Assembly (NCBI GenBank): GCA_905235625.1
Contig: CAJOLX010000007.1
Span: 1 to 45,059 of the forward strand
Source: an uncultured Clostridia bacterium
Lineage (GTDB): Bacteria; Bacillota; Clostridia; Oscillospirales; Acutalibacteraceae
Reading direction: 5' to 3'
Length of the DNA: 45,059 nucleotides
Shown: one piece after another, positions 1-45,059 of the stretch
How the letters are laid out: each line of letters opens with the position of its first letter
Position numbering within the stretch: position 1 is the stretch's first letter
The notes under the pieces: generated by a model
The model's input: only the letters and a program-made list of their open reading frames with translations
The model's database searches: none
Told to the model about the DNA's origin: nothing
Made by a program: the position numbers and the translations under genes

Positions 1-679
1 CGTTGCAGCTTGTAAGCACTCCGTGATAAAAGAGCAGCCAGCCTTCGTCCGTTTCTATGGGGGTGGGGCCTGCGCCGACCTTGGTCATCTCCCAGTTTTT
101 AACGGGCGACATAACGAACCTGTGCTTTCCCCAATAAACCAAATCCTTGCTGCGCATTAAGAATATGTCGCCGTAAGGGGTGTGACCTCTGTCGCAGGGT
201 CTGATGAGCATAACGTATTCGCCGTTAATTTTGCGGGGAAACAGCACGCCGTTGCGCGCGACGGGATAGCACGCTTCTTCATATTCTTTAAACGATTTAA
301 AATCTTTTGTGGAAGCGACTCCGATAACGGTGCCGTGGGGCGTGAGCTTTACCCAGGTGAGATAATATTCGCCGTCGATTTCGCAAATTCTGGGGTCATA
401 GCCTTCAAAAATATATTCGTTATTCAGCTCCCAGTTAACGGCGTCTTTGCTGAAGCCGGTAACGATGACCTGGTCTCTCGTTCTCGTATCAACTCGGAAC
501 ACTCCCGCGAAGCCGTCGTCGAAAGGAACGACCGCGGAATTAAAAATGCTGTTTGCAAAATAAAGATTGTCGCGAGTTATTATCGGATTGCCGTCATATC
601 TCCAAACGGGATATTCATAACCTTCGGGCTTATCCTGCCAAGGGATAGAAGGTATTGCTTTGCCTATTATTTCAGCCAT
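1..679 (-). CDS. GH130 family mannoside phosphorylase, C-terminal part outside window
   Basis: The reading frame runs from an ATG at 679 off the left edge, giving the first 226 residues. Family GH130 enzymes phosphorolyse beta-1,4-mannosyl-glucose or beta-mannooligosaccharides to mannose 1-phosphate in the cytoplasm. Seen here: YDPRICEIDGEYY, a GNG-like NGVLFPRKINGEY stretch, RPCDRGHTPYGDIF, SKDLVYWGKHR and KVGAGPTPIETDEGW, all in the order expected for the five-bladed propeller fold. The YDPR form (rather than EDPR) points to the mannosylglucose phosphorylase side of the family, but the exact substrate is uncertain. The SD GGAGAG lies 5 bases before the ATG. The gene follows the cyclophilin gene by 17 bases, so it is probably the last or a later gene of that operon. 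Confidence 0.85.
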   Translation of the reverse strand, partial: MAEIIGKAIPSIPWQDKPEGYEYPVWRYDGNPIITRDNLYFANSIFNSAVVPFDDGFAGVFRVDTRTRDQVIVTGFSKDAVNWELNNEYIFEGYDPRICEIDGEYYLTWVKLTPHGTVIGVASTKDFKSFKEYEEACYPVARNGVLFPRKINGEYVMLIRPCDRGHTPYGDIFLMRSKDLVYWGKHRFVMSPVKNWEMTKVGAGPTPIETDEGWLLFYHGVLTSCN

Positions 680-696
680 ATATACTCTCCGTTAAA

Positions 697-1287
697 TTAC
701 TCCGAAACAGTGATTTCGTTAATTACAACGTCTTCAAGAGGCTTGTCGCCCGCGCCGCACTTGACAGCGGCAATTTTATCAACAACGTTCATTCCGTCAT
801 AAACGAAACCGAAAACGGTGTGTTTATAATCGAGCCAGGGAGTGCCGCCGAGAGCTTTATAATCCTCAACGCATTCGGGAGGGAAATATTCGGGAAGCTG
901 CTCCATCTGAGAGATAAGAGAAGAGTCGGCGGAGTCAAGCTGAACTATAAAGAACTGGCTGCCGTTAGTGCCGGGGCCCGCGTTAGCCATTGAAAGGGCG
1001 CCTCTTATATTGTGATAATCGGGGCTGAATTCGTCTTCAAAAGGCTTGCCCCAAACGCTTTCTCCGCCCATGCCGGTGCCTGTGGGGTCGCCGCCCTGAA
1101 TCATAAAATCGGGAATAACTCTGTGAAAAATTATGCCGTTATAATAGCCGTTTTTCGCAAGCGAGGTGAAATTCTCAACCGCTTTCGGAGCGGCGTCGGG
1201 GAACAGCTTAACTTTAATGTCGCCGAGAGTTGTTTTTATCACAGCGGTTTTATCGTTCTTTTCTGGTTTTGCGGTTTGTTTGCTCAT
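697..1287 (-). CDS. Cyclophilin-type peptidyl-prolyl cis-trans isomerase
   Basis: A 196-residue cytosolic protein with no signal peptide. It should speed up isomerisation of proline peptide bonds during folding. The cyclophilin signature [14 protein letters not shown] lies at residues 54-67 with the catalytic Arg at 56. [19 protein letters not shown] at 96-114 and HTVFG at 156-160 complete the active site. Between QFFI and HTVFG there is an extra segment of roughly 30 residues (about 119-152) relative to short bacterial cyclophilins; from memory this also occurs in other clostridial members. Its ATG overlaps the TGA of the upstream gene (ATGA), so the two are translationally coupled. Confidence 0.93.
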
Positions 1288-2300
1288 TTATTTTCTGCCC
1301 TTTCATGAATATTATTCGTAAGTATGATTTCGCCGTCGTCTGTAAATGAGGCGATAATGCCGTTATAATCGAATGTCGCGTAAAACGGTATTTTCGCGTG
1401 CATTGTAAAATTCCATTTAACGTTCGGATAAACCTTGCCCTGCTCGTTTGGTATAATAGCGACGTCGGGAGTGAGGCAATCGAGAAAATACATTGACGAC
1501 GAGCCGAAATAGCCGTGGTGAGCCGCCTTTAACAAATCAACGTGGCCTACGCTTTCGCCGAGCTTCTTTTCAAGGCCCGTTTTTGAAGTAATGTCCGCTG
1601 CAAGAAAAGCCGATTTATCGCCTTTAACAACTTTCGCGCCGATACTCGCGGCATTTTCTCCCTTGCCCTTTGACTCTTCATAATTAACGGTGTTGAAAAG
1701 CTCAATATCAAAGTCGCCGAGCGTTAAATTCTCGGGAATATCCTGAATGAGCTCAATATTTCTTTCGGCAAGATCTTTTATAATAGTATTGTAAATTTCA
1801 AGCAAACCCCATTCGTTAACTTCATAGTCATAATCAATATCGGGGTCGTACTCTTTAAAGTAGGCTTTATTTATGATTATGTCTTCGTCATTTATTATTT
1901 TGTCAAACGAGCCGGAATGGTCATAATGATAGTGAGTAGCTATTATGAACTCGAGATTTACTTTTCCGCTTTCGTCTGCGGCAACGTCTTTAAGATAAGA
2001 AATGACTCTTTGAGAATATCCGCGATACTGCGACTTTCTGCGGGGGTTGTTTTCGCCCTCGCCGGAGTCGATAAGCGCAAACTTGCCGTTGCTCTCGAGC
2101 AAAATACAGTCCGAATTGGCGGTGTTTAAAAAATGAATTCTGTCATCGCCGTATTCGCCGCCGAAAGTTTCCTCTTTAATGTCAAACCTTTTTGCGTAGC
2201 GATTGCCTATGGCAACCGTAATTATATCAAGAATAAAAATTGCCGCCATTAACGGAACGATAATCCACGTGGCAATTTTTTTAGCTTTGTTTTTATTCAT
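1284..2300 (-). CDS. Membrane-anchored metallo-beta-lactamase fold hydrolase, ComEC C-terminal-like
   Basis: I place the start at the ATG at 2300, which has the SD GGGAGA 4-5 bases upstream; the longer frame to 2372 would include the promoter region. The protein is 338 residues. Residues about 8-31 form one hydrophobic helix after a Lys-rich start, so it is probably anchored with the enzyme domain outside. The metallo-beta-lactamase motif HYHYDH is present, followed by LAADI (metal-bridging Asp) and KAAHHG. This pattern matches the stand-alone MBL domain of ComEC/Rec2. In such proteins a nuclease or phosphodiesterase role is likely, but the substrate cannot be read from sequence. First gene of a unit with the cyclophilin and the GH130 gene. 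Confidence 0.82.
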
Positions 2301-2342
2301 AAAATCTCCCGCAAAGATTAAATTTCTGCATATAACTTTGAT

Positions 2343-2351
2343 ATAATAACA
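2343..2351 (-). promoter_or_regulatory. Possible extended -10 promoter for the MBL-cyclophilin-GH130 operon
   Basis: On the minus strand TGT followed by TATTAT forms an extended -10 box about 43 bases before the ATG at 2300. No convincing -35 box stands 17 bases upstream. Weak call based on motif only. Confidence 0.35.
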
Positions 2352-2391
2352 CATCGCAAACCGATTTACCACTGTTTTTGTAAAATTTATG

Positions 2392-2420
2392 TTGTTTTTA
2401 GCGCCGTTTTATTGTAGAAT
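2392..2420 (+). promoter_or_regulatory. Sigma-A promoter for the SulP-like permease
   Basis: TTGTTT (2392-2397), a 17-base spacer, then TAGAAT (2415-2420). It lies 32 bases before the ATG at 2453, which has the SD AGGGAGA at 2437-2443. Confidence 0.65.
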
Positions 2421-2452
2421 AATTTAAAATCGCTTTAGGGAGAATCTGCGCT

Positions 2453-3610
2453 ATGCAGTATGATTATAAACAAGGATTGCTTAATTCAATATATAAAGCC
2501 ACTATGCTCTCGGCGTTTGCGGTCAGCATATCCGTTTGCTCGGGCTACGGCATGATAACCTGCGTTATCGCCGCCGCTTTTGCAGCGGTTATTTACGTGA
2601 TAAAGCCCGACGCATCACTTTTGCCGCTGTTTCTCGGCTACTGCATAAACTTAACGGCAATCAGATACACAGGGCTCGGCGCCGCCATGATTTCGATGAT
2701 GCTCGCCGGCGCTTTCATTCTGCTTTCGGGCAAAGTTTCATCTCTCAAAAAAGGCATTTTCGGGCCCGTATTCTTGCCCACCGTTATGCTTTCGCTCGCT
2801 CTCGTAATAACCGTTATTAACACAAACGAATATTTCGGCATAGAGGCGAGCGGCAAAAACGTTGTTGAAATGTTGACAAATTACCATTCACTCGGTTTTC
2901 ATCCGAATTGGAGAGGCATTTTATACGGCACCATTGTTATGGTGGTGATGATAACCTTCCCTCGTAAATTCAAAAAGGGCTCAAAGATAATAAGCCCTTA
3001 TTTTTGGGCAGTGATAATCACCTATCTTCTCAATTTCGCGCTTGTGCCTAAAGGAACGGTAGAAACGTTTGAAATGATAAAAGAGCCGGAATTCGTTATT
3101 TATTCCATTAAGAATATGACCGATATAGACAATAACGGCATATCCACTCTTCTTTACATTTTGCTTTTTGCTTTCTCTTTGGCTGTTTGCTATATTCTCG
3201 CTCTCGGAGAAGAAGAAAAGAATAACAAGGATTATCTTTACACCGGAGCCGCCGGAATACTCACCCCCGCCCTTTTCGGCTACGCTCTGCCGGGCAAGGT
3301 GTCAAGAAAAAGCGAAGATATGCTCATGGGCATAGTTTCTGCCGTTATCATTTTTGCATTCGCGTTTTTAACAAAATGCTTTACCCGCCTGCCCGTTTCG
3401 TCCTGCGCGGTCGTGATGATAGTGGGAGCATGGCAGCAGATAAAATGGGGCAAAATGAAAGACGCTTTTTCCGGAGCTGTCAATATCATAACGTTTTTCG
3501 CAATTATAATTCTTTCGCTTCTTGTTAACATAGCGGCTGGAGTGCTTGCGGGAGCGTTTATATGCTCCGTTTGCGAAAAGATAAGAGAAATGAAAAAAGA
3601 AGAAAACTGA
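2453..3610 (+). CDS. SulP-like membrane permease lacking a STAS domain
   Basis: A 385-residue protein made almost entirely of hydrophobic segments (about 10-12). I do not see a strong signature. The arrangement resembles the SulP/SLC26 anion transporter core: an N-terminal pair of helices after KQGLLN, a segment reading as pore-end then FPRKFKKGSKIISPYFWAVI (like the FPRL..KIPGPL region), and a C-terminal LPVSSCAVVMIVGAWQQIKW followed by two helices and a basic end, as where SulP cores finish. SulP proteins normally continue into a cytosolic STAS domain of about 120 residues; here the protein stops. It could instead be an unrelated permease. The substrate, perhaps an inorganic or dicarboxylic anion, is unknown. 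Monocistronic, with its own promoter and terminator. Confidence 0.55.
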   Translation: MQYDYKQGLLNSIYKATMLSAFAVSISVCSGYGMITCVIAAAFAAVIYVIKPDASLLPLFLGYCINLTAIRYTGLGAAMISMMLAGAFILLSGKVSSLKKGIFGPVFLPTVMLSLALVITVINTNEYFGIEASGKNVVEMLTNYHSLGFHPNWRGILYGTIVMVVMITFPRKFKKGSKIISPYFWAVIITYLLNFALVPKGTVETFEMIKEPEFVIYSIKNMTDIDNNGISTLLYILLFAFSLAVCYILALGEEEKNNKDYLYTGAAGILTPALFGYALPGKVSRKSEDMLMGIVSAVIIFAFAFLTKCFTRLPVSSCAVVMIVGAWQQIKWGKMKDAFSGAVNIITFFAIIILSLLVNIAAGVLAGAFICSVCEKIREMKKEEN

Positions 3611-3633
3611 ACACGTTTAAACCGAAAAAGCGA

Positions 3634-3675
3634 GGAGCCTTCATTGCCAAAGCGGCAACAAAGGCTCCCGTTTTA
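3634..3675. terminator. Bidirectional terminator between convergent genes
   Basis: GGAGCCTT (3634-3641) pairs with AAGGCTCC (3661-3668), with an inner TTGCC/GGCAA stem. CGTTTT follows on the plus strand and CGCTTTTT on the minus strand, so it can end both the permease transcript and the six-gene minus-strand operon. Confidence 0.8.
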
Positions 3676-3685
3676 AATTTTACCG

Positions 3686-4126
3686 TCAATCAACAGTAAC
3701 AGTTCCGTCAGAGCTGACGGATATTGACATGCCGTCTTTCACATAGTCAAGGAATTCCTGACCGAGAGAGTCAACAGTAACTATGGGTGAATCGGTCCAA
3801 ACGGCGGCAAGCACTGCGCCCGCAGCCGCAAGAGAATCAATATGCTCTGAGAAAAGCAGGCATTTCGGGGCTTTTTTAAGGTCGGCGGCGCAGTAAAGCA
3901 CCATTCCGCCCGTAGTTGAGCCGATAGTCTGCGGCAGGCAAAGAGCCTTGTCGAGCATTGATTTTTTGAAAAGGTCGGGGTTATTCTGGTCGCCGCACTT
4001 CACTTCTTTATCACCGAACTGCAAAGCGTTCTGGAAGGAAGCAAGGGTATTGAGACCGCCGTGAGAAACAAGAGCCGGAGCCGTGCATTCGCCCGCGACA
4101 ACGGGTCTGCCTTTAAACTGTTTCAT
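3686..4126 (-). CDS. Aconitase X small (swivel, DUF126-type) subunit
   Basis: A 146-residue cytosolic protein. GECTAPALVSHGGLNTLASF and LCLPQTIGSTTGGMVLY match the swivelling domain of aconitase X: substrate-loop Ser residues and the GSTTG motif, a variant of the family GRGSSSGS. The gene begins 1 base after the large-subunit stop, with an SD GGAGGC inside the end of that gene, so the two are made together. In the aconitase X family small and large parts are either fused or separate; here they are separate. Known family reactions include dehydration of cis-3-hydroxy-L-proline and, in archaea, of mevalonate 5-phosphate. Which substrate is used here is not determined. Confidence 0.82.
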   Translation of the reverse strand: MKQFKGRPVVAGECTAPALVSHGGLNTLASFQNALQFGDKEVKCGDQNNPDLFKKSMLDKALCLPQTIGSTTGGMVLYCAADLKKAPKCLLFSEHIDSLAAAGAVLAAVWTDSPIVTVDSLGQEFLDYVKDGMSISVSSDGTVTVD

Positions 4127-4127
4127 T

Positions 4128-5414
4128 TTATTTTGCCTCCTTTGTGATAATATCCAAAATCTCTTCGCTTCTGTAATATCTGGAGGTGGTATAGGTTCTC
4201 AGCTTATTTGAATTTGTAATTACCGCTTTCTTTTTGCAAAGAGGATTGTTCATATACATAAGCGGGCAAATATAGCTGAGAATTACGCCGCTCTCTTTAA
4301 GAGTTTTGGCGTATTCGGTTTTGCCGAACTCTTCGCAAACGGCGGGCGCCGCTGTGAGCACGGTGGGAACGGTAACCTTTTTAAGGCCGTTCTTTTTAAG
4401 AGAAGAGGATATATTCTCCGTCCACTCAATGAGCTGAGCCATTGAAAGATGAGGGCAGCCGACAAAGCAAAGCTTCGGCGCCGCTTCAATATCTTTCCAC
4501 ATAATGGGGTAATTATCCTGCACTCTCTGAAGCTCGGCGTCGTCAATAACGTAAACCTTTGCGTTTTCGCGGATAAGGCTCTCGCCGCTCTCTTTGGCTT
4601 CGGGGGTAAGGCCGTCAATGTGATAAAGGCCGACGGCGCCGTTTGAAGCGGTAGCCGCGCCGAAATCTTTAAGATAAGCCTTTGCGTCGTCATTGAGCTC
4701 ATTGCCTATCCACTTGTCAAGCCCCTTAACGTAAGGAACGTCTTCCATGACCTTCATGCCTATGGCGGAGCCGAGCACCTGCGCTTCGGGCTTCTTTTCG
4801 GTTTTGACTTCGATTATCCAGTCGGCTTTTCTGCCGTCGTCGGTAAGCAAGCCGAAATAAGGCACGTAGCCCACTATTGAGCCGAAAAGCTCAATAATTC
4901 CGCTGTTTCTGTTGCACCTTGCGCCGAGCACGGAGTTTGCGTAAACAACGGCGGAAGACTCAGCCCACGAAAGATATTCTCCCTTTTTGGGCGCGTTGCC
5001 AACCTCGTCCATGTAGCAGGTGCAGGTGTAGGAGCTCTCGTCGATAAGGCCGAGCTTTTTGAGCTGAGAATCATAACTGTCCTGCATGGTATACATAAAC
5101 TTCTTGAAAACCAATTTTTCAAGAATACCCGCGGGAACGTTATCATCGAGGGGTTTGGGATCAACGGTAAACTGCTGCCTTGACAGCGCTCCGCCCTCTA
5201 TCAGCTGATCCATCAGGTTGTAGACAGGCTTCATCACCTTCAAGCCGAAGCTCGTAACAAGGTGACCTTTGGCGCTCGTAACGGGCACCATTTTTTCCGC
5301 TCCGAAGGCTTCGCCGTAAAGCACAAGGGTTTTCATAACCTTTGCCATGGCTTCCCCTTCAGAGCCGTTGAGAATGTCAAGCTGCTCAGGGGTCAGGGTC
5401 ATTTTGTAATCCAT
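4128..5414 (-). CDS. Aconitase X catalytic (large) subunit
   Basis: A 428-residue iron-sulfur-type dehydratase. The family hallmark is seen in TCTCYMDEVGNAPKKGEYLS followed by WAESSAVVYANSVLGARCNR and, near the C-terminus, FVGCPHLSMAQL. Cys residues in these blocks are the expected cluster ligands. The length fits the stand-alone catalytic subunit. The SD AAAGGA precedes the ATG by about 10 bases. It follows the TrkH gene by 33 bases. Aconitase X enzymes act on hydroxyproline or isoprenoid intermediates; no proline racemase, reductase or mevalonate gene lies nearby, so the physiological reaction is open. The link with potassium transport is only by operon. Confidence 0.88.
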   Translation of the reverse strand: MDYKMTLTPEQLDILNGSEGEAMAKVMKTLVLYGEAFGAEKMVPVTSAKGHLVTSFGLKVMKPVYNLMDQLIEGGALSRQQFTVDPKPLDDNVPAGILEKLVFKKFMYTMQDSYDSQLKKLGLIDESSYTCTCYMDEVGNAPKKGEYLSWAESSAVVYANSVLGARCNRNSGIIELFGSIVGYVPYFGLLTDDGRKADWIIEVKTEKKPEAQVLGSAIGMKVMEDVPYVKGLDKWIGNELNDDAKAYLKDFGAATASNGAVGLYHIDGLTPEAKESGESLIRENAKVYVIDDAELQRVQDNYPIMWKDIEAAPKLCFVGCPHLSMAQLIEWTENISSSLKKNGLKKVTVPTVLTAAPAVCEEFGKTEYAKTLKESGVILSYICPLMYMNNPLCKKKAVITNSNKLRTYTTSRYYRSEEILDIITKEAK

Positions 5415-5447
5415 ACAGACTCAATCCTTTCTATTCTGATTCGCTTT

Positions 5448-6902
5448 TTAAGCGTGTTTGCTCGGAATTAAATTTTTTGAAAAGAGCATAAACATCGGTA
5501 TGAGCTCAAGTCTTCCCGCAAGCATATCAAAGGTCAGCACAACCTTTGAAAGATTAGAAAACGCGCTGAAATTGCCCGCGGGGCCTATTTCGGCAAAAGC
5601 CGGGCCCACGTTATTTATGCAGGTGATAACGCTCGTTATGGTCGGCAGCATTTCGTGGCCGTCAATGGCGATAATGAAAACCGAGAGGAAAATCACTCCC
5701 AAGTAAATCGCGAGAAAGTTGATAACGCCCGAAACGGTTTCTTCGTCAACCGACCTTCCGTTCATCTTAACGCCTTCAACCGTTCTCGGATTGAACGCGT
5801 GCTTAATGGTGCGTTTTGCATTCTTTAATATAATAGCAACTCTTTGAATTTTAAGTCCGCCGCCCGTTGAGCCCGCGCACGAGCCGAAAAACATCAGCAT
5901 GAGCAAAATGATTTTTGCGAGGGTCGGCCAGATGTCAAAATTAACCGTTGAAAAACCGGTCGTTGAAATAATTGATGTTACCTGGAAGAAAGAGAGCCTT
6001 AAAGACTGAACGAAGGGATAATGAGTGAAGGTAAGCTCAAGGGTTATAATGAGCGTTGCGGCGATTATGGCGCCGAGATACCACCTGAGCTCCTCATCCT
6101 TGAGAGCGCTTTTAACGTGACCTTTAAGCGAAAGATAATAGAGGTTGAAATTCACGCCGAAAAGCAGCATGAATATCGCTATTACTATTTCGCAATAAGC
6201 GCTGTTATAACCCTCTATGCTCTTATTTAAAACGCTGAAGCCTCCCGTGCCCGCCGTTGCGAAAGCAGTGCAAACGGAGTCAAACAGCGGCATTTTGCCG
6301 AGGCAAAGAAGCGCTATGAGCAAAACGGTCATGCCGATATACATGGCGTAAAGAATTCTTGCAGAAGCCCTGAGGCGTGAAACGAGCTTGCCGACGCTCG
6401 GGCCCGGCACCTCGGCTCTCATTATGTGCATGGCGGAGCCTTCGGTTTTAGGCATAACGGCAATGGCAAAAACAAGAATGCCCATACCGCCTATGAAATG
6501 AGTGAATGAGCGCCAGAAAAGAATGCTTTTGGGCAGCGCTTCAATCTCGGTAAGTATAGTTGAGCCGGTGGTGGTAAAGCCCGAAACGGTTTCAAAAAAC
6601 GCGTCGAAATATTTCGGAATGGCTCCGCTTAATTTAAACGGCAAAGCGCCGAACAAAGACATAAAAATCCACGTGAGCGCAACGAGCATGTATCCGTCTT
6701 TTGCGTAGAAGGACTCTTTCTCGGGCTTTTTAATTCTCATCAAAAAGCCGGTCAGAGCGAGAGCCGCCATCGTAATGAGGAACGAAAGCGTTGTTTTGAA
6801 CCCTTCCCGGTATAAAACGGAAACCATTACCGGCAACACAAGCAGCACGGCTTCAATGAGCAGAATAGAGCCGAGCACGTTGTAAATTTTTCTGTAATTC
6901 AA
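5448..6902 (-). CDS. trkH: TrkH-family potassium uptake channel subunit
   Basis: A 484-residue integral membrane protein with the four-fold M1-P-M2 repeat of the Trk/Ktr/HKT family. The four filter regions read TTTGST, ATAGTGGFS, STTGFST and NNVGPA, each with the key Gly. SCAGSTGGGLKIQR marks the intramembrane gate and cytosolic contact with TrkA. It mediates potassium uptake and needs the RCK protein encoded just upstream. The start is TTG at 6902: the SD AAGGTGA lies 6 bases before it and no in-frame ATG is near. The gene is 20 bases after trkA. Confidence 0.94.
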   Translation of the reverse strand: MNYRKIYNVLGSILLIEAVLLVLPVMVSVLYREGFKTTLSFLITMAALALTGFLMRIKKPEKESFYAKDGYMLVALTWIFMSLFGALPFKLSGAIPKYFDAFFETVSGFTTTGSTILTEIEALPKSILFWRSFTHFIGGMGILVFAIAVMPKTEGSAMHIMRAEVPGPSVGKLVSRLRASARILYAMYIGMTVLLIALLCLGKMPLFDSVCTAFATAGTGGFSVLNKSIEGYNSAYCEIVIAIFMLLFGVNFNLYYLSLKGHVKSALKDEELRWYLGAIIAATLIITLELTFTHYPFVQSLRLSFFQVTSIISTTGFSTVNFDIWPTLAKIILLMLMFFGSCAGSTGGGLKIQRVAIILKNAKRTIKHAFNPRTVEGVKMNGRSVDEETVSGVINFLAIYLGVIFLSVFIIAIDGHEMLPTITSVITCINNVGPAFAEIGPAGNFSAFSNLSKVVLTFDMLAGRLELIPMFMLFSKNLIPSKHA

Positions 6903-6922
6903 ATCAATTCACCTTGCAGCAA

Positions 6923-8278
6923 TCAATAAAAAATATCATTCAGATTTCCGAGCGTTCTGCCGGAGGTAACGACTATAACGGTGTCGCCCGAAAGCATATA
7001 ATCATCGCCGCCCGGGAATATAATTTTGCCCTTTCTGATAATGGCTACGACAAGCAAATCGGAATGTATTTTTAAATCCCTGAACGGGACGTTCTCGTAT
7101 TTTATGCCCGAGGGTACGGTGAATTCAAGCGCCTCTACCCTGCCCCCGACGAGTTTATAGAGGGCGTTAATCTGAGAGCTGTCTTCGGAATTCTGGAGCG
7201 CTCTGACGTATCTTGTAACGAGAGAGGAAGCTACAATCTGCGGTGAAATAACGGTTTCAAGCCCTATGTCGGTGATAATCGAATAAGAGTGCCTGTCAAC
7301 CTTGGTAATAACCTTTTTGAGGTTTTTGGAATAGGCGTACATCGAAACGATTATGTTTTCTTCGTCAATGCCGGTGAGAGCTATAAGAGCGTCCTGGTTT
7401 TCGATATTTTGCTCGTCAAGAACGTCCTGGTCGGTGCCGTCGCCGCAGATAACGGAAACGTCGTCAAGCACTTCGGAAAGATACCTGCACCTGTTTTCGT
7501 CCGTTTCAATAACGGTGATGTTTCTGCCGGTCTGAGAAAGCAGTTTTGATAAGTAAAGCCCTATTCTGCCGCCGCCGACTATCATTACGTTGTTGATTTT
7601 TTGCTTATAAACGCCTATGGCTCTGAGGAACGCGGTAATCTCCGAGCGGGTGCCGGTAAGATTTATTGAGTCGTTGGCTTTAAGCACGTAATCACCGGAA
7701 GGAATGGTGACTTCGTTGCCTCTCTGCACGGCGCAGATAAGCACCTTCTGCTTGTATTTCTTTCTGATGTCGACAACAGCCATTTCGCAAAGCGGATTAT
7801 TCTCGTGAATAACTATTCTCGCGAGCTCAAGCTTGCCGCCTGCAAACGCGTCAACGTGAGCAACAGACGGGAAGCGGATAATTCTCGCGATTTCGTTTGC
7901 TACTTCGTATTCGGGATTTACGACAAGGCTTATGCCGATTTTTTCTCTGAGGAAATTAAGCTGGCTCAGATAATCGGGGTTTCTCACCCTCGCAACAGTT
8001 TGCTTTGTGCCGAGCTTTGAGGCGAACATACAGCAGAGTATGTTCATTTCGTCAGACGAGGTGCAGGCGATAATGAGGTCGGCGCGCTTTGCTCCGGCTT
8101 CTTCGAGCACTTCTATATTTACGCAGTTGCCGCAAATGCCCATAACGTCATAAGTGTCGACAACCCTCGTAACCTTTGAGCTGTTAATGTCAACGGCAAC
8201 AATGTCGTGACCTTCCGATGCGAGCTGAGAGGTAAGCGTTACACCGAGCTTACCCTGCCCGACAATGATAATATTCAT
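6923..8278 (-). CDS. trkA: Trk potassium uptake system NAD-binding protein TrkA (two RCK units)
   Basis: A 451-residue peripheral membrane protein. Two Rossmann folds are visible: GQGKLG at residues 7-12 and VGGGRIGLYLSK near 235-246. Each is followed by a RCK_C ligand-binding segment (around 140-220 and 370-450). This two-unit form is the classical TrkA, gating TrkH in response to nucleotides. DKFDR-type acidic ribose contacts appear as VAVDIN and VIETDE. It sits 3 bases after the MFS gene and 20 bases before trkH, so channel and gating ring are co-expressed. Confidence 0.94.
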   Translation of the reverse strand: MNIIIVGQGKLGVTLTSQLASEGHDIVAVDINSSKVTRVVDTYDVMGICGNCVNIEVLEEAGAKRADLIIACTSSDEMNILCCMFASKLGTKQTVARVRNPDYLSQLNFLREKIGISLVVNPEYEVANEIARIIRFPSVAHVDAFAGGKLELARIVIHENNPLCEMAVVDIRKKYKQKVLICAVQRGNEVTIPSGDYVLKANDSINLTGTRSEITAFLRAIGVYKQKINNVMIVGGGRIGLYLSKLLSQTGRNITVIETDENRCRYLSEVLDDVSVICGDGTDQDVLDEQNIENQDALIALTGIDEENIIVSMYAYSKNLKKVITKVDRHSYSIITDIGLETVISPQIVASSLVTRYVRALQNSEDSSQINALYKLVGGRVEALEFTVPSGIKYENVPFRDLKIHSDLLVVAIIRKGKIIFPGGDDYMLSGDTVIVVTSGRTLGNLNDIFY

Positions 8279-8281
8279 CTT

Positions 8282-9628
8282 TTAATTTTCCTTTCGACCT
8301 TCGCTTTCCACTCTCTTCCATTCTTTTATCAAAAACACGAGAGGAACGAAAACAAAAAGCGCAACGATTGCCGCGGCGATAAATATGTGCGGCGGAGGAA
8401 CGTTGAGAGATTCGCCGTATTCGTTAACGTAAGTATTAACGGCAAATCTTTCCGTAACCGACGAACCGATAGCGGGGCCGATAATCATGGGCAGCATAAT
8501 GCAGAATATCATTCTGACGCCCTGCAGAGCGCCCGCTTTGTCTTCGGGAGTAAAATCACGAATGGCAGCCGAAAGCATTATGCTCATAAGGCCGTAGCCC
8601 GCAAGGAATATAATTGCGAAAATCGCGAACGTAGCAAGATTTTTCGCAAACGAAACGGCGGCGACGCCGATTATGTAAAACAGCATTGAGGGCACGGAAA
8701 ACGGAGCTTTGCCGTATTTATCCATAAGCGCGCCCATGAGCACGGCTCCGACCACAATGGCAACTATCGCGACAACGGCGGCGATAATGAGAATAGGAGT
8801 GATTTCGAAGCCGTCAAGGGAAATACCTATCTGATGCTGAACGTAAATGAAAAGATAAGGGAAGAAGGTCTGAACCGCGATATTAAATACGCTGAATGCC
8901 GCGAGAGAAAGATAGAGCCCTTTGTTCCCTTTTATGACGCTCGGTCTGAAGCCGTAAATAAGGTCTGACCAGAATTTTGTGTCTCTCTTTTCGCCGGACC
9001 TTGAATCGTCAACAGTGAATATGCCTATAACACCGCAAATTGAAACGAGAATACCAAGCCCTATAAAGCAAACGGGATAGCCGAACGAGCTCGCGAGCAC
9101 GCCGAACGCAACGGTAACGATAACCATCGCCAAAACGGGAAGTGTGGCAAGCACGCCTTCGGTTCTCGCTCTGTTTTTGGGCGAGGTGATGTCGGTAATC
9201 CACGCATTGAACGCAGCGTCATTTGAGGTGGAGCCCATAAAGGTCATAACGCAGTCCATAATTATAACGAGCGATACGGTGGCGGAAAGAGCGGCGGTAA
9301 CGTCAAGCCCGAGCACTTTGCCCACGTTTTCTCTTGAAATAAAAGCGAACGCCATAACGGTGATGCCCCAAAGGATATAGCCGCCGCAGAGGAATATCTT
9401 TCTTCTGTTAAGCTTATCGCTCAATGTGCCCATGAGCAGAGTCGCTATAACCGCAACAACTGATGAAGCGGCAACCATGTGAGCTATGTCGTTGCTTGTG
9501 CCGCCGATAACGTTAAAAAGAAACGTGTTGAAGTAGTTATTCTCAACCGCCCACGCGACCTGGCCCATGAAGCCGAAAAGAATAACGTTGAACATCAGCT
9601 TTCCGCCGAGTTTATCACTTTTTCCCAT
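8282..9628 (-). CDS. MFS transporter
   Basis: A 448-residue protein with about 12 hydrophobic helices. The loop between helices 2 and 3 reads MGTLSDKLNRRK, the classic MFS GxxSDRxGRR motif, and it is repeated in the second half as MGALMDKYGKAP. The early WAVENNYFNTFLF segment resembles sugar or nucleoside MFS members. Substrate unknown. The SD GGGAGGA precedes the ATG. Its start overlaps the upstream metallophosphoesterase gene by 14 bases, and trkA follows after 3 bases, so it is a mid-operon gene. Confidence 0.85.
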   Translation of the reverse strand: MGKSDKLGGKLMFNVILFGFMGQVAWAVENNYFNTFLFNVIGGTSNDIAHMVAASSVVAVIATLLMGTLSDKLNRRKIFLCGGYILWGITVMAFAFISRENVGKVLGLDVTAALSATVSLVIIMDCVMTFMGSTSNDAAFNAWITDITSPKNRARTEGVLATLPVLAMVIVTVAFGVLASSFGYPVCFIGLGILVSICGVIGIFTVDDSRSGEKRDTKFWSDLIYGFRPSVIKGNKGLYLSLAAFSVFNIAVQTFFPYLFIYVQHQIGISLDGFEITPILIIAAVVAIVAIVVGAVLMGALMDKYGKAPFSVPSMLFYIIGVAAVSFAKNLATFAIFAIIFLAGYGLMSIMLSAAIRDFTPEDKAGALQGVRMIFCIMLPMIIGPAIGSSVTERFAVNTYVNEYGESLNVPPPHIFIAAAIVALFVFVPLVFLIKEWKRVESEGRKEN

Positions 9629-10760
9629 TTATTTTTCCTCCCGAAATTAAACGATAAGAGGTATATGCAAGCGCTGCTGCCGCAGCGGAAACGCCGAGAG
9701 CTCTTGCGGCAAAGTGCATCATCATGCTTTGCCTGTCGGATATTCTCTTAAATATAGGACCGAGGCTTTCGCACTTAAGACCGAATTCTTTAAAGTGCTT
9801 TAGCTCGTCGGTAAACACGGACGGGTCGTCTTCGTTAAGGCGAACGTATCTTACGCAGCTTTTGCAGCCGTCCGTATAAACTCTGAATCCCGCGGTTTTG
9901 TGCTGAGCAAGATAAATGCCGTCAACAAACCCAGAAAAATCATTGAGGTGGTCGTGGCCGAAGAACGCGGCTTTTACTCCGCCCGTCTTTTTCCAGCTTT
10001 CAAACTGGCCGTTGTTAAAGTCCGGCGCGCACGGGCCTTCGCCGACATAGCCTTTCGTGCCGCTCTTGCCGACGTATCTGTTGCCGGAAAGAGTGTTGTG
10101 CCCTTTAACGCTTACCGGCAGCTCATAGAATTTTGCCTTTCTCAAAAGCTCGTATTCCTCCGGCACGGGAATGTGCTGAAAAACGTAAGAGGGCAAAACG
10201 GAGCCCGCTTTTTCGTTTTCTTCGGCGTAAGTTTTTTCAAACCATTCTATCTGGTCGGTATGAACGTAGTCATAAGAAGTGCTGTCACAGTCAACGCCCT
10301 GGTCCGAACAGAGATTGTTGGAGTCGAGAAACCAGAGAATGGCTTTGGGCTCTTTGCCGTCGGACGAATAAACGACCTCGTGATAGTCTGCTTTGCCGGG
10401 AAAAGATTCGCTCCTCATATTGAGAAGAGGCACGGAGGAATAGGCTCTTATCAAATCCTCGTCAACGCCCGCGTCGTGCTCGTGGTTGCCCATAATCGCG
10501 TAAACGGGAATACCTCTGTCAAAAGCCGGCTTGAAAACGCCCTCGAGCGCTTTGCAAAACGCATCGTAATCGTCGCGGCAGAGAGCGGACGAGAGATTAT
10601 CGCCGAGAAAAACGCATATATCGGGCTTGTATTCTTCAATCGACGCCGTCATCAGCTTTTGAAAATCCTTAAAAGCAGGCGCCGTTTCGTAATCGTATTT
10701 TTCGTGAATGTCGCCGAACAGCAGCATACCGAAACTGCCGTCAGAATTAAATTTCAGCAA
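9615..10760 (-). CDS. Calcineurin-like metallophosphoesterase with C-terminal hydrophobic helix
   Basis: The open frame extends to an ATG at 10808, but that ATG lies inside a strong promoter (10786-10815), so it cannot be the start. I choose TTG at 10760, preceded by the purine-rich SD GGGGGAAG. This gives 381 residues. Metal motifs follow in order: GDIHEKYD, FLGDNL, GNHEHD, QHIPVP and FGHDHLND, the five blocks of the purple acid phosphatase/calcineurin fold. Residues about 345-372 are Ala-rich and hydrophobic, so the protein may be tethered to the membrane at its C-terminus with the enzyme domain in the cytosol. Substrate unknown. First gene of the six-gene operon. Confidence 0.85.
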   Translation of the reverse strand: MLKFNSDGSFGMLLFGDIHEKYDYETAPAFKDFQKLMTASIEEYKPDICVFLGDNLSSALCRDDYDAFCKALEGVFKPAFDRGIPVYAIMGNHEHDAGVDEDLIRAYSSVPLLNMRSESFPGKADYHEVVYSSDGKEPKAILWFLDSNNLCSDQGVDCDSTSYDYVHTDQIEWFEKTYAEENEKAGSVLPSYVFQHIPVPEEYELLRKAKFYELPVSVKGHNTLSGNRYVGKSGTKGYVGEGPCAPDFNNGQFESWKKTGGVKAAFFGHDHLNDFSGFVDGIYLAQHKTAGFRVYTDGCKSCVRYVRLNEDDPSVFTDELKHFKEFGLKCESLGPIFKRISDRQSMMMHFAARALGVSAAAAALAYTSYRLISGGKINGKK

Positions 10761-10785
10761 ACTTCTTCCCCCTTTTTCTTCTCGT

Positions 10786-10815
10786 ATTATATCATAGCCG
10801 ATAATCATATTGCAA
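10786..10815 (-). promoter_or_regulatory. Strong sigma-A promoter of the phosphoesterase-MFS-trkAH-acnX operon
   Basis: On the minus strand TTGCAA (10810-10815), an 18-base spacer and TATAAT (10786-10791). It is 26 bases upstream of the TTG start at 10760 and appears to drive six genes down to 3686. Confidence 0.78.
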
Positions 10816-10849
10816 TATTATCCTTTTAAAATATTATTTAAAAAGCGTA

Positions 10850-10878
10850 TTGTTAAATCTTTGCCGATGTGATAAAAT
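10850..10878 (+). promoter_or_regulatory. Sigma-A promoter of the oxidoreductase-RluA operon
   Basis: TTGTTA (10850-10855), a 17-base spacer and TAAAAT (10873-10878). It overlaps an upstream in-frame ATG at 10869, which rules that ATG out and supports the start at 10914. Confidence 0.72.
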
Positions 10879-10913
10879 TTACAGTAAATACAAAACGAAA
10901 CGGGAGGACAGTT

Positions 10914-11981
10914 ATGGAAAAGAAATTCAGAGTGGGCATCATAGGCTGCGGCGGAATATGCAAAGGAGCGCACACGCCCTCTTACGTTGCCGAAAACAGA
11001 GTTGAAGTTGCCGCCGTGTGCGACATAAAAAGAGAAAGAGCGGAGTTCCTTAAAAAGACGGTTTTCAAAAAAGCCGACGTTTATGAAGACTACAAGGAGC
11101 TGCTTAAGGATGAAAGCATAGATTACGTTGACATCTGCACGCCGAATTATCTTCACTCAATAATAGCCGTCGACGCTCTCAACGCCGGAAAGCACGTTCT
11201 TTGCGAAAAGCCCGACGCGATTAACGTTGAAGAAGCGCTCAAAATGAAAGAGGCAGCCGAAAGAAACGGCAAAACTCTCATGGTGATAAGAAACAACCGC
11301 TATATTGACACCTCCAAAAAAATCAAGGAAATGGCAGACGACGGATTTTTCGGCGAATTTTACGCCGGCAGATGCGGCTGGATAAGGCGCAGAGGTATCC
11401 CCGGCAAAGGCGGCTGGTTCACAACGAAGGAGCAGTCCGGCGGAGGCCCGCTTATTGACCTGGGCGTTCACATGATTGACCTTGCCATCTGGTTTATGGG
11501 CAACCCCAAGCCCGTTGCCGTTACGGGAAACACGTTTTCAAAGTTTTCCGATGCGGAGGAAATGGATTCGCCCGAGTCAAAATTCGGCGATAAAATCGAA
11601 AACGGCACCTTTGACGTTGAAGACCTCGCCATAGGCGCCATCAGATTTGATAACGGAGCGGTTTTGCAGATAGAATTTTCCTGGGCTTCAAACATCAAAA
11701 AAGAAACCCGTTTCGTTGAATTAAGAGGCGAAAAAGGCGGCCTTACCTGGGAAAGAGGCAAAGCCGAGATTTATTATGAAAAAGACGGAAAGCAAAAGAA
11801 TGAGAAGATAAAGGGTAATCCCGCAAAAATCCCCCACAGAGTGAATATAGGCCACTTCATTGACGTGCTTGAAGGCAAAGCCGACCCGATATTCGTGCCC
11901 GACCAGGGAATAGATATGATAAAAATACTCTGCGCTCTTTATGAATCCGCGGAAACAGGCAAAGAGGTTTCTTTAATCTGA
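10914..11981 (+). CDS. Gfo/Idh/MocA-family NAD(P)-dependent oxidoreductase
   Basis: 355 residues from the ATG at 10914, which has the SD GGGAGGA. The N-terminal Rossmann fold shows VGIIGCGGICKGAH, and the conserved HVLCEKPDAIN carries the family Lys. The C-terminal half has GGPLIDLGVHMIDLAIWFMG, the usual catalytic His/Asp region. Members oxidise or reduce sugars, inositols or sugar acids in the cytosol; the substrate cannot be read. Its TGA overlaps the next ATG (TGATG), so the downstream pseudouridine synthase is coupled to it although the functions look unrelated. Confidence 0.9.
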   Translation: MEKKFRVGIIGCGGICKGAHTPSYVAENRVEVAAVCDIKRERAEFLKKTVFKKADVYEDYKELLKDESIDYVDICTPNYLHSIIAVDALNAGKHVLCEKPDAINVEEALKMKEAAERNGKTLMVIRNNRYIDTSKKIKEMADDGFFGEFYAGRCGWIRRRGIPGKGGWFTTKEQSGGGPLIDLGVHMIDLAIWFMGNPKPVAVTGNTFSKFSDAEEMDSPESKFGDKIENGTFDVEDLAIGAIRFDNGAVLQIEFSWASNIKKETRFVELRGEKGGLTWERGKAEIYYEKDGKQKNEKIKGNPAKIPHRVNIGHFIDVLEGKADPIFVPDQGIDMIKILCALYESAETGKEVSLI

Positions 11982-12892
11982 TGCCCCGAATAATCAAATT
12001 TGAAATTAACGAAGAAAACGCCGGCATAAAAATATTCACGTTTTTAAAATATCGCCGCGGCTTTTCAACAAAGCTCATCCGCACGCTCAAAAACACGAAA
12101 AACGGCATAACGTTAAACGGCGACGCCGCGAGAACGATTGATATTCTCAAAGTCGGAGACGAGCTTTGTGTGTCGATACCGGAGGACGGAAAAGCCTCCG
12201 AGCCCAACGATACGGATATAGACGTTATCTATGAAGACGAGGATATTCTCGCCGTCAACAAATCCCCCTTCACCGCAATGCATCCGACTCACAATCACCA
12301 GGGCGACACTTTGGCAAACGCAGTTTCGGCTTATCTTGCGGGCAAGGGCAAAGCCTGCTCATTCAGAGCTGTAGGAAGGCTCGACAAAGGCACGTCGGGC
12401 ATAGTTATCTGCACTTTAAATCCGCTTGCGGCAAGCAAACTGAGCGGCAAAACGGACAAAACTTATTATGCCGTTGTTAAAGGGAATATTGAAGACGAAG
12501 GCACGGTTGACGCGCCGATTTACAGGCCCGACCCCATGAAAACGCTCAGAGCCTGCTCCTATGAGCTCGGCAAAGAGAGCGCCGTAACTCACTGGCAAAA
12601 GCTCGCTCAAACGGACGAATGCTCGCTTATCCGCTTAAAGCTCGAAACGGGCAGAACTCATCAGATAAGAGTGCATATGAATTATATCGGGCATCCGCTC
12701 GCGGGCGATCAGCTTTACGGAGGGTTTATGCCCGAAATCGGCCATCAGATGCTTTTTTGCGGGGAATGCGCTTTTACCCATCCGGTAACGGATGAGAGAA
12801 TTCTGCTGAAAGCAGAGCCTACGGATGAATTCAAGGCGCTCGGATTCGGCGAATTCTTTGAAAATTTCGGTATAAATTCTCATTCTTCTTGA
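11981..12892 (+). CDS. RluA-family RNA pseudouridine synthase
   Basis: 303 residues. Residues 1-70 form an S4-like RNA-binding domain (KLIRTLKNTKNGITLNG). The catalytic block is GRLDKGTSGIVI with the nucleophilic Asp at 135. GRTHQIRVHMNYIGHPLAGD follows, the second signature of RluA/RluC/RluD enzymes. It converts specific uridines of rRNA or tRNA to pseudouridine; the target position is not determinable here. Promoter sequence for the next operon overlaps its stop codon. Confidence 0.92.
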   Translation: MPRIIKFEINEENAGIKIFTFLKYRRGFSTKLIRTLKNTKNGITLNGDAARTIDILKVGDELCVSIPEDGKASEPNDTDIDVIYEDEDILAVNKSPFTAMHPTHNHQGDTLANAVSAYLAGKGKACSFRAVGRLDKGTSGIVICTLNPLAASKLSGKTDKTYYAVVKGNIEDEGTVDAPIYRPDPMKTLRACSYELGKESAVTHWQKLAQTDECSLIRLKLETGRTHQIRVHMNYIGHPLAGDQLYGGFMPEIGHQMLFCGECAFTHPVTDERILLKAEPTDEFKALGFGEFFENFGINSHSS

Positions 12893-12917
12893 AAATTTAT
12901 CCGCAATATGTTAATAT
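12889..12917 (+). promoter_or_regulatory. Sigma-A promoter of the amino acid ABC transporter operon
   Basis: TTGAAA (12889-12894, overlapping the previous stop codon), a 17-base spacer and TAATAT (12912-12917), 32 bases before the ATG at 12950. Confidence 0.68.
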
Positions 12918-12949
12918 AACTTGCAAAAAATTTTTTACAGGTGAAGTTA

Positions 12950-13678
12950 ATGAATCCCGATTTATTCTTGCAGCTTGATTTTTCAAGCTGGTATGCCAAC
13001 GTACGAAACCAGTTTATAAGATGCTTCATTGAAAATGACAGATATAAGCTGCTCGTTAACGGCATAGGCGTTACCATAAAGGTTTCTCTCGTTGCGCTGC
13101 TTTTCGGCCTTATCATAGGCATGATAATCGCGATGTGCAATCTTTCAAAGAAAAAGCCGATAAGAGCGATTGGCCTCGTTTATACCGATATTATCAGAGG
13201 CACGCCGTCGGTAACGCAGCTTATGATCATTTATTTCGTTGTGTTCGCTTCAATCAACATTTCAAAGTGGTTTATCGCGGCAATAGCGTTCGGCATAAAC
13301 TCGGGCGCTTACGTTTCCGAAATAATAAGAGCGGGCATTTTGTCTATTGACCACGGTCAAACGGAAGCGGGCCGCTCGCTGGGCCTCGGCTCGTTCCAGA
13401 CCATGCGCAAAATAGTTTTGCCTCAGGCGCTTAAAAACATTTTCCCCGCGCTCTGCAATGAGTTTATAGTGCTCATAAAAGAAACGGCAATTGTCGGATA
13501 TATTGGCCTTATGGATATTCAGAAAGCCGGCGACTTCATTAAGAGCGCAACCTACCTCCCGTTTATGCCTCTTATCGCAACGGCAATTATCTATTACGTG
13601 CTCATAAAGCTGCTTAATCTGGGGCTTAAAAAGATTGAAAACGCTCTGAGAAAATCCGACGTTCGCTCCACGAGGTAA
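12950..13678 (+). CDS. Polar amino acid ABC transporter permease
   Basis: 242 residues from ATG at 12950, with the SD AGGTGA 8 bases upstream; an in-frame GTG at 12941 overlaps that SD and is rejected. About five membrane helices. The cytoplasmic EAA loop reads [20 protein letters not shown], the His/Glu/Gln-permease signature that contacts the ATPase. It forms the channel, probably as a homodimer because only one permease gene is present. It is followed 5 bases later by the ATPase gene. Confidence 0.93.
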
Positions 13679-13683
13679 ACGCA

Positions 13684-14406
13684 ATGATAGAAGTTAAAAA
13701 TCTTAAAAAGCACTTCGGCAGCAACGAGGTGTTAAAAGGAATAAATCAGCATATTTCAAAGGGCGAGGTCGTTGCGATAATCGGCCCGTCGGGCTCGGGC
13801 AAAAGCACCTTTTTAAGATGCTTAAATCAGCTTGAAGAGACCACCGAAGGCGAAATTTACGTTGACGGCGAGCTTATAAACACGCCGAAAGCGGATATTA
13901 ACAAAATTCGCCGCAAAATGGGAATGGTGTTTCAGCAGTTTAACCTCTTCCCTCACCTGTCGGTAAAAAAGAACGTCACTCTCGCGCCCGTTATGCTTAA
14001 AACGATGACTAAAGAAGAAGCGGATAAAAGAGCAATTGATCTTCTTAAAAAGGTGGGGCTTGAAGACAAAGCGGAAGCTTATCCCAACTCCCTTTCGGGC
14101 GGTCAGAAGCAAAGAGTCGCTATTGCGAGAGCTCTTGCCATGGACCCGGAAATAATGCTTTTTGACGAGCCCACCTCGGCGCTTGACCCCGAAATGGTAG
14201 GCGAAGTGCTCGACGTTATCAAAGAGCTTGCCGAAAGCGGCATGACCATGGTTATAGTTACTCACGAAATGGGCTTCGCGAGAGAAGTTGCTTCAAGAGT
14301 GCTGTTTATCGACCAAGGTGTGGTTATGGAGGAAGGCACGCCTTCCGAAATATTTGAAAACCCGAAAAACGAAAGGACAAAGCTGTTCTTAAGCAAGGTG
14401 CTTTAA
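13684..14406 (+). CDS. Polar amino acid ABC transporter ATP-binding protein
   Basis: 240 residues, the usual length for GlnQ/HisP-type ATPases. Walker [11 protein letters not shown]-loop [12 protein letters not shown], signature LSGGQKQR, Walker [15 protein letters not shown] and switch His in IVTHEMGFA are all intact. It powers import through the permease encoded just upstream. The stretch [15 protein letters not shown] is typical of the amino acid importers. Confidence 0.95.
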
Positions 14407-14418
14407 AACAAGGTAACG

Positions 14419-14444
14419 ATAACGGCGCAGAAGGCTGTCGTTAT
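14419..14444 (+). other. Possible intercistronic hairpin before the binding-protein gene
   Basis: ATAACG (14419-14424) can pair with CGTTAT (14439-14444). Such hairpins between ATPase and binding-protein genes can stabilise or partly attenuate mRNA. Motif only, weak. Confidence 0.3.
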
Positions 14445-14471
14445 TTCATAAATTCTTTTAGGAGGTTTACT

Positions 14472-15239
14472 ATGAAAAAAACATTAAGAGCTCTTTCTCT
14501 TATCGTCGCCGCCGCAATAATTCTTTGCTGCTTCGCGGGCTGCGGTGAAAAGAAAGAAAGCGAAAAAATCGTATTCGGAACCAACGCCGAATTCCCGCCG
14601 TTTGAGTTTATTTCTTCGGTAAACAACGGCACAATCGGAGAATTTGACGGCATAGACATCAACATCGCCAAAATAATCGGCGAAAAGATCGGCAAGACGG
14701 CTGAAATCTCAAACATTGAGTTTGACTCTTTGCTCATTGCGCTTAACAACGGTCAGATTGACGCCGCCATCGCAGGTATGACTATTACCGAAGAAAGAAA
14801 GCAGTCCGTTGATTTCTCAATCCCCTACTACACTGCCACTCAGGTAATGATAGTTAAGGAAGGCTCCGATATTCAGACAGCCGCCGACATGCAGGGCAAG
14901 AAGATCGCCGTTGTTCAGGGCTACACCGGAGAAACCTGCGTTCAAAATCTCGGCTTCGAATATGAAGCTTTCAAGAAGGGTACCGAATGCATCCTTGAGC
15001 TTGTTAACGGCAAGTGCGACGTAGTCGTTATCGACTCCGCGACCGCCGAGAAATTCATAGGCGATAATCCCGGCCTTGTAATTATTGAAGACAACACTCA
15101 ATTTGAAAAAGAAGAATACGGCATTGCCGTTGCCAAGGGCAACACGGAGCTTCTTGACAGCATCAACACCGTTCTTCAGCAGATAATTGACGACGGCACT
15201 CTTGCAGACCTTGCCGTTAAATATATCGACGAAATGTAA
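14472..15239 (+). CDS. Polar amino acid-binding lipoprotein of the ABC transporter
   Basis: 255 residues. A lipoprotein signal peptide ends in CFAGC with the lipidated Cys at 24. The mature part is a type II substrate-binding fold (SBP_bac_3): FGTNAEFPPFEF, EFDGIDINIAKIIGEKIG, the ligand-binding Arg in MTITEERKQSVDFS, and the carboxy-terminal lobe ending LAVKYIDEM. It captures a polar amino acid outside the cell and hands it to the permease. The Arg-plus-acid pattern is compatible with glutamine, glutamate, cystine or others. The SD AGGAGG is strong, consistent with high expression of binding proteins. Confidence 0.93.
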   Translation: MKKTLRALSLIVAAAIILCCFAGCGEKKESEKIVFGTNAEFPPFEFISSVNNGTIGEFDGIDINIAKIIGEKIGKTAEISNIEFDSLLIALNNGQIDAAIAGMTITEERKQSVDFSIPYYTATQVMIVKEGSDIQTAADMQGKKIAVVQGYTGETCVQNLGFEYEAFKKGTECILELVNGKCDVVVIDSATAEKFIGDNPGLVIIEDNTQFEKEEYGIAVAKGNTELLDSINTVLQQIIDDGTLADLAVKYIDEM

Positions 15240-15258
15240 TCGTTGTTAAATTAAAAAG

Positions 15259-15296
15259 CGGCTTGCGTTCGGTTTTGAACGCAAGCCGTAATTTTT
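15259..15296. terminator. Bidirectional terminator between binding protein and ktrA
   Basis: A perfect 12-base-pair stem, CGGCTTGCGTTC (15259-15270) with GAACGCAAGCCG (15277-15288), loop GGTTTT. It is followed by ATTTTT on plus and CTTTTTAA on minus. Confidence 0.9.
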
Positions 15297-15951
15297 ATAT
15301 CCTGTTCAGTTTATTAAGCGATTCTTTTTCAGCGACTACTATCAGCTGCATTTTTTCGTTAAGCGGCGTTTTCGGGTCAAACTCAACTTTCACCTTTTGG
15401 TTTTCGCAAATTGCCACCACGTTTACCGAATGGCGTTTTCTTATGTCGAGGTCATGAATGCTTTTGCCGACCCACTCGGGCTTAACGTCAATCTGCATAA
15501 GAGAAATATTGTCATCCAAATCAACGAGGTCGTAAAATCCGCTGCTGAGCAGATTTTTCGCGAGCCTTACGCCGGAATCCTTTTCGGGGAAAACGATTTT
15601 GTCCGCTCCGACCTTTGACATTATCTGACCGTGCACGTCGCTTGCGCACTTTGCGATAACGGTTTTAACGCCGAGCTCTTTGCAAAGCATTATTGACATA
15701 ACGCTCGCCTCAAGATTTGTTGCCATGGCGATTATAACAACGTCAATATCGGCTATTCCGAGCTGATTTAAAACCTCGTCGTCGGTAACGTCGGCGCATT
15801 TGCAAAAGGGCAGAGTTTCGCAGGCGTCGTTGACTATCGCTTCGTCTTTATCGACCGCAAGCACCTCAGCGCCGTTTGCCGTCAGCTCTTCGGCAACGGA
15901 TCTGCCGTATCTGCCGAGCCCGAAAACTGCGTAAGTTTTATTTGCTGCCAT
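15295..15951 (-). CDS. ktrA: Ktr potassium uptake regulatory protein KtrA (single RCK unit)
   Basis: 218 residues from the ATG at 15951 (SD AAGGAG, 9 bases away); an in-frame TTG at 15960 is too close to the SD. Rossmann motif GLGRYG at 11-16, acidic VLAVDKDE, and a RCK_C domain from about 140 to 215. The single-unit size distinguishes KtrA from the 451-residue TrkA encoded at 6923-8278. It forms an octameric gating ring under KtrB. Encoded directly after ktrB. Confidence 0.92.
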   Translation of the reverse strand: MAANKTYAVFGLGRYGRSVAEELTANGAEVLAVDKDEAIVNDACETLPFCKCADVTDDEVLNQLGIADIDVVIIAMATNLEASVMSIMLCKELGVKTVIAKCASDVHGQIMSKVGADKIVFPEKDSGVRLAKNLLSSGFYDLVDLDDNISLMQIDVKPEWVGKSIHDLDIRKRHSVNVVAICENQKVKVEFDPKTPLNEKMQLIVVAEKESLNKLNRI

Positions 15952-15966
15952 ATAAAACAACTCCTT

Positions 15967-17331
15967 TTATCCGACGGTTATTTCTTCGCTCGGATTTTTA
16001 ATTGAAATTTTGTTTTCTCTCTTCTGATTAAACGCAATGGCAAGCGAAAGAGGGCCTACCCTGCCGAGATACATTGTGCAAATGACCACGACCTTTGACA
16101 AAGAGCCGAGCGATGAAGTAAAGCCTCTTGAAAGCCCTACGGTAGCGCAGGCGCTGACCGCTTCATACACAATATCGAGGGTGTTGCCGCCCGAAAAAGC
16201 GGAAAGCAAGAGAGAAGACAAAAACGCTATTGAAAGCGACGTTGAGCCTATCGCAATAGCTTTGTTTAAAGCTCTTTGCGAAATGGATCTGTTAAAAATA
16301 GTAACCTCGCTCTTTTGCTTAACGGAGGAAATTACCGACGCCGCAATAACGGCAACGGTTACGGTTTTAATGCCGCCCGCAGTGCCTACCGGAGAGCCGC
16401 CTATCATCATAAGTAAAATCGAAACGAGAGCGGAAGCTCCGGTTAAATTTTCCTGAGGCACGGTGGCAAAGCCCGCCGTTCTTGTGGTAACGCTCTGGAA
16501 AAACGAAGCCATTAATTTATCGGGCAGAGAAAGAGCGCCGATAGTGAGCGGATTGTTATATTCAAAAATGAAAAAGAGCAAGCCGCCCGAAAAAATAAGA
16601 GTTAAAGTGACGCTCAAAGCTATTTTCGTATTTACGGTTAGCAGAGAAAAAGACCTTTTGCCCATTTTTTTAACTCTGCCGAAGGCTCTCGCAAGGTCAA
16701 GCCATACGATAAAGCCTATGCCGCCGAAAATGATGAGCAGCGCAGTGGTAAAATTAACAACCGGGTTTGCAACATAAGCGCAAAGGCTCGTTTCTGAAAT
16801 AATATCTATTCCCGCGTTGCAGAAAGCGGAAACGGAGTTAAAAACGGAAATCCAAATCCCTCTTGCGCCGAAATCCTTAACAAAAACCGTCATGTAAGAC
16901 AAAGCGCCGAGAGCCTCTATCAAAAATGACGTGAGAAAAATCTTTTTCACAAACGCTTTAATGCCCTTAACGGAATTGAGATTAAAAGAATCCTGTATGA
17001 GCATTGAGTAGCCGATGCCGAGCTTTTTGCCCGCCGCTATCATAAATATTGAAAAGAAAGCGATAACGCCGAGGCCGCCCACCTGAATGAGAACGAGTAT
17101 GACCGCCTGGCCGAAAGCGCTGAATGTCGTAACAACCGGCAAGGTAACAAGGCCCGTAACGCAAACGCTTGAAGCTGCCGTAAAGAGCGCGTCTATATAA
17201 GGAATGGATTTTCCGCCCGATGAGCTGAAGGGCAAAGAGAGCAAAAGGCTGCCGGCTAAAATAAGAATTAAGAACGAAACGAGAATGATCCCTGTTGAAG
17301 ACATGTGTCTTTTTTTCTTCGTTTTATTCAC
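15967..17331 (-). CDS. ktrB: Ktr potassium uptake channel subunit KtrB
   Basis: 454 residues, start GTG at 17331 with GGTGA upstream. Four M1-P-M2 repeats with filters SVCVTGL, AFCNAGI, TTRTAGF and ATVGLS. SPVGTAGGIKT forms the intramembrane loop. Shorter than TrkH at 5448-6902 because it lacks the extra N-terminal helices, as KtrB proteins do. KtrAB systems are sodium-stimulated potassium uptake systems in Gram-positives. Pairs with ktrA downstream. Confidence 0.93.
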   Translation of the reverse strand: MNKTKKKRHMSSTGIILVSFLILILAGSLLLSLPFSSSGGKSIPYIDALFTAASSVCVTGLVTLPVVTTFSAFGQAVILVLIQVGGLGVIAFFSIFMIAAGKKLGIGYSMLIQDSFNLNSVKGIKAFVKKIFLTSFLIEALGALSYMTVFVKDFGARGIWISVFNSVSAFCNAGIDIISETSLCAYVANPVVNFTTALLIIFGGIGFIVWLDLARAFGRVKKMGKRSFSLLTVNTKIALSVTLTLIFSGGLLFFIFEYNNPLTIGALSLPDKLMASFFQSVTTRTAGFATVPQENLTGASALVSILLMMIGGSPVGTAGGIKTVTVAVIAASVISSVKQKSEVTIFNRSISQRALNKAIAIGSTSLSIAFLSSLLLSAFSGGNTLDIVYEAVSACATVGLSRGFTSSLGSLSKVVVICTMYLGRVGPLSLAIAFNQKRENKISIKNPSEEITVG

Positions 17332-17361
17332 TTATTTCACCGCCCTTCATTTTATTTCGGT

Positions 17362-18642
17362 TCACTCCGCAATGCAGCAGTCGCTCTGAACGGAAGTGAT
17401 TTTAACGTTTATGAGCTCTCCGTTTTCGGCTTTTCTTCCCTTCAAAATAACGGGAATATACTGCTTTGTGTATCCTTTTACGCCGTCGTCGAATATTTCC
17501 TCGGCGATAATATCAAAAGATTTGCCTATCTGAGATTTGAGATATTCTTTTCTTATGACTTCCGTTTCGTCAGCCATAATTTCGGCTCTGCGCTGTTTCT
17601 CAATATTTTGCACCTGGTCTTCCATTTTTGCGGCGTGAGTGCCTGGCCGTCTTGAATATGGGAAAACGTGCACCTTGGCAAAGCCTATTCTCTTAACAAA
17701 ATCGAGCGAAACTTCAAAGTCGCTTGAGCTTTCGCCCGGAAAACCCACCATAACGTCCGTGGTAATCGCCGCGTCGGGAAAAGCGGCTCTGATATTATGG
17801 CAGAGGTCTTCGTATTCAACGGTATTGTAATGCCTGTTCATGCGCTTAAGAGTTTTGTCGCAGCCGCTTTGAAGAGAAATATGAAACTGCGGGCAAAATT
17901 CAGGTATCGTCTTAAGCTCGTTTATTATATCGGCAGTGATATGGTCGGGCTCGAGGGAGCCGAGACGCACCCTTTTAACTCCGTCAAACGAAGCGGCTGT
18001 TTTTACCGCTTCAACGAGATTAGAGTCAATATCGGTGCCGTAAGCCGAGAGATTTATGCCGACAAGCACTATTTCCTTGTAGCCGTTTTTTTGAAGATTA
18101 TCAACCTCGGCTTTGATTTCGTCCAAAGGCTTTGACCTCACTCTGCCCCTCGCGTATGGAATTATGCAATAAGAGCAAAATCGGTTGCAGCCGTCTTCGA
18201 TTTTAACAAAAGCTCTCGTTCTCTCGGCATAATCGGAAACAGTGCCGCCCGAAAAAGCTTCGTTAAGCTCATGCGGAGAAATATCGACGGTTCTTTCGCG
18301 GCTGTCGATATAAGACATGATGTAAGAAAACAGGCCCGCATTATTTTTATTGCCTATGACTATATCCGCCTCGGGCAAAAAATCCGCCGTTTCGGGCGAC
18401 GCCTGAGGCATACAGCCGGTTAAAACAACTATGCTCTGAGGATGATTTCTTTTGAATTTTCTGACGGCCTGCCTTGTTTTGCGGTCGCTTTCGGCAGTAA
18501 CCGTGCAGGAATTTATGACGTAAACGTCCGCTTCTTCGGACGGGTCAACGAGCGTGAAGCCGTATTTTTGAAGCTCCTGCGCCATTGCGCCCGATTCATA
18601 TTGATTAACTTTACAGCCGAGTGTGTAAAAAGCACATTTCAT
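17362..18642 (-). CDS. mtaB: tRNA (N6-threonylcarbamoyladenosine-37) methylthiotransferase MtaB
   Basis: 426 residues. The N-terminal UPF0004 domain begins KCAFYTLGCKVNQYESGAM and carries its three cluster Cys (10, about 46 and about 80: CTVTAE, GCMPQ). The radical SAM motif is GCNRFCSYCIIPYARG, CxxxCxxC. A TRAM domain ends the protein. The CKVNQYES form is characteristic of MtaB (YqeV) rather than MiaB (which has CQMN). It makes ms2t6A at position 37 of ANN-decoding tRNAs. The SD is remote, with GGTGA about 16 bases from the ATG, so translation may depend on coupling. Confidence 0.92.
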   Translation of the reverse strand: MKCAFYTLGCKVNQYESGAMAQELQKYGFTLVDPSEEADVYVINSCTVTAESDRKTRQAVRKFKRNHPQSIVVLTGCMPQASPETADFLPEADIVIGNKNNAGLFSYIMSYIDSRERTVDISPHELNEAFSGGTVSDYAERTRAFVKIEDGCNRFCSYCIIPYARGRVRSKPLDEIKAEVDNLQKNGYKEIVLVGINLSAYGTDIDSNLVEAVKTAASFDGVKRVRLGSLEPDHITADIINELKTIPEFCPQFHISLQSGCDKTLKRMNRHYNTVEYEDLCHNIRAAFPDAAITTDVMVGFPGESSSDFEVSLDFVKRIGFAKVHVFPYSRRPGTHAAKMEDQVQNIEKQRRAEIMADETEVIRKEYLKSQIGKSFDIIAEEIFDDGVKGYTKQYIPVILKGRKAENGELINVKITSVQSDCCIAE

Positions 18643-18663
18643 TTTATAATTATACTTTCACCT

Positions 18664-19491
18664 TTAGGGCATATAGGGGTTATTGTCATCGCATTCATAA
18701 TCATCCGGCATTATAAGAGGTCTTATGTATTTGATGGTATAGTCAATGCCCCACTGACCTTTTTTGCCCTTCCAATAGCCCGAATGAGGCTCTATCGAGA
18801 GCATGCCGTTATAATTTTTGGTGTAAAGAACGTCCATAAGAGCGCCCCAATTTATTTGGTCAAGCCCTGCGGGAGCGTCGTCATAGCCCTCGCCGTCAAT
18901 ATAGAGAACGCCTTTGATGTGAACGTGATAAACTCTGTCGCCCCAGTCTCTGAGCTCTTTGAGATAATCGCCGCGTCTTGAAAGGCAGTGAGAAGCGTCA
19001 TATTTGATGCCGAGCTCGGGCAGAGCGGTATGAATAACGCTCCACGCTTTGTCGTTATAAACGAAGTTTGACCAGTCGCAGTTATAAGTAGCTATCTTTA
19101 CGCCGAAGTCTTTTGCGTAAGAAAGAAGCTGAGAAAGATAGTCAATGGCTATTTGGCAGTTATCGTAAAAGCTCTTGCCTTCCGTGTAGTTAACGCCTAC
19201 GTTGTAAACGGGGCAGCCGATTATAGAAGCGGCTTCGATAAGGTATTTATCCGCCTGAACAGCTTCGGGGATGATGACGCCGTTATCGTCAACTCTCTGC
19301 ATTCCCCACCTGCCCATTGAGCCGACGGGAATGCCGTATTTATCGCTGTAACCTTTTATTTCGGTAGCTTTATCGAGAAACTCCTTGGCGTTATAATTGT
19401 GATTAACGCAAAATTCAACCGCGTCAAGGCCTTTGCTCTTAACGTAAGCAAAATGTCCTTCTTCCCAGCCGTTTATTATTCCGAGCTTCAT
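18664..19491 (-). CDS. TIM-barrel sugar phosphate isomerase/epimerase family protein
   Basis: 275 residues of the xylose isomerase-like (AP endonuclease 2 family) barrel. Likely metal ligands lie in KYDASHCL (Asp, His), YHVHIKG (His) and MLSIEPHSG (Glu). The strand that usually offers the first Glu (LALEN) here reads IATYNCDWSN, so the first ligand is shifted or changed. Substrate unknown; members isomerise or epimerise inososes, ketoses or hydroxy-sugars. SD GAGGA upstream. Lies between asnA and mtaB in an operon of otherwise unrelated genes. Confidence 0.82.
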   Translation of the reverse strand: MKLGIINGWEEGHFAYVKSKGLDAVEFCVNHNYNAKEFLDKATEIKGYSDKYGIPVGSMGRWGMQRVDDNGVIIPEAVQADKYLIEAASIIGCPVYNVGVNYTEGKSFYDNCQIAIDYLSQLLSYAKDFGVKIATYNCDWSNFVYNDKAWSVIHTALPELGIKYDASHCLSRRGDYLKELRDWGDRVYHVHIKGVLYIDGEGYDDAPAGLDQINWGALMDVLYTKNYNGMLSIEPHSGYWKGKKGQWGIDYTIKYIRPLIMPDDYECDDNNPYMP

Positions 19492-19513
19492 ATTATTTCC
19501 TCACTTTCTTAAA

Positions 19514-20527
19514 TCAAAGCAGTTCAATGCCTTTTGCTTTGCATTCTTTTATCATTTCTTCGGGCCAGAGCGAAGCCTGCACCTCGCCGATATGGGCTTT
19601 GCGCAAAAAATACATGCAAATTCTGCTCTGACCTATTCCGCCGCCAATGGAATAAGGCAGATCGCCGTCAAGAATAGCTTTGTGAAACGGAAGCTCGGCT
19701 CTTTCGGGGCAGCCTCTTTCGTTAAGCTGACGAACGAGAGCCTCCTCGTCAACTCTTATGCCCATTGAAGACAGCTCAAAAGCTATGTCGAGCACCGGGT
19801 AATAAACTACTATGTCGCCGTTAAGAGTCCAGTCGTCATAATCGGGAGCTCTGCCGTCGTGGATTTCGCCGTTTTTGAGCTTGCCGCCTATTTTCATAAT
19901 GAAAACGGCTTTTTTCTCGCGGGCGATTTTGTTTTCTCTCTCTTTGGGAGTAAGCTCGGGATACATATCTTCAAGCTCTTCGGTGGTGATGAAGAAAATA
20001 TCCTCGGGCAAAAAGTTTCTCTCAACAAAAGCGTAGTCGTCGGCAATATATCTCTCGGTGTGGCGAAGCGCGCCGTAAATAGCCTTTACGGTGTCTTTAA
20101 GAGTCTGCTCCGTCCTTTGGGACTTTGATATTCTTTTTTCCCAATCCCACTGGTCAACGTAAATTGAATGAAGATTGTCGGTGTCTTCATCGCGCCTTAT
20201 CGCGCTCATGTCGGTGTAAAGCCCTTCGCCCTCTTCAAAGCCGTATTGCTTAAGAGCGAGCCTTTTCCACTTGGCGAGAGAATGAACTATTTCAACGTCG
20301 CCGTTATCAATGTCTTTAACACTGAATGATACGGGGCGCTCTACCCCGTTAAGATTATCGTTAAGGCCTGAATTACGCTCAACAAACAGCGGAGCGGAAA
20401 CTCTCGTGAGATTAAGCTGAATAGCGAGGTCCCTCTCAAAAAAGTCCTTTACCTTTTTTATGGCGAGCTGAGTCTGCCTGGGAGTGAGCACGGACTTATA
20501 GCCCTCGGGAATAATAAGGTTGTACAT
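19514..20527 (-). CDS. asnA: Aspartate--ammonia ligase AsnA
   Basis: 337 residues from ATG at 20527, which has the SD AAAGGAG 8 bases upstream. The longer frame to 20560 would begin before that SD. AsnA makes asparagine from aspartate, ammonia and ATP and is related to class II aspartyl-tRNA synthetases. Seen: [12 protein letters not shown]-like [32 protein letters not shown] and the C-terminal [23 protein letters not shown]. It heads a five-gene operon, with tRNA modification and KtrAB following. Confidence 0.96.
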
Positions 20528-20573
20528 TTGAAACAACTCCTTTAAAGAGAATATTGCCATATTTCTTCATTTT

Positions 20574-20602
20574 AGTATATCATCTGAAAATCGGCTTTTC
20601 AA
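20574..20602 (-). promoter_or_regulatory. Sigma-A promoter of the asnA operon
   Basis: On the minus strand TTGAAA (20597-20602), a 17-base spacer and TATACT (20574-20579), 47 bases before the asnA ATG. Confidence 0.75.
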
Positions 20603-20637
20603 GTAAAATATAGTTATTTTAAATAATATTTATAATA

Positions 20638-20666
20638 TTGACATTGAGCGTACTCATTGTTATAAT
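20638..20666 (+). promoter_or_regulatory. Perfect consensus sigma-A promoter of the MFS/GPH transporter gene
   Basis: TTGACA (20638-20643), a 17-base spacer and TATAAT (20661-20666): no deviation from consensus. The 35 bases upstream (20603-20637) are nearly all A/T, like an UP element. The SD GGAGGAG lies just before the ATG at 20713. Confidence 0.85.
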
Positions 20667-20712
20667 TAAGTGTCGCGTTTTTCGGCGCAAATCAATTCTT
20701 GGAGGAGAAAAT

Positions 20713-22170
20713 ATGGACAACGTGCTGCAACCTCATGACGACAAAAAATACGTAAGCAATAGCGAATTTGTACTCTACCTCATAGCGGTGTTCTTCTACA
20801 CCAATATGACCGGTATGATAGGCTCCTACAGAAACGCTTACATAGTAAACGTGCTTCGTCTGTCGGATAAGAACGCATCAATTTACAACATTTTAATCAG
20901 CGTTATCCCGTTTGTGCTCAATTTCTTTATCGCAATGTATATTGACAGCAGAAAAATGGGCAAAATGGGCAAATTCAAACCCCTCGCAATTTACGCCGCA
21001 ATTCCCGCAGGCATACTGCTTGTGCTCACGTTTATAACCCCTAAAGCGCTCAGCGGAACTATTTTGATGATTTACATCGTCACCATCGCCGTGCTCTGGG
21101 CAATCAGCACAAGCTTCGGCAACTCCGTAAACATGGTTGCGCTCGTTATGACCCCCAATATGAAGGAAAGAGACACGGTCATTTCCTTCAGAGGCATTTC
21201 TTCCGCAGTAGGCAACTCCGCTCCCCTCGTGATCCTTCTCGTTATCGGACTTATCTGGAAAGATAACGAAGGCCTTCAATATATCATCGGCGCAGGCGTT
21301 TGCTCGGTAGTAGGCGTTATAGCAATGCTTATCGGCATGAGCGCCGTTCACGAAAGAGTTGCTTACACGTCCGAAAGAAAGAATCCCCTGCTCGGATTCA
21401 GAGACATTCTTTCAAACAAATACGCATGGTCAATCATTATTTCCGATTTTCTTAAGTCTTTCAGAAACATATCCAACTATATGGGCCCGTTCCTTGCGGC
21501 TGCGCTTCTCGGCTCAACCTCAAAGTTCCTGCTCTTCGGCCTGCCGACCGGCATAGGCACCGCCGTTGGTATGCTCATAATCAACTTCCTGCTTAAGAAG
21601 TTTAATTCCAAAGTGCTTTACATAGCGAGCGGTATTTATTCCGTTATCATAAACACCGTTGCTTTCGTAATAGGTTACACCTATTTCAAAGGCGGAAACG
21701 GCATTATGCAGATTCTCTTTATCGTCGCTCTGTTCCTTATCGGCCTTCAGTTCGGCGCATCCAACCTGCTTCCCACAATGTTCCAGGCAGACGTGCTTGA
21801 AGACATTGAGCTCAAGAGCGGCAAGAGACTTGACGCCACCCTGCCCTTCGTTATCGGCATAGGCACGATGATAAGCGGCACAATAGCGAATGCTCTCGCT
21901 CCGAGAATTCTCTACGGCGACCATTCAATCATTCACTACATTCAGCCGACGGACCTTCTTCCCAACCCCACTCAGACGATTAACACAAAGATAAGCATGC
22001 TGTTCTTCTACACCGTGTTCCACGGCCTTATGATGTTCCTTGCCGGAGTACCGTTCTTCTTCTACAAGCTGACCGGTGAGACCAAGGATGAAATTCATAA
22101 CGCAGTGCTTGAGCAGAGAAAGCTTTTTGAGGAAGAATCCGAAAGCGAAGAAACCGTAAACGAGCAGTAA
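20713..22170 (+). CDS. MFS transporter of the GPH/MFS_2-like type
   Basis: 485 residues from ATG at 20713; the longer frame would begin inside the promoter. About 12 hydrophobic helices with a charged C-terminal tail rich in Glu. Features recalling the glycoside-pentoside-hexuronide group are the ERDTVISFRGISSAVGN loop between halves of domain 1 and MFQADVLEDIELKSGKRLDA in the second half (like MxxDxxDYxxxxxGxRxxG). Solute unknown; sugars or glycosides are the likely class. Monocistronic with a very strong promoter, so it is probably abundant or controlled by a factor not seen here. Confidence 0.8.
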   Translation: MDNVLQPHDDKKYVSNSEFVLYLIAVFFYTNMTGMIGSYRNAYIVNVLRLSDKNASIYNILISVIPFVLNFFIAMYIDSRKMGKMGKFKPLAIYAAIPAGILLVLTFITPKALSGTILMIYIVTIAVLWAISTSFGNSVNMVALVMTPNMKERDTVISFRGISSAVGNSAPLVILLVIGLIWKDNEGLQYIIGAGVCSVVGVIAMLIGMSAVHERVAYTSERKNPLLGFRDILSNKYAWSIIISDFLKSFRNISNYMGPFLAAALLGSTSKFLLFGLPTGIGTAVGMLIINFLLKKFNSKVLYIASGIYSVIINTVAFVIGYTYFKGGNGIMQILFIVALFLIGLQFGASNLLPTMFQADVLEDIELKSGKRLDATLPFVIGIGTMISGTIANALAPRILYGDHSIIHYIQPTDLLPNPTQTINTKISMLFFYTVFHGLMMFLAGVPFFFYKLTGETKDEIHNAVLEQRKLFEEESESEETVNEQ

Positions 22171-22187
22171 TTTAAAACGCAATAATT

Positions 22188-22223
22188 AACAGGGCGCAGA
22201 AAAATCTGCGCCCTGTTCTTTTG
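22188..22223. terminator. Strong terminator after the GPH-like transporter
   Basis: A perfect 13-base-pair stem AACAGGGCGCAGA (22188-22200) / TCTGCGCCCTGTT (22205-22217), loop AAAA, then CTTTTG. It can also serve the convergent nitroreductase gene. Confidence 0.88.
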
Positions 22224-22240
22224 CTTTAACAGCGAATAAA

Positions 22241-22765
22241 TCAGACCTTGCGGATATATCCTTCTTTTCTCGGAGCCGCTTCTTTTTTGCCCTCGGGAAT
22301 GCCGTAGCCTAAAATAACGTTGCCCGCGCCGACGTAATTGTCGGGAATGCCCCATTCCTTTTTAAGCTGCCTGCCTTCTTCGGATTCAAAGGATTCCTTT
22401 GCTCTCCAGATGTAGCAGGAGTCAAGACCGACGGCGTTGGCGGCGTTAAGCAGATTGCCGAGAACGAGGTTCGCGTCCGAAACGCCGAGAGGGCTTTCCG
22501 AATCGGCAAAGACGACAACCACCGTAGGCGCGCCGTGGAAGGTGTGCGCGTCCGGATTGCCCGTAACGGCTGCGTTGAGCTTTTCAACTTTTGCGAGAAC
22601 GTCGGCGGACTGAACGGCGACTATGAGAGGGCTCTGCTTGTTCATGCCCGTCGGAGCGTAAGTGCCTGCTTTGAGCACGGCGTCAAGCTCTTCGTCTTTT
22701 ATCTGCTCATTTTTATATGCGCGGCAGGATCTTCTTGATAAAAGATTATTTAATGCTTCACTCAT
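22241..22765 (-). CDS. Nitroreductase-family FMN oxidoreductase
   Basis: 174 residues. The N-terminal RRSCRAYKNEQI and TYAPTGMNKQS provide FMN phosphate and ribityl contacts, and GAGNVILGYGIPEGK near the end is the standard final block. Such proteins are flavin-dependent dimers that reduce nitro compounds, quinones or flavins using NAD(P)H. Short form, as in many anaerobes. Own promoter at 22813-22841 and an SD of GGGG about 10 bases before the ATG. Confidence 0.9.
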   Translation of the reverse strand: MSEALNNLLSRRSCRAYKNEQIKDEELDAVLKAGTYAPTGMNKQSPLIVAVQSADVLAKVEKLNAAVTGNPDAHTFHGAPTVVVVFADSESPLGVSDANLVLGNLLNAANAVGLDSCYIWRAKESFESEEGRQLKKEWGIPDNYVGAGNVILGYGIPEGKKEAAPRKEGYIRKV

Positions 22766-22812
22766 TTTAATAAATCCCCTTTCGGTTTTTTGCGGCGATT
22801 GCCTTATTAGTA

Positions 22813-22841
22813 ATTATATACCCAAGATTTGCTAAAATCAA
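22813..22841 (-). promoter_or_regulatory. Sigma-A promoter of the nitroreductase gene
   Basis: On the minus strand TTGATT (22836-22841), a 17-base spacer and TATAAT (22813-22818), 47 bases before the ATG. Confidence 0.75.
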
Positions 22842-22854
22842 TATTACAGCGAAG

Positions 22855-22890
22855 AAAATACCCAGCGGAAAAATCACGCAGGGTATTTTT
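22855..22890 (-). terminator. Terminator after the beta-propeller gene
   Basis: On the minus strand AAAATACCC (22881-22889) pairs with GGGTATTTT (22855-22863) around a 17-base loop, and the T-rich end gives the tail. It separates the B12-riboswitch operon from the nitroreductase promoter. Confidence 0.65.
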
Positions 22891-22897
22891 GTAAATC

Positions 22898-24205
22898 TTA
22901 TCTTGAGAAAACGGAAAAAATTTTTTTGAAGAAATCGCCGATCGACTTAAAGAAATCTCTGATATAGTCAAAAAGCGTTTTTTCTTTGGGCTCTTCGTTT
23001 TCCGCCGATTTATGAGTGAGAGCAAAGACGGAGCCGGAGTCGTTTTTGTAATAAAGGTCTCCGTTTTCGTCGGCGCAAATCGAGCTTATGCAGTAGCTTC
23101 TTTTCCCCTCGGGCGGAACGTAAAGATTTTCGAGCGACATTTTATCGCCGGAATAAGTAACGGCAATTAAGCCTCCGGGACCCTTGTTATAGGTGGAATA
23201 AATAACGGGGTCGTCAAACGCAGACGAAATGAGCAGCTCGCGCTGAGGGAACCCGGGCGTTCTGATTACGCAGCCGGCGGTAAGAGTTTGAGCGTCAAAG
23301 GCGCCGATAAAGCCGTTGCCTGTGCTCTCATCGTACATTCCGATATAAACGCTGCCGTCATAAACGGTTGGAGTCGAGGTTGAATAACCGGCTAATTTGC
23401 AGGTTGTAACGTCGCCGAAAGAACCGTTGCCGTTAACTTTCGTTTTGTAAAGATAAGCGCCCTTTGTGACAATATAAACGGAGCCCGAGTCAACGGTAAT
23501 TCCGCTTCTCACGTCGCCGATAATATTGACTGTATCAATAACCGAGCCTGTTGAAATATCAACTGTTGAAACAAAGTTATCACCGTCAAAATCGGATGAG
23601 CCGTCGTCGCCCGAAATAATCAGATAATTGCCCTGCCTTGCGCATTCAGCCCAATAATAACCGCCCGCGCGGGTTATTGACCACAGGATTTCGCCGGTGG
23701 AAGCGTCAATGCTTACGAAATTCGCATCGTGAACGTCGGAATTCCAAAATCCGGTGAAAATCTTGCCGTCATAATAATAAATATCGGTCAGCGCCTGCCC
23801 TTCGAGAGGGTCGTGAGCGCTCCAAAGCTTATTGAGATTATCGGCGTCAAAGGCTTCTATAACTCCGTCGCCTATGGGGCAAAAAACCTTGCCCGCGGCA
23901 ACGGTTACGGGAACGTAGGCGTAAGTCGGCCTGCCGGACATATTGCCTTCGCAAACGATTTTGCCGGTTTCTTTGCTAACCTTCAATATCTTTTTGCCGC
24001 TCATAACGTAGAGATAATTTCCGCTTAAAACGGGTATGCTCGGCGCGTTTTTATAATCTGTGCCTAAATCGAGAATCCACTTTTCCTCCGTATCGGAAGC
24101 GGAAACGGGCGGCGCGGACGATACCGTCAAGGCATATGACGGAAAAGAAAACAGGCTCATTACAAGCAAAACGATCAAAGCGGAACAAGTTGTTTTTTTA
24201 AGCAT
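22898..24205 (-). CDS. Exported PQQ-like beta-propeller protein with amphipathic C-terminal tail
   Basis: 435 residues. A signal peptide (about 1-26, ending SFPSYA) directs export. Residues about 45-395 contain repeats of the PQQ/WD type: IPVLSGNYLYVMSGKKILKV, VTVAAGKVFCPIGDGVIEAF, FVSIDASTGEILWSI, SGSVYIVTKGAYLYK, PTVYDGSVYIGM and ICADENGDLYYKNDSGSVFA. That suggests a closed propeller of about 7-8 blades. I see no heme or catalytic PQQ-enzyme motif, so a binding role is likelier than catalysis. The last 27 residues (LFDYIRDFFKSIGDFFKKIF...) are a Phe/Lys amphipathic helix, possibly a membrane-surface anchor. It lies 35 bases after the DUF4430-like gene with the SD GGTGAAG, under the same cobalamin riboswitch. 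I infer a B12-binding or B12-uptake role. Confidence 0.78.
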   Translation of the reverse strand: MLKKTTCSALIVLLVMSLFSFPSYALTVSSAPPVSASDTEEKWILDLGTDYKNAPSIPVLSGNYLYVMSGKKILKVSKETGKIVCEGNMSGRPTYAYVPVTVAAGKVFCPIGDGVIEAFDADNLNKLWSAHDPLEGQALTDIYYYDGKIFTGFWNSDVHDANFVSIDASTGEILWSITRAGGYYWAECARQGNYLIISGDDGSSDFDGDNFVSTVDISTGSVIDTVNIIGDVRSGITVDSGSVYIVTKGAYLYKTKVNGNGSFGDVTTCKLAGYSTSTPTVYDGSVYIGMYDESTGNGFIGAFDAQTLTAGCVIRTPGFPQRELLISSAFDDPVIYSTYNKGPGGLIAVTYSGDKMSLENLYVPPEGKRSYCISSICADENGDLYYKNDSGSVFALTHKSAENEEPKEKTLFDYIRDFFKSIGDFFKKIFSVFSR

Positions 24206-24240
24206 GACTTCACCAATAATTAAAATTCAAAAAACGGCTG

Positions 24241-25308
24241 TTAAGCAATAACCGCAAAGGGAAGAAGATTAATTGAAAGGTTGAAAAGACGGTCTGCGTT
24301 ATTGCCCAGAAGGTCTGTGAAAACTATATTGATAACAAGTGTTAATCTGCCCTCGCTTGATGCGTCAAAGCTAATGTCGATATCTTTGAAGAAGAAGAAA
24401 AACGGGAAAACGAGATTTTCTTCAACAGGGTCGAGAACAGGATCATCAATCTCACTGTCGGCAAATTCATATTCAACGACCGCGTAGTTTCCGATAATGG
24501 GCACATCCTCGTCATAATCGTCTGTTATGGCGCCTTCGGTAACGATATAATAAGTGCCTTCCTCTTCAAATGCGAGCTCAATCTGACCGTCTTCAACAAC
24601 GCCGAGCTCGGTGAAGTTTTCAAAATCCTGAGTGTAAAGCACCTTAACTCCGTCTGCGTGAACAGTGTGCTGGGCAATCACATCTTCGGAATATGAGCCG
24701 TACCATGAAAGGCAAACAGCCGAAACTTCCGCAAAGCAGGGAACAGCCGATGAAACGCAGTAAACGTTGGCGTCAAACACGGTGTTATAGTCTGACCAGT
24801 AACTGTCTTGAAGGGTGTAGAACATCACCTTATCGCCGTCTGAAACGGGAGCTTCGTCAATGGAAAAACCGGTATAGGAACCGTAAAGTTCATTGTATAT
24901 GCCGTCGTTAGGCTGAGCATCATTAACGGTGTAGCTTATTGAGCCGGATACGCCGAAAATCTTTGAGGTGTAATGGCTCGAAAAGCCGATATAATCCTCC
25001 GTTGAGAAATCATCGCCGTAAAGGGATGCGTGCGCCGCTACGAGCACGTCAAAAACGGTGATATAGTCTATTTCGTTGCCGTTATGGTCTTCCCCGGCAA
25101 CCTCAAATCCGTAATCTTCGGCAATGCCGTCATAAACTTCTACGGTTAAAGGCGCGAATTTGAATTCGCCGTCATAGAAGCTTACCTGAGCCGTTATAGT
25201 CTCGGCAGCCGAGACTTCATCTGCGAATGCGCCGACGCACGCAAAAGACACCATCATCGCGAAAGCGGTGAGAACGGCAATAATTTTTTCGCTGAGTTTT
25301 GTGTTCAT
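24241..25308 (-). CDS. Exported DUF4430-like (transcobalamin-type domain) protein under a cobalamin riboswitch
   Basis: 355 residues. Signal peptide 1-29 (ending CVGAFA) then a Glu-rich linker. Residues about 36-170 resemble the DUF4430 fold found in the C-terminal domain of transcobalamin and intrinsic factor: a beta strand SFYDGEFKFAPLTVEV, a helix at ITVFDVLVAAHASLYGDD (like TVLDALKAA), YTVNDAQPND (like YYVNG) and APVSDGDKVMFYTLQDSYW (like LKDGDVIVWKYT). A second, Ig-like beta region spans about 195-275. The C-terminal part has an odd FPFFFFFKDIDISF run and no cell-wall sorting signal. The assignment is by pattern, without a search, but the riboswitch upstream independently points to B12. 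The SD AGGAGG is at 25315-25320. Confidence 0.68.
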   Translation of the reverse strand: MNTKLSEKIIAVLTAFAMMVSFACVGAFADEVSAAETITAQVSFYDGEFKFAPLTVEVYDGIAEDYGFEVAGEDHNGNEIDYITVFDVLVAAHASLYGDDFSTEDYIGFSSHYTSKIFGVSGSISYTVNDAQPNDGIYNELYGSYTGFSIDEAPVSDGDKVMFYTLQDSYWSDYNTVFDANVYCVSSAVPCFAEVSAVCLSWYGSYSEDVIAQHTVHADGVKVLYTQDFENFTELGVVEDGQIELAFEEEGTYYIVTEGAITDDYDEDVPIIGNYAVVEYEFADSEIDDPVLDPVEENLVFPFFFFFKDIDISFDASSEGRLTLVINIVFTDLLGNNADRLFNLSINLLPFAVIA

Positions 25309-25331
25309 TTTTTACCTCCTGAAAATAACAC

Positions 25332-25357
25332 GCGCGCCTTCCATAAGAAAGGCGCGC
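25332..25357 (-). terminator. Expression-platform hairpin of the cobalamin riboswitch
   Basis: On the minus strand GCGCGCCTTTC pairs with GGAAGGCGCGC around a TTAT loop: 11 pairs including one G-U. It is followed by GTGTTATTTTC and then the AGGAGG ribosome site. It reads as an intrinsic terminator placed between aptamer and start codon, so B12 binding would stop transcription; a translation-blocking role is also possible. Confidence 0.7.
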
Positions 25358-25541
25358 CGAATAAAGCCTAAGATAACAAAGCATCCTAAACCGGCAGCAC
25401 CCTTCATTCCCAAAGGCACCTTGTGGCGGCTGAGCGGCAGAGCCGACAGCCTTTAACTATTTAAATCCCGACAGGCATTCCGACTGTTACGGCAATGGAT
25501 GTTGCGACGGAATTGCACCGCGCTTTCCCTCTCGAAATCAA
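25358..25541 (-). promoter_or_regulatory. Cobalamin riboswitch aptamer (minor variant)
   Basis: Read on the minus strand, the leader contains the conserved core in order: GAGAGGGAAA (25524-25533), GGTGCAATTCCG (25508-25519), CCGTAACAGT (ending near 25481) and the B12-box-like AGTCGGAATGCCTGTC (25470-25485), then a long structured 3' part with GGCTG/CAGCC and GCC-rich hairpins. The family consensus is AGGGAA, GGTGxAAxTCC, CGCxACTGT and AGTCAGGAxACCTGCC, so two elements deviate slightly. Transcription would begin only about 10 bases before the core, so the outer P1/P2 stems must be short or missing. It controls the DUF4430-like and beta-propeller genes. Confidence 0.85.
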
Positions 25542-25545
25542 TTTC

Positions 25546-25574
25546 ATATTAACACTTTCGCAAAAAATTGTCAA
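25546..25574 (-). promoter_or_regulatory. Sigma-A promoter of the riboswitch operon
   Basis: On the minus strand TTGACA (25569-25574), a 17-base spacer and TAATAT (25546-25551). The -35 box is 9 bases after the stop codon of the upstream phosphatase gene and no terminator separates them. Confidence 0.78.
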
Positions 25575-25583
25575 GGATTAATC

Positions 25584-26402
25584 TCAGATCAGAATATAGT
25601 CTTTAAAACCCTCGATTTCTTCGTCCGTCAGCTTTAATCCGTCTTTAACAAAATTATCAAAGCAGCCGTAAACATTATCAATTTCATTAAAGAACGCCTC
25701 GTAATATTCGCGGTCAACGAGAAAGACTTTTTTGACCTTTTCCGCAAGAGGCTTGTCCCTTAAGAAAATGAGAGCGAGCCTTCCGTAAAACGACGATATG
25801 CTTTTATACCTAACGTTAGTGTAGAGATAATCGTCAATAATATCTTTTTCCTGAACGCCGAGAATGCGCAGCAGCACGGCGGCAGTAACACCCGTTCTGT
25901 CTTTACCGGCAGTGCAGTGAAAGATAACGGAGCCTTCGCGGTTATTGAATATTATTCTCAGGCATTGCGCCATTTGCGACACGGTATATTCGCTCGACGC
26001 CATAAGAGGATAAACACTCTTAAGGTCGGGCACGTAATTATAAAGTTCCTGCTTGTTTTTAGAGGTTTTAAGAGCCGTCAAAACGTCGGAGCCCATGCCC
26101 GAGGTAATCGCAAGAGTAGCTTCATTATAATAAGGATTTTCATAATAACGGGCGCCTTCGGGCAAAGTGTCCGGTTTATTTTCCTTTTCATGCATAGAGC
26201 GAAGGTCAATAACCGCTTTAAGATTATACTTCTCTTTAAGCAGCTTTAAATCGGACTTTTTTAGGTTATAAAGCGAACCGGAACGGATAACGGCTCCGGG
26301 CCTTATATGTTTGCCGTTTTCGGTTGTCAATGAGCTGAAATCCCTTGCGTTTTTTAATGATTTGAATTCTAAATTTTCCATTTTATCAGAATGCGGCTTC
26401 AT
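25584..26402 (-). CDS. Tyrosine/dual-specificity protein phosphatase (MptpB-like, Y_phosphatase3)
   Basis: 272 residues. The P-loop HCTAGKDRTG lies at 162-171 with catalytic Cys163 and Arg169; the Asp of KDRTG matches the lipid- and phosphotyrosine-active branch (CxxGKDR). The N-terminal NARDFSSL, RSGSLYNL and VIDLRSMHE are the usual flanking elements. No signal peptide, so cytosolic. It may act on phosphotyrosine proteins or phosphoinositide-like lipids. The ATG at 26402 has GGAAG upstream and overlaps the previous gene by 17 bases; an ATG at 26381 is an alternative without a good SD. Last gene of the operon with the hydrolase and FAD enzyme. Confidence 0.85.
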   Translation of the reverse strand: MKPHSDKMENLEFKSLKNARDFSSLTTENGKHIRPGAVIRSGSLYNLKKSDLKLLKEKYNLKAVIDLRSMHEKENKPDTLPEGARYYENPYYNEATLAITSGMGSDVLTALKTSKNKQELYNYVPDLKSVYPLMASSEYTVSQMAQCLRIIFNNREGSVIFHCTAGKDRTGVTAAVLLRILGVQEKDIIDDYLYTNVRYKSISSFYGRLALIFLRDKPLAEKVKKVFLVDREYYEAFFNEIDNVYGCFDNFVKDGLKLTDEEIEGFKDYILI

Positions 26403-27702
26403 ACATCTTCTTCCAATTTTTCACTTTTTCGGAGCTGTATTTGCGGGGAATCATTGAGCAAACGCCCATTGCCTTGGCAATTTTTGAGCCGGCTGAGGGC
26501 AGCTTTTTGAGCAGAACCGGATTTTTGCAAATAAGCTTGGCTTTATTGAAAATATCGAGAAAATCGGTGTTTAAGGAAGCTGCGCTCGTAAAATCTGCGC
26601 CTATCGTCACGTTATCTTCCGTTACCATTCCGCTTTCAATGGCGTAATCTATTTCTTCGGGAGTGAGCGTTAACAAAAATGATTTTGCGTTGGCAAGCGG
26701 CGCAAGACCTCCGCCGAGAGTCTTAAAGAAATTATACTGATAGGGCCAAAGCGTTTCGCAGTTATAGAAGCCGTTTTTATCGGCATTAACGGCGTCCGCA
26801 AGGCATTTTGACGCTTTGAGGCTGTTGGCTATGCCGGAGCCGATGAGAGGCACGGTCATAAAAGCGCTGTCGCCTATTGCCGCGTAACCGTCCGCCACAA
26901 GCTGAGAAAGAGCCTGCCTTACGGGTATCTCGACAAACTGACCGCCTCTTACGATATTTTTGCCGAGCCTCGGATTGTCTTTTCTCAAAAGCTCCGTAAA
27001 GCGCTGAGCCTCTTCTTCGTCAAGGTCGTCAAATCTGCCGATGAGAACGTCGGTGTATTCGTCTTCGGAAGCTACCCAGCTTATGCCCTGCTTTCCGTCT
27101 TTAAAGAGCGACACTTTGAATTTTGCCTCAACCTCTTCGTCGCTCGCTTTTTCGTAGAAAGCTCTGAAAATGCTTATTTTTTCGCTTCTTGCTATTTCTC
27201 TCTGAATGCCGAAAGATTCGGGCAGATTTCTTCTGACAGGCGAATTCATGCCGCAGGCGTCGATTATTAAATCGCCGTAAATATCGCCTTTGTCGGTGCT
27301 TATGCCGATTACCCTGCTGCCGAGAATTATCGGAGCGTTTACCTTGCATTCATAAACAATTTTTACTCCGCACGAAACGGCGTGATTTATAAGATGCTCG
27401 TAAATATCGCGCCTTTCCATTTTTATCTCAAGCTGATCCTGCGGCACGTGCTGCCTTAATCCTTTCCTTTCGGAAGGGCCGAAAAAGGTCATATCCTCTT
27501 TGTATGAAAACTTATCGGCGGGCGGCATCGGAATGCCTGCTGTTCCGAGCGAACCGGGCGCGAAAATATCCGTCCAGTCATAGCCGAGAGTTCCCTCTTT
27601 CTTTTGCTCGTAAACGGTAACGTCATATCCTGCGCCCGCAAGCTGAGCGGCAGCGGCAATTCCGCCGTGACCGAGCCCGGCAACTATTATCTTATTGCCC
27701 AT
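26386..27702 (-). CDS. FAD-dependent oxidoreductase (geranylgeranyl reductase/aromatic hydroxylase-like fold)
   Basis: 438 residues. The N-terminal dinucleotide motif GLGHGGIAAAAQLAGAGYDV and following VTVYEQ bind FAD, a GxGxxG variant. The second FAD motif is GYAAIGDSAFMTVPLIGSGI, typical of the p-hydroxybenzoate hydroxylase/geranylgeranyl reductase superfamily. After residue 330 there is a long helical C-terminus. In an anaerobe a reductase acting on lipids or isoprenoids is more likely than a monooxygenase; this is inference. Encoded 12 bases after the exported hydrolase gene and overlapping the phosphatase gene. Confidence 0.82.
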   Translation of the reverse strand: MGNKIIVAGLGHGGIAAAAQLAGAGYDVTVYEQKKEGTLGYDWTDIFAPGSLGTAGIPMPPADKFSYKEDMTFFGPSERKGLRQHVPQDQLEIKMERRDIYEHLINHAVSCGVKIVYECKVNAPIILGSRVIGISTDKGDIYGDLIIDACGMNSPVRRNLPESFGIQREIARSEKISIFRAFYEKASDEEVEAKFKVSLFKDGKQGISWVASEDEYTDVLIGRFDDLDEEEAQRFTELLRKDNPRLGKNIVRGGQFVEIPVRQALSQLVADGYAAIGDSAFMTVPLIGSGIANSLKASKCLADAVNADKNGFYNCETLWPYQYNFFKTLGGGLAPLANAKSFLLTLTPEEIDYAIESGMVTEDNVTIGADFTSAASLNTDFLDIFNKAKLICKNPVLLKKLPSAGSKIAKAMGVCSMIPRKYSSEKVKNWKKMYEAAF

Positions 27703-27714
27703 GTCATTATCTCC

Positions 27715-29229
27715 TTAAAAAATGAAATCAATGATTCTTCTGAAAAATCTTAAAATCATGCGGTAAAAATCAAACAGCTTTTCAAAAAACGATTTTTCCG
27801 CGGCGGGAGTGCCTTCGTCGGGTGAAAGCGAACCGTCGGCATAATCATAAACAAGATATTGCGGATATTCAGCGAAGGTGTTTATATCCGCCTGACCGTC
27901 GTAATAGAGCAGAGCGCTCATAAAGTTTTCGAGAGAGGACGGGCTCTTCGCGTGCGTTAAATCTCTCACAAACCACGTTTGGTCGGGGAAAAGGCAGGTT
28001 GCCGCGTAAACGGTTTTATCGGCGTTAAGATATGCGGGGTCGCACTGAGAAACGAAATCATCGGCAAAAGCAGAGCCGTAATCGGCGCAAGTGCCTCCCA
28101 TTGACGAAAAAGCGGTGTCAACGACGGTGTCGGTCATGAGCTTCCATTTTTCGGTAAGGGGAACGGTAGCGTAGCCGTATCTTGAAACGACGTAAACGTT
28201 TGCAGTTTCGTTTTGAGCGAGCAAAGTTTCCGTTTTAAACGGCCTTATCATTTCGTTGTAATTATCAACCTTTTCGCGAAGGCCCGAATGGTCAAGGCCG
28301 TCGTCTTTATACAGCTCATTGAAAACGTAATCAATGGACGCGTCAACGTAATCGTCGGGTATCATAGCCCAGATGCTGAGCCAGCCGGCGAACATGGGAA
28401 GAAGAATTTCTTTTTTGAGCTCATCGCCGAGATTTTCCACTATGCCGTTAAGAATGGATGACAAATCGTCGGTAACGCCGGCGTCATTCATAACGTCAAG
28501 CAGCATACCTATAAGCTCGGCTCTTTCGTTTTCGCTGAGCATTCCTCTGAGATATTCGGTAACTGCGTCGGGGTCAATATAAAGTTCGCCGCTCATAAGC
28601 TCGCCCGTGTAGGTTTCGCCGTAAATAGCCGTGGTGTTATAGCAAACGCTCTTTATTCTGTCGCCGCCGTAAAGCTGAAGATAAGTTTCGGCAACTATTC
28701 CGCCGAAGCTGTGGCACTCTATAACGACCTGCTCGCTGCCGGACGCCCGAACGACATATTCTATGTAATCATTGAGCTGAGAGGCAAGCTCTATGGGGTC
28801 AAGCCTCCAGTCATATCTGAATTTGAGATAGGAAGATTTCGTTATGGACGACGCGGGAGGATAAGCGAAATATACTCCGCTGCCGTCGGACGGCTCGCCG
28901 TTTATGTCAAGATTTGCTTTGCTCAAAAGCTCCGCAGCGGGCCCGATTATAGCGTCGCCGAGCTTCCTGTAATTTCTTGTAACGAGGAATTTAAGAAGGT
29001 CGGGCAGGCACTGTTTAACGGTGTCAAGAATATCCGAGCCCTCAGGCGGCCAAAGCACTTCGCTGTCTCTGTCATTCTTATCGGCGATTATTTCCTGCGC
29101 CATAAAGCCGTGAATATAGATATAAGGGCACGTTTCTTCCTCGGCAAAAACGTTTATGCCGGCAAAGCACGAAAGAACTATCGCGAAAGCGATAAATACG
29201 GAAACACTTTTTCTTAATAACTTAGACAT
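27715..29229 (-). CDS. Exported alpha/beta hydrolase, LCAT/lipase-like, with amphipathic C-terminal tail
   Basis: 504 residues. Signal peptide 1-29 (ending INVFA). YIYIHGF at 36-42 is the oxyanion-hole HG. FRYDWRLDPIELASQLND at about 137-154 matches the YDWR region of LCAT-like lipases. The nucleophile elbow reads ECHSFGG with Ser174, so the first Gly of GxSxG is Cys. The remaining triad members cannot be placed with certainty, though DLTHAKSP contains a plausible late His. The last 30 residues (FFEKLFDFYRMILRFFRRII...) form a basic, Phe-rich amphipathic helix like that of the beta-propeller protein at 22898-24205. Probably an extracellular membrane-associated acyl hydrolase or acyltransferase. 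SD GGGGAG. Confidence 0.8.
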   Translation of the reverse strand: MSKLLRKSVSVFIAFAIVLSCFAGINVFAEEETCPYIYIHGFMAQEIIADKNDRDSEVLWPPEGSDILDTVKQCLPDLLKFLVTRNYRKLGDAIIGPAAELLSKANLDINGEPSDGSGVYFAYPPASSITKSSYLKFRYDWRLDPIELASQLNDYIEYVVRASGSEQVVIECHSFGGIVAETYLQLYGGDRIKSVCYNTTAIYGETYTGELMSGELYIDPDAVTEYLRGMLSENERAELIGMLLDVMNDAGVTDDLSSILNGIVENLGDELKKEILLPMFAGWLSIWAMIPDDYVDASIDYVFNELYKDDGLDHSGLREKVDNYNEMIRPFKTETLLAQNETANVYVVSRYGYATVPLTEKWKLMTDTVVDTAFSSMGGTCADYGSAFADDFVSQCDPAYLNADKTVYAATCLFPDQTWFVRDLTHAKSPSSLENFMSALLYYDGQADINTFAEYPQYLVYDYADGSLSPDEGTPAAEKSFFEKLFDFYRMILRFFRRIIDFIF

Positions 29230-29250
29230 AACTATCTCCCCTTTTGAAGA

Positions 29251-29279
29251 ATTATAACATTATCGGCAAAACATTTCAA
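29251..29279 (-). promoter_or_regulatory. Sigma-A promoter of the hydrolase-FAD enzyme-phosphatase operon
   Basis: On the minus strand TTGAAA (29274-29279), a 17-base spacer and TATAAT (29251-29256), 21 bases before the ATG at 29229. Confidence 0.8.
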
Positions 29280-29282
29280 TTG

Positions 29283-30683
29283 CTAATGAGAAGAAATAAT
29301 ATCGCAAATTTTATCAGCCGCTGTAAGAAAACCATCGACCGTAAGGCCCGAATAATTAACGAGCAGCCTGTGCTGAGTTTCTTTTGACGGACAGGCGACG
29401 TAATCGGAAAGAAAAGAAACCTTTATGCCCGCATTTTCGAGCCCGGTTTTTACCTTTTCATCATCCATATCGGTGTAAAGCTTAATAAAGAAATGGAGGC
29501 CTGCGTCGGATTCTTCAATCTCCGAAAGTTTTGAAATCGGATTATCTTTATATGCCGAAATCAAACTGTCGCGAAGGCATTTATAATACTTTCTGTTTCG
29601 GTTTAAATGCCGCTCAAAATAGCCCTTTGAAATAAACCCGGCTAAAGTGTATTGCTCAAAAGAAGACACGGGGCAGCCGCCCGCTGAAACGACGCTTCTG
29701 CATCTTTCGGCAAGAGAAGACGGCACGACCATGTAGCTTATCCTGATTGACGGAGCGAGAGTTTTTGAGAAGGTGTTCATATAAATTACTCTCGACTCGG
29801 GATCGGATGAATAAAGAGTGGGAATCGGCTTTCCGTTAAATCTGAGCTCGCTGTCAAAATCATCTTCAATAATATATTTTCCGTTCGCGCCGAAAAAGGC
29901 GTTTAAAATTTCTTTTCTTCTTCTCGGCCCCGTAACCGTTCCCGTGGGGAAATTGTGAGAGGGCGAAATATGAAGCACGTCCGGATTTAATTCTTTGAGC
30001 TTTTCGGTGATTATGCCGCCCTTATCTATCGGCACGGGAACACGCTCAACGCCGTTTTGAGCGTATGAGAGAGCAATTCTGCGGTAGCAAGGGTCTTCAA
30101 CGGCATAAATAAGGTCATTGCCCAGCATTCTCACAATTACGGAGTAAAAATATTCGGAGCCGGAGCCTATGATAATCTGAGAGGGCAAAACGTTCATTCC
30201 CCTTTGCTCAAACAAAAACTCCGCAATGCTTTCTCTCAAATTTTCGGCGCCGTTATATGGCATGGGAAGAAGCAGCTCGTCTCTGTAATCGAGGCAGACG
30301 TTTCTCATAAGCTTTGACCATACGGAAAACGGAAACTGACCGGGAGGGACTGTATTGGAGCTTAAGTCCACCGCGTATTTTTTGCTTTCTTCTTCTTTTA
30401 CCGAGGCGTGAGCCTTCCCCGCGGCGTGAGGCTTAATATCAACGCTGTCTTCAACGAAATAGCCCTTTTTAGCCAAAGAATAAACGTATCCTTCCGAAAT
30501 AAGCAGTGAGTAGGCTCCTTCAACCGTGACCTTGCTCACGCCCAGATGGTCGGCAAAAGCTCTTTTTGAAGGCAGCTTTGTGCCGCCCGCCAAAACGCCC
30601 GATATAATATCGTTTCTTAAAAACTCATAAAGCTGCCGATAAAGAGGCTCTCCTTTATTCTTTTCAAAAACGTAAGTAACCAT
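29283..30683 (-). CDS. MocR/PdxR-like GntR-aminotransferase fusion regulator
   Basis: 466 residues from ATG at 30683 (GGTGA upstream); the longer frame to 30752 crosses the operator region. Residues 1-75 form a GntR winged helix (GEPLYRQLYEFLRNDIISGV, KRAFADHLGVSKVTVEGAY). Residues about 105-466 are a fold-type I aminotransferase domain with the pyridoxal phosphate Lys307 in NTFSKTLAPSIR, and EDDFDSELRF upstream as the cofactor-contacting Asp. MocR proteins sense pyridoxal phosphate or amino compounds; PdxR controls vitamin B6 genes. The divergent ECF S component gene and shared operator suggest it regulates vitamin uptake. Confidence 0.9.
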   Translation of the reverse strand: MVTYVFEKNKGEPLYRQLYEFLRNDIISGVLAGGTKLPSKRAFADHLGVSKVTVEGAYSLLISEGYVYSLAKKGYFVEDSVDIKPHAAGKAHASVKEEESKKYAVDLSSNTVPPGQFPFSVWSKLMRNVCLDYRDELLLPMPYNGAENLRESIAEFLFEQRGMNVLPSQIIIGSGSEYFYSVIVRMLGNDLIYAVEDPCYRRIALSYAQNGVERVPVPIDKGGIITEKLKELNPDVLHISPSHNFPTGTVTGPRRRKEILNAFFGANGKYIIEDDFDSELRFNGKPIPTLYSSDPESRVIYMNTFSKTLAPSIRISYMVVPSSLAERCRSVVSAGGCPVSSFEQYTLAGFISKGYFERHLNRNRKYYKCLRDSLISAYKDNPISKLSEIEESDAGLHFFIKLYTDMDDEKVKTGLENAGIKVSFLSDYVACPSKETQHRLLVNYSGLTVDGFLTAADKICDIISSH

Positions 30684-30708
30684 AAAATCACCGAAAAAAA
30701 TTAAATCT

Positions 30709-30750
30709 GGCATTATAAACAAAGTGTAAAATGGGCATTGAATTAATGCC
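30709..30750. promoter_or_regulatory. Probable MocR operator: two direct GGCATT repeats and one inverted copy
   Basis: GGCATT occurs at 30709-30714 and 30734-30739 (25 bases apart, same orientation), and AATGCC at 30745-30750 makes a perfect inverted repeat with the second copy across GAATT. The right-hand pair overlaps the plus-strand -35 box; the left copy overlaps the minus-strand -10 TATAAT (30712-30717). Direct plus inverted half-sites are a known MocR/PdxR operator layout. Confidence 0.65.
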
Positions 30751-30765
30751 AATTCTGATTATAAT
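30738..30765 (+). promoter_or_regulatory. Sigma-A promoter of the ECF S-component gene
   Basis: TTGAAT (30738-30743), a 16-base spacer and TATAAT (30760-30765), 40 bases before the ATG at 30805. Confidence 0.7.
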
Positions 30766-30804
30766 CTATTTCAAACACAAAAGCAACCCGATTTGGAGGA
30801 AAAT

Positions 30805-31317
30805 ATGAAAAAGCTGACAAAACTTATATTGTCTGCGCTTTTCGCAGCCATAATCGCGGTAACCGCCATAACGATACACATTCCGCTGCCGAGCGGAAAC
30901 GGTTATCTTAACGTAAGCGATACTTTCAATATATTAGCCGGAATAGTTCTCGGCCCCGCTTACGGAGCTCTCGCCGCGGCAATCGGCGGCGGACTGAGCG
31001 ACATTCTGCTCGGCTTCGCGTTTTACGCTCCCGGCACTGCGATAATAAAAGCGCTCACTCCCGTTACAGCCTACTTTGTTTTTAAGGCGTTCAAATCACA
31101 TAAAATAACGGGCGGCGCTGTGGCGAGCGTGTTATCCGAAATTCACGTTCCCCTGCTCTATTTCGTTTATGAATATTTCATTTTGCAATACAAGCTTTCC
31201 GCCGCAGGCAACATACCGTTTAACTTTATTCAGGCGGGAGCAAGCGCTGTATTCTCGGCGCTGATTATATCCGCGCTTGTAAAATCAAAACTGCTTGACA
31301 AAATACAAAAGATATAA
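30805..31317 (+). CDS. ECF transporter S component, likely vitamin B6-type
   Basis: 170 residues with about 5-6 hydrophobic helices. Start ATG at 30805 with the SD GGAGGA; the TTG at 30793 is inside that SD. NVSDTFNILAGIVLGPAYGA and GGGLSDILLGF are typical of vitamin S components, which capture the vitamin and dock on the shared EcfAAT module (not in this window). The ligand is not readable. Divergence from a PdxR-like regulator makes a pyridoxine-related vitamer the leading guess (compare the predicted PdxU group); thiamin precursors are an alternative. Confidence 0.82.
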   Translation: MKKLTKLILSALFAAIIAVTAITIHIPLPSGNGYLNVSDTFNILAGIVLGPAYGALAAAIGGGLSDILLGFAFYAPGTAIIKALTPVTAYFVFKAFKSHKITGGAVASVLSEIHVPLLYFVYEYFILQYKLSAAGNIPFNFIQAGASAVFSALIISALVKSKLLDKIQKI

Positions 31318-31336
31318 AAGATTAAAGGTGATTTAA

Positions 31337-31873
31337 ATGAGTGAAATTTATGATCAGACAAGAGCCGCGGCGCTTGAGCTAATAGAGAAATCCGGCATAA
31401 AAAGCGGAGAAATAGCCGTTATCGGCTGCTCAACGAGCGAAGTGCTCGGCGAAAAAATCGGAACGAGCGGAAGCGTTGAAACAGCAGAAGAAATTGTGAA
31501 GGCATTAAAAGACACTTTCGGAGAAAGAAATATTTTTATTGCCGCTCAGTGCTGCGAGCATCTTAACAGAGCGATTATAATCGAAAGAGAAGCCGCCGAA
31601 AAATACGGCTTTGAAGAGGTCAGCGTGGTGCCTCATCCGCATGCGGGCGGCTCATTCGCAACAACGGTTTATCACAATCTCAAAGACCCCGTCGCAGTTG
31701 AAGAAATAAAAGCGCACGCAGGGCTTGACATCGGCAACACTATGATAGGCATGCATCTTAAAAGAGTCGCCGTGCCGTTAAGGCTCGAAAACAACGTGAT
31801 TGGCTCCGCAAGAGTGAACGCCGCGAGAACGAGGCCGAAATACATTGGCGGCGAAAGAGCTTTTTACGAATGA
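31337..31873 (+). CDS. UPF0340/TIGR01440 family protein (YwlG-like)
   Basis: 178 residues. The block IAVIGCSTSEVLGEKIGTSG, then AAQCCEHLNRAIIIER and VVPHPHAGGSFATTVY, identifies this conserved Firmicutes family whose function is not established. The Cys pair and His residues suggest metal or cofactor binding. SD AAAGGTGA; 19 bases after the ECF S gene, so co-transcribed and presumably under the same MocR control. Confidence 0.9.
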   Translation: MSEIYDQTRAAALELIEKSGIKSGEIAVIGCSTSEVLGEKIGTSGSVETAEEIVKALKDTFGERNIFIAAQCCEHLNRAIIIEREAAEKYGFEEVSVVPHPHAGGSFATTVYHNLKDPVAVEEIKAHAGLDIGNTMIGMHLKRVAVPLRLENNVIGSARVNAARTRPKYIGGERAFYE

Positions 31874-31893
31874 TAATAAACGGTATAAAAAGA

Positions 31894-31932
31894 AACGCAG
31901 AAGCGGTTTTCATCGCCTCTGCGTTAATTTTT
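31894..31932. terminator. Bidirectional terminator between UPF0340 gene and groEL
   Basis: AACGCAGA (31894-31901) pairs with TCTGCGTT (31918-31925), with an inner GCG/CGC step. AATTTTTG follows on plus, and CTTTTTA on minus. Confidence 0.8.
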
Positions 31933-31944
31933 GCTTTGTGGCTA

Positions 31945-33603
<1,659 letters not shown>

Positions 33604-33607
33604 TTAA

Positions 33608-33892
33608 TTATTCTACTATAGCAAGTATGTCGCTCTGGCGAACTATGGTGTACTCTTCATTGTCGAGCTTGACCTCAGTGCCGCTGTATTTGCCGGTGAT
33701 GACTTTGTCGCCGACCTTAACGTACATTTCAACCTCTTTGCCGTCAACAACTCCGCCGGGGCCTACGGCGACCACTTCGGCGATCTGGGGCTTTTCCTGA
33801 GCAGAAGCCGCAAGAATAATGCCGCTCGCTGTGGTTTCTTCAATCTCGACGGACTTTACGACAACGCGGTCAGTCAAAGGTTTAATTTTCAT
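33608..33892 (-). CDS. groES: Co-chaperonin GroES (10 kDa)
   Basis: 94 residues from ATG at 33892, with the SD GGAGG 9 bases upstream; the extra five codons to 33907 precede the SD. KIKPLTDRVVVKSVE and SGIILAASAQEKPQ (the mobile loop binding GroEL), ending SDILAIVE. Caps the GroEL cavity. First gene of the CIRCE-controlled heat-shock operon. Confidence 0.97.
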   Translation of the reverse strand: MKIKPLTDRVVVKSVEIEETTASGIILAASAQEKPQIAEVVAVGPGGVVDGKEVEMYVKVGDKVITGKYSGTEVKLDNEEYTIVRQSDILAIVE

Positions 33893-33929
33893 CTTTATAA
33901 CCTCCAAATAAATTAGTTCAAAAATTCAG

Positions 33930-33956
33930 TTAGCACTCTTTGTCATCGAGTGCTAA
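33930..33956. promoter_or_regulatory. CIRCE operator for HrcA
   Basis: TTAGCACTC (33930-33938), nine bases, GAGTGCTAA (33948-33956): a perfect CIRCE inverted repeat just downstream of the groES -10 box. HrcA bound here would block transcription until heat stress. Confidence 0.97.
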
Positions 33957-33960
33957 CGCT

Positions 33961-33988
33961 ATTTTATCACTTTGTTACCAAAAATCAA
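33961..33988 (-). promoter_or_regulatory. Sigma-A promoter of groES-groEL
   Basis: On the minus strand TTGATT (33983-33988), a 16-base spacer and TAAAAT (33961-33966), immediately followed by CIRCE. Confidence 0.8.
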
Positions 33989-34024
33989 GACTTTTTTGCA
34001 AAGTTTACAATATCGTAATATTTG

Positions 34025-34053
34025 TTGTAAATGTGTCAATTAGGTTGTATAAT
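34025..34053 (+). promoter_or_regulatory. Sigma-A promoter of the ligase-like/DUF4886 operon
   Basis: TTGTAA (34025-34030), a 17-base spacer and TATAAT (34048-34053), 36 bases before the TTG start at 34090. Confidence 0.75.
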
Positions 34054-34089
34054 TCACTTGAATTTAAACTCGCAAAGGAGGTATAAGCT

Positions 34090-35451
34090 TTGGAAAACGA
34101 AAACGGCAAATTTAACAGCCGGCTTGAAAGCGTTAGGCGTTTTCTTCATTCCGATTTATACACCCTTTGTTTCGTTATATTATGCGGAGTTTTCATTTTT
34201 ACCGATAAGGGAGTTTTGGGCGTTGTGCTTTTGGCTCTCGTTTGCACCGTTACCATGGTGCTCACCGACGATTTGCTGCCGGCGTTTGAAGGCATGATGC
34301 TGATATCGTGCTTTGCTATCAGGCTGAAATACAGCACCGGCGAATTTCTTAAGCTCTGGCCCTTCATTTTCCCCATTGCGATTTGCTTTTTCTCTCACTT
34401 TTTCATTTATCACAGAAAGCTCAAAAATTTCGGCATTCTCAGAGGAATGATTGCCGCTTCTTTCGCTCTCGTTTTGGGCGGAGTGGGAGTTATAAACCCA
34501 CGCACGTATTTCTCCCCCACCTCGATTTTTTATATGATTTCTTTAGGCTTCGGCATGGTTATTATATGCTGCTATGTTGCCGATTCTTTTGAGAGCAAAA
34601 AAGACTATGATTTTGAAGATAAGTTTTGCAAAATGATGGTGTCAACGGTTATCGTCATAACGCTTTGCCTTATTTACGAATATCTCTCAAGGCGAAACGA
34701 GCTTGCGGACCATCTGCACGTGATACCGTTTCAGTGGAGAAATAACGGCTCAACCCTTTTAATGCTCGCAATGCCGTTTGTGTTTTATTACTCAAGGAAG
34801 CACTTTATTTTCTACATATTGGGAATACTCGTTTACGGCGAAATATTGCTGACAGGGTCGCGCGGAGGGCTTATATTCGGCGCCGCAGAGCTTGTTATCT
34901 GCATTGCGGTGATGATAATTCTTGACAAGAAGCACAGAAAAGCGGAAATAATAACGATAGTTATTTGCGTTTTCGCGCTGATTGTTTCCCGAAAATATTT
35001 CTTCGATTTAATTCAATACACGATTGACAGAATGCGAAATCCCGAAGAAGCCAACACGAGAATAGAGCTTTACAGGCGAGGAATAGCGGACTTTAAATTT
35101 AACCCGATAAACGGCAGAGGCATAGCCTACATGGGCAACAGAGACGTTCACCCGAGCGCCGAGCACACTCTTTGCTGGTATCATAACTCTATTTTGCAGG
35201 TTGCCGCTTCAATGGGCATTATCGGCATCGCCGCCTACGTTTATCTGAATATATTAAGAATAAAAGTATTTTTAAATAACGTTTCTTTCTTTTCTCTCAC
35301 GATGTTTCTCTCATTCATCGGTCTTGAGATGATGTCGCTCGTAAACCCCGGCATATTCGCGCCGTTTCCTTATCTTATGCTCGTTTCGATTTATTTCATA
35401 GTGATTGAAAAGCAAAACAAAAACGGCAGAAACGTTTTAAAGAGGTCATAA
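34090..35451 (+). CDS. O-antigen ligase/polymerase-like (Wzy/WaaL family) membrane protein
   Basis: 453 residues, about 11-12 membrane helices. Start TTG at 34090, with a strong AAAGGAGGT 8 bases upstream and no nearby in-frame ATG. The large periplasmic-type loop contains RIELYRRGIADFKFNPINGRG and HNSILQVAASMGIIG, and LLTGSRGGLIFG precedes it; these are the hallmarks of the Wzy_C/WaaL group (conserved Arg and the H-N/S motif). In a Gram-positive it would polymerise or transfer a lipid-linked glycan onto the surface. No other glycan genes are adjacent. Confidence 0.8.
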   Translation: MENENGKFNSRLESVRRFLHSDLYTLCFVILCGVFIFTDKGVLGVVLLALVCTVTMVLTDDLLPAFEGMMLISCFAIRLKYSTGEFLKLWPFIFPIAICFFSHFFIYHRKLKNFGILRGMIAASFALVLGGVGVINPRTYFSPTSIFYMISLGFGMVIICCYVADSFESKKDYDFEDKFCKMMVSTVIVITLCLIYEYLSRRNELADHLHVIPFQWRNNGSTLLMLAMPFVFYYSRKHFIFYILGILVYGEILLTGSRGGLIFGAAELVICIAVMIILDKKHRKAEIITIVICVFALIVSRKYFFDLIQYTIDRMRNPEEANTRIELYRRGIADFKFNPINGRGIAYMGNRDVHPSAEHTLCWYHNSILQVAASMGIIGIAAYVYLNILRIKVFLNNVSFFSLTMFLSFIGLEMMSLVNPGIFAPFPYLMLVSIYFIVIEKQNKNGRNVLKRS

Positions 35452-35453
35452 AA

Positions 35454-36200
35454 ATGAAAGTTTTATCAATAGGCAACGAACAAACGAGCAGCGCTCACTT
35501 ATATCTCAACCGTCTTGCGAAAGAAGCGGGAAAAGAGCTGCTGCTTTCAAACCTTTGCTATGAAGGCGCAAGCGTTGAAGACCATTATCGCAACTACACA
35601 GACGAAGAGGAAGTTTATTTTTACGAAACCTATCTGCCTTTTGAAACCGAAATGATGAGGCCGGACGGCATAGCTCTGCACGAGGCTGTTGAAGAAGAGG
35701 ACTGGGATTTTATCACCTTGCAGCAAAACGGAGAGCTCAGCGGCGACGAAGAAAGCTACAAGCCCTATCTCGGCGAGCTGTCCGCCTATTGCAGAATGAT
35801 GCACCCGGGAGCTAAAATTATGCTCGTTCAGCCCTGGGCATTTGAAAATAACTGCACTCTCCACTGTTTCAGAGAATTTTACGGCAAAGACAGCGAAAAT
35901 ATGTTTGAGATGATAAAGCACACCTGCTCCGTAACGTCCGCAAACGAAGAAATAGACGGCATAATACCGATTGGCCACGCTTTCAGGCTTCTCGGCGCAA
36001 CCTCGCTTGAAAATTTGCTCACGAAAGACGGCGTTCAGGCAAGCGAGCTCGGAGCCTTCGCGGCGGGATGCGTTCTTTACGAAGCGTTTTTCGGCGAAAG
36101 CTGCCTTGACTCCCCCTTTAAGCTCAAAGACGTTCCCGACGAAATAAACGAGCTTATCAAAATCTGCGCACATACGGCTGCGGAAGAATATAATAAGTAA
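35454..36200 (+). CDS. DUF4886/SGNH-like protein with altered catalytic residues
   Basis: 248 residues. The overall pattern fits DUF4886, an SGNH-hydrolase relative: KVLSIGNEQTSSAHLYLNRL at the N-terminus, WDFITLQQNGELSGDEESYK, MLVQPWAFE and LLTKDGVQASELGAFAAGCV. The family normally has GNSFS at the nucleophile and DGxH at the catalytic dyad. Here these read GNEQTS (Glu9 where Ser is expected) and DGVQ (Gln195 where His is expected). Both key residues are therefore replaced and the protein may be a non-catalytic binder. No signal peptide. Two bases after the ligase-like gene. Confidence 0.72.
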   Translation: MKVLSIGNEQTSSAHLYLNRLAKEAGKELLLSNLCYEGASVEDHYRNYTDEEEVYFYETYLPFETEMMRPDGIALHEAVEEEDWDFITLQQNGELSGDEESYKPYLGELSAYCRMMHPGAKIMLVQPWAFENNCTLHCFREFYGKDSENMFEMIKHTCSVTSANEEIDGIIPIGHAFRLLGATSLENLLTKDGVQASELGAFAAGCVLYEAFFGESCLDSPFKLKDVPDEINELIKICAHTAAEEYNK

Positions 36201-36213
36201 TATATAAACGTCG

Positions 36214-36246
36214 GCGCCCTCGGATAATTCCGGGGGCGCTTTACTG
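36214..36246. terminator. Terminator between DUF4886 and DUF4349 genes
   Basis: GCGCCCTCGG (36214-36223) pairs with CCGGGGGCGC (36230-36239) around ATAATT, ten pairs with one G-T, then TTTACTG. It can end both converging transcripts. Confidence 0.75.
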
Positions 36247-36262
36247 CTTTAATAGGTTTTAT

Positions 36263-37180
36263 TTAGTTTTCTTTAATTTCATTTTTCTTTTTTCTGCGTT
36301 TTGCCGCTTTTTTAATTATCAGAATAACGACAACGATTATCACGGCAAAAATCAGAATATATGGCAGAGAGCTTATAAACCATACGGCAAAGTTTCTGAA
36401 GCCCATGCCGATATTATAGAGATTATCGAGAAGTCTCGATATTACCTCGGAGCCGAAGGATTTCTTCGTTTCTTTGGACGAAGCTCTCGCCACCTCGTTA
36501 ACGCTCATATTGACCTTTGAATAAGCGATAAGCTCGTCATAGGTTTTGAGCTTGTTCTTATATGACTGAAGGCTCGAATTAACCCTAGACAGCCTTTCCT
36601 GCACGGTTATCAAATCCTCAACCGTATCGGCTTTGGCGAGAATCGCGAGCAGAGCGTCTCTTTCGGTTTCGAGGGCTGTTATTTCGCTCTGAGTGTCAAT
36701 ATAATCGCCGGTAACTTCTCTCGTTGAAAGCGATTTTGAGGTGACAGATGAAATCGAAGACATCTGCGAGAGAAAATCATCGAGCTTTTCGGCGGGCACT
36801 CTTATAACGAGCTCGCAGCGGCGATAAGAAGAATAGTTGTAGTTATTGCCGTATTCCTGCGAAGACTCAACGTATCCGCCGACAGAAGCTATCTCTTTTT
36901 CGAGAGCCGAGCTGAAATCCTCATATTTTTCCGTTTCAACGGTGACGGAAGCGTCCCTTATGATTTTTCTTGAAGAAGCGTCTTCTATCGCCTGATAATC
37001 GGCTTTAGCGGCGTTTTCGGATTTATATTCGGGTTCTTCGCCGTAAGCTTCGTCAAAGCCGTATCCGTATTCAAAAGAATTATCGGTATACGCTGCGTTT
37101 TTATCGGCAGAAGCGCCGCACGAGCAAAGAGAAACGAGGAGAACCAAAAGAGCGAGTAAAACCGCTGAAAGTTTTTTCAT
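36263..37180 (-). CDS. DUF4349 lipoprotein with C-terminal membrane helix
   Basis: 305 residues from ATG at 37180 (SD GGAGGT); the frame upstream to 37273 overlaps the phosphohexomutase gene and is not needed. Lipobox LCSC with Cys21. The DUF4349 domain runs from IIRDASVTVETEKYEDFSSA to KVNMSVNEV: a ferredoxin-like half, RVPAEKLDDFLSQM, then a coiled coil at about 180-225. One hydrophobic helix near 260-285 is followed by a basic tail, so the C-terminus faces the cytosol. Function of the family is unknown; a membrane-surface sensor or scaffold is a guess. Confidence 0.85.
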   Translation of the reverse strand: MKKLSAVLLALLVLLVSLCSCGASADKNAAYTDNSFEYGYGFDEAYGEEPEYKSENAAKADYQAIEDASSRKIIRDASVTVETEKYEDFSSALEKEIASVGGYVESSQEYGNNYNYSSYRRCELVIRVPAEKLDDFLSQMSSISSVTSKSLSTREVTGDYIDTQSEITALETERDALLAILAKADTVEDLITVQERLSRVNSSLQSYKNKLKTYDELIAYSKVNMSVNEVARASSKETKKSFGSEVISRLLDNLYNIGMGFRNFAVWFISSLPYILIFAVIIVVVILIIKKAAKRRKKKNEIKEN

Positions 37181-37202
37181 TTGTTTACCTCCGGAAATAA
37201 AT

Positions 37203-38612
37203 TCAGATGTTAAGGAACTGTTTGAACGAATCGATATAAACCTGCGCGTGGGCTTTTGAGTCGCTCTCCGCAAAAATTCTTAAAAGCGGCTCGGTGCCCG
37301 AAAACCTGCAAATAACAAAATCGCCGTTTTTGAAATAGACCTTGCACCCGTCCTCATAGCTTACTTTTTCGGTTTGAACGCCGAACTCGGGAAGGAGCTT
37401 CTTAACCATCAATATTTCATTGACCCTCTCCTTTTCGCTTTCGCTGAACGTTAAATTGCATTCCGACATTTCGTGACTGCCGTATCTTTCCATAAGCTCC
37501 TGCTGAATTTCGGCGGGAGTTTTGCCCGTAACGCTTATCATCTCAGAAAACAGAGAAGCGGCGTAAATGGAATCTTTGCCGTGAATGTGACCTCTTACGG
37601 TAAGTCCGCCTGAGGATTCGCCGCCGAGAACGGCGTCAACCTCGTCGATTTTAGCGGAGATATACTTAAATCCGACGGGCACTTCATAGCATTTTTCGCC
37701 GAAGCTCTCGGCTATTTTATCGAGCATATGGGTAGTTGCGATGTTTCTTACTACCGGGCCTTTCCAGCCTTTGTATTTGAGCAGGTAGTAATAGAGCATG
37801 CAAAGAATTGAGTTTGCCTCAATATATTTGCCGGTGCAGTCAACGATGCCGAGCCTGTCGCCGTCGCCGTCAAGAGCGATGCCGAGGTCGTAATTGTCAA
37901 GCTTTACTCTGTATTTGAGCAGAGCGAGGCTTTCATCGGTGGGAGCAGGCATCTGATTGCCGAAAAATGCGTCCTTATCGAGGTTAATTGAATCAATGGT
38001 GCATCTTGCCGTGTGATAAATAACAACGAGCGGATAGCTGCCTGAGCCGTGCATAACGTCAAACAGCACGCGAAGGCCTCTGTCTCTTAAAGCCTGCATA
38101 TCAATCTGAGCGATTATGTCGTCGATATAATCGTTAAAGGGATTTTTGATATATTCTATCATCCCGTCTTTAACGGCTTTGTCAAAGTCGATATAAGCGG
38201 GGTTTGAAACGCCTTCGATTATTTTTTCGAGCCTCTCCGTCACTTCAACGGGAGCGTCCCTGCCCTGCTCGACAATAAGCTTAATGCCGTTATATTCGGA
38301 AGGATTGTGGCTTGCCGTTATCTCTATGCCGTAATAAAGGCCTCTTTTAAGCACTGTGTGCATAATGAGAGGAGTGGGAGCGGAGCGGTTGAGAAAATAC
38401 ACTTTCACGTTGCCCGCCGCCAGCACCTCGGCTACCCATTTTGCCGCGTCAAGCGACAGAAAGCGCCTGTCGTAGCCTATTATGACGGGCTTATCGTCCT
38501 TGCCGTCCTCTTTGATCATCTCGAGCACGCCCGCAGCGACGGCTCTGATATTTTCGCACACAAAATCTTTGCCTATAACGGCTCTCCAGCCGCCTGTTCC
38601 GAATTTAATCAT
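37203..38612 (-). CDS. Phosphoglucomutase/phosphomannomutase family protein
   Basis: 469 residues. The phosphoserine loop is ITASHNPSEYNGIKL, the metal loop ALDGDGDRLGIVD, the sugar loop GGESSGGLTVRGH and the phosphate loop CRFSGTEPLLRI, so all four domains are intact. It moves phosphate between C1 and C6 of a hexose in the cytosol, feeding glycan or glycogen synthesis. The start KFGTGGWRAVIG resembles the archaeal-type and glucosamine-type members; which sugar is preferred is unclear. Member of the recG-metF-metH operon. Confidence 0.92.
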   Translation of the reverse strand: MIKFGTGGWRAVIGKDFVCENIRAVAAGVLEMIKEDGKDDKPVIIGYDRRFLSLDAAKWVAEVLAAGNVKVYFLNRSAPTPLIMHTVLKRGLYYGIEITASHNPSEYNGIKLIVEQGRDAPVEVTERLEKIIEGVSNPAYIDFDKAVKDGMIEYIKNPFNDYIDDIIAQIDMQALRDRGLRVLFDVMHGSGSYPLVVIYHTARCTIDSINLDKDAFFGNQMPAPTDESLALLKYRVKLDNYDLGIALDGDGDRLGIVDCTGKYIEANSILCMLYYYLLKYKGWKGPVVRNIATTHMLDKIAESFGEKCYEVPVGFKYISAKIDEVDAVLGGESSGGLTVRGHIHGKDSIYAASLFSEMISVTGKTPAEIQQELMERYGSHEMSECNLTFSESEKERVNEILMVKKLLPEFGVQTEKVSYEDGCKVYFKNGDFVICRFSGTEPLLRIFAESDSKAHAQVYIDSFKQFLNI

Positions 38613-38630
38613 AACGAATACCCCGAATTA

Positions 38631-39803
38631 TCAGTTTATTTTTTTCTCAACCTCATACATGATGGAGAAAATCTCATCATAAAGCGCGAAGGTATCTTCA
38701 ACGGGCGACAAAAGCCCTATGGGAGTGCCGTGGTCGCCGTTTCTCGTTCTCATAACGTTCCATATGCCCTTTTCAAAATTTTCGGGCGAATAGCTAACGT
38801 GCGGCTCATCCTTCGGATGCATGGCGGACGTTAAATCAACGAGGCCGTCGTTGCAGTAATCGGCGAAAGGATAATTTTTGCCGGGTCTGAAATATCTGTT
38901 GTAAAGGAGAATGAGCTCGGACGTGAAGCCGAGAAACGGAAAATCAATATACCAAGGAATATGAACCTGACCCGTGAAATTGCAGGTAACGGAATTGTAA
39001 GAATACGAGAAATAATAGGTGTTTGGAGAAATCTCAATATAATTATTGAGGTCTCTCGCACCCTCGGGCGTTAAATCATATTCAACGTTATCCTTGTTTT
39101 CTTTAAATTTTTTCTTGGCTCTTCTTATGGGATAAGCGTCTTTCTGACCGGGCGTGTCGCTCAGGCCGTACTGCTCAAGGTGAAAATCAAATACGGTTCC
39201 CTCGGCGGGCGACCTGCCCATTATGCCCATGTAGTTGTAAACGATGAATTTAACGGCGGGAAGCAAGCCGAATTTTTTTGCCGCAAGGAAAGTCGTGGTG
39301 CCGTTATGAGGAGCGCAGATAGTTACTATGCTCGCTATGAGGTCTTCATGGCCGCCTCTGAAAAGCTCCGAAAGCTCGTCCTCATCCGTTACGGCTCTTT
39401 CGTCTTCATCGCCGTAAGTCAGAAGGTGGCAGAGCAGACGGATCGTGTTGCCGCCGAAGCTGTGACCCACAAGGTGGATTTTATGCTCGCTGTCCCATTT
39501 CTCAAGAAGCGGCTCGGGATAAAATCTGCCGTATCTTTTGTGATTGCATTTTTCGGAGTGAGCTTTGCCGTAATCAACCGGACCGCCGACAAGCCTTGCG
39601 TAAAGCTCGCAGGCTCTGTCCCACGCGGAAGAAGCCGGGCCGACGGAAGCCGCATATATGTCAAAGCCCTGCTCTCTGTAATGCTCTTCAATATTGCAAG
39701 TGTTGGCTCCCCAATAAGGCAGCCTTTCGTTAATTCCCTCATCATCGCCCCATCCGAACATTCCGTGAACGAGAATTACCGGATATTTGCAAACGTTTTC
39801 CAA
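38631..39803 (-). CDS. Family I.5-like (Geobacillus/Staphylococcus type) lipase without signal peptide
   Basis: 390 residues from TTG at 39803, which has AAAGGA 9 bases upstream; the ATG at 39812 directly abuts that SD. The strings VILVHGMFGWG, SAWDRACELYARLVGGPVDY, GKAHSEKCNHKRYGR and SPNTYYFSYSYN match the thermoalkalophilic lipase family. Triad: Ser115 (GHSFGG), Asp319 (NDGLVD), His358 (GDHGT). Asp62, His82, His88 and Asp238 fall where the family binds zinc. The domain begins at residue 7, leaving no room for a signal peptide, whereas known members are secreted. It would therefore act on cytosolic acyl esters or lipids. 25 bases after the EEP gene. Confidence 0.88.
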   Translation of the reverse strand: MENVCKYPVILVHGMFGWGDDEGINERLPYWGANTCNIEEHYREQGFDIYAASVGPASSAWDRACELYARLVGGPVDYGKAHSEKCNHKRYGRFYPEPLLEKWDSEHKIHLVGHSFGGNTIRLLCHLLTYGDEDERAVTDEDELSELFRGGHEDLIASIVTICAPHNGTTTFLAAKKFGLLPAVKFIVYNYMGIMGRSPAEGTVFDFHLEQYGLSDTPGQKDAYPIRRAKKKFKENKDNVEYDLTPEGARDLNNYIEISPNTYYFSYSYNSVTCNFTGQVHIPWYIDFPFLGFTSELILLYNRYFRPGKNYPFADYCNDGLVDLTSAMHPKDEPHVSYSPENFEKGIWNVMRTRNGDHGTPIGLLSPVEDTFALYDEIFSIMYEVEKKIN

Positions 39804-39828
39804 AGAAATCATTCCTTTCAAGAATGTT

Positions 39829-40548
39829 TTATATATTAAGCTCGGCGACGTAAGGAAAATGGTCGCTGGCAATTATATTAAGAGGTTTGCCGCCTATAAC
39901 GTCAACGTTTTCCGAAACGAGGATATAATCAATCTTGATTTCCGGGCTGTATGACGGGAAGGTGGGTTCGTTATCGGCGGAAGTGTTTTTAAGAGCCTTC
40001 AAAAGAGGCGCGGTAATTTCATTATCGGGCGTAACGTTGAAGTCGCCCATGCAGATAATATCGTTATTCTCTTCGCTTATGAGGTCGCACATCAGGTCAA
40101 CGGCGTTTCTCTCTTCATTTTTCGCAACGCCGAAATGGCTCGAAAAAACGGTCAGGCATTTGCCCTCGGGCTTTATGACCGTTTTGAGTATAACCCTGCT
40201 CTCATAATGAACGCGTTCGGTTTTTCTCAACGGGTCGGGAATTGGAATAACCTCGGCAAAGAGAATGGGATATTTTGAAAAAAATGCGTTGCCGTAGGGT
40301 CTGCCGTTCGCGGTGATGGCAGGTGAAAAAAACGAATAGTTATAGCCGCATTTTGAGGCAAGATAAGAGGCGTTCATTTCGTAGGGCTTGCCGGGGAATT
40401 CCCCCGCGCCGTAAACTTCGTTGAGATTAACTATGTCTGCCCCGACGTTGCCGATAATATCCGCAATTTGGTCAAGGTTAATTTCACGGGTCTCCGAGTG
40501 CTGATCGACTCCGTGCTGAATATTATAGGTCAATACTTTAAAGTTCAT
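39829..40548 (-). CDS. Endonuclease/exonuclease/phosphatase (EEP) family hydrolase
   Basis: 239 residues, cytosolic. Motifs LTYNIQHGVD, NLNEVYG (metal Glu), HFGVAKNEERNAV, GDFNVTPDN and IASDHFPYVAEL are the standard DNase I-like set. Substrate could be DNA, a phospholipid or a phosphoinositide; sequence does not decide. SD GGTGA just before the ATG. Lies between metH and the lipase gene, so a lipid phosphodiesterase is attractive but unproven. Confidence 0.9.
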   Translation of the reverse strand: MNFKVLTYNIQHGVDQHSETREINLDQIADIIGNVGADIVNLNEVYGAGEFPGKPYEMNASYLASKCGYNYSFFSPAITANGRPYGNAFFSKYPILFAEVIPIPDPLRKTERVHYESRVILKTVIKPEGKCLTVFSSHFGVAKNEERNAVDLMCDLISEENNDIICMGDFNVTPDNEITAPLLKALKNTSADNEPTFPSYSPEIKIDYILVSENVDVIGGKPLNIIASDHFPYVAELNI

Positions 40549-40568
40549 GTTATCACCGGATAAGTTTT

Positions 40569-42944
40569 TTATTCTATGCTTTCGGCAAATCTTACGGAAG
40601 CCATGGCGTCGGGGCAGTAAGCGTCGGCGTTCATTCTTGAAGCGAGCTCATCCGTCAGCACTGCTCCGCCGACGATGACCTTGATATCGGGCCTCTTCTC
40701 TTTAATGAGCTTCACCGTATCTTCCATAGCGGGCACGGTAGTGGTCATAAGAGCGCTGAGACCCACGAGCTTCGCGCCGTTTTCTTCGGCGGCTTTCAGC
40801 ACGTCCTCTTTGCTCACGTTTTTGCCGAGGTCTATAACGTTGTAACCGTAATTATCAAGCAGAAGGGCAACGATATTTTTGCCTATGTCGTGAATATCGC
40901 CGTGAACGGTGGCAAGAATAACGGTATATTTATTTTCGGCGCTTTCGGCGGAAGCTTTTGATTTAACGATTTCAAAGCAAGACTTCGCGGCGTCCGCGCT
41001 CATAAGAAGCTGGGGCAGATAGGCGGTCTTTTGCTCAAACCTTTGCCCGATAACGTCGAGCGCGGGGATAATATATTCATTAACAAGAGGCATCGCGCCG
41101 ATTTCATCAAAGTATTTTTCGCAAAGCGAGCATGCATAATCGGCTCTTCCGTCAACGATAGCGGTCTTAATGCTCTCTTTATCGGGCTGAGCGTTTTCGG
41201 CGGGTTTTGAAGAGAAATCAGCGCTCGACATACGCTCAATGTAGCCGAGGCAGCTTTTATCGAGCCCCGACAGCGCGAGAAATGAAGAATAAGCGTTCAT
41301 CATTTCGGCGTTCAAAGGGTTGATAATAGCGGCGGTTAATCCGCTTTGAAAAGCCATTGAGAGGAAATATGAGTTGATTATCTGCCTTGCGGGCAAGCCG
41401 AAAGAAACGTTTGAAACGCCGAGAATGACGTTGCATCCGGTGCGCTCTCTTATGAGCTTCACGCTGTCAAGAGTAACCTTTGCGGCGTTATCGTCTGCGC
41501 TGACGGTCATGCACAGCGGGTCAAAAATCAAATCCTTCTTTTTTATGCTGTATTCTGCGGCTCTTTTGATTATTCTTTCCGCAATGGCAAGCCTTTGCTC
41601 GGCAGTGTCGGGAATGCCGTTTTCGTCGAGAGTGAGCGCAACGATAAATCCGCCGTATTTTTTCGCAAGCGGAAACACGCTTTGCATGGAGCTCTCTTTG
41701 CCGTTAACGGAATTTATCATCGCCTTGCCGTTATAAATTCTCAGCGCCTTTTCCATGGCGGCGGTGTCGGCGGTATCTATCTGCAGCGGCAGAGCGCACA
41801 CTGCCTGAATTTTTTCGACAGCCTCGGGCAAAACGGCGCATTCGTCTATTTCGGCAAGGCCGCAGTTAACGTCGAGCACGTTCGCGCCGCACTTTCTCTG
41901 CTCAATGCCCTCTTTTACGAGATAATCAATGTCGTTGTCTTTAAGCGCCTGCTTAATGAGCTTTTTGCCCGTTGGGTTAATCCTTTCGCCCACTATAACG
42001 GGTTTTGAGCCGAAAGAAACGGCGTGAGTTGAGCATGAAACGACCGATATATTTTTGTTTTCCGGGTATTTCTGCTCTCTGCCCGAAATCAGCTTGTTTA
42101 TTTCGGCAATATATTCGGGAGTTGTGCCGCAGCATCCGCCGGCAATATTCACGCCGAAATCAAAGGATTCCGAAACCTCTTTCGCAAATTCCTCAGCGCC
42201 GATGCTGTAAACGGTTTTGCCGTCCTTTACCTCGGGCAGGCCTGCGTTGGGCTTAAAGATAACGGGCACGGAAGATACGGCGGCAATTTTCTTGATGGTG
42301 GGCATGAGTTTATCGGGGCCGTATGAGCAGTTAAGACCCACGGCGTCCGCGCCGAGGCCCTCGAGCATTGCGACCATCGCTTCGGGAGAAGCGCCGGTAA
42401 GAAGGCTGCCGTCTTCGTTATAAGCGTTGGTAACAAAAACGGGAAGGCTCGTGTTTTCTTTAACGGCAAGCAGAGCGGCTTTGGTTTCGTAGCAGTCGCT
42501 CATTGTTTCTATGCTGATAAGGTCCGCGCCGTATTTTTCGGCAAGCCTTGCCTGCTTCGCGAAAAGCTCAACGGTAAATTCAAATTCAAGCTCGCCGAGG
42601 GGCTTTAACAGCTTACCGGTAGGGCCCATATCGTAAGACACGAACTTCGGTTTGTCGGATGACGACTGCTCCGCCGCCGTTCTTACGTTTATTATCGCCT
42701 GCTTTATGATTTCTTCGAGCTCAAAATCCGAATAATGCAGGGAATTCGCTCCGAACGTGTTTGTGTTAACAACGTTGCTGCCCGCGTCAAAATACTCCTT
42801 GTGTATTTCGACCATTTCGTCGGAGTGCTCAACGCCCCATCTTTCGGGTGACTCTCCGCTTTTGAGCCCTCTTTTTTGAAGAAGGGTGCCGGTGCCGCCG
42901 TCAAGCAGTAAAATATTCGATTTTACATAGTCAAGAACGTTCAT
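40569..42944 (-). CDS. metH: Cobalamin-dependent methionine synthase, three-domain form without reactivation domain
   Basis: 791 residues from ATG at 42944. Domain 1 (about 1-290) is the homocysteine methyltransferase barrel with zinc ligands Cys206 (LNCSYG), Cys271 and Cys272 (GGCCGTTPEY). Domain 2 (about 310-565) is the pterin/methyltetrahydrofolate barrel (VIVGERINPTGKK, DVNCG). Domain 3 (about 590-791) has the helical cap and B12-binding fold with DIHDIG, His685 being the lower cobalt ligand. The SAM-dependent reactivation domain of about 330 residues is absent. Methylates homocysteine using methyl-THF from MetF, encoded 10 bases upstream. Confidence 0.95.
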   Translation of the reverse strand: MNVLDYVKSNILLLDGGTGTLLQKRGLKSGESPERWGVEHSDEMVEIHKEYFDAGSNVVNTNTFGANSLHYSDFELEEIIKQAIINVRTAAEQSSSDKPKFVSYDMGPTGKLLKPLGELEFEFTVELFAKQARLAEKYGADLISIETMSDCYETKAALLAVKENTSLPVFVTNAYNEDGSLLTGASPEAMVAMLEGLGADAVGLNCSYGPDKLMPTIKKIAAVSSVPVIFKPNAGLPEVKDGKTVYSIGAEEFAKEVSESFDFGVNIAGGCCGTTPEYIAEINKLISGREQKYPENKNISVVSCSTHAVSFGSKPVIVGERINPTGKKLIKQALKDNDIDYLVKEGIEQRKCGANVLDVNCGLAEIDECAVLPEAVEKIQAVCALPLQIDTADTAAMEKALRIYNGKAMINSVNGKESSMQSVFPLAKKYGGFIVALTLDENGIPDTAEQRLAIAERIIKRAAEYSIKKKDLIFDPLCMTVSADDNAAKVTLDSVKLIRERTGCNVILGVSNVSFGLPARQIINSYFLSMAFQSGLTAAIINPLNAEMMNAYSSFLALSGLDKSCLGYIERMSSADFSSKPAENAQPDKESIKTAIVDGRADYACSLCEKYFDEIGAMPLVNEYIIPALDVIGQRFEQKTAYLPQLLMSADAAKSCFEIVKSKASAESAENKYTVILATVHGDIHDIGKNIVALLLDNYGYNVIDLGKNVSKEDVLKAAEENGAKLVGLSALMTTTVPAMEDTVKLIKEKRPDIKVIVGGAVLTDELASRMNADAYCPDAMASVRFAESIE

Positions 42945-42954
42945 AGTCAAAACC

Positions 42955-43833
42955 TTATTCTTTGCCGAGAATGTCGGAAAGATTATTCATAATAGCCTGC
43001 GCAACGTGAGGATTATTCATTGAATAAACGTGAACGTGGGTAACGTTGTTGGCAAATAAATCAATTATCTGGTCGGTAGCGTAAGCGATGCCCGCCTGCA
43101 TCATAGCGGCGTCGTCATACCCGAATTTATCAACGAGGCTTATAAACCTCTGAGGCACGTAACAGCCCGAAAGGCTTATCGCCCTCTCGACCTGGCTCGC
43201 TTTGGTAATCGGCATAATTCCGGGGATAATCGGAACGGTAACGCCCGCTTCCCTTATCCTGTAAAGGAAATTGTAGTAAAGATTATTGTCAAAAAACATC
43301 TGAGATGTAAAAAACTCAAAGCCCGAGTCCGCTTTCTGCTTGAGATAATAAATATCGTCCTGCTTGGATTTGCTCTCGGGATGAACCTCGGGATAGCACG
43401 CTCCGCCCACGCAAAAATCATAGCCGCTGCTTCTTATGTCGCTCATAAGGTCCATAGAGTGCTTATAATCGCCTGTTCCTTCGCCTTCGGGAGCGTCTTT
43501 CGGAATATCTCCCCTTAACGCGAGCACGTTCTCAATGCCGGCAAGGTGGATTTTTTCAATCATATCCTTAACCGTTTCTTTTGAGGAAGAAACGCAGGTA
43601 AGGTGAGCTATTGACGGCACGGAATATTTGTCCTTAATGTTTTTTGCGATATCAAGGGTGTATTTGCTCGTGCCTCCGCCCGCGCCGTAAGTGACGCTCA
43701 TATAAGACGGCTTTAATGCGGCAATTTCGTTAACGGCGTGTTCAACCGATGCGAAAGCAGTGTTCGTTTTGGGCGGGAACACCTCAAATGACAAGGAGTA
43801 TTTTTTGCTTGAAACTATGTCGGTAATTTTCAC
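42955..43833 (-). CDS. metF: Methylenetetrahydrofolate reductase MetF
   Basis: About 292 residues. I choose GTG at 43833 because GGGGGAA lies 6-8 bases before it; an ATG at 43848 has no SD. LSFEVFPPKTN (catalytic Glu), SVTYGAGGGTS, ALRGDIPKDAPEG and FFTSQMFFDN are the MTHFR signatures on the flavin barrel. It reduces methylene-THF to methyl-THF for the methionine synthase encoded next. 40 bases after recG. Confidence 0.95.
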   Translation of the reverse strand: MKITDIVSSKKYSLSFEVFPPKTNTAFASVEHAVNEIAALKPSYMSVTYGAGGGTSKYTLDIAKNIKDKYSVPSIAHLTCVSSSKETVKDMIEKIHLAGIENVLALRGDIPKDAPEGEGTGDYKHSMDLMSDIRSSGYDFCVGGACYPEVHPESKSKQDDIYYLKQKADSGFEFFTSQMFFDNNLYYNFLYRIREAGVTVPIIPGIMPITKASQVERAISLSGCYVPQRFISLVDKFGYDDAAMMQAGIAYATDQIIDLFANNVTHVHVYSMNNPHVAQAIMNNLSDILGKE

Positions 43834-43873
43834 GATACATTCCCCCATCAAAATTTATTCAGTGAGAGAAAAG

Positions 43874-45059
43874 TCAGTTAAGCGAAATTCCTCTCATAAA
43901 CATTCTGTTTACGTTTTTCTTCAGCAAATCGTATTCTTCGCCGATAAGCTCGGGATTGTCTTTAAGAAGCTTTTCGGCGGCAAAATGCGTTTCTCTGACG
44001 ACCTCGGAATCCTTGAGCATACCGGCTATCTTCATATTGGGCAGGCCGTGCTGCCTTGAGCCGAACATATCTCCGGGGCCTCTGAGCCTTAAATCCTCGT
44101 CGGCGATTTTAAAGCCGTCGGTCGTTTCGGTGAGTATTCTGAGCCGCTCTGAATTTTCGGAATCGGCTTTGTCGCTGATGAGAATGCAGGTCGATTTATA
44201 TTCGCCTCTTCCGACTCTGCCTCTGAGCTGATGAAGCTGAGAGAGCCCGAACATTTCGGCGTTTTCGATAACCATTATAACGGCGTTCGGCACGTCGACT
44301 CCAACCTCAACGACGGTGGTCGAAATGAGAACGTCAATGTCACCGCGGGCAAAACCGTCCATAACGTCACGCTTTTCCTGCGGCTTCATTTTGCCGTAAA
44401 GAAGCCCCGGCTTAAAGCCCATGAAAAAGCCTTCGGAAAGCTCTTTGTAAAGCTGCTTTGACGCCGCAACCTCTGAATCGGCGTCGTCTTCGCTGTCGAT
44501 AAGCGGGCAGATAATGTAAGCCTGCCTGCCTTCGATGAGATGTTTTTTAACGTAGCCGTAAGCTCTCTCGCGTTTATCTCGGGTGATAAGATAAGTTTCA
44601 ATCTTCTGCCTGCCCTTAGGCATTTCATCGAGGATGCTCAAATCGAGCTCGCCGTAAATGATGAAAGACAGGGTTCGCGGAATGGGCGTTGCGGACATAA
44701 CGAGCACGTGAGGGCTTTTGCCTTTGGAATTGAGCAGCGCGCGCTGGCTCACGCCGAACCTGTGCTGTTCGTCCGTTACGGCAAGGCCGAGAGAAGCGAA
44801 CTCAACGTCTTTTTGAATGAGAGCGTGAGTGCCGATAATCAAATCAATTTCGCCGTTTTTAAGACTTTCTTTAATTTTCTGCTTGTCTTTTTTTGAAACG
44901 GAGCCCGTAAGCAGGGCGGTTTTTATGCCGGTGTTTTCAAAAAACGAATTGAACGTTGCGTAATGCTGACCCGCAAGCACTTCCGTAGGCGCCATAAGCG
45001 CCGCCTGAAAGCCGTTTTTAACGCAGTTATAGATAACGGCGGCGGCAACGGCGGTTTTG
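43874..45059 (-). CDS. recG: ATP-dependent DNA helicase RecG, N-terminal part outside window
   Basis: The frame is open to the right edge; the first residues seen (KTAVAAAVIYN) follow the Walker A Lys-Thr. About 395 residues of the helicase core are present: PTEVLAGQHY (motif Ia), TDEQHRFGVSQR (the DEQH box), MSATPIPRTL (motif III), STTVVEVGVDVPNA and QLHQLRGRVGRGEYKS (motif VI), then the RecG C-terminal wedge-contacting tail ending MFMRGISLN. RecG remodels stalled replication forks and branched DNA. It leads the minus-strand operon with metF and metH. Confidence 0.96.
   Translation of the reverse strand, partial: KTAVAAAVIYNCVKNGFQAALMAPTEVLAGQHYATFNSFFENTGIKTALLTGSVSKKDKQKIKESLKNGEIDLIIGTHALIQKDVEFASLGLAVTDEQHRFGVSQRALLNSKGKSPHVLVMSATPIPRTLSFIIYGELDLSILDEMPKGRQKIETYLITRDKRERAYGYVKKHLIEGRQAYIICPLIDSEDDADSEVAASKQLYKELSEGFFMGFKPGLLYGKMKPQEKRDVMDGFARGDIDVLISTTVVEVGVDVPNAVIMVIENAEMFGLSQLHQLRGRVGRGEYKSTCILISDKADSENSERLRILTETTDGFKIADEDLRLRGPGDMFGSRQHGLPNMKIAGMLKDSEVVRETHFAAEKLLKDNPELIGEEYDLLKKNVNRMFMRGISLN

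Follow-up and report, generated by a model that had tools for sequence, protein, structure and literature searches.

A candidate corrinoid-capture module behind a cobalamin riboswitch in Clostridia

Why would a Clostridia bacterium place two exported proteins behind a cobalamin riboswitch, and what might these proteins do at the cell surface? The question arises from a stretch of 45,059 nucleotides of an uncultured Clostridia bacterium, here called the window. The original prediction described a promoter, a cobalamin riboswitch with a terminator-like hairpin and two genes for exported proteins, A and B. All of these elements were found again, on the minus strand (Table 1), with positions 22898-25574 bounded by the stop codon of B and the -35 element of the promoter. 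The host is a gut or rumen Clostridium relative.

Cis elements and gene order at the A-B locus

The predicted control by a B12-class riboswitch is borne out by an AdoCbl-II aptamer above the Rfam gathering cut-off, which is the only Rfam match at that threshold within the window and the only AdoCbl-II match across the genome of this bacterium; RF00174 had no match in the same genome. The core of the aptamer is kept in 17 aligned copies from the genus, that of the window included. Cobalamin riboswitches follow an off-switch logic (PMC11477304), and the class II aptamer together with the terminator-like hairpin before gene A suggests that high intracellular cobalamin should lower transcription. 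The weight of the hairpin derives from its conservation, as a similar hairpin follows the switch at 18 of 19 other sites in the genus versus 7 of 380 mononucleotide shuffles, and not from the number of terminator-like sites between 22700 and 25700 (2 versus 4.1 expected). The promoter scan is by itself weak evidence, since the same interval holds 8 promoter-like sites versus 4.6 (sd 2.3) in shuffles.

No terminator-like site was found within the 35 nt gap between A and B. Both proteins start with a signal-peptide-like sequence, as judged by eye. The inverted repeat behind B was not picked up by the terminator scan, for which its loop is too long.

Table 1. Features of the A-B locus in coordinates of the window.
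Feature	Position	Strand	Basis
Sigma-70-type promoter-like site TTGACA-17-TAATAT, TG before -10	25546..25574	-	consensus match only, 10/12
AdoCbl-II cobalamin riboswitch aptamer (RF01689)	25465..25538	-	42.1 bits, E 7.6e-07, gathering 36.5
Intrinsic terminator-like hairpin, presumed expression platform	25332..25357	-	11 pairs, 8 GC, T-rich tail; sequence only
Ribosome binding site AGGAGGT of gene A	25314..25320	-	direct reading of sequence
Gene A, exported 355 aa protein	24241..25308	-	ORF
Gene B, exported 435 aa PQQ/BamB-type beta-propeller	22898..24205	-	ORF, PF13360
Inverted repeat AAAATACCC...GGGTATTTT directly after B stop, possible terminator	22855..22889	-	direct reading

Recurrence of the pair with cobalamin switches and ECF genes

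Recurrence behind B12 riboswitches in relatives, as originally predicted, was found at two depths. A was searched in 60 genomes (37 of the 45 genus genomes, including that of the window, and 23 others; G060-G067 were left out), which gave eight matches, seven of them real. AdoCbl-II over cut-off lies just upstream of A in all seven genus genomes having it, and B comes next in all six whose contig reaches that far. A weak match in G023 (L009; residues 4-69 only, E 5e-4, with neither switch nor propeller) was dropped. Conversely, 18 of the 22 AdoCbl-II matches in the 45 genus genomes lead A, B, ECF, CbrT-like or toroid-DUF4430 genes, and two lead a small lipoprotein-like gene that is also found after an ECF operon. 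Matches below cut-off in G064 (31.4 bits) and G060 (27.0 bits) were kept as related on account of the genes they lead; those at L049 (34.3 bits, judged by eye to precede ribosomal genes) and L052 (26.4 bits, ahead of a different S-component-like gene) were counted as unrelated.

The search with B kept 80 of 99 relatives, mostly Clostridia, and a same-strand cobalamin-type switch, AdoCbl-II-like or RF00174, lies upstream in 57 of these 80 B-like loci; none was found upstream in the other 23, four of which are cut short. The AdoCbl-II-like model R1, trained on genus contigs, matched 27 loci, five of them by construction as their contigs equal in length contigs of its training set (L059, L069, L075, L080, L096). 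When AdoCbl-II-like switches outside the genus were re-checked with Rfam, 8 of 9 fell below cut-off. The RF00174 scan, which took in all B-like loci except L133, gave 30 placements, 14 by direct cmscan, 15 by coordinate conversion with a GCCACTG box and one (L118) without the box; two other RF00174 matches on the contig of L118 convert to stretches that have it. Coordinate conversion alone can mislead, since five converted candidates (L098, L106, L124, L128, L130) were unconfirmed by cmscan, and these were excluded from the count. In L119, L120 and L125 the RF00174 match is in the locus but outside the span used.

Furthermore, A-B and B12-type ECF genes share loci, as EcfT or EcfS accompanies B in 54 of the 80 B-like loci, DUF4430 in 63 and any marker in 73, counted anywhere in the locus on either strand at E up to 1e-3. 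The domains of A and B are fused in one frame in seven B-like loci, in both orders, and B is fused to a sister domain of A in five more. In the genus, G014, G005 and G001 carry an EcfT-like gene after A-B, and in the first two a DUF4430 lipoprotein gene comes behind it; G036 has a switch-led ECF operon divergent from A-B-DUF4430. EcfT and a fused EcfAA' stand beside S-components in the operons of relatives, and the profile of this operon-type S-component (A5) matches CbrT (6FNP_A, E 3.8e-16), as does that of a second type (A10; E 7.7e-06). 6FNP is ECF-CbrT, described in the available text of PMC5997447 as a transporter of cobalamin and cobinamide. Strong matches to A5 (29, leaving out two partial matches in G006 and G023) and A10 (11) never occur in the same genome among 45 (p 4e-07); a lower-scoring set among the A5 matches, at about 180 bits, may have a different substrate.

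In the genome of the window (G000), the operon-type S-component was not found, and the transporter originally predicted to be encoded elsewhere has a candidate in a CbrT-like, A10-type S-component standing alone on another contig (C44; A10 model E 9.6e-87), with EcfT on contig C41. This list of ECF parts may be incomplete because PF02361, the model used to find EcfT, overlooks divergent forms such as that of G005. AdoCbl-II switches precede A10-type genes in G023 (over cut-off) and in G064 (below); AdoCbl-II and RF00174 searches found no switch beside the S-component gene on C44. As no FecCD (BtuC-like) permease was found in this genome, a BtuFCD route is unlikely there.

Domain relationships of proteins A and B

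B matched PF13360 (PQQ_2) with 54 bits (cut-off 27.6) and ends in an amphipathic stretch, upholding the description of a PQQ-like beta-propeller with an amphipathic tail. The proposed kinship with BtuG, a propeller with very tight B12 affinity, is unsupported by sequence as judged from the names of 40 PDB chains that the B profile matched (E up to 10): these name BamB, PQQ enzymes, other propellers and designed propellers, and no chain is named BtuG or surface layer protein. Neither A nor B has a Pfam binding-protein domain.

A consists of an N-terminal DUF4430-like domain (residues ~37-167) followed by an Ig/CarboxypepD_reg-like domain (~174-281). With A alone, no match was obtained to Pfam or NCBIfam up to E=1, in a PDB sequence search or in a scan of contigs of close relatives, and Pfam models gave no match to an alpha/alpha toroid. 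The Pfam DUF4430 model (PF14478) was matched by 3 of 29 copies of A, at best with E 0.037. Comparison of deep profiles by hhalign aligned A (A8) with DUF4430 (A9) at 94% and E 1.5e-07 over 75 columns of the domain core; an earlier, shallower test had given 52.7% over 31 columns. Two controls remained at 0.2% (A8-A5) and 0.1% (A9-A2), and a third, A8-A2, reached 70%, yet over 29 signal-peptide columns.

A structure model of A from 29 rows was good (mean pLDDT 84), and the best 50 of its 1233 PDB matches, obtained with the whole-A model as query, are for the most part Ig- or cadherin-like and include neither a transcobalamin nor a DUF4430 entry; across PDB and viral models its matches are mostly Ig-like or weak. 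An earlier model, built on 7 rows, was of poor quality (mean pLDDT 63) and gave meaningless fold matches. No BtuH was named among the matches of A8 in a PDB profile search. The original assignment of A as DUF4430-like thus stands on the profile-profile match and was borne out neither by Pfam nor by the fold search, so that we regard the sequence-based link of A to DUF4430 as partial.

A putative capture module and its alternatives

Ig-like and propeller folds have many roles. For A and B, a position beside a B12-type importer in many relatives suggests that they probably capture extracellular B12 and deliver it to the importer. On sequence grounds, we consider it likely that B12 represses the A-B operon, whose products would form a module that captures corrinoids outside the cell for an ECF importer. 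Under cobalamin shortage, A and B would be exported and may stay near the membrane, here through the amphipathic tail of B and in relatives through lipoprotein or SLH versions. Together they would bind the corrinoid and present it to a CbrT-like S-component. In relatives, EcfT, EcfAA' and S are encoded in one operon, while the lone S-component of the present genome would use the general EcfT, and presumably also EcfA, module. Imported cobalamin would serve MetH, whose gene lies ~15 kb away within the window; other B12-binding domains are present as well. The need for a capture protein is not obvious, and its addition would come as a surprise, since ECF S-components themselves bind the ligand, as the available text of PMC5997447 states for ECF-CbrT.

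A and B could instead take part in corrinoid uptake without binding the ligand, as a scaffold or dock in which a BamB-like propeller and an Ig-like arm hold the true binder at the cell surface, for example a DUF4430 lipoprotein or the ECF complex. BamB and PQQ propellers are indeed the nearest solved relatives of B by sequence, large relatives carry Ig-like or SLH domains, and bona fide DUF4430 lipoprotein-like genes stand separately in the operons of G036 and G014, with another encoded elsewhere in the genome of the window. However, such a gene is absent after A-B in this genome and in G009, and A itself resembles DUF4430 and keeps six polar residues, His93 among them, invariant over 29 divergent copies, so that we consider a scaffold unlikely, though to be taken seriously.

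It is less probable still that, in place of B12, the module captures cobalt or one of the precursors or fragments of the vitamin (cobinamide, other cobamides, alpha-ribazole, dimethylbenzimidazole). The class of the riboswitch is informative only about the cobalamin pathway, and transporters for cobalt and lower-ligand bases are named in the literature, with cblTS (DMB) and cbrUVT (cobyrinate diamide) listed in the available text of PMC8123684. Against this, the S-components match CbrT, a carrier of both cobalamin and cobinamide according to the text cited above, and cobinamide would still suit the capture module. An unrelated function that B12 merely switches off, for instance in the cell wall, in adhesion or as a substitute independent of B12, would fit the versatile folds and a role read from context, but is very improbable given the loci repeatedly shared with CbrT-like ECF genes and DUF4430, the two kinds of cobalamin switch upstream and the A-B fusions.

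Several systems already described come close to this one. The ECF-CbrT system (CbrUVT) has a similar S-component, but its available description is without exported capture proteins, which the present loci add in the form of A, B and DUF4430 proteins controlled by a cobalamin switch. Like BtuG of Bacteroidetes, B is an exported propeller linked to cobalamin switches and an importer, but its partner importer is of the ECF type. BtuH, likewise from Bacteroidetes, is in the available descriptions an additional surface B12 binder of switch-linked loci, at times with propeller or PKD domains; compared by description, PKD precedes BtuH in those proteins, whereas in A a DUF4430-like domain precedes an Ig-like one. 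BtuFCD also takes up B12 with an exported binder, but differs in its permease and binding-protein domain. Transcobalamin and intrinsic factor share the DUF4430 domain, and the second gene of a sister operon in G026 encodes a toroid together with DUF4430, the layout of the animal binders (DUF4430 62.7 bits, toroid models under cut-off); A differs in having neither a toroid match nor a Pfam DUF4430 match.

Whether Clostridia possess an independent, widespread B12-scavenging surface system, in which a DUF4430-type domain and a PQQ-type propeller jointly clamp the corrinoid and hand it to a CbrT-like S-component, appears to us evenly poised. If true, such a system would provide the first case of an ECF importer served by extracellular capture proteins of its own, combining the domain of animal transcobalamin with a propeller that reached the role of BtuG by convergence, and it would give a function to two families without a functional name in Pfam and NCBIfam. 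It bears on how Gram-positive bacteria of gut and rumen obtain B12 in competition with Bacteroidetes, whose surface binders are very tight, and puts bacterial relatives of the transcobalamin domain on offer. Moreover, the switch-linked module occurs in dozens of Clostridia, some of them apparently cultured, which opens extracellular B12 capture to direct testing; named relatives with B-like loci that are apparently in culture include Hominisplanchenecus faecis, Proteiniclasticum ruminis and Blautia sp. An249.

The switch-led A-B operon and its genus relatives

Sequence reading of the A-B operon gave the order promoter-like site, AdoCbl-II aptamer, hairpin, gene A and gene B. Pattern scans found the promoter-like site near-consensus and the hairpin GC-rich with a T-rich tail, and the aptamer scored 42.1 bits in an Rfam search, which confirms the promoter-like site, cobalamin riboswitch and terminator-like hairpin of the original prediction. 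Scanning the source genome with RF01689 (AdoCbl-II) and RF00174 (cobalamin) revealed no other cobalamin switch, and R1, an AdoCbl-II-like RNA model built from genus copies, found no second switch in 120,462 bases of this genome. The RNA core was strongly conserved across 17 genus copies. A terminator-like hairpin lay 3' of the switch in the window and at 18 of 19 other genus sites, three of these 18 having a T-poor tail (L015, L016, L017), compared to 7 of 380 mononucleotide-shuffled leaders. By pattern scan the region contained fewer terminator-like sites than its shuffles (2 versus a mean of 4.1), and the whole leader was only modestly more stable than shuffles (z -1.94; 6 of 200 shuffles equalled or exceeded its stability). 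According to passages of PMC11477304, cobalamin switches act as off switches, and ligand preference differs between class II subgroups.

Protein A was searched in 60 genomes including the source genome, 37 of them of the genus. Eight matched, and one was discarded as its alignment was confined to the signal-peptide end. In all seven retained genomes (source, G001, G004, G005, G009, G014, G036) AdoCbl-II was found directly upstream of A above the Rfam cut-off, and B adjoined A in six, the seventh being cut by a contig end. Across 45 genus genomes, 22 AdoCbl-II matches were distributed over 20 genomes, 17 of which had matches above cut-off. By our reading, these led A-B (seven, one cut), an A-related sister protein (hhalign 99.1%) with a toroid-DUF4430 protein (six), EcfT-EcfAA'-S (three), a small lipoprotein-like protein (two), a lone CbrT-like S-component (two) and unrelated genes (two). 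EcfT-EcfAA'-S was complete in three of the six sister operons; the others run into a contig end. The small lipoprotein-like protein is taken for a putative DUF4430-like protein, and in G062 and G007 a similar gene lies 3' of the ECF operon. The G026 toroid protein matched PF14478 at 62.7 bits and, under cut-off, squalene-cyclase (25.4 of 26.1 bits) and prenyltransferase (18.7 of 26.5 bits) families, the same layout as transcobalamin. In G014, G005 and G001 an EcfT-like gene comes after A-B, that of G005 lacking a Pfam match and being assigned by eye and alignment (42% identity to G062 EcfT); in G014 (48.6 bits) and G005 a DUF4430 lipoprotein comes next. In G036, A-B-DUF4430 (58.5 bits) is divergent from a switch-led ECF operon.

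Coordinates of the operon and of further features (window, CAJOLX010000007.1; L and C, loci and contigs)
Feature	Location	Strand
A-B operon, promoter-like site to B	window 25574-22898	minus
B, amphipathic Phe-rich end	window 22898-24205	minus
Exported protein, amphipathic Phe-rich end	window 27715-29229	
Exported protein, amphipathic Phe-rich end	L053:9141-10307	
Exported protein, amphipathic Phe-rich end	L154:6929-8128	
Second ECF S-component	window 30793-31317	plus
MetH-MetF	window 40569-43851	minus
Lone CbrT-like S-component	G000 (source genome):C44:6936-7448	
DUF4430 ORF on C52	L054:345-1514	minus
Frame with two A-type domains (G004)	L012:15671-17095	
Tandem AdoCbl-II-like sites (R1)	L062:6330-6931	
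Tandem AdoCbl-II-like sites (R1)	L065:198-800	
Giant propeller protein	L120:5841-10805	
Giant propeller protein	L070:4575-11855	
Giant propeller protein	L092:5952-10763	

Domains of proteins A and B

Protein A matched no Pfam or NCBIfam family. Its predicted structure was good (mean pLDDT 84, 29-row alignment): a first domain made up of two strands (37-45, 54-59), a helix (85-100) and further strands within 108-165, an element order that we take to agree with DUF4430, and an Ig-like second domain at about 174-281. The DUF4430 likeness proposed for A was supported by comparing profiles of 29 A and 37 DUF4430 copies (94% probability, 75 columns); one control pair reached 70% over 29 columns with signal peptides alone aligned, and the other control pairs aligned nothing. 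However, Pfam DUF4430 reached a best E of only 0.037 against the 29 copies, a shallower profile comparison gave 52.7% over 31 columns, and no DUF4430 or transcobalamin structure was among the 50 fold-search matches listed for the A model, so that A is best called DUF4430-like rather than a DUF4430 member. Residues D87, H93, N129, D159, D168 and D173 were invariant in 29/29 copies; that H93 might be a cobalt ligand is speculation. CarboxypepD_reg was matched by 19 of the 29 copies at E up to 0.1. One G004 reading frame, ended by the contig end, carries two A-type domains.

The second protein is, as predicted, a PQQ-like beta-propeller (PQQ_2/BamB-type, 54 bits in Pfam). Seven loci (L094, L101, L105, L108, L117, L118, L137) encode A and B domains in a single frame, with both orders represented, and five (L087, L088, L099, L111, L112) encode B in one frame with the sister domain, which argues for A and B being physical partners. 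Of five giant propeller proteins searched for Pfam domains, three had DUF4430 above cut-off; one of these three, L120 of Anaerovorax sp. IOR16, also has SLH domains, its propeller being detected by our own HMM and missed by Pfam at 1e-3. The giant proteins in the table join DUF4430 and cadherin-like or Ig repeats to a propeller. A similar amphipathic Phe-rich stretch (e.g. FFRRIIDFIF), perhaps a membrane-retention tail, is found at the C-terminus of several exported proteins of the source genome.

B-like loci in a wider survey

A B profile scan of one genome per species detected 99 relatives, of which 80 loci were retained, titled Clostridia, Bacillota or their families bar one Bacteroides and one Coriobacteriaceae. 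Markers, detected with HMMs built here, were DUF4430 (63/80), EcfT (50/80), EcfS (44/80) and an A-type or sister-type domain (38/80); 54 loci had EcfT or EcfS and 73 at least one marker. A same-strand cobalamin-type switch was found in 57 loci (27 via R1 at E up to 5e-4, 30 via RF00174), in a span that begins 200 nt within the stop-to-stop frame and reaches 4 kb upstream. The remaining 23 had none in this span, four having their frame start <1.5 kb from the locus end, and five (L060, which is cut, L124, L128, L131, L138) had neither switch nor marker. Rfam cobalamin-clan models matched the R1 site in 9/9 loci checked at a permissive threshold, eight below gathering. Two A-propeller-ECF operons are preceded by tandem R1 sites (L062, L065) ~400 nt apart, the second of which Rfam did not detect in either.

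Transporters, B12 use and proposed role

Both CbrT-like S-component profiles, A5 and A10, matched 6FNP chain A (E 3.8e-16 and 7.7e-06), the ECF-CbrT for which passages of PMC5997447 report transport of cobalamin and cobinamide; CbrT and ECF partners are named in parts of PMC6593275, PMC8123684 and PMC9306216. The source genome has one EcfT (PF02361) and a lone CbrT-like S-component on another contig; no A5-type S-component was found by profile search, and no FecCD permease. MetH, with B12-binding domains, adjoins MetF some 15 kb away from A-B, and other B12-binding domains occur in the genome, which therefore probably uses B12. DUF4430 is part of animal B12 binders according to passages of PMC4350170, and the module is not described in the available portions of the literature found (mostly open-access, bioRxiv preprints excluded).

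Altogether, the original observation was confirmed and extended. Its interpretation is partly supported: a role of A-B in corrinoid acquisition is very probable, and joint capture and delivery to an ECF S-component would be a likely mode of action, direct binding by A or B being putative.

Within the genus the two CbrT-like S types substitute for one another, and their strong matches were mutually exclusive in 45 genomes (29 versus 11, both 0, neither 5; p 4e-07, a statistic that ignores shared ancestry). Where both types matched one place (G020, G023), the family with the stronger match was taken; the partial A5 match of G006 was left out, and the A10 frame of G011 contains a stop. The source genome has a single Pfam DUF4430 match, a 389 aa lipoprotein-like ORF close to the end of a contig on which R1 detected no switch. 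A second ECF S-component (PF07155, 67 bits) is encoded in the window and lacks an adjacent Rfam switch.
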